DNA from: a candidate division KSB1 bacterium
GTDB taxonomy: Bacteria; Zhuqueibacterota; JdFR-76; DREG01
Reading direction: 5' to 3'
NCBI GenBank assembly: GCA_022566355.1
Contig: JADFJB010000045.1
Coordinates: 1-32,839 of the forward strand
Length of the DNA stretch: 32,839 nt
Of the stretch, positions 1 to 32,839 are shown piece by piece. Every line of letters starts with the position of its first letter. Within the stretch, counting starts at the first letter, position 1. Under the pieces are notes generated by a model. It saw nothing but the letters and a program-made list of their open reading frames with translations. It had not been told where the DNA came from and searched no databases. The position numbers and the translations under genes are program-made.

Positions 1-106
1 ACCTCATACCTCATACCTCATACCTCATACCTAATACCTCATACCTCATACCTCATACCTCATACCCAATACCCAATACCCTATACCTTAATTCCCAATC
101 CCTATT
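1..106. repeat. heptanucleotide tandem repeat (ACCTCAT)n with degenerate tail
   Basis: Nine consecutive 7-bp units lie at 1-63 (ACCTCAT, with one ACCTAAT variant at 29-35). They are followed by ACCCAAT, ACCCAAT and ACCCTAT (64-84), then a decayed continuation (TCCCAAT, CCCTATT) to about 106. The array begins at the window edge and is probably longer. On the minus strand it reads TATGAGG/TATTGGG and follows the stop codon of the aminotransferase gene; the decayed units form that gene's last codons. It resembles the short tandemly repeated heptanucleotide families known from cyanobacteria and other bacteria. Function is unknown, and slippage-driven length variation is likely. Confidence 0.9.
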
Positions 107-1227
107 TCCACACCCATTACCTTCTCAAAAGCACTGGCAAAAAGCTTCATCTCTTCAGGTTTGGCCATGCTCACCCGGCACCAATCATCATATGGAGGAA
201 AGGGCCGGCCAACGATGATGCCGTGCTGCTCCATCGCTTTTTGGAACTCTTTTATGGGTCGGCCGGTGTGGAAAAAGATGAAATTAGTATGGGATTGCAA
301 ATATTTGCGCCCGGCTTTTTCTAAAGCTTTGTAAACGATTTCCCTGGATTCGAGATTTTTTTGCCGGCTAAAATCCTGGAATTCCTGGTCTTGAAAACTC
401 GCAATAGCGGCTCGCAGTCCAATGATATTTGTGGTGCCGGTTATATGACGTGCGAGATTTTTAATGGTTTCAGGATCGGCAATGCCAAAGCCTACACGAA
501 GTCCGGCCAGGCCATGGATTTTGGAGGCTGTTCTTGTAACAATAATATTATGTCCATCTTTAACCATGTCGATCATGGTGTCATATTGAGGATCGGTCAC
601 ATAGTCAAAATAGGCTTCATCAACCATGACACAGGTATTTTTGGATAGCTCCTCACACAGTTCTCTCAGTTTGTCTTTTGGAGTGATTGTCGTGGTGGGG
701 TTATTGGGATTGCATAAATAAACCAGTTTAACATTTTTGTTCATGGCTTTTCTGATCCCATCCAGATCAAAATGTACATTTTCATCGAGTGGAATTTTAT
801 GGATCTTGGCTCCGATCCGTTCGGCATAGCGATAGAGTCGCCCATATGTTGGGTGCGGAGTAATGATCTCACCCTGGTTCAATCCGTATATCAAGCCGGC
901 TACATTCAGAACTTCAGTAGAACCCGAGGTTATGATAACGTGATCCGGAGTTACACCTACTTGTTCTGCAAAGATTTTCCTTAAGGTATTATAGGCATCT
1001 TTCGAGTAGAGATTCCCTTCATTAAAAGCTTTGATCATCGCTTTACGAGCTGCTTGTGAAGGGCCATAAGGATTTTCATTAAACATCATTCGAATGGGTG
1101 AATTTGGAGCGGCGTTAACTTCCGGAATGAGTCCAAGGTTTAATCCACCATATCCTGCTAACAATGTCCCTCCTAATGCAGTGCTACTACGGGCCAGCCA
1201 TTGCCGGCGATTCAATGTTTTAGACAT
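88..1227 (-). CDS. Tat-exported HisC-like PLP-dependent aminotransferase
   Basis: A fold-type I, class I/II aminotransferase most like histidinol-phosphate aminotransferase. Visible motifs are SGSTE at 101-105 (PLP phosphate site), NPNNP at 173-177, DEAYFDY at 203-209, the Schiff-base lysine K236 in ASKIHGLAGLR, and a C-terminal CRVS arginine for the substrate carboxylate. All catalytic residues appear intact and the length (379 aa) is normal once the leader is removed. Unusually, it starts with a twin-arginine leader: NRRQWL at 6-11, a glycine/alanine-rich stretch, and an AxA-like site near 38-41. The folded, cofactor-loaded enzyme is therefore probably exported to the periplasm. The start has a good RBS (AAAGGAC). 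No other histidine-biosynthesis gene is nearby, so its substrate is probably not histidinol phosphate. Domain call sure; substrate unknown. Confidence 0.88.
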   Translation of the reverse strand: MSKTLNRRQWLARSSTALGGTLLAGYGGLNLGLIPEVNAAPNSPIRMMFNENPYGPSQAARKAMIKAFNEGNLYSKDAYNTLRKIFAEQVGVTPDHVIITSGSTEVLNVAGLIYGLNQGEIITPHPTYGRLYRYAERIGAKIHKIPLDENVHFDLDGIRKAMNKNVKLVYLCNPNNPTTTITPKDKLRELCEELSKNTCVMVDEAYFDYVTDPQYDTMIDMVKDGHNIIVTRTASKIHGLAGLRVGFGIADPETIKNLARHITGTTNIIGLRAAIASFQDQEFQDFSRQKNLESREIVYKALEKAGRKYLQSHTNFIFFHTGRPIKEFQKAMEQHGIIVGRPFPPYDDWCRVSMAKPEEMKLFASAFEKVMGVEIGIGN

Positions 1228-1333
1228 GGGACCGTCCTTTCATTTAATGGTTTGAATATTTTTACCACATATAATTAAGTTAGGGTGTTAACCATTATTT
1301 AACAAGTTTTCCTTATTTTATGTTTAACTTCTC

Positions 1334-4300
1334 TTACCTGACCAAGGTCATTTTTTGGGTTTGAACAAATTGATCAGCCTGCAATCGAACTATATATATA
1401 CCACTTGGTAAATCAAAATTGTGGTCATTTTTAGCATTCCATGTAATCGTGTAGCTACCCTTCTCTTGTTTTGTCCCGGCTACTAACGTTCTTACTTTCT
1501 GGCCAGTTATATTAAATATGTTTAGCGTAATTTTCGCAGAGCTTGGCAACGTGTATTGAATTTCAGTGTCAGGATTAAAAGGATTTGGATAGTTTTGCTC
1601 GAGGCTAAAAAACTTGGGAACATTGTCAGTAATTTCTACAGAGGTTGCGGCTTCCTGAATTTTTAAATTATCGATTGCCCAGCCCCAGCCATTATTACTA
1701 ACATCGGAAGAAAATCGAAACCTGATCAAAATCTGATCACCCGGAGAAAAAGTATCAAGCAGGTTTATCGTTCGGTTTTTAAATAAAGCCGGATTTCCAT
1801 CATTTTTAGCATTGTAGGCTTCCAGCCAAAAAGAGTCAGAACGCGCATCGTATCCCTTTACGAGCGGCTGCCAATTCTCTATTTTTTTTGATCCCTCGAC
1901 AATGACATAATCTTTAAAATTTGAATCGCCAAATACGGAGCCTTCATCACCAGGCTCGACCAGGACGATCTCATCGAAAGTTAAGAAGGTATTTGAGGTT
2001 TGAACAAGTATGGGTGTTAATAATTTATAGGATATATTTCCACTTTTTAAATAGGGATGAAGACTATGAATGGCGCCGTCGGAAAAACCATCCGGAGTTG
2101 TGATTTGGAAGCCAATGCCGGTAAAGTCATCTGTTTCTGTATTAAAATCATTGCTGTAAAATGTTTGAGCCGGCTTAATATCCAAAACATCGATTTCCCT
2201 TTGTGATGTTTTATATTTTCTACCCTCTTTGAAAGACAAGATGGTTGCGGTAATTTTTCCGTTAAACTTAGGATTAACTATTATTGTAGTGTCTAAAACG
2301 GTTGTATTGAATAATGTAAAAAAAAGTTCATTGTTTAGAATAATATGCGTCGAATCGTAAACCGATCTCAGGTTAATATTGATTGGCAGTTGTCCGTCTA
2401 GGGATTGACTGAGTGGATTTAATCGTGGGGATAATGTCACAACCGGAGGTGAATAAGATGCAAGCTCGGGAATTGTCACGGACCAAATTCCGCGGCCGTG
2501 AGTGGCAACGATAACTTGATCATCGACAACACGCATTTGCCAAATAGAAACCGCCGGCAGACCGTTGTTAGAAAAATTCCAGGTTTCACCACTGTCGGAT
2601 GATTCGAATAGTCCAATTTCAGTGCCGGCCCAAATTATGTTTGTTTGGTGGGGTAAAACTAAGAGAGAATAGGTGGCAACATCCGGGAAGCCATTATTGC
2701 TAAAAGTGTTCATATGAAAGCCGGAAATATCCTGCCACCTGTTGCCTAAGTCGGTGGTGCGAAGTATTTTTGGCGAATTCGCAAATGAAAACAAGGCATA
2801 TGCTGTAGAATCGTTAGTCGGATGTGTTGCAAGGCCTGTAATGTTACCCATCACGGACTCATAATTATTAACGGGCGTAAAAGAAATCCCGCCATCCACG
2901 GAAACATGGAGTTTATTATTCGTTGCCATCTGACTACCGGCCCAGACAATTTGCGGATCAGCTAAAGATATTTTCACTGGCAAACGACGGTTTGAAAATC
3001 TCCAATTCTTATCCGAGATTGCACTTAAGATCCAATCTTCAGAAAAATTATCAGATCTCCATACACCCCTGTCACCGGTTGTAAAGAGTAAATCCGGATC
3101 GCTATTGGTTTTTGCAATGGAAGTAAAGAAGGGGAAAAAATCTAAAAGTCCGGTTACGGAAGATTCCCAATTCAAGCCTCCGTCTACGGAACGATAGATT
3201 CCATTAAATTGAGTTGAAGCCACTATTTTTTGTGGATTCTTATAATGCCAGGAAACATCAAAACCATCTCCCGGCAGTTGCTCCAGCCATTGGCTCATCT
3301 CGTCCCCATTGCTCGGCGAACGCCAGGTGCCATTGTCTTGCATTCCACTGATGTAAATATCTTCCCCGGGTTTTTTGTCAACACCATAGTGTTGGGTGGT
3401 GTTATAACCATTTAAAGTTTTTTCCCAATTCGTACCACCATCTTTGGAAATTTCAATTCCGCCGTCATTGGCATTTACTATCCAAAACTGGTTCATAACT
3501 TCATCAATGGGTACAACCGTCAAATTATGATGATCTGCATGAACAAAAGGGAAAAAGCCACTCTCGTGATCCGCATTAGGCCTATCCTCGTACCAGCTTG
3601 TTAATTCTGTCGATCGTTTAAATAATAGGTGAGCGCCGTAGTTTATGAAAAGGTTTGATTCCGGTAAATTTTCCGGATCCCAGGAAGCTTCGCTTGTGAG
3701 GATCGGCCAAATAAAGTAGATGTTTTTGTAAATCTGCCCACCGGGAAGGGCTATAGTAGGATCGGGTGCGTCCGGATTATACTCCACAGAATTGATAAAA
3801 ATATATTCCCTTCCCACGATGTTGTTTTCAATTGAGGTTAAGTTAAATTCCATGTCATTATCGCTGTCCCGGAATGAAACCATTATCTGGCGCTGATTGG
3901 TTTTATCCCAAACCTGAAATGGCACATCGATGTAATCTTCATATGTATACGAATTGGGCGGAATTCCCGGTCCATCAGGAGCCGAAAAGCGATGCGCTTT
4001 TTGCTTTATCCCCGGGCCGAATCGAAGTTCTACGGAAACATAGTCAAATTTGTCGATACCCATAGCGTCGTCTTTATCGACTAAAGTAAGACCTCCGTTT
4101 GCGTAGGTAGTGCCAAAATCAACAAAGGATAAAAATGATGCGGTGTTGTTCTGTTCAACATTGATAATAGTTCCCCCAATTCCACCATGTGCCTGGAAAT
4201 CGGCTCTCCAGATATTTAAACCACCAAAGAAGACAATGTTTTTATCGAAGGGATGAACTGCAATTGCGTTGTTATACCAGCCCTGCGCCGCAAGCCAATT

Positions 4301-5401
4301 TGGATTCTCTTCGATTTCTTCAGAAGAAAGCCGCCAGCTAATGGCGCCATCCTCTGAAATATATAGATTGGAAGTAAAAGCATTCACTTCCACGGCAGCA
4401 TAAAGCCTGAAAGTATCCGTGGCTGCGATTGCCAGTTCTATCCTTTTCATATCCTCGATACCCGAAGAAGATAGATGCCAAGTCATTCCGCGATTAAAAG
4501 ATTTAATAATTCCCACACTATTTACACAAGCATAAAGTGTATTGAAATTGTGGGGATTGGCGACGATTTGCTGGACCCGGTTTGTACCCGCATCATAGAC
4601 CTGCAGCCAGCTTTCACCACCGTCCGTCGAGAGATATATATGGGAAGTCTTCCACTTATCCGGTCGAAAAAACCCACTATTCACTGCAACCAGTAAAACA
4701 TTTTCATCCGAAGGATCGACGACGATCCGGTTGATGTTTTCAAAATGAAAATTATTTACGAGTTGCTGCCAGGATTCACCACCATCTATGGATTTAAAAA
4801 TCCCATCGCCGGTGATACCGCTAAAATTATAAAATCCCTCCCCGGTTCCTGCGTAGATCACATTGTGATTTGCCGGCGACATTGCCAGAGTAGTGGTTGC
4901 CAGGTTTGGCAAATCCGGGGTTTTGTTAACCCAGGATTTGCCGCCATCAGTGGTTTTCCAAATGCCTCCGCCAACAGATCCGGCAAACCAGGTATTGTGA
5001 GTTGGGTCGCCCGGATGAATGATTAATCCCCGGGTTCTCCCACCTAAATTGCCAGGACCTCTTTCTTGCCAGGGAAGGGTAACGTTTCTGGATTTCGAAA
5101 GAGAATTGGTTTTCTTTGCTTTTTTAAGCTCAAGGATTTTGTAGTTAGCCGGATAACCATGAACGGTTTCTCCTGTTCTCGTGCGGATTTCATTATAAAA
5201 CTGAACAAATTGGTCCGGTTGATCCGGTTTGACTTTGTTTTGTTTTTTGTGATTTTGGAATTTTGTGGGTTTAATTAACGATTCAGAAGCATTGTCTTCG
5301 GTTCCGGATACAGGCGTTTTATTGCTGATCAAATCCAAAGATTCAGCAAGTATGGAAATTCCAATAACTGCTATCAAAATTTGAAAGGATTTCTTCATCA
5401 T
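1334..5401 (-). CDS. large secreted Asp-box (BNR/sortilin-like) beta-propeller protein with type IX sorting domain
   Basis: A 1355-aa secreted protein. A short hydrophobic N-terminus (about 5-20) serves as the export signal. From about residue 110 there are many Asp-box motifs (S/T-x-D-x-G-x-x-W), for example TTDGGKSW, SIDGGESW, STDGGESW, SKDGGTNW, SVDGGLNW and SSDSGETW. They are arranged in two sets split by an insert, typical of sortilin/Vps10, xyloglucanase-like and Ycf48-like propellers. Residues about 1100-1255 look like a jelly-roll adhesion domain ending in WAIDNLKI. The last ~90 residues, from EQNYPNPFNP (about 1268), are a type IX secretion C-terminal sorting domain, so the protein should be exported through T9SS and surface-attached or released. 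Catalysis cannot be inferred; glycan or protein binding is as likely as hydrolysis. It starts at a double ATG without a clear Shine-Dalgarno sequence. Confidence 0.88.
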   Translation of the reverse strand: MMKKSFQILIAVIGISILAESLDLISNKTPVSGTEDNASESLIKPTKFQNHKKQNKVKPDQPDQFVQFYNEIRTRTGETVHGYPANYKILELKKAKKTNSLSKSRNVTLPWQERGPGNLGGRTRGLIIHPGDPTHNTWFAGSVGGGIWKTTDGGKSWVNKTPDLPNLATTTLAMSPANHNVIYAGTGEGFYNFSGITGDGIFKSIDGGESWQQLVNNFHFENINRIVVDPSDENVLLVAVNSGFFRPDKWKTSHIYLSTDGGESWLQVYDAGTNRVQQIVANPHNFNTLYACVNSVGIIKSFNRGMTWHLSSSGIEDMKRIELAIAATDTFRLYAAVEVNAFTSNLYISEDGAISWRLSSEEIEENPNWLAAQGWYNNAIAVHPFDKNIVFFGGLNIWRADFQAHGGIGGTIINVEQNNTASFLSFVDFGTTYANGGLTLVDKDDAMGIDKFDYVSVELRFGPGIKQKAHRFSAPDGPGIPPNSYTYEDYIDVPFQVWDKTNQRQIMVSFRDSDNDMEFNLTSIENNIVGREYIFINSVEYNPDAPDPTIALPGGQIYKNIYFIWPILTSEASWDPENLPESNLFINYGAHLLFKRSTELTSWYEDRPNADHESGFFPFVHADHHNLTVVPIDEVMNQFWIVNANDGGIEISKDGGTNWEKTLNGYNTTQHYGVDKKPGEDIYISGMQDNGTWRSPSNGDEMSQWLEQLPGDGFDVSWHYKNPQKIVASTQFNGIYRSVDGGLNWESSVTGLLDFFPFFTSIAKTNSDPDLLFTTGDRGVWRSDNFSEDWILSAISDKNWRFSNRRLPVKISLADPQIVWAGSQMATNNKLHVSVDGGISFTPVNNYESVMGNITGLATHPTNDSTAYALFSFANSPKILRTTDLGNRWQDISGFHMNTFSNNGFPDVATYSLLVLPHQTNIIWAGTEIGLFESSDSGETWNFSNNGLPAVSIWQMRVVDDQVIVATHGRGIWSVTIPELASYSPPVVTLSPRLNPLSQSLDGQLPININLRSVYDSTHIILNNELFFTLFNTTVLDTTIIVNPKFNGKITATILSFKEGRKYKTSQREIDVLDIKPAQTFYSNDFNTETDDFTGIGFQITTPDGFSDGAIHSLHPYLKSGNISYKLLTPILVQTSNTFLTFDEIVLVEPGDEGSVFGDSNFKDYVIVEGSKKIENWQPLVKGYDARSDSFWLEAYNAKNDGNPALFKNRTINLLDTFSPGDQILIRFRFSSDVSNNGWGWAIDNLKIQEAATSVEITDNVPKFFSLEQNYPNPFNPDTEIQYTLPSSAKITLNIFNITGQKVRTLVAGTKQEKGSYTITWNAKNDHNFDLPSGIYIVRLQADQFVQTQKMTLVR

Positions 5402-5461
5402 TTGATATGAATTGTACTTTCAAAAAATATTAGACCGGATCAAAGCTGTTTTTTCTTTTTT

Positions 5462-5517
5462 GACAGGATTAACAAGATATACTGGATTTTTATCCTGATA
5501 ATCCTGTTTATCCTGTC
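5462..5517. repeat. interspersed palindromic repeat GACAGGAT...ATCCTGTC (copy 1), possible terminator
   Basis: The outer arms GACAGGAT (5462-5469) and ATCCTGTC (5510-5517) are perfect 8-bp inverted repeats. The complementarity continues imperfectly inward (GACAGGATTAACAAGAT against GACAGGATAAACAGGAT, the reverse complement of the right arm). Runs of T precede it and AAAAA follows, so a transcript from either strand would form a hairpin near a U-rich tract. It lies between two minus-strand genes, and its right edge shares its last base with the stop codon of the nucleosidase gene. A second copy lies at 17448-17540. Confidence 0.8.
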
Positions 5518-6083
5518 TAAAAATGACCATCTAGATTTTGCAAGATCAAATCTGATACGAATTGCTTCGATATTTTTTGATCGTCTAAATGGTCCGAGAC
5601 AACTTTGATGCAATAAATTTGAGATGCCGATAAAAAATTGGAAGCTGCTTCATAATAACCACTTGCCTCCATGTCCACAAGTTCTAGATTGTCCACATTG
5701 GTATTTTCTCTCGATACTGCTTGACTGAAGGATTCCAGCCTAGCTTCTTCCAAATTATGATTTTGTAAAGCAGCAGGGAAAAAACTTCGTCCGGACTCAT
5801 GATCAGTAATCTTATTCACCAAGACTGCCGCCCCAATGCTGTGATGTTTGGCAGAACCGGCAATGCCAATGTTGAAAATAATTGAAGAATCCAGGTTTTT
5901 GGCCTGAGATAACAGGAACGTGGTAGCTATGGCCGATTTCATTTTTCCGATTCCACTAACAATGAGAGAAATGTTTTCATCCAGAAACTGGTTAAATTTT
6001 CTATTGGAAAAATCTTTGTTTAGCTTAAAGTGGTCAATGAATGGCCGGGCTTCGCAATTCATTGCGCATACAATGTTTAGCAT
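5517..6083 (-). CDS. small MTA/SAH nucleosidase-like nucleoside phosphorylase family protein
   Basis: A 188-aa member of the PNP/UDP (MTAN-like) family, which cleaves the N-glycosidic bond of nucleosides such as methylthioadenosine, adenosylhomocysteine or futalosine. The family landmarks are present: N-terminal VCAMNCEARPF with the probable acid E11, SGIGKMKS at 43-50, NIGIAGS at 71-77, the ribose-binding VDMEA at 136-140, and VVSDHLDD at 161-168 with the probable catalytic Asp D164. It is about 40 residues shorter than typical MTANs, mainly in the middle, but no key residue is missing. The ATG is preceded by an AAGGT ribosome site. Its stop codon abuts a palindromic repeat. It is divergent from the CYTH gene (96-bp gap). 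Cytoplasmic; substrate unassigned. Confidence 0.75.
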   Translation of the reverse strand: MLNIVCAMNCEARPFIDHFKLNKDFSNRKFNQFLDENISLIVSGIGKMKSAIATTFLLSQAKNLDSSIIFNIGIAGSAKHHSIGAAVLVNKITDHESGRSFFPAALQNHNLEEARLESFSQAVSRENTNVDNLELVDMEASGYYEAASNFLSASQIYCIKVVSDHLDDQKISKQFVSDLILQNLDGHF

Positions 6084-6179
6084 TAATTACCTTAATCACA
6101 CAACCGAAAAATTCTCTTGCTAAAGTAATAAATAATTTGATTTTAAACAACAATACGAAATAAATATATCTGGATAGAA

Positions 6180-6683
6180 ATGAGAAACATAGAAGTTAAA
6201 GCAGAATACCCGAATCTCAAGCTTGCTGAAGAGCTTTCCATTAAGATTGGCGCTCAATTCCAATGGCGCAGAAAGCAGGTGGATACTTATTTCAATGTAA
6301 ACCAGGGAAGACTAAAACTGCGTGAAGCTGAAAATGAACCGGCCGAATTAATTGGCTATTTCAGAGAAAATATTCCCCAAAGTAGGGAAAGCCGATACCA
6401 GCGCCTGGCGGTTGAAAACAACGAAGAACTTAAAATGATGTTATCTGAAAATTTGGGTGTTTCAATTGTGGTGTCTAAAATTCGAAAGTTATATCTATAC
6501 AAAAATATTCGGATCCATCTAGACGAAGTAGACAACCTGGGTAATTTCATAGAGTTTGAAGGCGTTTTAAATAAAGGGGAGAATGAACCGGATACCAACC
6601 AGTGTTTGCATGATTTACAGGCCAGATTTGAAATTGGCAAAAATGATTTGGTTTCAGTTTCGTACAGCGACCTTCTTTTTTAG
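6180..6683 (+). CDS. CYTH domain protein (class IV adenylate cyclase / thiamine-triphosphatase-like)
   Basis: A 167-aa single CYTH (triphosphate tunnel metalloenzyme) domain. It has the N-terminal acidic/basic strand NIEVKAE (E5, K7), then DTYF at 35-38, GRLKLR at 43-48, GYFRE at 59-63, KIRKLY at 100-105, RIHLDEVD at 111-118 and the metal-binding FIEFE at 123-127. These alternating charged residues line the triphosphate tunnel and bind the divalent metal. Family members are adenylate cyclases, thiamine triphosphatases or inorganic triphosphatases; the sequence alone does not separate them. The divergent neighbour is a nucleosidase. No strong Shine-Dalgarno precedes the ATG. Cytoplasmic. Confidence 0.85.
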   Translation: MRNIEVKAEYPNLKLAEELSIKIGAQFQWRRKQVDTYFNVNQGRLKLREAENEPAELIGYFRENIPQSRESRYQRLAVENNEELKMMLSENLGVSIVVSKIRKLYLYKNIRIHLDEVDNLGNFIEFEGVLNKGENEPDTNQCLHDLQARFEIGKNDLVSVSYSDLLF

Positions 6684-6703
6684 CTCAAGTAACAATAGAT
6701 TTT

Positions 6704-7606
6704 TTATGGATCGGGGCGGGTTACTAGTATCTCTACAGATACACGTGATAAACTGGCAAAAATTCCGGTTCCTCCATCTACATGTTCGATAATTGCAGGT
6801 ATTTCGCCTGGAGATAGGGTGGAGCCCCTGATCTGAATATCCCGGCTGCGAATAAAATCAAAAAAATTATCATCGATCGCGTTAACTGAAATTTTGTTTG
6901 GTCCAAAAAAGTTAATTGCGATCCATGGAATCTTGATAGTCAAAGTGCCATCCTCATTTAAATCATAGTTCCCCTCATTAAACGGGGGCGATTCATGGAT
7001 AATAAAATCTTTCAGATCATCCTCTTCCGGATCAAAAAAATCTTTTAAGAATGGCGTTAACTCCTCCAATTTAGGATTAAGTGATTCAGTTGAAAGTAGG
7101 AAAATATTTTGTCTGCCAGGATAAAAGCTCCGAGTCACTGTTATTTCAACTTGTTCTTTGGATTGAAATTCAGTAAGAAAACGATTTACTTTAATGATTG
7201 AAAAACTATCAGGGACAATGGTGGTTGCCTGCAAAAAATCTTCATTATTGTCAAAAGTAACAGTTAACTCATAAGTTCGATTGGGTTGGACAACAGCACC
7301 GGATTTTGTTGATAAATAAATTCCGTCTATAATTTGCACGTAGGGATAAACCTGGCTAATCGTTCCATTCTTGTCTAATAGCTTGATTTGAACACTAGCC
7401 CTTGAAACCGCTTGTCTTTCAAAATAGTAAGGTTGACCAAATGGTACGGTTCTGGAGAGCCTTACTTCTGGTAGAGGTTCTAAGGCAATTAGATAGGATT
7501 CTAAGATATACTCTGACTCAAAAGTTTCTTGTTCTGTTACACCACAACCAATGATGCAAAAGCAGAAGAGTAGAATTATAACGCGTTTACTGTTTTTTAT
7601 ATTCAT
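6704..7606 (-). CDS. DUF4249-type outer-membrane lipoprotein, partner of TonB receptor
   Basis: A 300-aa lipoprotein. A hydrophobic leader ends in the lipobox I-I-G-C (C21), followed by GVTEQETFE, so it is probably anchored in the outer membrane. The early segments 'YLIALEPLPEVRLSRTVPF' and 'ASVQIKLLD', and the later ELTVT strand pattern, match the DUF4249 layout seen beside TonB-dependent receptors in Bacteroidota and relatives. It lies 109 bp downstream of a TonB-dependent receptor on the same strand, so the two probably form one transcription unit for uptake of an unknown substrate. No catalytic motif is visible. The family assignment rests on pattern and context; the lipoprotein call is firmer. 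Confidence 0.7.
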   Translation of the reverse strand: MNIKNSKRVIILLFCFCIIGCGVTEQETFESEYILESYLIALEPLPEVRLSRTVPFGQPYYFERQAVSRASVQIKLLDKNGTISQVYPYVQIIDGIYLSTKSGAVVQPNRTYELTVTFDNNEDFLQATTIVPDSFSIIKVNRFLTEFQSKEQVEITVTRSFYPGRQNIFLLSTESLNPKLEELTPFLKDFFDPEEDDLKDFIIHESPPFNEGNYDLNEDGTLTIKIPWIAINFFGPNKISVNAIDDNFFDFIRSRDIQIRGSTLSPGEIPAIIEHVDGGTGIFASLSRVSVEILVTRPDP

Positions 7607-7715
7607 TATTGCTCTTTTTATGATTTAGCGATATCCTATTTCATTTATTTATCATTTAATAAATCCTGTCTTAATCATTGTAGGTTTTAATCAGTGTAAG
7701 TCTGTGGCACCCAAA

Positions 7716-9965
7716 TTAAAACTCCAATGAAAAAGATAAACTGGGGATAATGGGTAACATGCGGACGTCGTCCCGTTTAATCGGGTTTTCATCGAGATCA
7801 TATGCATAAAACCACAGGTTACGCCGTGAATATAGATTGACTATTTGAATTTGAAGTTGATAATCTGCAAATCCCAGGAACTTCCCAAATCGAATAAATC
7901 CCAGGTCAAATCGATGGTATGAGGGTAGCCTTGAGGAATTTAAGTCACCAACAATAAAAGGCGCACGATCTGAAGAGTTTGTAGGATATTTTACGTAATA
8001 CGTGCCTAAAACAGGTGTAAATGTCTGGCCGGTTGCATAGTTAAACACAGAAGTTAATCGCCATTTTTCACTCAGCTTATAATTCATCACAATATTGATA
8101 TCATGAACCCGATCGTATTTAGGTGGATAGTATTTATCATTATTATATCCTGGAAATCGGCGACGACTGGTTGCCCAAGTATAACCAATAAAGCCGAACA
8201 ACCTTCCTTCTTTTTTTTCCAGAAAAAATTCAGCGCCAAATGCATACCCTTTTCCAAACCGAAACAGGTCTTTATAGTCTAGCCCGGCAGGATCGGGAAC
8301 CCGGGGATCAAATTCAAACAAATCACGCATAGTGCGATAATAAATTTCAAGATCAAAATGAAGCCCTTGTTTTGGTCTTGTTTTAAACCCTAAAATAAAC
8401 TGATCACCCCAAGATGGAGGCACACCTTCATCAGTTGTCAGCCAGGTATCGAAACCGCTAAAGGCTTCATTGGTTATTAGGGTTAAAAATTGGTAATACC
8501 GACCCAATGCAACTTGTGTTAAAAATCTTTGACTGAAAATATGTTCAACTGACAGGCGGGGTTCGAAACGAATGTAATCGCCGGCGGAGAAGAAATTACC
8601 TCGGATGCCTCCTTTAATGTTCCATTTTTTGTTGGGTTTCCAGGTTTCTTCAAAATAAACCGATCCGTATTTTGCATTGATTTTTTCAGACAAAGTTTCT
8701 TCTTCATCAAACCGGTTTCTAAATGTGAGGTCTAAATCTCCTGCCCAAAAGCCGGCTTTCATTTGGTGATTTAAACCAATAAATTCGAAGTCGCCTTTTG
8801 CGGAAATATCCAATATCTTATTGTCTCGTTCGATTTTTGTACCACTGATGTTTATGCGAGGATAGTTAAAATAGCGTGATCCGGTGAGTGTAAAAACGGA
8901 GAATATTTTCTGAGAGAAGATATGTGTCCAATTTGTACTTAAAGTTAAATTTCCATATCTTAAGTCAAAATCGGCATCATCGGCGAAAGGAAACTTAACC
9001 TTATCCAATCCTGAATAAAGCGATATATTCAGCTTGTCATTGGGACCTGGATCATAATTAATTTTTCCGTTAAGATCATAAAAATAAAAAGCATCCGGGA
9101 CATCATCAACATTGTTCCGTAAAATTGCCAGCATAGGTTCGAGTGTGGATCGTCGAGCTGCGAGCATCCAGGAACCTCTTTTTATGGGGCCTTCAAGCAT
9201 CAAACGACTGGCAATGGTCCCAATACTTAACCGTCCTTGGAATTCCTTGCGGTTACCGTCCCTGTTGTAAATATCGATTACTGAACCGAGGCGACCCCCA
9301 TATTCGGCCGGATAGCCGCCCTTGAAAATACGAACATCTTTAATAGCATCGGGATTGAATGTCGAAAAGAAACCAAAAAAATGGGAGGGGTTGTAGACAG
9401 TGGTTCTATCGATTAGAATAAGGTTTTGTCCCGGGTTACCGCCGCGAATATAGAGTCCACTCGAAAAATCTGAGGCAGCTTTAATTCCCGGCAGCAGTTG
9501 GATCGATCGAAATAAGTCGGCTTCCAAGATTGCAGGTAGTTGTTTAACCATTCTCAACTGCATATCTACGACACCAACCGGCTTCGCTTCATCAATGGCC
9601 ATTTCAGCTTCTATGATTACACCCTCCGTTTCGATAATCGATGGCCGTATTTCAATATCCCGGCGAAGATGTTGTCCCGATGAGATTGTTATTGTTTGTT
9701 GATATTTATCATAACCAATGTAGGATGCAACCAACGTATATCGACCAGAACGAATGCCAGTAATTCTAAAATAACCGCTTCTATTCGAGGTAGCGCCTTG
9801 CAGTGTCTCTGCGAGGTAAATATTTGCATGGATTAACGTTTCCCCGGAACTGAGGTCCTTTATAAATCCATCAATTGATGCAGACTCTTGTGCGTTTGAG
9901 GGGAATCCGCAGAAAAGTGAAATTAGAATTAAAATCAAGAGTTCTGTGGCCGTTTTTTTTATCAT
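7716..9965 (-). CDS. TonB-dependent outer-membrane receptor with N-terminal carboxypeptidase-like domain
   Basis: An active-transport outer-membrane receptor. Using the start at 9965 (749 aa) it has a signal peptide (about 1-25, ending SNAQE). A carboxypeptidase-regulatory-like beta domain follows (about 28-108; SGYFRITGIRSGRYTL, SYIGY). Then comes a plug (about 115-235; LLPGIKA, GLYIRGGNPGQNLILID, VRIFKGGYPAEYGGRLGSV) and a barrel ending in the beta-signal LSFSLEF with terminal Phe. The frame stays open to 10115, but those 50 residues contain no export signal and would bury the leader, so the inner ATG is preferred although its ribosome site is weak. Together with the DUF4249 lipoprotein it probably imports a peptide, glycan or chelate through TonB-ExbBD, none of which is in this window. 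Confidence 0.92.
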   Translation of the reverse strand: MIKKTATELLILILISLFCGFPSNAQESASIDGFIKDLSSGETLIHANIYLAETLQGATSNRSGYFRITGIRSGRYTLVASYIGYDKYQQTITISSGQHLRRDIEIRPSIIETEGVIIEAEMAIDEAKPVGVVDMQLRMVKQLPAILEADLFRSIQLLPGIKAASDFSSGLYIRGGNPGQNLILIDRTTVYNPSHFFGFFSTFNPDAIKDVRIFKGGYPAEYGGRLGSVIDIYNRDGNRKEFQGRLSIGTIASRLMLEGPIKRGSWMLAARRSTLEPMLAILRNNVDDVPDAFYFYDLNGKINYDPGPNDKLNISLYSGLDKVKFPFADDADFDLRYGNLTLSTNWTHIFSQKIFSVFTLTGSRYFNYPRINISGTKIERDNKILDISAKGDFEFIGLNHQMKAGFWAGDLDLTFRNRFDEEETLSEKINAKYGSVYFEETWKPNKKWNIKGGIRGNFFSAGDYIRFEPRLSVEHIFSQRFLTQVALGRYYQFLTLITNEAFSGFDTWLTTDEGVPPSWGDQFILGFKTRPKQGLHFDLEIYYRTMRDLFEFDPRVPDPAGLDYKDLFRFGKGYAFGAEFFLEKKEGRLFGFIGYTWATSRRRFPGYNNDKYYPPKYDRVHDINIVMNYKLSEKWRLTSVFNYATGQTFTPVLGTYYVKYPTNSSDRAPFIVGDLNSSRLPSYHRFDLGFIRFGKFLGFADYQLQIQIVNLYSRRNLWFYAYDLDENPIKRDDVRMLPIIPSLSFSLEF

Positions 9966-10593
9966 ATCTAAACTTTTGAAAAGTAGTACTAACCTGCATA
10001 ATTCATGAATCATGCTTTTAAGCTTAAAACTCCCATCTGTGTCACCCAGGAGGGGTCTATTTCCAAACATTTGAAAAAGCTGAGATTTAAGCATAAAACA
10101 TAGTGAAAAAACCATTTCCTAGATTGAAAGTGATTAGGTTTATGAATAGGTCAGGCTAATTAAACATGAATATGAATTTGATACGAAAACTATATTATTT
10201 CATATAAATATTTTTATTTGTTTTTCATATTTATAAAACTTAATAGACCACTTCGAATAGGTCGTTGCGGAAATTAACGAAGTGGTCTCCGCGATGTTTG
10301 TCCTGCTAGTTAAACCATTCCTAATTATCATCGCAATATTCAATGACAACAAATGACACTTTATAATCAGAATTTGACAATTCATAACTATTTATTCTGA
10401 AACATACATTATTTTGGAATCATTCCACTAGTCTGTGACAGCTTTGTTTAACTCGTCACGATCTGTTTCAAAGAAATGTAAAGCGATAAACTTTAAATGG
10501 AATCTTTAGATTATGGTTCCCTTGTTAACGGTGTGCTAAACCTGGATTTGATTAAGAAAATTCAAACTAAATTGATCCTAAAGTTGTTTTCGG
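9966..10593. other. gene-poor AT-rich stretch between receptor and acetyltransferase
   Basis: About 630 bases without a convincing gene. The first 150 are the open upstream extension of the receptor frame. A 61-codon minus-strand frame at 10200-10385 has no family resemblance and low-complexity composition, so I do not call it. The one structured element is the 10-bp perfect inverted repeat at 10246-10287. The promoter of the receptor/DUF4249 unit should lie here, but no clear -35/-10, sigma-54 or Fur-like site stands out. Confidence 0.6.
10246..10287. repeat. 10-bp perfect inverted repeat (GACCACTTCG...CGAAGTGGTC)
   Basis: The arms at 10246-10255 and 10278-10287 are exactly complementary, with a 22-base spacer. 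The arms are more GC-rich than the surrounding AT-rich DNA. It is too loosely spaced and lacks a T run, so a rho-independent terminator is unlikely. It could be a relic of a mobile element, a REP-type hairpin or a regulator site. No second copy was noticed in the window. Confidence 0.6.
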
Positions 10594-11133
10594 TCACCTG
10601 GTTTTAGAATAGCTATAACAATCCCTTGGAATTTTACTTCGGTTAGGCAAAACAATCCAGCAACGAAGAACCCCCTCTCTTTGTAGCCCTGCTTTTTCAA
10701 GTAAACTGGCAGAAGATGTATTTTCCACATCACAAAAAGCCCAAACTCGGTATATTTCATCCTGGCTGAACGCCCAATCAATAATTGGTTTTAGGGTTTC
10801 AATCATATAGCCTTGATGCCAGAACTGTTTGCCCAATAAATATCCCAGGTTTACACCGTGCTCGTTGATTCTAATCCCTACCATACCAACCAATATATTG
10901 TCTTCTTTTCTAATAATAGCCCACGGAAAATCAGAATCGGAGCTCCAGCTTGTTTGACATCTTTTTAAAAAATCTTTGGTGTCTTCGATACTTTTATGGG
11001 GTGGCCAAATTAGATATCTTGTGACATCTTCATCCTGGGCATATTGCTCGAATATGGAATCAGCATCTTCAATGATCGGTAAACGCATCAGAAGACGCTC
11101 GGTCTCAAAAGTATAAGGAGGTTTAATTCTCAT
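10594..11133 (-). CDS. GNAT family N-acetyltransferase (RimJ/RimL-like)
   Basis: A 179-aa acetyl-CoA-dependent N-acetyltransferase of the Acetyltransf_3 (RimJ/RimL/SpeG-like) type. It shows the opening FETERLLMRLP and the mid-region PWAIIRKEDNILVGMVGI. The acetyl-CoA loop region is NLGYLLGKQFWHQGYMIE (about 95-112, aligning with the Q/R-x-x-G-x-G/A zone), followed by FCDVENTSSASLLEKAGL (about 133-150), the hallmark 'N.aS..llek.GF' motif. The C-terminus RDCYSYSKTR also fits the family. Substrate may be a protein N-terminus, amino acid or antibiotic; nothing nearby narrows it. It is monocistronic, flanked by gene-poor DNA. The ATG has only a weak ribosome site. Confidence 0.88.
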   Translation of the reverse strand: MRIKPPYTFETERLLMRLPIIEDADSIFEQYAQDEDVTRYLIWPPHKSIEDTKDFLKRCQTSWSSDSDFPWAIIRKEDNILVGMVGIRINEHGVNLGYLLGKQFWHQGYMIETLKPIIDWAFSQDEIYRVWAFCDVENTSSASLLEKAGLQREGVLRCWIVLPNRSKIPRDCYSYSKTR

Positions 11134-11653
11134 AATATCTGAATTTTTGTTTATAGTTAGCGTCCGAACTAGAACTCGATATCCAGTGTCATTGATATTT
11201 TTTCATTCCAGTTAAGTGGATCCCCGCTAAAAGCGAGGTTCTCGCACGCAATCATAAGGTTCATCATAATAAAAGATACTTTGACATAATTCTTTGTATT
11301 GATCGCAATCCAATTCCGTAGGAGTGAAATGTTTATAGGGAAGGTATAAGTCTCTGATTCGGAACTCCGGAGGAGTGGAATATTTGCATTTAGTGTAATC
11401 ATGCTTAACAACAGAATCCTATATTTCACTCCTAAAGGAGTTTTCATGTATTTTTTTAGAAATTTATAACCTATAAATATTCCATCCCGATATTTGGTAA
11501 TTCATTTATTGAAATTATGATGATAGTTTCAAACTAATTTTAAGACATCGAGTTCAGGCTAGTAAAAAGATTTTTAGTAATTTTAAAATAAGTATTCATT
11601 TGGTTGATGATCCAAATATAACGAATTAGATGTTTGGAATTTTAGTTTGTATT
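11134..11653. other. gene-poor stretch with repeat cluster and possible barrel-protein remnant
   Basis: About 520 bases. The centre (11312-11490) holds degenerate hairpin repeats. A 92-codon minus-strand frame at 11169-11447 runs straight through them, so its N-terminal part is probably not a real protein. Its last 14 residues (NWNEKISMTLDIEF) nevertheless look like a final outer-membrane strand with terminal Phe, raising the possibility of a decayed barrel gene. The remainder (11491-11653) is AT-rich downstream DNA of the phosphatase operon with no clear terminator. Confidence 0.5.
11312..11490. repeat. cluster of four degenerate hairpin repeats (AACTCC-n-GGAGTGAAATATTTATAGG type)
   Basis: Four related units are packed in under 200 bases. 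Forward units are AATTCCGTAGGAGTGAAATG... at 11312-11340 and AACTCCGGAGGAGTGGAATA... at 11363-11389. The inverse units, on the minus strand, are AACTCCTTTAGGAGTGAAAT... (11412-11443) and GGGATGGAATATTTATAGG (part of 11468-11490). Each full unit has a short self-complementary head (AACTCC/GGAGT) followed by a conserved GAAATATTTATAGG-like tail. Two units face each way. This is the architecture of REP/BIME-like dispersed elements; no transposase (RAYT) gene is in the window. Confidence 0.7.
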
Positions 11654-14095
11654 TCAAAGAAATCGAACAATGACAATCGTGATGTCATCTGTCTGTTGAG
11701 AGTTAGCTTGAAAATTTTTCAGATCATTAAGGAGTAAGTCTTTTAATTCACCGGCTGAACTAAACATTCCATTTTCAACGATATCTTGTAATCTCTCCTC
11801 TCCATAAAGTTCGTGGTTTTGATTCATTGCTTCGGTCAATCCATCGCTAAAGAGTATAAAATAATCGCCTTTATGTAATTTAGTTTGGCGCTCTTCAATG
11901 GATTCATCAAAAATGTTTCCTTCTTCAAGACCTAAACCGATGCCATTGCCAGTCAGCCATTCTGTTGTGTTTTTCCTTTTTATGAGTGCCGGTGAATGTC
12001 CTGCCCGGCAAAAAGTGATTTTATTGAGTTTGGTATCAACCTTAGCCAGGGCCATTGTGATGAAGGATTTAGAGTCCAGGAAGTTGTAAATCCTGCGATT
12101 TACATCCATCAGAAGTTTTTTGGGACTGCTATGAATTTCGGCGCCCATCTGGATCATCCCTTGCACTTTTGACATATAAATAGCCGCCGGCATACCTTTT
12201 CCGGAAACATCTGCAACGAGAAAGAGTAAACGATTTTTTGGTAAAGGAATATAGTCATAGTAATCTCCGCCAACTATACTTGAAGGTAAAGAAATTCCGG
12301 TAATTTCAAGTCCCGGAATATTCGGATCTTCTTTTGGAAGCAATCCTTCCTGGATATTACGAGCCATCACGAGTTCATTCTCAAATGCTTGTTTTCGTAA
12401 ATCTTCCTGATGCAGTCGCGAATTCACAAGAGCGATTGCGGCATTTCCTGCCACTGTTTGCAGCAGATCCAAATCTTCCATACTATAAACCTGACCGGAA
12501 GCTTTTGGCCCAAGTCCGATTAAACCTATCATAGCATCCTGGTAAAACATTGGGACAGACAATACAATTCCAGCTTTCTCAATTTTTACTTTCTCGGAAA
12601 GTGAGAGGTTATTGTAACTTGCATCTTCTTCTATTTTATAAAACAGACAACAAGATTTCTCTTTTTTGATAAGCTCAATAAGGCTGTTACTTCCATCTTT
12701 CCAATTAATTCTGGAGCTCTTTATTCCTTTTGTTTTGAATCGAAGCACATATTGATTGGATTCTTGATCATACAAATTGACCAAAACATTCGTAACCTTC
12801 ATGGCATCGGATATCGTATCTGCTATATGTTTTAAAATGCCCGGCATATCAGTAAAACCCGGCAGATCCTGGCTCAGTTTAAGCAAGGTTTTTTGATATT
12901 GGTATTTGTTTCTATAAAACTGCCGATCGACCAGGTTTTGGATGGCGTTTCTAACCGGTTGAAAAGCAATTGCAACAATTACCAGAAAAATGATATTTGA
13001 AGTTTGGCCGGCAAAACCGAGATTATTTGCCAAATATTCACCCAATTCCATCACAATAAGAAAATAGAGAAGTACAAAAAAACTGGTGAGCATACTGTAA
13101 ACCAGGCTTTTTTTAACAATGATTTCCACATCCATTAGACCATATCGCATGATTGAGTATCCAAACGATATTGGCACAAATCCCATCAATCCAAAAACAA
13201 AAGCGACTGCAGTTTCACCTAAGACATTCACTACGAAATCTGGGAAATAGGCGAAAATGCCTAATGGCATGAATCCTAAAAACATGCCAAATTGTATCAC
13301 TCGAATCGATTTTCGTTCGTGGGGATTGGTGATTTTATGTGAGTTTGAGCCAAGTAAACCGAATGCAGCGAAGAAATAACATCCAATAATTATATTTTCC
13401 AAAATGGATTGTTTGTTGATGAATAGGACATACGTAAATGCCAAAATCGAGGGTAGATAAAAGAGAAAAACAGCCTTGGGATACTTATGTAATAAAGAGA
13501 TTCGTTTTGGAAAATTCATAAAAAAGTGAACCATGGAAGGCCCCCAAAGAATCATACCCGCTGTATGGATTGTAATAATTACATCATGAAATGGTTGATT
13601 GATAGATCTTGAACTGAAGACGAGCATGATGAAAAAGGTCGCTGAGAAAAAATAGAAAAGTCTTGCTGTGCGCATTTCCGGTTTTTTGATAACCACAACA
13701 AAACCAACCAAAAGAAACAACATACCAACCAGATAAAAAAGTACAGGCATTAATCTATTTCGTTGTGCCAATGTAACTACAACGTCAACTTCTTCGCTGC
13801 CTCTACGAATTTTGAATGCTAGCTTGTCGCCAGGTTGGTGTTTATTCCTCCAAGTCAAAAATTGATTGCCATCAAAACCCAGCAGAACATCGTTTACTTT
13901 AATTCCTGCCAGGTCAGCAGCTCCTCCCTCTGTTATATATGTAACTAGAATTTCACCGGTTTCGTCATTTTCCTGCAATCTGAATTCGACTAAAACCTGG
14001 GGATCAAAATGGATCCGGTGTAAAAAATTTGAGGTTGCGGCAATTACTAATAGTATTGTGATCGCGGAGTATAGTATTTTTAACTTGTTACGCAT
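11654..14095 (-). CDS. membrane PDZ-GAF-SpoIIE (RsbU-like) serine phosphatase
   Basis: An 813-aa signalling phosphatase and the last gene of the minus-strand operon. TM1 (about 6-22) is followed by an extracytoplasmic PDZ domain (about 33-110; GGAADLAGIKVNDVLLGFDG). Several membrane helices span about 115-378, then a linker DRQFYRNKYQYQ (390-401), a GAF-like domain (about 405-560), a short coiled coil and a PP2C/SpoIIE domain (575-813). Metal-binding residues are visible in GGDYYDY (609-615), VADVSGKG (627-634), FSDGLTEA (749-756) and DDITIV (803-808), so it should be active. Such enzymes dephosphorylate anti-sigma-factor antagonists in partner-switching pathways. No antagonist or anti-sigma kinase is in the window. 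The PDZ between membrane segments suggests periplasmic sensing of unfolded or C-terminal peptides. Confidence 0.9.
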   Translation of the reverse strand: MRNKLKILYSAITILLVIAATSNFLHRIHFDPQVLVEFRLQENDETGEILVTYITEGGAADLAGIKVNDVLLGFDGNQFLTWRNKHQPGDKLAFKIRRGSEEVDVVVTLAQRNRLMPVLFYLVGMLFLLVGFVVVIKKPEMRTARLFYFFSATFFIMLVFSSRSINQPFHDVIITIHTAGMILWGPSMVHFFMNFPKRISLLHKYPKAVFLFYLPSILAFTYVLFINKQSILENIIIGCYFFAAFGLLGSNSHKITNPHERKSIRVIQFGMFLGFMPLGIFAYFPDFVVNVLGETAVAFVFGLMGFVPISFGYSIMRYGLMDVEIIVKKSLVYSMLTSFFVLLYFLIVMELGEYLANNLGFAGQTSNIIFLVIVAIAFQPVRNAIQNLVDRQFYRNKYQYQKTLLKLSQDLPGFTDMPGILKHIADTISDAMKVTNVLVNLYDQESNQYVLRFKTKGIKSSRINWKDGSNSLIELIKKEKSCCLFYKIEEDASYNNLSLSEKVKIEKAGIVLSVPMFYQDAMIGLIGLGPKASGQVYSMEDLDLLQTVAGNAAIALVNSRLHQEDLRKQAFENELVMARNIQEGLLPKEDPNIPGLEITGISLPSSIVGGDYYDYIPLPKNRLLFLVADVSGKGMPAAIYMSKVQGMIQMGAEIHSSPKKLLMDVNRRIYNFLDSKSFITMALAKVDTKLNKITFCRAGHSPALIKRKNTTEWLTGNGIGLGLEEGNIFDESIEERQTKLHKGDYFILFSDGLTEAMNQNHELYGEERLQDIVENGMFSSAGELKDLLLNDLKNFQANSQQTDDITIVIVRFL

Positions 14096-14134
14096 ATTTA
14101 TTCTCTAAATAGTTAGAAATTTCTGTTGGTCTCA

Positions 14135-15496
14135 TTATTGGTTAATGAGTTCTTTGACTCCCAATCGATCCATCATTGAATACAGTTTTCTTCTTGTAAT
14201 TCCAAGTAAATTTGCAGCTTTGCTTTTATTCCCTTGTGACTTGGTTATGGCTTGATAGATTAACTCCCGTTCATGTTCATCGAGGTTAATTCCTTTATCA
14301 GGAAGTTCAGAAAAACCTTTTACTGGTTTTTGTGAATGAATGTATAGTGGAAAATGTTCTTTAGATATGGATTGGTCACCACATAAGATTGTCGCTCTTT
14401 CAATGGCATTTTCTAATTCACGCACATTCCCCGGCCAATCATAATTTATGAGAGATTCAAGGGCTGTTGGTTCTATGGTTATAGCTTTGTCTTTGGAAAA
14501 GTTTTTAATAAAGTGATCCACGAGTTCCGGTAAGTCTTCACGTCGCTCTCTAAGAGGCGGTAAAAAAATAGGGAAAACATTTATGCGGTAATATAAATCT
14601 TCCCGAAAACTACCTTCTTTTAAGGCGTCTTCTAAGTTCCGATGGGTAGCTGCTAAAATTCTTGCTTCTAATGAAATTGATTCATTTGCTCCCAACCGTT
14701 CAAATTTTTTGGTTTGAAGAACTCGAAGTAATTTAACCTGGAGACTTGGAGATAGGTCGCCGATTTCGTCCAAAAAAATAATTCCTTTCCCGGCAATTTC
14801 AAATTTTCCTTTTTTAATCCGATCTGCCCCGGTAAATGCACCCTTTTCATGGCCAAATAGCTCGCTTTCCAACAAGTTTTCCGGGATTGCACCACAATTC
14901 ACAGCTATAAATGGTTCATCGGCTCGCGAACTGTTTTGGTGAATTGCCAGGGCAATCAGTTCTTTGCCCGTACCACTTTCGCCTCGAATCAAAATTGTTG
15001 TGTCACCGTTACAAATTTTTTCAACAAGTTTAAAAACATCTTGCATTTTCCCTGAGTTACCGGTAATATTATCAAAATTATAGCGTGTTTTTAGTTGCCG
15101 GCGTAGATCCCGGTTTTCTGTCACTAAACGTTTATTATCCAATAACCTATCCACTCTTAACCGTAATTCCTCCATATCAAATGGCTTGATTAAATAATCG
15201 TACGCTCCGCGTTTCATAGCTTCTACAGCGGTTTGAGCAGTAGCAAAGGCAGTCATCAGAATCACATCTGTGTCCCGGGAGTTTTCTTTAATTTTATCAA
15301 GCAGTTCCAGACCCGTAATTTTCGGCATTTTGAGATCCGTGATAACCAGGTCGTAGTGCTTCGTTTGGAATTGTTTAAACCCTTGCTCACCATCGAAGGC
15401 AACATCAACTTCAACCTGATCCGATTCAAGGCAGGCTTTCAGTATTTCACACATTCTTTCTTCGTTATCAATTACTAGAATTGATCTGGAATCCAT
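14135..15496 (-). CDS. NtrC-family sigma-54-dependent response regulator
   Basis: A 453-aa bacterial enhancer-binding protein. The receiver domain (1-120) has D10/E12 with N11 between, phospho-acceptor D54 in VITDLKMP, T82 and K104. The AAA+ domain (about 144-380) has Walker A GESGTGKE at 172-179, the sigma-54-contacting loop GAFTGAD at 219-225 and Walker B FLDEIG at 241-246, all intact. A Fis-type helix-turn-helix closes the protein (NKSKAANLLGITRRKLYSMM). It should remodel sigma-54 RNA polymerase when phosphorylated by the kinase encoded immediately upstream (14-bp gap). A good AAGGAAA ribosome site precedes the ATG. A sigma-54 promoter is visible at 26486-26501; whether it is a target is unproven. 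Confidence 0.95.
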   Translation of the reverse strand: MDSRSILVIDNEERMCEILKACLESDQVEVDVAFDGEQGFKQFQTKHYDLVITDLKMPKITGLELLDKIKENSRDTDVILMTAFATAQTAVEAMKRGAYDYLIKPFDMEELRLRVDRLLDNKRLVTENRDLRRQLKTRYNFDNITGNSGKMQDVFKLVEKICNGDTTILIRGESGTGKELIALAIHQNSSRADEPFIAVNCGAIPENLLESELFGHEKGAFTGADRIKKGKFEIAGKGIIFLDEIGDLSPSLQVKLLRVLQTKKFERLGANESISLEARILAATHRNLEDALKEGSFREDLYYRINVFPIFLPPLRERREDLPELVDHFIKNFSKDKAITIEPTALESLINYDWPGNVRELENAIERATILCGDQSISKEHFPLYIHSQKPVKGFSELPDKGINLDEHERELIYQAITKSQGNKSKAANLLGITRRKLYSMMDRLGVKELINQ

Positions 15497-15510
15497 ATAT
15501 GATTTCCTTT

Positions 15511-16914
15511 TTAATGATTTTCTACAGGTAGATTAATTGTGATGGTTGTACCATTACCTGGTTGACTTTCAACTTCAATATTACCGCCATGACCCTCTAT
15601 GATTTTTTTTGATACCGGCAGCCCTAAACCGCTTCCGGAGCTTTTCGTGGTATAGAAGGGTTCGAAAATAGCATCTGGATTTTCAATACCCGAACCGGAA
15701 TCAATAATCTGAACCTGGTAAAAATTCTTATGTTTATTGCTTAAGTAATTTGTTTTAATAACAATGTCACCTTCGGACTCTATTGATTGCATTGAATTTC
15801 GAAATAAATTGATCAAAACCTGCTGCATGGCGTCGAGATCAAACGGGAATGGTTCAATTGCTTTTGCATCAAAGTGAAATTTGACCTTACTTTGTTCGTT
15901 ATTGAGTTTCATCTTTTCGATTGTAGCTTCAATCAATTTATTTAAATCATTTTTTTCAAAATTTAATTTAGATTCTTTACCTAGAAGTAAAAAATCATTT
16001 ACCAATTTATTGAGCCGATTTACTTCATCGGGAATATACTGAAACAGTTGGTCCGGCTTCTTTTCATTTTGATACCTGGACTTAAGCACATCGGCAGTCC
16101 CGCGAATAATACCCAACGGATTACGGATTTCGTGAGCAAGCACAGCCGACATCTGGCCCATCATGGCTAGTCGTTCCGATTTTGATAGGGATTCTTGAGT
16201 GCGAATTAACAACCTCAATGCATAAAGGATGAAAGTGACAAACAGAATAAAAATTCCGATACTTACAGTCGCAGTAACAAAGAATGTGTTTTTATACTGT
16301 TCCACTAAATCAAAAAAATAGGCATTGGCCTCGGTTACCAGAATACCCATCGTTTGCCCGGTTAAATTGTGTACTGGTGCATATGCGTTCATGAATCGTT
16401 GATCATTTAAAATGTGAATAGGACTTGCAACCGGAATACCGGACCAAGCTTGTTTAATAGTGGTAGAATCCTCTTTTAAATAGGCATGTGATATGTCAAA
16501 TTCAAAATCTGAATAACTATCAACAATGGTAGTATATTTTGCATCGATAATAAACAAGCCTTCCAATTGATGGGTTTTCTTAATGCTCATTAATTGATCT
16601 TGAATCAGAAGAAGTGTGATTTGATTTTCTTGCCCGAATTCTAAGGATAGTAGCCCTTCATCCTGTAAATTTTTTTCAATTAGATTTGCTGCTAATATCG
16701 CAACTGATTTCAAACGAAGCTCTTGCTCGGACTCAAGTTGCGCTCGCATTTGATTAAGTAAAAAGAAATTGCCTAAATTAAAGATGATCAATAGAACCAG
16801 AAATCCTCCGATGATCATGTAAACTGCAAGTCGTCTCCGTTTTATGATCGATTGAAGCTTCTGAGACCAGGACGCTTGTAATTCCAAATCCTGCTGTATA
16901 GGTTTATTTTTCAT
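15511..16914 (-). CDS. membrane sensor histidine kinase (NtrB-like), partner of the sigma-54 regulator
   Basis: A 467-aa kinase using the ATG at 16914. That start has a GAGGGA ribosome site and overlaps the end of the NYN gene by 11 bp. The frame is open to 16941, but those nine residues lie inside the upstream gene. TM1 is at about 29-53, followed by a ~155-residue extracytoplasmic sensor region (single-Cache/PAS-like, inferred) and TM2 at about 209-235. HisKA follows with the phospho-acceptor H261 in AHEIRNPLG. The HATPase_c has the N box (LINLFRNSMQS), G1 (DSGSGI) and G2 (SSGSGLGL). No HAMP domain is obvious. It should autophosphorylate and transfer to D54 of the downstream regulator. The ligand is unknown. 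Confidence 0.93.
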   Translation of the reverse strand: MKNKPIQQDLELQASWSQKLQSIIKRRRLAVYMIIGGFLVLLIIFNLGNFFLLNQMRAQLESEQELRLKSVAILAANLIEKNLQDEGLLSLEFGQENQITLLLIQDQLMSIKKTHQLEGLFIIDAKYTTIVDSYSDFEFDISHAYLKEDSTTIKQAWSGIPVASPIHILNDQRFMNAYAPVHNLTGQTMGILVTEANAYFFDLVEQYKNTFFVTATVSIGIFILFVTFILYALRLLIRTQESLSKSERLAMMGQMSAVLAHEIRNPLGIIRGTADVLKSRYQNEKKPDQLFQYIPDEVNRLNKLVNDFLLLGKESKLNFEKNDLNKLIEATIEKMKLNNEQSKVKFHFDAKAIEPFPFDLDAMQQVLINLFRNSMQSIESEGDIVIKTNYLSNKHKNFYQVQIIDSGSGIENPDAIFEPFYTTKSSGSGLGLPVSKKIIEGHGGNIEVESQPGNGTTITINLPVENH

Positions 16915-17395
16915 TTCCCTCAGTATTATTGAAAATGTCAACCCAGTTTTGTAATTCGTGTTGACTCATTTCCTCTTGCAAATTAGGCGAGGGGCTACTT
17001 TTTTTTGAATCAAGATATTTGCTGTAAAACTCCTCCGAGCGTATTGCCTGGGCTTTTGCACTTTTAGCGTATTGGTAAACAGAACTGTCAGAAGAGACCA
17101 CAAGTAAATTCTTAGGATTTTTGGATTTGTCCACAAATTGTTTGATAACCGTATCGGCAATTTGAGGTTTGATTGAATAAATAACGTGGATCTTATTAAT
17201 CGATTGATGGCTTGGTTGCCCAACTCGATCGCCATCAAACACCAAACGAATACTTATATTCTTCCGGGATATTAATCCGGTTAGTTTATTGATTAACTCA
17301 ATTCTGGCATGTTGAATATCAATTTTCAAAAACTCACGCAATTCTTTGACTCGGTGAATCAAATTGTATCCGTCTATAATGATGCTTGGTTTCAT
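16904..17395 (-). CDS. NYN-domain (YacP-like) ribonuclease
   Basis: A 163-aa PIN-like NYN domain of the YacP type. The nuclease acidic residues appear in IIDGYNLIH (6-14) and LVFDGD (51-56). Also visible are the ADTVIKQFV helix (about 80-88) and LVVSSDSSV (98-106). The YacP/Rae1 family includes endoribonucleases acting on mRNA, in Bacillus at the ribosome. A charged tail of about 30 residues follows. It is the first gene of a tight operon and overlaps the kinase start (ATGAAAAATAA). No strong ribosome site precedes its ATG. An RNase ahead of a two-component system may be chance co-transcription or real functional coupling. Confidence 0.85.
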   Translation of the reverse strand: MKPSIIIDGYNLIHRVKELREFLKIDIQHARIELINKLTGLISRKNISIRLVFDGDRVGQPSHQSINKIHVIYSIKPQIADTVIKQFVDKSKNPKNLLVVSSDSSVYQYAKSAKAQAIRSEEFYSKYLDSKKSSPSPNLQEEMSQHELQNWVDIFNNTEGNEK

Positions 17396-17447
17396 GCTTG
17401 AAAACAGCTGATGTTTTTTTGATCTCTATGTTTTTAAATTACTTTTT

Positions 17448-17540
17448 GACAGGATCAACAAGATGTAGCATAAGCATCGATTTCGATAAAAATTGAATCA
17501 ATCCACTCTTTTCTGGTTTTGATATCCTGTAAATCCTGTC
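17448..17540. repeat. interspersed palindromic repeat GACAGGAT...ATCCTGTC (copy 2)
   Basis: The left arm GACAGGATCAACAAGAT at 17448-17464 and the right arm ATATCCTGTAAATCCTGTC ending at 17540 pair imperfectly over about 18 bases, and perfectly over the outer 8. TTTTT precedes and AAAAAAAA follows, extending the dyad to TTTTTGACAGGAT/ATCCTGTCAAAAA. The spacer (about 58 bases) differs entirely from copy 1 at 5462-5517, so the arms are conserved and the loop is not. It sits between DUF488 and the NYN operon, where it could act as a terminator for the DUF488 transcript. Confidence 0.8.
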
Positions 17541-17590
17541 AAAAAAAATGAACAATACTAATTAATTTTAATTAGTTAAAAATCCTATTA

Positions 17591-18031
17591 TTAAAATAAT
17601 GAGATCGGGTGAGAAATCGCCCGGTTTTTTTCCACAAGATGCAATACCTGCCAGTTTAACCGAATAAATTTATCGGCAATAAATTTTCTATGACAATGTA
17701 AATAATTTTTTTCGGCACACATAAAACAAGTATTTTCGTATTTTGCAATTTTAAACAATTCTTTCATGCCTGAAATAAATGAGTCTGATTTCATGTACTT
17801 CGAATAGTCGATATTTCTTTTTCCTCCCAGATCTTTACCGAGAAAACTGTATTTGAGTCCTTCAGGACTATTGGAAAATGAGTCTTCAAAGGCTTCTCGA
17901 TTGAAATGTGGAAATCGGTTTGAAACCGGGTAATGTCTGACATCCACAAGATGATTGATTTCGTAATTTAACAAAATAGATAAAAAATCGGAGAAGCTTC
18001 GGTTACTATGGCCAATTGAATATACCTTCAC
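17591..18031 (-). CDS. DUF488 family protein
   Basis: A 146-aa cytoplasmic DUF488 protein. The family signature is clear: YSIGHSNRS (4-12), VDVRHYPVSNRFPHFN (29-44), FLGKDLGG (63-70), FMCAEKNYLHCHR (103-115) and IADKFI. The conserved Cys105/Cys113/His114/Arg115 cluster suggests a metal or substrate site; the biochemical role of the family is not established. Translation begins at GTG with an upstream GAGGTGA ribosome site about ten bases away; no in-frame ATG serves better. It is separated from the NYN operon by a palindromic repeat, so it is probably transcribed alone. Confidence 0.9.
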   Translation of the reverse strand: MKVYSIGHSNRSFSDFLSILLNYEINHLVDVRHYPVSNRFPHFNREAFEDSFSNSPEGLKYSFLGKDLGGKRNIDYSKYMKSDSFISGMKELFKIAKYENTCFMCAEKNYLHCHRKFIADKFIRLNWQVLHLVEKNRAISHPISLF

Positions 18032-18356
18032 TTTTCTGGTTCACCTCAATATTATTTGCATTGTCTAATTTAAAAGTGTGTTAGAATCGGTGCAACTGTT
18101 TTTACCTCTATTACCATATTATCGTACCTTTAGGTTCATGTGTCTGTACCAAATGGTACATAATTTCTGAGGTTAAATCTATTCAGTTTTATGATATTGA
18201 GCGATTTTGGATAGTTTGTGCTTAAAACAGGGTCACATGAACATTTTTTTAAAGTGGCACAAAGTTTGACTTATGAAAGAGCGGAATAAGTAACACGGGC
18301 CCAAAAAAAGTGACAAGATCATTGAAAAATTTAACAATAAACAAAGGAGAAGAACA
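18032..18356. other. divergent intergenic region between DUF488 and lipoprotein genes
   Basis: 325 bases that must carry promoters for both divergent genes. It contains a small dyad TGTACC-AAAT-GGTACA at 18145-18160, which could be an operator. It also contains a sigma-54-like sequence TGGCAC-N5-TTGA at 18255-18269 whose -12 element lacks the canonical C. A strong ribosome site (AAAGGAGA) precedes the lipoprotein ATG. No ORF or RNA gene is evident. Confidence 0.55.
18145..18160. promoter_or_regulatory. short dyad TGTACC-AAAT-GGTACA, candidate operator
   Basis: Perfect 6-bp arms around a 4-base centre in the divergent intergenic region. Placement between two promoters fits a regulator site, but such short dyads occur by chance and no matching regulator is identifiable. 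Confidence 0.3.
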
Positions 18357-19292
18357 ATGAAAAGGAATATTTGGATTAGAATGTTATTAGCGCCATTAGC
18401 TGTTGGACTATTGTTTGGATGTTCAAAAGATCCATCTTCATTCGATTTGGATTCTGATGAAGAAGCTATAAGGGCATTAATTGAAGAAAATGAAGATTAT
18501 TTTACAACTGCCGGAATCAATGATGACGGCGCTCAGCCACTTGTTTATTCTATCGATGGATTTGGTAAAACGGCAAACCTTATCGATCCACTTCGATTTG
18601 GCCGTAAAGGTAGATTTCAGTTAGAACATCTGTCAATCGACAGAGTCGATGATTCAACTCTTGTAGCCACAATTATAAAATCCTTTAATGGCAATTTCCT
18701 AATTCTCGCTTCGGACACAACAGATTCAGTCGCCCAGGGAATTCTTTATACAAAAGACATGGAAAATGAAATTGTTCGTAAAGCGATATTCAAAAAAAGA
18801 GGAAATAGCGGAGACCGTCGAAAAGACTGGAAGTTGAGAAGAGTATCCGGATCAGAAACGCAAAGCCCTGAGACGACACTATCATTTGTAAATATAACCA
18901 TACAAAACTCCGATGGGCAGGAATGGTCCATTGAAGATCCTCTGGAATTCTTTAGAGACTTGGAAGCTATTCCAACACTGCAACCAGGTGATTCTGTAAA
19001 AGTATTTGCAAAAATTAATAATTCTTCACCATACCTGGAAAAGCCTGGCGAGACTGTTTCGCTGCGATATAAGAATGATCGCCGGATGCGACGCGCAAGG
19101 AAGGGCTTGAATGATGATGGAGTATACCCTGATGAAGCAGCTGGGGATGGAACCTACAGCGGATACTGGGTTGTTGGTCAAAGACGTGGAATTTACCATG
19201 CCTTTGTCGATGCAATCGACAACGGTACTATCTATGATGACCAGCTACAATATAATTCTAAAATATGGGGATTTACCTACATCGTCAAATAG
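18357..19292 (+). CDS. lipoprotein with C-terminal choice-of-anchor-X-like domain, function unknown
   Basis: A 311-aa lipoprotein with leader LAVGLLFGC and lipidated C22. The following acidic stretch (SFDLDSDEEAIRALIEENEDYF) resembles the SnoaL/DUF-like start of many FCB lipoproteins. Residues about 165-310 form a beta-rich domain with the motif LNDDGVYPDEAAGDGTYSGY (about 252-271), then GIYHAFVDAIDNGTIYDD. This D-D-G...AGDGTYS pattern is typical of 'choice-of-anchor X' Ig-like domains on surface lipoproteins. It has a strong AAAGGAGA ribosome site and ends before a strong stem-loop, so it is probably a single-gene transcript. No enzymatic motif is visible. Confidence 0.75.
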   Translation: MKRNIWIRMLLAPLAVGLLFGCSKDPSSFDLDSDEEAIRALIEENEDYFTTAGINDDGAQPLVYSIDGFGKTANLIDPLRFGRKGRFQLEHLSIDRVDDSTLVATIIKSFNGNFLILASDTTDSVAQGILYTKDMENEIVRKAIFKKRGNSGDRRKDWKLRRVSGSETQSPETTLSFVNITIQNSDGQEWSIEDPLEFFRDLEAIPTLQPGDSVKVFAKINNSSPYLEKPGETVSLRYKNDRRMRRARKGLNDDGVYPDEAAGDGTYSGYWVVGQRRGIYHAFVDAIDNGTIYDDQLQYNSKIWGFTYIVK

Positions 19293-19308
19293 CGGAGTAT
19301 GGTAAGGG

Positions 19309-19337
19309 AGAGGGAGCTTCGGCTCCCTCTAATTATT
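19309..19337 (+). terminator. strong stem-loop terminator after the lipoprotein gene
   Basis: AGAGGGAGC (19309-19317) pairs perfectly with GCTCCCTCT (19322-19330) around a TTCG tetraloop: nine base pairs and an unusually stable loop. The downstream tract AATTATT is only moderately T-rich. It lies 17 bases after the lipoprotein stop codon. Confidence 0.8.
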
Positions 19338-19362
19338 ATAATAAGAAAAACCAGGAGAAAAA

Positions 19363-19569
19363 ATGACACTTAAATCAGTTAGAAAGTTAAAATCTGCAAC
19401 CATTTTTGTTAAGAGTATTTTTTTTCCATCCGATTTAACGAATAGTTATTCACAATATTCAAATATCTATCTTGAAAGAATCATTCATTATAAATCTACA
19501 AGATTGGCTTTCATATCTGTAAATCAAACTCTTAATTTTTATATTTCATTAAACAAGGAGGTATCATGA
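19363..19569 (+). CDS. 68-codon ORF coupled to the modular surface protein (possible leader peptide)
   Basis: A small ORF with no recognised family. It has a good ribosome site (AGGAG, about 8 bases before ATG), is rich in Ser, Lys, Ile and Tyr, and has no signal peptide or transmembrane helix that I can see. Its final codons carry the AAGGAGG ribosome site of the next gene. Its TGA overlaps the next ATG (ATGA), so the two would be translationally coupled. It lies just after a strong terminator, so it would start the transcript of the surface-protein gene. It may be a regulatory leader or simply a long 5' untranslated region that happens to be open. No homology evidence. Confidence 0.4.
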   Translation: MTLKSVRKLKSATIFVKSIFFPSDLTNSYSQYSNIYLERIIHYKSTRLAFISVNQTLNFYISLNKEVS

Positions 19570-22500
19570 GGCAATTTACTAAATATTTAAACAGTGTCGT
19601 TCTTGCTGTATCCGTATGTCTGGGACTGTTTAATTCGGAAACACCAGCACAGCAACAAACAAATGAAATTTTGGTTATTTCACCGGAAGAAGCGAAAGTG
19701 CCAATCCAGGGAACGGTTCGTTTTCGAGCACAGCTATTTGGAGTTTCAAATTTTACTGCTTTAACTGCCGATCGGATTGATTGGAAAGTAGAGCCTGAAG
19801 ATTTAGGAAGAATAACCGATGATGGCTTTTTTATTGCGGGCAACAAACCCGGTAACGGAGCTATAATCGCGACTGCAATATTATTAAATCGTGAAGTTAA
19901 AGCCAGAGCAAAAATAGTAGTAGGGGAGACCGATGTTGAAGATCGCACCAAACTGGAGTTAATTGTTCAGCCGAAAAAAGCCGCGTTAGGTTTTGGAGAT
20001 TCACTAAGATTCCATGCTAAATTGAGCTATAAGAATAGCGATAAAGTTGTTCCGAATCTACTCGTTAACTGGTTGGTTAAACCGAGGCATATTGGAAAAA
20101 TCAACCAGCGTGGATTATTTGTCGCCGGGAATGATCCGGTTCAGGGCGAAGTGATAGCATATATAGAGTACAATGGAACCAGGATTTTTGGTGGTTCGCA
20201 AGTTGTGGTTGGCAGTCGTCCTAATGCCGCTGCAGCCGGCAGAGTGACAGATGAAAATTCCGGAGAAGGAGTAGAGAATGCAGCAGTTGTGGCTTATCGG
20301 ATAGGCCACGTACGTTGGTCCAGAAGAGTGTTAACTGACCCTGATGGAAATTATTTACTAGAGAAATTGATCCCGGGCAAATATGTACTTTGGGCCAAAG
20401 GTAAAGGATATATCACAGAATATTTTGAGGAAGCTCAAAGCTTTAAAGATGCAACACCAGTGCAGATGGCTGAAAATGACACTGCAAATGGAATTAATTT
20501 TACTATGAATCATGGTGGAGTAATTGCAGGAACGGTTTACAGTAATGTTAACTCATTGCCACTTGCTCATGCGCATGTTAGTGTTTTCGGTAGAAATAGT
20601 TTAGATGTAAATTTAAAACACCATAGTGTAACAGATGAAAATGGGAATTATATAATAGACAACCTGCGTACGGGTGATTATTTGGTTGTAGCTGATAAGC
20701 CAGGTTACCAGCATGAGTTTTTTGATAATGCGGTTAGACCGGATGAAGCGACTGCTGTGCATGTCGAAGTGCCGGATACCACAAATGGAATTGATTTTTC
20801 TCTTTCAATGCATGGCGCCATTTCAGGTCGCGTTATTGTAGATGATTCGACAAACGCCCCCATTAAAGGAGCCATTGTATTTGCCAGGGATTTGAATAAT
20901 TCACGTTCGGATCGTGACAAAAAAGTACGCACAAATGAAAATGGTGAATACTTGTTGGAATTGGATCCTGGCTTTTATTTAATGGGTGTCGAAGCAAAAG
21001 ATTATAATAATGAGTTCTTTGATGATGTTTTCATTCCTGCTCTAGCTACTCCAGTCCAAGTCATAGAAAATGAACATACAGGCGACATCAATTTTGCACT
21101 TCTGCCTTTGAGTACAATGAGTGGTGTAGTAACAGATGGTAATGGCAGTCCAATTGAGAGAGCTTCCGTTTTTGCATATCCAGAAGTCGGCCAGGGGCAT
21201 TCGGTAAAAACCGAAACGAACGAAAACGGGGAATATTTATTAACCGGGTTATATGCCGGCATTTATTTTGTAAAAGCAAACGCTAGAGGATTTCATCCCG
21301 AGTTCTACTTAGAGGCAAAGAGATTAAGCGATGCTACTCCTGTTTCTGTTGGTATAAATGAGCAAATTGGGGATATTGATTTTACTTTAGATGCCGCTTC
21401 TGCAATCGAAGGGATTGTGGTTTCGGAAGATGAAGGAAATCCTCCACTGGCGAGAGCACTGATCATCGCAAAATTGATTGGCGCACCCTTTCAAAGTAAA
21501 GCTTTCTCAAATGATGATGGAAGTTACCGGATTGATAACCTTCCTGCCGGATCTTATTATGTATATGCAATGGCAAGAGGATTTCATCGGGAATTTTTTG
21601 ACAATGCCGTAACTCGTGAAGAAGCTACTGTAGTTGATCTGGATGTGGCAGAAGTCGAAGCCGGTATAGATTTCAGCCTTAAACCTATTCCTGATCACGA
21701 AGGATCTATCAGTGGTTTGGTGACCGCAGATTTAGACAGCTTACCAATCCCAGGCGCAATCGTGGTTGCGGTGGGCGCTCAAAGTGGCCCGCCATTTTTT
21801 GGTGTGACTAGTGCTGATGGACTTTATGAATTAAAGGGTTTACCCAATGGTGATTATTACGTAATGTCTTGGGCCGATGGTTATATTGGCGAATTCTTTG
21901 ATGATGTCCACAATTGGCATAAAGCAACATTGGTGAATGTTGTTTCACCGCATGAGTCATCCAGTATTGATTTTGCCTTGGCCAAAAAACGCAATGGCCC
22001 TTATAGAGTCCGAGGCAAGGTAGTAACACGGCAAAATCAGCCTATTGCCAATGCATTGATATATGCAAGATCTAAGCGTGGAATAGATGGATTTGCAGTT
22101 AGTGATGAAGAAGGTAATTATGAAATCAATGAGATGGCAGCGGGACAAGTTCAGATAATCGCTGCAGTACCCGGATTAAAGCAAAACAACGACAATAATT
22201 TAGCATCGGATGATTCAGTAACCGTTGATTTAAATTCCGGGAATGACAATTATCAAGCAAATATTACGATGGATGGTGATGTCGCAACCGGTGTCGATGC
22301 AATAGATGGCGCGATTCCGGAAACATATGGATTGGATCAAAATTATCCGAATCCATTCAATCCGGAAACTACAATTCAAATACACCTGCCAGTTAGCGGA
22401 GAAGTTACTCTTAAGGTTTATAATTTATTGGGACAGGAAATTGTAACCCTGGCAAACGAGATTCTGGAAGCCGGAAATCATGTGCTAAACTGGAACGGAT

Positions 22501-22613
22501 TGAACAAGTTTCAAACTCAAGTGCCGTCGGGAATCTATTATTATAGAATTCAGGTAAAGAACGGAAAAAATGTCACTTTTGAACAAATTCGAAAAATGAC
22601 TTTACTGAAGTAA
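19566..22613 (+). CDS. modular surface protein: two Ig-like domains, seven carboxypeptidase-regulatory-like modules, type IX sorting tail
   Basis: A 1015-aa secreted protein. The signal peptide is about 1-29 (cleavage near TPAQQ). Two Ig/Big-like domains (about 35-120 and 130-216) each contain a W-x-V-x-P...GxI...GxFxAGN pattern. Seven tandem carboxypeptidase-regulatory-like/SdrD-B-like modules follow: about 224-314, 317-413, 417-512, 517-608, 612-705, 713-805 and 814-902. Six share the ending 'G-[YF]..E[FY]F....ATxVxV......I[DN]F.[LM]'; the seventh lacks the EFFD part. A type IX C-terminal sorting domain starts at LDQNYPNPFNP (about 923). It is probably a long surface-attached rod or adhesin; no enzyme domain is seen. 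An excellent ribosome site (AAGGAGG) precedes its ATG. A hairpin follows the stop. Confidence 0.9.
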   Translation: MRQFTKYLNSVVLAVSVCLGLFNSETPAQQQTNEILVISPEEAKVPIQGTVRFRAQLFGVSNFTALTADRIDWKVEPEDLGRITDDGFFIAGNKPGNGAIIATAILLNREVKARAKIVVGETDVEDRTKLELIVQPKKAALGFGDSLRFHAKLSYKNSDKVVPNLLVNWLVKPRHIGKINQRGLFVAGNDPVQGEVIAYIEYNGTRIFGGSQVVVGSRPNAAAAGRVTDENSGEGVENAAVVAYRIGHVRWSRRVLTDPDGNYLLEKLIPGKYVLWAKGKGYITEYFEEAQSFKDATPVQMAENDTANGINFTMNHGGVIAGTVYSNVNSLPLAHAHVSVFGRNSLDVNLKHHSVTDENGNYIIDNLRTGDYLVVADKPGYQHEFFDNAVRPDEATAVHVEVPDTTNGIDFSLSMHGAISGRVIVDDSTNAPIKGAIVFARDLNNSRSDRDKKVRTNENGEYLLELDPGFYLMGVEAKDYNNEFFDDVFIPALATPVQVIENEHTGDINFALLPLSTMSGVVTDGNGSPIERASVFAYPEVGQGHSVKTETNENGEYLLTGLYAGIYFVKANARGFHPEFYLEAKRLSDATPVSVGINEQIGDIDFTLDAASAIEGIVVSEDEGNPPLARALIIAKLIGAPFQSKAFSNDDGSYRIDNLPAGSYYVYAMARGFHREFFDNAVTREEATVVDLDVAEVEAGIDFSLKPIPDHEGSISGLVTADLDSLPIPGAIVVAVGAQSGPPFFGVTSADGLYELKGLPNGDYYVMSWADGYIGEFFDDVHNWHKATLVNVVSPHESSSIDFALAKKRNGPYRVRGKVVTRQNQPIANALIYARSKRGIDGFAVSDEEGNYEINEMAAGQVQIIAAVPGLKQNNDNNLASDDSVTVDLNSGNDNYQANITMDGDVATGVDAIDGAIPETYGLDQNYPNPFNPETTIQIHLPVSGEVTLKVYNLLGQEIVTLANEILEAGNHVLNWNGLNKFQTQVPSGIYYYRIQVKNGKNVTFEQIRKMTLLK

Positions 22614-22632
22614 CTGAAATCATATCTCATTG

Positions 22633-22654
22633 GCGCTCCTATGGATGGGGGCGC
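22633..22654 (+). terminator. stem-loop after the modular surface protein
   Basis: GCGCTCCT (22633-22640) pairs with GGGGGCGC (22647-22654) through eight pairs, two of them G-U, around a six-base loop, 20 bases after the stop codon. The following bases TCTTGA are not a strong T tract, so termination may be partial. Confidence 0.5.
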
Positions 22655-22734
22655 TCTTGAGGTATGGTATTTGAACTTGATTTGCCTTTTGGATTTTGTT
22701 CTTATAAATTTGTTATCAACTATTGGAGTTAGAA

Positions 22735-23037
22735 ATGAAGATCAGATCAATGTTAACCATATTGATGGTTACAAGCCTTACTTGTTTAAATTTGGAGGGA
22801 TGTGCAACACGTGCAGTTTATGTAAAAACAGCGCCACCGGCTAAAAGAGCCGACGTGCGTCCGGCAAGACCTTTTGCCAAAGCTGTTTGGATTGCCGGAT
22901 TTTGGAGATGGAATGGCAACAAATATGTTTGGCTTAAGAGTAAATGGGTAAAACCTCAAAAGGGGTTTAAATGGGTTCCAGGTCATTGGAAAAACTCCTC
23001 CCGAGGATATCGCTGGATTCCGGGACACTGGAAGTAA
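22735..23037 (+). CDS. small YXWGXW-type repeat lipoprotein
   Basis: A 100-aa lipoprotein using the ATG at 22735, preceded by a TTGGAG ribosome site; a TTG four codons earlier is less likely. The leader ends LNLEGC (lipidated C23; Glu at -2 is unusual but tolerated). The mature part is basic and Trp-rich with a repeated aromatic motif: VWIAGFWRWNGNKYVWLKSKW, FKWVPGHWK and YRWIPGHWK. This is the 'YXW.G.W' repeat layout of BcpO-related small lipoproteins. The role of that family is poorly known. It is the first gene of a three-gene envelope run (18-bp and 20-bp gaps). Confidence 0.8.
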   Translation: MKIRSMLTILMVTSLTCLNLEGCATRAVYVKTAPPAKRADVRPARPFAKAVWIAGFWRWNGNKYVWLKSKWVKPQKGFKWVPGHWKNSSRGYRWIPGHWK

Positions 23038-23055
23038 ATAGACAGGAAAAACGAA

Positions 23056-24618
23056 ATGCCTTCTCGATCCCTAATATCACTAATTTCTCTAATCATTTTG
23101 TTATTGTTATTCGCAACATCTATTGAAGCTCAACCCACAGATTTAAGTTCTCGACAATCTATCGAGATTGTAAAGCGTCAATTGAAGTTTCTTATAGATG
23201 TAAACAAGCAATTCCCGAATGATAAAATTGATGATCTTATCCGAAAAATTGAAATACGCATTACTAAAGCGATTCATGCTCACGATAATAAACAGTTCAG
23301 ACTTGTGGCCCTGGAGATACAAACTGCAAAGATACTTATAAATCGAGCGATGACATTGGTTTTAAGAGGCCCTCTAACTATTTTGAAGCAGCAGTTGGAA
23401 GATAAAATTCGGATGGTAAGAAATGTACTGCAAAAAAATTTCCACCAGAATGCACATAAACTTCTGCAGCAGGCACTGAAGAACAAAAATGAAGCTGACG
23501 ATGCAGTTCAACATCGGAATCTTCAGAGGGCAGTAGAGTTTTATCGTATAGCCAAATTCAATATCGATAAAGCTTTTGATTTATTATCGAGGACCGGAGG
23601 GGATAAATTATACACTGCTTACCTGGAGGCAAAGGCCAATTATGAACAATTAATAAACCGAATTCATGGTCTATTAGCAGGAGATCGTAAGTTAGATATT
23701 AGCACTAACAAAGATCAGAAACTTTGCCGTGAATTATACAAACAAGCTTTAAATCAACAAAAACAAGCTGTAGCTGCCTTTAACCGGCGTGAACTCAAAA
23801 GGGCTATTGAACATTATGGCTGGGGCACTAGGCTAACTCTTAGGGCGATTGATGTATGCAAGCCTCCATCCATATCTGATGCACTAAGAAATTTGAGGCA
23901 AGCTGCATTTGAGGAATTGCAGCTAGTAAAAGAATTGATGCAATCTGTAGAGAGGTCGTTGCATGAAAATCCCTTTTCTCAACGAAACAAGTTATATCGA
24001 CAGGCCCAACAGGTATATTCAGATGCATCTCGCTCTTTTGATGTTGGGGATTACTCCCAGGCTGTGCAAAAAATCAGACTGGTAAAACGGATTGTCAGTA
24101 GAGTATCCAAACTGTCTGGCAAAGAGGATGTAAGCAATCGTAACAGGTTTGAGCAAGAATTGGATCTGTTTAACAATTTGCTAAAAAAAATCGAACTTCA
24201 GGTAAAGGACAACCAAAATCAATCCTTTGAAAACATCCTAATAAATGCTCGTCGGTTTTTAGTGGAGAGTCAACATGCATATGCAAGCGGGAATAAAATT
24301 CTTGCCACGGCTAAACTATTTACGGCAACCAAATTTGTACTCAGTGTAAAGTCTCAACTATCCAATGAAGCCCAGGTTGATAACCTCAGGATTGAAGCAG
24401 GCACAGCTTTTGCCAGGTTTGAACAGAAGCATCTTGGTTTGCAAACTCAATTTGGCAGTAGCACCGATCCATTCATTCTTGCCTGGTTTGCGTTGGAATC
24501 AGAAATTTATCAATTGACATTAAATGCTAAAAATTCTGAAAAATATGAAATGGTGTTAGAAAATTCCCGAGTAGGTCTTCAGCTCATTGATCGAATTGAA
24601 AAGCATCAAAAGCAGTAA
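23056..24618 (+). CDS. exported all-helical repeat protein, function unknown
   Basis: A 520-aa protein with a clear signal peptide (about 5-25, ending SIEAQ). The mature part is almost entirely amphipathic helix. I can see about five spaced copies of a helical-pair unit at about 62-101, 135-177, 227-268, 313-354 and 394-435, each with a pattern like 'A....A..A....[DR]..RA...Y..AK..I..A...L'. The period is 80-92 residues. The unit is TPR/SEL1-like in style but matches no repeat family I can name. It is very rich in Gln, Lys, Arg and Leu, with no catalytic signature. It is probably a periplasmic scaffold. A good AGGAAA ribosome site lies 18 bp after the lipoprotein stop. Its neighbours are a lipoprotein and a putative outer-membrane barrel. 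Confidence 0.7.
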   Translation: MPSRSLISLISLIILLLLFATSIEAQPTDLSSRQSIEIVKRQLKFLIDVNKQFPNDKIDDLIRKIEIRITKAIHAHDNKQFRLVALEIQTAKILINRAMTLVLRGPLTILKQQLEDKIRMVRNVLQKNFHQNAHKLLQQALKNKNEADDAVQHRNLQRAVEFYRIAKFNIDKAFDLLSRTGGDKLYTAYLEAKANYEQLINRIHGLLAGDRKLDISTNKDQKLCRELYKQALNQQKQAVAAFNRRELKRAIEHYGWGTRLTLRAIDVCKPPSISDALRNLRQAAFEELQLVKELMQSVERSLHENPFSQRNKLYRQAQQVYSDASRSFDVGDYSQAVQKIRLVKRIVSRVSKLSGKEDVSNRNRFEQELDLFNNLLKKIELQVKDNQNQSFENILINARRFLVESQHAYASGNKILATAKLFTATKFVLSVKSQLSNEAQVDNLRIEAGTAFARFEQKHLGLQTQFGSSTDPFILAWFALESEIYQLTLNAKNSEKYEMVLENSRVGLQLIDRIEKHQKQ

Positions 24619-24638
24619 GCTGTGTTTCGGGCAAGCAA

Positions 24639-26258
24639 ATGAAGTTCAAAATCCCCACCATCTTTTCTATTAAATTCTGGCTCTGCTACTTATCTTTTTT
24701 TGTGTTAATTTCCCAATTTGAATTACCCCCACTTTATGCACAAAGTAGAAATGAAAAAAACAGCGATGAAGAAGTTGTTGATCCGATTCTTAGGTATGAA
24801 ATTCAAAACCTGAATATTGAGATAAGATGGGCGGAGTTTGCATTATATGAAAATTTTGCAGATTTGATTGAATTAAGGCAGTTTAGCAAAGATGCGGTAG
24901 AGAAAGGGGATTACGAGCTTGCGTTAATTTATTTGGATGAAATTATTGAACTTACTGACGAACAAAGCAGTGATTCAACTATCCAATACCAATTAGCAGC
25001 TTTGGATGAATCTTTTGAATTTTCAAAGGATAATTTCACTACTGAGATTGTCTTTGGAATGGATTTTAGTGAGCAGGAGTATAACCTGACATTTGGGCTT
25101 AGTGACAGTACTTTTATCGATAGCCAAAATAATCCATATAGCGGATTTCGTCTTAGATGGGCCAGTTACCAAGCTAACAATTTTAAAGTTGAATTAGACG
25201 GTTTGATGAAAGTGAGCCGTGATTATACGTCCTGGCAAGCTCAATCACAATTTACTAAGAATTTTATTACAGGTTTTGAAATACACTTTGGTCAGGTATT
25301 CGATGGACTTAGCTATAAACGGAGCTTTCCTATCGAGTATTGGCAAAGTAGTTCAAATTTAATTCTTGAGAAGAGATTCGGTGATGATTTGGCGCTATCT
25401 ATCGGGGATGAATTCCAATATAGAAGCTATGAAAATGAATCAGAATCGTTCCCAACATTCCAGAAAAACGAATTTCAAACTGTGTTAAGAGCTTCGGATT
25501 TTTTAAATAGTCGGTTAACTATAGATTTCACCATTGATCAAAGGATTCAAAAAACATTTCAACTTTATGATTATGTAGATCGGAGGTTCAGTATTCAACA
25601 CTCATTTAATTCTTCATTGAATACCTCTTTTTTAGGCTGGTACCAATTTCGGGATATGAAATATACACAAGTAAACTCGGATTCCTCGTTTTTAACAGAT
25701 TTCCGACAGCATTTTATTACCTTAAATGTAAGTCAAAGTCTAATTAGGTCAGTCTCATTAAAACTATCAGGAGAGGTAATACTTCGAGATCATCCCGAAA
25801 CCTATTTATATACACCGGATTTTACTTACCTGAGATTTGAACCCGGTTTTTTATTTGACCTTTCGAACCAACTCAATTTGGGTATCAATTATATTCTCGA
25901 ATCAAAAGAATATAAAAAGAATGAGGTTCAGCAATCGAATTTACTCATCAGTCAAAATAAATTATCCCAGGGTTTATTGTTGTCCCTGGATTTTTTCAAT
26001 TATAAAAACTTGCTTTGTAGTTTGAGCCATACATTTATGTTTAATTCCTATCCCGATGCAGGTGATGAACCTATCCCGGGCTTTAGCCTTTACACAAATC
26101 GATCCCAAAATAGTACATTATTGTATCTATCCTATCAAGTAATAGATCCGCTTGAAATTACTTTGGTCATGCAATATGACTTGGACAAAGATCGCGAAAT
26201 TAAGCACAATGATTCTCGCAGTTCTATATTCTCTTTGGATATAAATTGGAAATTCTAG
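24639..26258 (+). CDS. putative outer-membrane beta-barrel protein with short helical N-terminal region
   Basis: A 539-aa exported protein. The signal peptide covers about 1-35 (ending PLYAQS). A short helical segment (about 47-110; 'LRQFSKDAVEKGDYELALIYLDEIIELTD' split over two TPR-like helices) precedes the barrel. From about 125 onward, alternating polar/aromatic strands dominate (for example FRLRWASYQ, FEIHFGQVFDG, LALSIGDEFQYRSY, LRFEPGFLFDL). The protein ends in SIFSLDINWKF, a terminal-Phe beta-signal for BAM-mediated insertion. No named porin or transporter family is recognised. It is the last gene of the envelope run, 20 bp after the helical protein, with a weak ribosome site. The helical N-terminus could dock on the preceding helical-repeat protein (inference). 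Confidence 0.75.
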   Translation: MKFKIPTIFSIKFWLCYLSFFVLISQFELPPLYAQSRNEKNSDEEVVDPILRYEIQNLNIEIRWAEFALYENFADLIELRQFSKDAVEKGDYELALIYLDEIIELTDEQSSDSTIQYQLAALDESFEFSKDNFTTEIVFGMDFSEQEYNLTFGLSDSTFIDSQNNPYSGFRLRWASYQANNFKVELDGLMKVSRDYTSWQAQSQFTKNFITGFEIHFGQVFDGLSYKRSFPIEYWQSSSNLILEKRFGDDLALSIGDEFQYRSYENESESFPTFQKNEFQTVLRASDFLNSRLTIDFTIDQRIQKTFQLYDYVDRRFSIQHSFNSSLNTSFLGWYQFRDMKYTQVNSDSSFLTDFRQHFITLNVSQSLIRSVSLKLSGEVILRDHPETYLYTPDFTYLRFEPGFLFDLSNQLNLGINYILESKEYKKNEVQQSNLLISQNKLSQGLLLSLDFFNYKNLLCSLSHTFMFNSYPDAGDEPIPGFSLYTNRSQNSTLLYLSYQVIDPLEITLVMQYDLDKDREIKHNDSRSSIFSLDINWKF

Positions 26259-26277
26259 CCATTTAACCAATTTACTC

Positions 26278-26316
26278 AAAATGATCATTTTTTAACCAAA
26301 TGGTCATTTTTCCACC
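26278..26316 (+). terminator. dyad/direct-repeat element: terminator of the envelope run or upstream activator site
   Basis: Two near-identical 19-20-base units stand head to tail (AAAATGATCATTTTTTAACC, then AAATGGTCATTTTTCCACC). In RNA, AAATGATCA can pair with TGGTCATTT through nine pairs (one G-U) before TTTTCC, as in a rho-independent terminator. It starts 20 bases after the barrel-protein stop. The same repeated sites lie about 170-210 bases upstream of the sigma-54 promoter, the normal place for enhancer-binding sites. Both roles are possible. Confidence 0.5.
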
Positions 26317-26355
26317 ACTTTGTGAAAATTAAATTGACTTTAAATATTAAGAATT

Positions 26356-26374
26356 TGTAACGATTATCATTTTC
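26356..26374. promoter_or_regulatory. weak Fur-box-like sequence
   Basis: TGTAACGATTATCATTTTC matches 15 of 19 positions of the classical GATAATGATWATCATTATC Fur box. It lies in AT-rich DNA between the activator-like repeats and the sigma-54 promoter, where chance matches are fairly likely. Confidence 0.25.
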
Positions 26375-26484
26375 GTAAACTAATTGTAATAAAGTTGTAA
26401 GCCTTTTAAAAACATTTATTTAATTTAATATTGTATAGTAAGAAGTTACAATAAATAAGTTTTTACTGTTTCAAAATGGTATTT

Positions 26485-26501
26485 TTGGCACACTCATTGC
26501 A
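26485..26501 (+). promoter_or_regulatory. sigma-54 (-24/-12) promoter of the orphan response-regulator gene
   Basis: TTGGCAC-ACTCA-TTGCA matches the sigma-54 consensus TGGCAC-N5-TTGC exactly. GG lies at 26487-26488 and GC at 26499-26500, giving the required GG-N10-GC spacing. The predicted start is near 26511, leaving a ~45-base leader with a good ribosome site before the ATG at 26556. About 230 bases of AT-rich non-coding DNA upstream could accommodate enhancer sites and DNA bending. Confidence 0.85.
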
Positions 26502-26555
26502 ATGATTACAGTAAAACAAAATAAATTACTAAAATTTAACATAAGGTGATGAAAC

Positions 26556-27236
26556 ATGGAAAACGAAAGAATATTAATTGCACTGCCCGAGAATGAGAAT
26601 AAAAATTCTGTAAGCAGAATATTGAGACAAAAAGGGTACGACGTTACCTTTAAGCGTAAAGGGCAAGAAGTATTGAATTACGTTAAAAATGATCTTCCGC
26701 TTGTCATCCTTATGGATTACAATCTGAAAGGTAAAAACGGTTGGGAGGTTAGCAAAGAATTAAAGAGCGACCAACTGACTCAAAATGTTGGTGTCATACT
26801 CCATTGTGAAATCAACGAGGAGAATGAAATAATACATGCATTTGAAATGGGCGCAGACGACGTCATTCATGCGGAAAATTCTGTTCGAGAAATTGTAGCC
26901 AGAGTAGACGCACTTATCAGAAGATTGAAGAATGGGCATAATTGTATCAAAGTTCAAGATCTTGAAATTGACCTGGATGCTCATCGAGTAAAGAAGGATG
27001 GAGAACCAATTGACTTAACTTATATTCAGTTCAAATTGCTCTACTTATTAGCATCACGGCGGGAAAGCATTTTTTCTCGTACTGAAATCCTAGAAAGAGT
27101 TTGGGGCAAAAAAGTATATGTCACGAATCGTACTGTTGACGTTCATATTAAAAGATTAAGAGAAAAGCTAGGCGAAATTCGTTATCCATCTAACTACATC
27201 CAGACGATACATGGCGTGGGATATCGATTTATCTAA
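26556..27236 (+). CDS. OmpR/PhoB-family response regulator with degenerate receiver
   Basis: A 226-aa two-domain regulator. The C-terminal winged helix (about 128-226) is canonical: IDLTYIQFKLLYLLAS, RTEILERVWG, NRTVDVHIKRLREKL and TIHGVGYRFI. The receiver keeps the aspartate D54 (LMDYNLKGKNG) but has lost its usual partners. The acidic pair after strand 1 is replaced (ILIALPENEN instead of 'ILVVDDE'). The strand-4 Thr/Ser is replaced (GVILHCE). The strand-5 'KP' lysine is missing (DVIHAENS). Phosphorylation by a kinase is therefore doubtful, and it may act as an atypical, constitutively active or ligand-controlled receiver. No kinase adjoins it. It is driven by a sigma-54 promoter and closed by a terminator. 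Confidence 0.9.
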   Translation: MENERILIALPENENKNSVSRILRQKGYDVTFKRKGQEVLNYVKNDLPLVILMDYNLKGKNGWEVSKELKSDQLTQNVGVILHCEINEENEIIHAFEMGADDVIHAENSVREIVARVDALIRRLKNGHNCIKVQDLEIDLDAHRVKKDGEPIDLTYIQFKLLYLLASRRESIFSRTEILERVWGKKVYVTNRTVDVHIKRLREKLGEIRYPSNYIQTIHGVGYRFI

Positions 27237-27262
27237 ATAATATACAAGCATTTCTTCCTCCC

Positions 27263-27297
27263 AAGGGGCCTCCGGTGAAAGCTGGGGGCTTTTTTTT
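27263..27297 (+). terminator. rho-independent terminator after the response regulator
   Basis: GCCTCCGGT (27268-27276) pairs with GCTGGGGGC (27281-27289) around a GAAA tetraloop, with three G-U pairs. It is followed by eight Ts (27290-27297). Confidence 0.85.
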
Positions 27298-27388
27298 GTA
27301 CATCACCTTAATTCCACAGAAAAATATTCGAAATTCATTAACCGTTAAATCCATTAAATGACTATAAAGCGAGAATCGATTCAATAAA

Positions 27389-28078
27389 TCAATACCAAAT
27401 TTGCACTTTGCGTTTTTGAAACTTATTCACAAAAATTAATCCTGCGATAAAGCCTCCGATATGTGCAAACCAGGCAACTCCCCCCATATCCAATGCATCA
27501 AGAGAAGTGAACCCACTCATGATCTGCATGAGGAACCAGAATCCCAAAACGATGACAGCTGGGACTGAAATCACCTGAATAAAAAAGATAAAGATAATGA
27601 GTACTTTTACCTTTGCTTTTGGAAATTTTAAGAAATAAGCACCCAAAACTCCGGAAATTGCTCCACTTGCTCCAACCATAGGTATTGTGGAGGAGGGCGC
27701 TATGATAATTTGAGCAAGAGATGCAATAAGGCCTGTGAGCAGGTAAAATAGTAAGAACCGAAACGATCCCATTAGGTCCTCTACATTGTCTCCGAAAATC
27801 CATAAAAATAGCATGTTGCTGGCAATGTGAAAAAATCCACCGTGGATAAACATAGATGTGAAAAGTGTAAAGATATTGGCAAAAGGTGTTTGGAACTCAG
27901 GTCTCGATGCAATTTCCCTGAAGTGTGTTATTTCATAAGGTATTGTCCCATATTTAATAACAAATCCACTTCCTTCGAAAAGAAACTGGTTGAAAAATAC
28001 CAAAATATTTACAGTGATAATTGTATAGGTTATAAAGGGAATATTTTGTGTGGGATTTTCATCATTTAGGGGAATCAT
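27389..28078 (-). CDS. rhomboid family intramembrane serine protease
   Basis: A 229-aa six-helix rhomboid protease. The catalytic serine S138 is in GASGAISG and the catalytic H206 in AHIGGFIAG. The oxyanion/structural H84 and N88 are in HIASNM, and the L1-loop-like FTLFTSMFIHGG precedes them. All catalytic elements are present. Rhomboids cleave transmembrane segments of membrane proteins within the inner membrane. Its ATG overlaps the TGA of the M23 peptidase gene (ATGA at 28075-28078), indicating translational coupling. It is the last gene of a two-gene unit and converges on the response-regulator gene. Confidence 0.95.
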   Translation of the reverse strand: MIPLNDENPTQNIPFITYTIITVNILVFFNQFLFEGSGFVIKYGTIPYEITHFREIASRPEFQTPFANIFTLFTSMFIHGGFFHIASNMLFLWIFGDNVEDLMGSFRFLLFYLLTGLIASLAQIIIAPSSTIPMVGASGAISGVLGAYFLKFPKAKVKVLIIFIFFIQVISVPAVIVLGFWFLMQIMSGFTSLDALDMGGVAWFAHIGGFIAGLIFVNKFQKRKVQIWY

Positions 28079-30495
28079 TTTGTGTTTTCTATCCTGAAAC
28101 TGTAGGAACGGTTAGTTCGATTTCCTGCTTGATCTTGAATCCAAAAATCTATTTTATGCCAACCGTTTGATAATGGCTTCTCTACGATAAACTTGATTTG
28201 ATCAACTTCCGGATCTAATTCTCCTATATAAAATTGTCCGTCGAGAAGCATTTCAAAATCATCTTCGCTTCCAATCTTTGATAAATTATCTGAATAGTGG
28301 ATGCGAATAGTTGGCTTCGAATTACTTGTGGTTTTTCCATTTGCGGGATAAATAAGCCTTACTTTTGGAGGTTCATCATCTCGTAGAAGCGTAAACCTGC
28401 TAATAGAAATTAATCGTGTTTTAAGCATTTTATTTTTACTATCGTATTGATTGCTCACAAAATTCCATTTTTTCTTACGCAAATTAGGCGTGTAAATTCC
28501 AATTTGCCGGATTCTGTCAATATCACTGGATACCGGAATTGAAAGCTCGATGCTCTTTAAAAAACCGGCGTAGGGTGGATTTACTCTGAAAACAGGCGAA
28601 ATGGAATCTCCGGGAACGGATATTCCTAAATCGCTTCTCCGAACTTGCTCCAATGAAAGATAGATATTGCGATTACTAGCATATGCCGGAAAATTCAATT
28701 CACCATTTAAGCCCGGCAAAGATAAAGTATATTTTTGATCTACTGGAATTCGATGATAAAAATAGCTTTTTTGAACGATGGGCTTTTTAATCACATCTTT
28801 TTTTATGTAAAGAACAAAAGTTGTGGAATCCTCTGCGAGTTCGTATGCCGGAAACCAGGCGCTAAATTTATATAAGTTGTGAGCTGTCAATTCCAATTCC
28901 TTAAATCCGGTATTTTTGTTCCTCATATGAAGTAGTAATGGCGTTAAAATGGGATATTGACTCGAAATTTCAACCACTGCGAAGGGATCTTTTACTATTA
29001 ATTCCAGATCAATTTTTTCATTTTCAAAAACAAAGTTATCCGGTACTATGAATTGGGGAAAATATTCAATCCCTTGGCTGTCGGTTTTTGTGATTTTAAT
29101 ATAGGGTTCCAAAAAATCAAAATGGTTGGTGCCAGAAGCGCCGTTTCCCACTGGAATTAAATTACCTCTAAGAAAATCATAAGCATCTTCCGGATTTATG
29201 GTTTGCCAATGACTTTTTTGATCTAAATAATGCCAGAAAATATTTTGGCCCTCTTTCTCAATGAGTCCGGTTATTTCGGCTGGGTTTATCCATTGCTTAT
29301 CAGGTTTTGGTTTTTGTCCAGCAATAATTGGAACATGAATAGTAGTTTTATTGCCAAAATAATCCAAAAGATCTATTCTTAGTGAATGATCTCCCGGCTG
29401 TAAAATTGTAAAAGGTTTGCGGAGCATCTGTAGATAGAGGTTATCGAATTCTGCCATTGGAGAAGTTGATAACGGCTCAGGCAGAAGCCACGATAAATAG
29501 TTTGTTTGTTTGGAGAGACTATCAGCATAGCCCATTGTATAAAGAATTCCTTGCTCTTCATTGAAAGAATGATAAAAAGGCAATTTGTTAAGCTTTTCCA
29601 GGAATAGGTTATGAAAATATTTTCCGTTATTTGATAAGAACCAGTTGTTTCTATCCAGAACAACATGGGTATTTTGGTTAAATGAGAATTTATCATAAGT
29701 GCTATGGAATATTTTTTCGCCATCTAAATAGGTGATGAGTTGGTAAAGAGAAAATTTATTTCTAGCGCCGTTAGCTTGATCATAAGCACTAATTGAAAAT
29801 CCGATCATTCCCCATATTTGAATTGGATTTTTTACAGTATATGTGTTTCTTCCTTTTTTAATCAATTGAAAAATCTGAGGGGTAGACCAACCATTAATTT
29901 GCGATGCCAAATTCATTGTCTCCACACCGATTGCAGTTGGAACAGGTGCCAGTGTATCTTTTATTTTGAATCCCTTTAACAAAGGGTTCGTAGGGAAATT
30001 ATCAGTATTTCTGATTTCAAAATGGAGATGAGGATAGCCAATTCCTGTGCTGCCGGTAAATGCAATGAGATCACCTTTTTGAATTGGGAATTCATTTTTT
30101 TTGAAAAATTTTGTAACAGAATGCCGTCGATTTTTCTTCTGGGTTTTCCGCATAATATTCTCTAAATAAGGAGAGAACTTTTGTAAATGGGCATAAAGCG
30201 CTATTTCACCAGTGTCTAATATTTGGTAGATTACTTTACCATATCCAAAGGGGGATATTTTTACTTTCCAGATATAACCGTTTCGAGTAGCAAAAACTTT
30301 GTAGCCCTCTTTGCCCCAGGTTTTTATGTCTATGGCCGAGTGAAGTCGGTTCGGGCGTGTTTCAGCAAAGGAAGAAGTAAGCAACTTGCTTGCATTCGTC
30401 GGCCATAAATAATCTTGAGAAAGGCAAACCGAACAGGCCAGTAATAGAAAAAACAGGGATCCAGTCGCTTTTGTAATCTTTTGGTTTTTAGTCAT
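28075..30495 (-). CDS. exported M23 (LytM-type) metallopeptidase with large C-terminal region
   Basis: An 806-aa envelope protein. The signal peptide is about 8-27 (CSVCLSQ). An M23 domain follows immediately (about 30-175), with zinc ligands H52 and D56 (RLHSAID) and H158 of HLH (156-158), plus the catalytic H103 in YAHLQ. An insert of about 35 basic residues (KTQKKNRRHSVTKFFKK) interrupts the usual core. The remaining ~630 residues are beta-rich with Ig-like segments near the end (for example IRIHYSDNLSKIGSEDD, WIQDQAGNRTNRSYSF). Complete ligands imply an active peptidoglycan endopeptidase rather than a pseudo-enzyme. No ribosome site is obvious before the ATG. It is translationally coupled to the rhomboid gene. 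Confidence 0.88.
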   Translation of the reverse strand: MTKNQKITKATGSLFFLLLACSVCLSQDYLWPTNASKLLTSSFAETRPNRLHSAIDIKTWGKEGYKVFATRNGYIWKVKISPFGYGKVIYQILDTGEIALYAHLQKFSPYLENIMRKTQKKNRRHSVTKFFKKNEFPIQKGDLIAFTGSTGIGYPHLHFEIRNTDNFPTNPLLKGFKIKDTLAPVPTAIGVETMNLASQINGWSTPQIFQLIKKGRNTYTVKNPIQIWGMIGFSISAYDQANGARNKFSLYQLITYLDGEKIFHSTYDKFSFNQNTHVVLDRNNWFLSNNGKYFHNLFLEKLNKLPFYHSFNEEQGILYTMGYADSLSKQTNYLSWLLPEPLSTSPMAEFDNLYLQMLRKPFTILQPGDHSLRIDLLDYFGNKTTIHVPIIAGQKPKPDKQWINPAEITGLIEKEGQNIFWHYLDQKSHWQTINPEDAYDFLRGNLIPVGNGASGTNHFDFLEPYIKITKTDSQGIEYFPQFIVPDNFVFENEKIDLELIVKDPFAVVEISSQYPILTPLLLHMRNKNTGFKELELTAHNLYKFSAWFPAYELAEDSTTFVLYIKKDVIKKPIVQKSYFYHRIPVDQKYTLSLPGLNGELNFPAYASNRNIYLSLEQVRRSDLGISVPGDSISPVFRVNPPYAGFLKSIELSIPVSSDIDRIRQIGIYTPNLRKKKWNFVSNQYDSKNKMLKTRLISISRFTLLRDDEPPKVRLIYPANGKTTSNSKPTIRIHYSDNLSKIGSEDDFEMLLDGQFYIGELDPEVDQIKFIVEKPLSNGWHKIDFWIQDQAGNRTNRSYSFRIENTK

Positions 30496-30740
30496 ATTAA
30501 TTTAATTTTTTTTTACATTGAAAAAGAGCTTAATATTTTTCGGCATCAATCATAGAATACAAAATATAAAGAGTTTGAAACATAGCCGCAATATTGTTTG
30601 AACAACCCTAAAAACTCAATTTAAAGTATTTGGGTTTCATTATATTTTTAGATTTTTCTAGAATTATAGGATCGATCAAAATATAGTTATGTTGTCTGGA
30701 ATTAATTTCGTATTTTCAAGTTAAAAAAAGAGTGGATAAT

Positions 30741-31052
30741 ATGCATGTCAATTTTAAAAAAATGGGTTGGATTAGTCCTTCTCCAGGAGTGCGATTCAAA
30801 TCCTTTATAAGAAATGGCAGACAATTACGGTTTGTCGAATTTAATGAACAATTTCGAGAACCTGACTGGTGCGAAAAAGGCCACATCGGTTATATTCTTG
30901 AAGGTATACTTGAGATTGATTTCAATGGTAAAAAACAAGCATATGAGCCCGGAGATGGTTTGTTTATTCTAAAAGGGGATGCTGAAAAACATAAGGCCCG
31001 GGCCATTGGCGGACGGGTTAGACTGATCCTTGTCGAAGAAATTGATGACTAA
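30741..31052 (+). CDS. small cupin-domain protein
   Basis: A 103-aa single-domain cupin using the ATG at 30741, with an AAAGAG ribosome site 8 bases away; an in-frame GTG at 30732 is the alternative. Cupin motif 1 is recognisable as KGHIGYILEGILEIDFNG and motif 2 as YEPGDGLFILKGDAEKHKA. Motif 1 has one His rather than the usual HxH, so metal binding may be weakened or use other ligands. It is cytoplasmic and could be a sugar/small-molecule binder or isomerase; no substrate is inferable. It is 17 bp upstream of the patatin gene, so the two are probably co-transcribed. Confidence 0.8.
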   Translation: MHVNFKKMGWISPSPGVRFKSFIRNGRQLRFVEFNEQFREPDWCEKGHIGYILEGILEIDFNGKKQAYEPGDGLFILKGDAEKHKARAIGGRVRLILVEEIDD

Positions 31053-31069
31053 ACCTTGCATTCGTTAAA

Positions 31070-32200
31070 ATGAAGAATGGAAAATTAGCCCTGGTATTAA
31101 CCGGAGGCGGTGCACGGGCCGCATACCAGGTTGGATTTTTGCAGAGTTTAGCAAAGCATTTCCCTGATCTGCAAATTCCAATTATTACAGGAATGTCAGC
31201 AGGTGCGATTAATGCTTCATTTATCGCAAATCATCCGGGTTCATGTACCGAAGCCATTCAGGCACTTACTGAAATTTGGAATGAAATTACACCTGAAAAG
31301 ATATTTCGAGTGGATACAAGGTCTCTTTTGACTGGTATGTTTAAATCCATTGTTTTCGTATTGTTAGGAGCAGGATCGAAAAAACCGAGAATCAGAAGCC
31401 TGGTAGATACGAATCCATTACGCGAATTCTTACAACGACACTTAAAGACCGAAAAGGGTCAATGCAATGAAATCGAAAATAAATTAAACATCGGTTCTTT
31501 CGAGGCCCTAGCAATTACCACCACGAATTATATGACTGGTCAGACTATTACATGGACACAAGGTTGCAGTTTACAAAATTGGAGAAGACCCAACCAGGTA
31601 AGCAGAAAGACCAGGTTTACGATTGATCATGTGATGGCTTCGGCAGCAATCCCGGTTTTTTTCCCTGCAGTTAAAATCGGCAATGAGTGGCATGGTGACG
31701 GTGGCATCCGGCTTTATTCACCCCTCTCTCCTGCAATCCATCTTGGCGCCGACCGCATTTTGGCAATCTCAACCCGTTACACAAGATCAAAAGAAGAGGC
31801 CGATTTGCCGGTTATTCGGGATTATCCGCCTCCTTCTCAAATTGCCGGCATTTTAATGAATGCTATTTTCCTGGATTCTTTGGATCAGGACGCAGATCGT
31901 CTGGAGAGAATAAATCGGCTGTTGCGAGAACTGCCGGAGGAAAAGCGTGATGGCAGGCGATTAATTGAACTCTTTATCCTAAGACCGACAGTTGACCTGG
32001 GTAAATTGTCACTGCAATTCGAACCCAAATTACCACCCCTGTTTCGTTACTTGATGCGCAAACAAGGTTCCCGAAAAACCACCAGTCCCGATTGGTTGAG
32101 TATGGTTATGTTTCAAAAAGACTATCTTCACAACTTAATCGAATTGGGTGAAAAAGACGCCGAAGACAAGTTTTCGGAAATTGAGAGTTTCCTTTCATGA
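31070..32200 (+). CDS. patatin-like phospholipase
   Basis: A 376-aa acyl hydrolase of the patatin/RssA type. It has the oxyanion-hole loop TGGGARAAYQVG (11-22), the nucleophile elbow GMSAG with S43, and the catalytic-dyad Asp in HGDGGI (D210). There is no signal peptide, so it is cytoplasmic or peripherally membrane-bound and probably cleaves phospholipid or neutral-lipid acyl esters. Residues about 245-376 form a charged helical extension. The ATG has no evident Shine-Dalgarno sequence. Genes on either side (cupin, alkyltransferase-like) lie 17 and 31 bp away, suggesting one transcript without an obvious common pathway. Confidence 0.92.
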   Translation: MKNGKLALVLTGGGARAAYQVGFLQSLAKHFPDLQIPIITGMSAGAINASFIANHPGSCTEAIQALTEIWNEITPEKIFRVDTRSLLTGMFKSIVFVLLGAGSKKPRIRSLVDTNPLREFLQRHLKTEKGQCNEIENKLNIGSFEALAITTTNYMTGQTITWTQGCSLQNWRRPNQVSRKTRFTIDHVMASAAIPVFFPAVKIGNEWHGDGGIRLYSPLSPAIHLGADRILAISTRYTRSKEEADLPVIRDYPPPSQIAGILMNAIFLDSLDQDADRLERINRLLRELPEEKRDGRRLIELFILRPTVDLGKLSLQFEPKLPPLFRYLMRKQGSRKTTSPDWLSMVMFQKDYLHNLIELGEKDAEDKFSEIESFLS

Positions 32201-32231
32201 AATTTAGAACAAGACTTATTTCATAAAAATT

Positions 32232-32561
32232 GTGAAGCAATCAATTTATGAAAATATTTATTCAATCGTTCGTCTGATTCCCAGGGGTAAGGTTGCCACC
32301 TACGGTCAAATTGCTAATATTGTTAGCAGCTGCACTGCCAGGATGGTTGGATACGCAATGGCGGCGCTTCCCAGCAATTCAGATGTTCCCTGGCAGAGAG
32401 TACTCAACCATAAAGGTAAAACAAGTACGAGAGCAAGTGGAGATGGCGATATCATTCAACTAAAAGTATTGGAAACCGAAGGAATTCGTTTCGATGAGAA
32501 TGAATCGATCAAGCTTGAACAGTACCGGTGGACCGGACCTGAAATGGTTCAATATCCTTAA
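32232..32561 (+). CDS. alkyltransferase-like protein (ATL, MGMT DNA-binding domain)
   Basis: A 109-aa O6-alkylguanine-DNA alkyltransferase-like protein. It has the family core IPRGKVATYGQIA (16-28), ARMVGYAMAALP (36-47) and PWQRVLNHKGKTSTR (53-67). Trp54 replaces the acceptor Cys of the methyltransferase PCHRV motif. ATLs therefore cannot transfer alkyl groups; they flip and flag alkylated guanines for nucleotide-excision repair. The Tyr24 wedge residue and the Arg37 finger appear present. Translation starts at GTG, with no ribosome site visible and no in-frame ATG nearby. It is 31 bp after the patatin gene. Confidence 0.93.
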   Translation: MKQSIYENIYSIVRLIPRGKVATYGQIANIVSSCTARMVGYAMAALPSNSDVPWQRVLNHKGKTSTRASGDGDIIQLKVLETEGIRFDENESIKLEQYRWTGPEMVQYP

Positions 32562-32733
32562 TTTAAGCTAATGTCTGAACAAAACTAGCATTTCTATCAT
32601 TCCCGCATGTTTTCAGGTTGTGAGAAAATGATATTAGCCTTGATTTAAAATGGATTCTTTATGGATTCCAAAAAAGCAAAGGCATGTCATCCCGTCGTAC
32701 AGGCTGTCGCAGAATGCGCAATATCATTAAAAT

Positions 32734-32839
32734 GTCATTCTGAGCGCCAGCGAAGAATCTTGCTGGTACAGCCCTTAATAACTTGATTATACTAGAGTTA
32801 CAACGAGTTTCAATCAAGATCCTTCACTCCGCTTCGCTC
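32734..32839. repeat. dispersed inverted repeat (GTCATTCTGAGCG...AAGAATCTTGCT) cut by the window end
   Basis: The left arm starts GTCATTCTGAGCGCCAGCGA (32734-32753) and continues through AGAATCTTGCT. The right arm AATCAAGATCCTTCACTCCGCTTCGCTC at the window end is its imperfect reverse complement, and the expected closing AGAATGAC lies beyond 32839. Arms of this TCATTCTGAGCG...GAAGAATCT type are a common dispersed element in many unrelated bacterial genomes. The 170 bases before it (32562-32733) hold only scraps of similar sequence and no gene. Confidence 0.75.

Follow-up and report, generated by a model that had tools for sequence, protein, structure and literature searches.

Genome comparison showed that three genes encoding exported proteins, here termed c7, c0 and c1, form a conserved cassette in the candidate phylum KSB1, also named Zhuqueibacterota (PMC11683472), and in Calditrichota. 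Comparison of the upstream regions further showed that the lead gene of the cassette has a predicted sigma-54 promoter and a dedicated, putative palindromic enhancer. None of c0, c1 and c7 matches a Pfam family above the cut-off. Our searches of the open-access literature did not turn up these families or the palindromic dyad, a negative result that is weak evidence. The cassette points to an undescribed cell-surface machine.

Composition and distribution of the cassette

The window, the whole stretch of DNA that was analysed, is 32,839 nt long and comes from a KSB1 bacterium. Its features are listed in Table 1. An earlier note on this DNA had described a three-gene envelope cluster consisting of a YXWGXW lipoprotein, a periplasmic protein with helical repeats and an outer-membrane barrel. 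The three open reading frames were confirmed on the forward strand, with gaps of 18 bp and 20 bp between them, and all three proteins carry the export signals claimed. The proposal of an undescribed conserved envelope gene set also stands, with the helical and barrel genes staying paired in two phyla. The three-gene boundaries are wrong. The unit begins at 18357 and takes in the lipoprotein c7 and the surface protein c2, and the note had left out the promoter and enhancer at 18123-18270 together with the sigma-54 control. Because c7 and c2 are 273 bp apart in the window and a strong stem-loop lies at 19309-19330, the window cassette may not form a single transcript.

Table 1. Cassette genes, predicted regulatory sites and candidate regulators in the window
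Feature	Position	Strand	Details
NtrC-type sigma-54 activator	14135..15496	-	candidate regulator
Sensor histidine kinase	15511..16941	-	paired with the activator; synteny in L069, L088
Degenerate enhancer dyad	18123..18138	+	CGTACCTTTAGGTTCA; 2 mismatches to TGTACC-N4-GGTACA; 22 bp before the perfect dyad
Perfect enhancer dyad	18145..18160	+	TGTACCAAATGGTACA; putative sigma-54 activator site; 110 bp upstream of the -24 box
Sigma-54 -24/-12 promoter	18255..18270	+	TGGCACAAAGTTTGAC; 102 bp before the c7 start; score 9.1
c7	18357..19292	+	core; acidic lipoprotein (Cys22) with C-terminal choice-of-anchor X domain
c2	19566..22613	+	KSB1-specific partner; 1015-residue surface protein
YXWGXW (WXXGXW) lipoprotein	22735..23037	+	accessory; PF12779
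c0	23056..24618	+	core; basic exported protein with six tandem three-helix units
c1	24639..26258	+	core; acidic outer-membrane beta-barrel with N-terminal periplasmic helical hairpin

Of 82 KSB1 genomes, 57 contain c0, 46 contain c1 and 62 contain a strong match to c2, the last count including paralogues. Most of the genomes compared in this analysis are incomplete assemblies from metagenomes, and absences should therefore be read with caution. In curated places, c0 lies on the same contig as c1 in 24 genomes and as c2 in 36; c0 and c1 are separated by 42 bp to 6.4 kb, and the larger gaps hold c2. The occurrence of c1 follows that of c2 even where the two are not neighbors: 44 genomes have both, 34 have neither and about 4 have only one (Fisher p = 3e-18, indicative only because related genomes are not independent). 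A partial c2 adjoining c0 in one genome (G068) is excluded from this tabulation; including it, c2 occurs without c1 in three genomes, not two. A scan of contigs seeded with c2 was dominated by its generic type IX secretion system (T9SS) tail motif, so that most of the proteins retrieved were unrelated.

In Calditrichota, a scan of the phylum found c0 in 29 of 40 genomes. The gene order is c7-c0-c1 or c0-c7-c1, and c7, c1 or both adjoin c0 in nearly all loci. The housekeeping genes around the cassette vary, and the cassette is self-contained. c2 is missing next to it in nearly all of these loci, and therefore the ancestral role cannot have been display of c2. In KSB1, c7 is limited to eight genomes of families f1, f2, f3, f4 and f7, where it occurs together with c2. 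Profile comparison gave a 100% probability of homology between the two phyla for both c0 and c1, and the c0 and c1 trees split KSB1 from Calditrichota cleanly, as vertical descent would give. We infer that c2 joined the cassette in KSB1 and that c7 was then lost in most families.

Scattering of the genes in relatives, which the earlier note had said would speak against a dedicated complex, is seen in part. The barrel gene is located away from c0 in KSB1 families f16, f20 and f23, and several genomes retain c0 without the barrel, family f14 and some others lacking c2 as well. The parts are therefore not strictly obligate partners, and family f14, with c0 but no c1, shows that c0 can exist independently.

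The YXWGXW lipoprotein is a real member, as the note had it, yet an accessory one found at eight KSB1 loci, each time adjoining the cassette. It matches PF12779 at 34.8 bits (cut-off 18). Orthologues were collected by a motif scan followed by an HMM scan of 1 Mb of loci, and none was found away from the cassette in that sequence. All eight have the lipobox cysteine and share the N-terminal signature C-A-x-R-x-VYVR-x-APP. The gene is flanked by c2 on one side and by c0 or c1 on the other.

Promoter, enhancer and candidate regulator

Sigma-54 sites were scored with a matrix of the general consensus, not one built from cassette sites. Sites scoring at least 9 are present upstream of 41 of 54 lead genes; for non-lead cassette genes the count is 4 of 100, and for other genes 12 of 204 (p = 2e-25). 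Column-permuted matrices reached at most 4 of the 54 lead genes. Of the 28 matches to a simple sigma-54 pattern in 1 Mb, 18 lie upstream of c0. The window promoter is barely above the threshold of 9; its counterpart in L093, TGGCACGATGTTTGAG, is located 96 bp before c7 at the same position. The cassette promoter is seen only through comparison among relatives: a search of the window alone, allowing one mismatch, missed it and gave a single site at 26486, which is not above chance. The genome of the window encodes sigma-54, as indicated by an open reading frame (G000:C5, L307) with the RpoN box ARRTVAKYR close to its C-terminus.

Enumeration of dyads upstream of the promoters found TGTAC-N6-GTACA in 22 loci, compared with a maximum of 2 in shuffles. 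When at most one mismatch is allowed, the extended form TGTACC-N4-GGTACA occurs 45 times in 1 Mb of cluster DNA, and 41 of these occurrences are located upstream of lead genes; because the dyad was discovered in these same regions, its enrichment there does not count as an independent test. Permuted half-sites averaged 2.1 copies. Of the four remaining dyads, two overlap a c0 start that is probably mis-set (L092); the others precede c0 at the end of a contig (L193) and a c2 gene (L199). The perfect form occurs once in the window. In an independent sample of 1.2 Mb, 26% of the window's genome, the only dyad with at most one mismatch is inside a nuoL-like gene, and no further regulatory dyad was found in that sample. 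In both phyla the dyads are often arranged in tandem with a spacing of 22-24 bp, and they are positioned about 90-120 bp upstream of the -24 box. This is the classical layout of NtrC-type enhancers.

The NtrC-type activator gene in the window is about 2.9 kb from c7 on the opposite strand. In six other KSB1 loci a similar activator gene lies upstream of c0, at a distance of 229-1478 bp, and the recognition helix is closely similar among all seven. The neighboring NtrC in Calditrichota has a different recognition helix and, for this reason, may not bind the shared dyad.

Architecture of the encoded proteins

The earlier note was right that the helical protein contains repeats and wrong in their number: c0 contains six units of about 75-85 residues, not five. 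In profile-profile comparison, all 15 pairs of units align at 96-99% probability over 65-77 columns, with reversed controls at 69% or below and shuffled controls at 0.5% or below. A single-sequence AlphaFold2 model has 18 helices after or including the signal helix, which may be read as six times three, at a mean pLDDT of only 51. The window c0 has nothing above the Pfam cut-off and no Foldseek match at E ≤ 0.001. Members of the c0 family weakly match the MIT, DUF357 and DUF4398 three-helix folds (1e-7, 1e-5 and 0.008, respectively). One unit matches locally, with target TM-scores of 0.64-0.76; Foldseek results are hints only, the queries being weak single-sequence models. Unlike these folds, c0 has six units in tandem and is exported. 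Searches of PDB sequences with c0, c1 and c7 profiles returned only generic helical, TPR-like or chance matches.

The barrel protein c1 contains a signal peptide, about 20 amphipathic strands predicted from the family alignment and a nearly invariant C-terminal Phe539. The helical N-terminus claimed for it is supported. Compared with the combined profile of the c0 units, its hairpin scores 89%, against 2-7% for reversed controls, and resembles the second half of the unit; the Calditrichota c1 profile matches the TPR region of FKBP8 (E = 0.001). AlphaFold2 without an alignment gave no usable model of c1 (pLDDT 30). The pI of c0 is 9.8, compared with about 5 for c1, c7 and c2.

The lipobox cysteine of c7 is invariant in all 28 aligned members. 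The window c7 matches the choice-of-anchor X model NF041940 at 36.3 bits (cut-off 25), and six of the 28 family members match this model. c2 is composed of an Ig-like N-terminus, seven CarboxypepD_reg repeats and a T9SS type A sorting tail (TIGR04183, 48.2 bits, cut-off 23). The T9SS translocon protein SprA (TIGR04189) is encoded in all 82 KSB1 genomes, including that of the window (G000:C76).

Proposed function and related systems

Judging from its sequences, the cassette probably encodes outer-membrane and periplasmic proteins whose production is induced by a signal. We modeled its function on the PorE-PorP-CTD protein complex of Bacteroidota, and the analogy suggests the following. The histidine kinase would sense an envelope or external signal and phosphorylate the NtrC-type activator. 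The activator would bind TGTACC-N4-GGTACA, allowing sigma-54 RNA polymerase to open the promoter, and the cassette would be expressed as a unit. The acidic barrel c1 would dock through its periplasmic hairpin onto the basic six-unit rod c0, with the lipoprotein c7 in the outer membrane next to both. Genetic linkage, the complementary charge and the shared helical element argue for such a c1-c0-c7 complex. This platform may anchor or display c7 in Calditrichota and the T9SS-exported c2 in KSB1, where c2 would have largely taken over from c7; this role is suggested by the anchor-type domain in c7, by the T9SS tail on c2 and by the co-occurrence of c1 with c2. Against it counts that in Porphyromonas the anchor of T9SS type A substrates is A-LPS rather than a barrel (PMC9143113). 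We put the model as a whole forward tentatively, as plausible and somewhat short of probable. A further claim, that the three undescribed families make up a new stand-alone machine for signal-induced display or export, older than the split between KSB1 and Calditrichota and with a dedicated sigma-54 activator, appears doubtful. In that reading the cassette would be the main or only target of the activator.

The cassette could instead be an inducible device for envelope stress or maintenance, with membrane repair rather than display of surface proteins as its output. c0 would then be a periplasmic chaperone or a rod binding lipid or LPS, c1 an induced channel or lipid conduit and c7 their outer-membrane partner. 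Sigma-54 is generally linked to envelope processes and the bacterial exterior (PMC3162934), and c0 is strongly basic. The nearby activator and kinase are similar to ZraR/ZraS and AtoC/AtoS, with scores that fall short of the equivalog cut-offs. A LiaF-TM-type membrane protein (PF22570, 36.5 bits) usually comes next in KSB1, and c0 still adjoins such a gene where c1 and c2 are lost (L083, L097). However, maintenance leaves unexplained both why c1 and a T9SS-tailed surface protein co-occur almost perfectly in KSB1 and why c7 has an anchor-type domain, and we consider it unlikely. Export of the Slam kind is less likely still. The combination of a helical N-terminus, a barrel and an adjacent lipoprotein is the Slam layout, and one c1 member weakly matches SlipAM (E = 0.0085), whereas none of 23 Calditrichota c1 members does. 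A PF04575 search retrieved c1 once, at 16.9 bits, below the cut-off of 22 that other KSB1 proteins exceed. Moreover, most KSB1 families that lost c7 still keep c1, and its roughly 20 predicted strands exceed the 14 of the Slam barrel. Membership of c1 in Slam/type XI was rejected, its PF04575 score being below the curated cut-off.

A helical scaffold with a barrel pore, as in AlgE-AlgK or PgaA, could also export an exopolysaccharide, and a PilZ gene is found near some loci. Yet no synthase or polymerase gene adjoins the cassette in the inspected loci of the two phyla, making this very improbable. That these are unrelated envelope genes, neighbors by chance, is hardly credible: c1 is unlinked in three KSB1 families, as chance would allow, but the linkage extends over two phyla with a common dedicated promoter and enhancer, and for c0-c1-c7 in Calditrichota chance adjacency is refuted.

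Two phyla known almost entirely from metagenomes share an envelope cassette in which the regulatory DNA is conserved to the same degree as the proteins. Naming the candidate regulator, binding site, promoter and partner proteins gives a concrete handle on their cell surface. In KSB1, the cassette links a sigma-54 signal to a surface protein that is very likely exported by the T9SS and that co-occurs with a barrel. This is relevant to how proteins of this kind are anchored in phyla other than Bacteroidota.

The cassette is laid out like known surface-anchoring complexes, but its protein families are undescribed. In the PEP-CTERM/PrsK-PrsR regulons (PMC9850573), a two-component NtrC-type activator and RpoN drive surface protein genes, as proposed for the cassette; the window activator scores 417 bits against TIGR02915, below the cut-off of 502.6, and the cassette, unlike those regulons, shows no PEP-CTERM protein. 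Slam and DUF560 type XI secretion (PMC8406197, PMC9090332) are similar in having a helical periplasmic N-terminus, predicted for c1, a barrel and an adjacent lipoprotein. They differ from the cassette, which has a separate six-unit helical protein, a larger predicted barrel and no PF04575 membership. The closest working analogues are PorE-PorP with its type B CTD protein and SprF-SprB of the Bacteroidota T9SS (PMC9143113). They too combine a barrel, a periplasmic protein associated with the outer membrane and a CTD-bearing surface protein, with the barrel genetically linked to the surface protein, and the T9SS is present in KSB1. However, no PorP/SprF domain was found in the window c1 by NCBIfam, or in it and 49 c1 members by Pfam (E ≤ 0.1). 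c0 does not have the PorE architecture, and the tail of c2 is of type A. The Calditrichota cassettes differ further in containing c7, usually with no adjacent c2, and the cassette is set apart by its predicted sigma-54 control.

A stem-loop within the cassette and a promoter downstream of it

Downstream of the outer-membrane barrel gene c1 lies a gene for a response regulator. A perfect sigma-54 promoter is located upstream of it, at a spacing of 70 bp. In the relative locus L094, the response-regulator orthologue also adjoins c1, with TGGCACGTCTCTTGCA at 69 bp. The enhancer dyad, TGTACC-N4-GGTACA, was not found at the window promoter, and a different activator may therefore act there. Between the lipoprotein gene c7 and the surface-protein gene c2, a strong stem-loop is a possible attenuator or partial terminator separating the two.

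Features of the window and of a relative locus
Feature	Position	Strand	Remarks
Sigma-54 promoter	26486-26501		TGGCACACTCATTGCA
OmpR/PhoB-type response regulator	26556-27236
Stem-loop, 9-bp	19309-19330		AGAGGGAGCTTCGGCTCCCTCT; shortly 3' of c7 stop codon
Exported protein, 1355 residues	1334-5401	(-)	C-terminal T9SS-type sorting tail (SLEQNYPNPFNP...), second noted in window
PDZ-GAF-SpoIIE phosphatase protein	11654-14095	(-)	Adjoins NtrC activator and histidine kinase
LiaF-TM-type membrane protein	L065:10650-11333		PF22570, 36.5 bits (cut-off 27); equivalents in further KSB1 loci

Neighbors of c0 and c1 in relatives

In KSB1 loci, c1 is usually followed by the LiaF-TM-type protein, which is absent from the corresponding position in the window. 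It still adjoins the helical periplasmic protein c0 in L083 and L097, where c1 and c2 are lost. Three loci of families f14 and f20 (L078, L085 and L197) contain c0 without c1 or c2. A conserved protein of ~735 residues adjoins c0 there, and c0 may have a separate role in these loci.

SlipAM matches in KSB1

KSB1 proteins of ~390 residues (L277-L282) surpass the SlipAM (PF04575) cut-off, with 14 genomes represented; only the C-terminal portion of that model is matched. These genomes lie outside the groups from which type XI secretion has been reported.

Follow-up and report, generated by a model that had tools for sequence, protein, structure and literature searches.

An orphan OmpR/PhoB-type regulator of the KSB1-type phylum with a pseudo-receiver and a conserved sigma-54 promoter-like site

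The promoter type shared by a family of orphan OmpR/PhoB-type regulators suggests that these proteins are controlled by the timing of their synthesis and not by phosphorylation. The regulator studied here is encoded in a stretch of 32,839 nucleotides from a candidate division KSB1 bacterium (contig JADFJB010000045.1), called the window below. We favor the reading, with a probability of roughly 0.6, that it is a phosphorylation-independent transcription factor resembling HP1043 and that its input is sigma-54-dependent synthesis. Among the features of the gene we think that the sigma-54 site, which an earlier sequence-only reading did not mention, matters most.

The window protein has the architecture of the OmpR/PhoB subfamily, a receiver followed by a Trans_reg_C winged helix, according to both Pfam and the predicted fold (Table 1). 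Response_reg (PF00072) matches residues 12-117 with 50.8 bits and Trans_reg_C (PF00486) matches residues 149-225 with 89.9 bits, both above the cut-off. Because the Response_reg match begins only at profile position 7, it does not cover the first strand, where the acidic pair would lie. The best-scoring curated family is the PhoB equivalog NCBIfam TIGR02154, with 184.8 bits, below the cut-off of 296.2. An AlphaFold2 model made with 26 sequences folds the receiver as (beta-alpha)5 and the output domain as a winged helix, with a mean pLDDT of 87.3, while the pTM of 0.57 makes the mutual placement of the two domains uncertain. A Foldseek search with the model found OmpR/PhoB regulators, with MtrA at the top and the atypical regulators HP1043 and CosR lower. 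A scan of the region for terminators found none, yet a GC-rich hairpin and a T run are visible by eye 3' of the gene.

Table 1. Coordinates of the regulator gene, its upstream features, leader RNA candidates and other genes discussed. Positions without a prefix are those of the window; L, locus; C, contig of the window's genome.
Feature	Position	Strand	Basis
OmpR/PhoB-type orphan regulator gene, pseudo-receiver, 226 aa	26556-27236	+	ORF, Pfam, orthologues
Pseudo-receiver domain, residues 1-125	26556-26930	+	alignments, pocket counts, AlphaFold2 (beta-alpha)5 fold
Winged-helix DNA-binding domain, residues 130-226	26943-27233	+	Pfam Trans_reg_C, conservation
Probable ribosome-binding site AAGGTGA	26543-26549	+	by eye in sequence
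Sigma-54 (-24/-12) promoter-like site TTGGCACACTCATTGCA	26485-26501	+	perfect match, orthologue conservation, rpoN present
Direct repeat TGTAA-N6-TGTAA, 11-bp period, possible OmpR-type site upstream of promoter	26385-26400	+	weak
Leader RNA candidate	L065:3850-3948; L070:7832-7931; L073:7840-7938; L037:2262-2360; L077:5451-5546		covarying stem
Leader RNA candidate	L084:7855-7953; L068:2217-2323; L071:7824-7929; L072:7735-7840; L075:7746-7848		covarying stem
Leader RNA candidate	L043:2272-2373; L050:1196-1327; L051:1196-1328; L082:2077-2205		covarying stem
NtrC-type sigma-54 activator and adjoining histidine kinase	14135-16941	-	
Histidine kinase of this pair	15511-16941	-	
PDZ-GAF-SpoIIE phosphatase	11654-14095	-	
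Long carboxypeptidase-regulatory-repeat protein with type IX secretion tail	19566-22613	+	
Sigma-54 activator directly downstream of orthologue	L064:1553-3112; L069:8933-10528		PF00158
GlnE-like gene upstream of orthologue	L061:3424-6429; L063:4637-7651	opposite	
FliM	C4:40004-40567		
RpoN	C5:25056-25532		

The regulator family has so far been found only in the KSB1-type phylum, by a scan of genome contigs that started from short peptide patterns taken from the window protein and may miss relatives outside the phylum. The scan gave 31 loci, 25 of them orthologues with 49-65% identity and the other six distant or partial matches. The source labels of the orthologues are KSB1, Caldithrix and Calditrichaeota MAGs, and also 'Deferribacteres', 'Bacteroidota' and BMS3Bbin03. 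Exactly one match at E <= 1e-42 is present in each of 49 of the 82 genomes of the window's phylum. The gene occurs in 30 of the 49 most complete genomes, and it is therefore not required by every member of the phylum. Two more members (L100 and L101) fall just under this cut, and one genome (G016) has two fragments that resemble a third. Families f5, f18 and f19 gave no match at the same cut.

For comparison, 50 distinct family proteins were set against 33 canonical OmpR-type relatives. Fifteen orthologues that duplicate named loci were not counted again, and ten further duplicates (L157-L166) were left out. The canonical set consists of L086, L087, 30 hand-chosen matches ranked below the family, and L132, a paralogue from the window's own genome; L088-L091 were left out. 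The scores of the two groups touch, with the family reaching 2.3e-40 and the canonical relatives starting at 1.0e-39, and a query without a pocket could favor receivers without a pocket in this ranking. The trees separate the groups. The family forms a clade with a support of 0.916 for the whole protein, 0.892 for the receiver and 0.904 for the DNA-binding domain.

The phosphorylation pocket is degraded throughout the family. In the window copy, alignment with canonical receivers places L10-P11 at the acidic pair, C84 at the strand-4 Thr/Ser position, A106 at the strand-5 Lys position and V103 at the Tyr/Phe switch position, with the phospho-acceptor retained as D54. Since D54 is present, the protein does not belong to the aspartate-less receivers (ALR). 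The earlier description of the receiver was correct, and its view of an atypical receiver, or pseudo-receiver, joined to a canonical output domain is supported. The full pocket is present in all 33 canonical relatives and in none of the 50 family members. No member has both acids, 27 have one and 23 have none. The phospho-acceptor Asp is found in 35 of the 50 and absent from 15, the Thr or Ser in 42, and the Lys in 19; Asp, Lys and at least one acid occur together in 12. L061, L062 and L034, which are among the nearest relatives of the window copy, have LP at the acid pair, and their Asp positions are G, H and D, respectively.

The absence of the full pocket from all 50 members, and the LP and varying Asp position in near relatives, indicate that the change is old and that D54 is not the feature being retained. 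The receiver's phosphate switch was probably lost long ago, in the ancestor of the family. The sequence-only reading had instead proposed a recently diverged switch. This does not hold, as the loss is common to a clade (support 0.89-0.92) that extends across the phylum, and no examined member has both acids. The retained aspartate, which had been used as an argument, carries little weight when the same position is G in L061, H in L062 and something other than Asp in 15 of 50 members. That reading had also named orthologues with a full pocket as the sign of a sequencing error in this copy. There are none among the 50, and ALP occupies this position in three separate assemblies of close relatives, those of L061, L062 and L034. 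Orthologues with the same changes thus rule out both recent divergence and assembly error.

The DNA-binding domain is nearly frozen in the family, while the receiver is variable. The median pairwise identity is 81.4% for the DNA-binding domain and 29.5% for the receiver, and the receiver is the lower of the two in all 1225 pairs. The canonical relatives have medians of 41.1% and 49.0%, with the receiver lower in only 63 of 528 pairs. At least 95% conservation is found at 55 of the 97 DNA-binding domain sites in the family, a level that 11 sites attain among the canonical relatives. For the receiver, 75% conservation is attained within the family at just 15 positions, the majority of which are conserved in the canonical relatives as well. 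Several of the conserved positions lie on or near alpha4-beta5-alpha5, the face that PMC4117788 gives as the dimer interface of the OmpR/PhoB subfamily. D101, A115 and R123 are present in 50 of 50 members and E97 in 43; position 102 is acidic (D/E) and position 116 basic (R/K) in 49 each. The exact residues are somewhat relaxed, with D102 in 39 and R116 in 40 of the 50 versus 33 of 33 each in the canonical set. The partner of E97 at position 118 is Asp in the window copy and Lys in 36 members.

The receiver is not decaying, as its dN/dS is 0.03-0.18 in 11 of 12 close orthologue pairs, which points to purifying selection; the synonymous sites of the remaining pair are saturated, and the pairs exclude the window copy, which has no close enough partner. 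These values and the intact predicted fold agree with the earlier judgment that a pseudogene is unlikely. Position 56, two residues past the phospho-acceptor, is a family-specific Asp in 39 of 50 members, Asn in the window copy and Met in 32 of the 33 canonical relatives. The gain of Asp56 may be a hint of a new job for the receiver.

A sigma-54 promoter-like site precedes the gene throughout the family. The pattern YTGGCAYRNNNNTTGCW, which we take to be the sigma-54 -24/-12 pattern, has 13 scored positions and was scored over as much as 400 nt of sequence preceding each of 49 family genes; it was chosen after the upstream sequences had been inspected. Contig ends truncate some loci, and L066, with only 27 nt upstream, was excluded from this count. 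A score of at least 11 is found in 49 of 49 regions, at least 12 in 38 and 13 in 13, versus 2.3, 0.15 and 0.01 expected by first-order Markov resampling; many of the regions come from related genomes, and the count overstates their independence. The regions span all 17 family labels where the gene was found. Within 300 nt, 46 of the 49 genes still have a score of at least 11. The 33 canonical relatives score 10 at most, in upstream lengths of 228-297 nt for 30 of them and 400 nt for three. The form TGGCAY-N5-TTGC agrees with many of the Salmonella sites in PMC3844500. In the window copy, transcription would start at about 26512 and the leader would be about 44 nt long. A weak scan for sigma-70-type sites gave 11 in the region versus 5.5 expected, one of which overlaps the sigma-54 site.

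The exact pattern is rare in the window's genome. It occurs eight times in 4.6 Mb, the window site being one of the eight, and a reversed control occurs zero times. Another of the perfect sites (L149) precedes FliM/FliN-like genes, of which FliM was confirmed. Others precede an Hsp20-GrpE-DnaJ run (L153, contig C31) and a sigma-54 activator gene (L152, contig C28), with names read from the translations; the remaining four are found near a repeat protein or a small secreted protein, or have no clear ORF beside them. Flagellar regulation was considered and rejected as a general role, as FliM is found in 33 of the 82 genomes and does not track the gene; in family f16 the regulator gene is present in seven of eight genomes and FliM in none. 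RpoN is encoded in the window's genome. It was found in 76 of the 82 phylum genomes, with and without the regulator gene, and is therefore uninformative on linkage. It was not found in four of the 49 carrier genomes (G018, G025, G054 and G074), which are incomplete drafts of 56-91%.

Possible binding sites were sought upstream of the promoters. Autoregulation through the direct repeat was rejected, as the repeat is found only in the window copy (the same as L031) and in 0 of the 49 other upstream regions. Gapped words and EM were used to search for an activator motif upstream of the orthologue promoters. A weak recurrent motif near AATTGTTACA, about 20-150 nt upstream, is perhaps the activator's site. 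The EM motif, which is AT-rich, scores 145.8 at width 22 versus 88.7-93.1 for shuffles, and 120.3 at width 18 versus 66.8-72.3, but the effort was unequal, with 150 restarts for the real sequences and 60 for the shuffled ones. Literature searches found no report joining candidate division KSB1 with sigma-54, and none joining Calditrichota, a transcriptional regulator and sigma. The co-mention of KSB1 and a response regulator that they returned concerns iron genes.

Some orthologues carry a leader RNA candidate between the promoter and the ORF. The element is found at 14 loci, is 96-133 nt long and has a 13-bp closing stem. In the alignment 98.9% of cells pair, versus 32-54% in slid controls, but the loci were picked and trimmed by a visible stem, so the paired percentage is biased upwards; the five pairs that change on both sides are better evidence. 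A covariance model matched 14 of 81 phylum genomes, once each and always directly upstream of the regulator gene. These matches are 13 seed loci and one duplicate (G053). In the 81 genomes this search, whose filters can lose weak matches, revealed neither an additional nor an unlinked copy. Rfam searches with eight of the 14 loci gave five matches, none over the gathering score. The window copy, with its short leader, does not have the element. The leaders of L074, L076 and L052 contain a GC-rich, terminator-like hairpin of the GGGCCTCAGAATGAGGCCC type, perhaps an attenuation device.

The regulator is an orphan with no conserved partner beside it. No kinase gene adjoins it in the window, and among 103 neighboring ORFs (at least 130 aa, within 3 kb, 25 loci) only three match HATPase_c. 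These are histidine kinases, above the cut-off, 0.8-1 kb upstream of the gene in L065, L070 and L073. A conserved operon or partner was looked for and rejected: the widest neighbor cluster, ABC transporters, occurs in only nine of 26 loci. In seven of the 26, one of the next two genes downstream belongs to a rhomboid cluster. A sigma-54 activator lies directly downstream of the orthologue in L064 and L069, or two of the 103 ORFs, and L061 and L063 have a GlnE-like gene upstream on the opposite strand. The window also has an NtrC-type sigma-54 activator with an adjoining histidine kinase, at a distance of about 10 kb from the regulator gene. A PDZ-GAF-SpoIIE phosphatase adjoins this activator, and a long carboxypeptidase-regulatory-repeat protein is encoded elsewhere in the window.

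We propose that control of this regulator moved from phosphorylation to synthesis. The receiver would have turned into a pseudo-receiver in the family ancestor, and normal phosphorylation would be chemically impossible because the metal-binding acidic pair is missing. The receiver would still fold and would be kept as a dimerization part through alpha4-beta5-alpha5. The protein as made, presumably a constitutive dimer, would then be able to bind DNA at tandem sites by way of the frozen winged helix. Input would have passed to transcription from the conserved sigma-54 site. With such a promoter the gene would be silent until an enhancer-binding protein opens it, and the gate would be tight because the ATPase of the activator is required. 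The cell would set the amount of the regulator and not its phosphorylation state. Enhancer-binding proteins are often themselves phosphorylated response regulators. Constitutive dimers (ChxR, GlnR and HP1043) and control by availability are among the routes that PMC12632262 describes for pseudo-receivers, and its text speaks of sparse evidence on how active regulators of this kind are switched off.

The pseudo-receiver could instead be the true input, responding to a ligand, a partner protein or, for example, a cysteine modification, with the promoter only setting the level. We consider this unlikely. The receiver is under purifying selection despite its lost pocket, the Asp at position 56 is specific to the family, and the structural matches of the window protein, which carries C84 and C130, include RitR, a redox regulator derived from a response regulator. 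However, 48 of 50 members have Ser, Thr or Ala at the position of C84, and C130 is present in one. Few receiver positions are conserved, most of them shared with the canonical relatives, and the window copy itself has Asn at position 56. A linker-Cys redox switch of the RitR kind was rejected, as the Cys is not conserved.

It is improbable that the protein still acts as a conventional response regulator that receives weak phosphorylation from a distant kinase. D54 and the Asp of 35 members would fit, as would the 12 with Asp, Lys and one acid, in which weak phosphorylation might persist in some lineages, and a kinase gene is nearby in three of 25 loci. Yet the window copy lacks both acids and no member has the pair, the Asp is lost in the close relatives L061 and L062, and the window's kinase lies beside the NtrC-type regulator, about 10 kb off. 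A decaying gene or an assembly error would explain the missing pocket residues, but the frame is open, separate assemblies have the same changes, the relatives are under purifying selection, and the frozen DNA-binding domain and the promoter are conserved, so that there is hardly any chance that this is correct. Control by synthesis from a sigma-54 promoter is the reading that we prefer. A wider account, which we offer tentatively and would not bet on at even odds, is that the phylum rewired one regulator. Phosphorylation would have been lost ancestrally, sigma-54 synthesis would be the sole conserved input, the leader RNA would add a second layer in several lineages, the receiver would be a constitutive dimer clamp, and the frozen DNA-binding domain would serve one conserved regulon.

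The family has counterparts among known atypical regulators and may be useful for studying them. In 50 sequences a lost pocket is paired with a single promoter type, which makes control by synthesis directly testable, and the frozen DNA-binding domain with its fast receiver lets one see, as in a natural experiment, which features of a receiver remain necessary once the phosphate input is gone. HP1043 (HsrA) of Helicobacter pylori and CosR of Campylobacter likewise are orphans with the OmpR/PhoB architecture and a degenerate receiver, and both (2hqr; 8uvx and 8uvk) turned up in the sequence and structure searches with the window protein. HP1043 is described as phosphorylation-independent in PMC8345958, as essential in PMC5253667 and as a dimer without phosphate in PMC12632262. 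The window regulator probably works like HP1043, as an orphan OmpR-type protein with a non-working pocket, and we do not claim that it belongs to the same lineage. HP1043 and CosR come from another phylum and are not the closest by sequence, the best score being that of MtrA (2gwr). No report of a sigma-54 promoter was found in the titles and summaries listed for HP1043 and CosR. Chlamydia ChxR and actinobacterial GlnR, which belong to other lineages than the KSB1-type family, are given in PMC12632262 as atypical OmpR/PhoB regulators that dimerize without phosphorylation. According to the same source the Asp helps the GlnR dimer, whereas 15 of the 50 KSB1-type proteins have lost it. PhoB (TIGR02154) has the same two domains, but the window protein differs from it in having a sigma-54 site and in lacking the acidic pair and a linked kinase. 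The window site has the same TGGCAY-N5-TTGC pattern as known sigma-54 (-24/-12) promoters. Unlike in those, a single promoter type accompanies one atypical regulator here throughout a phylum.
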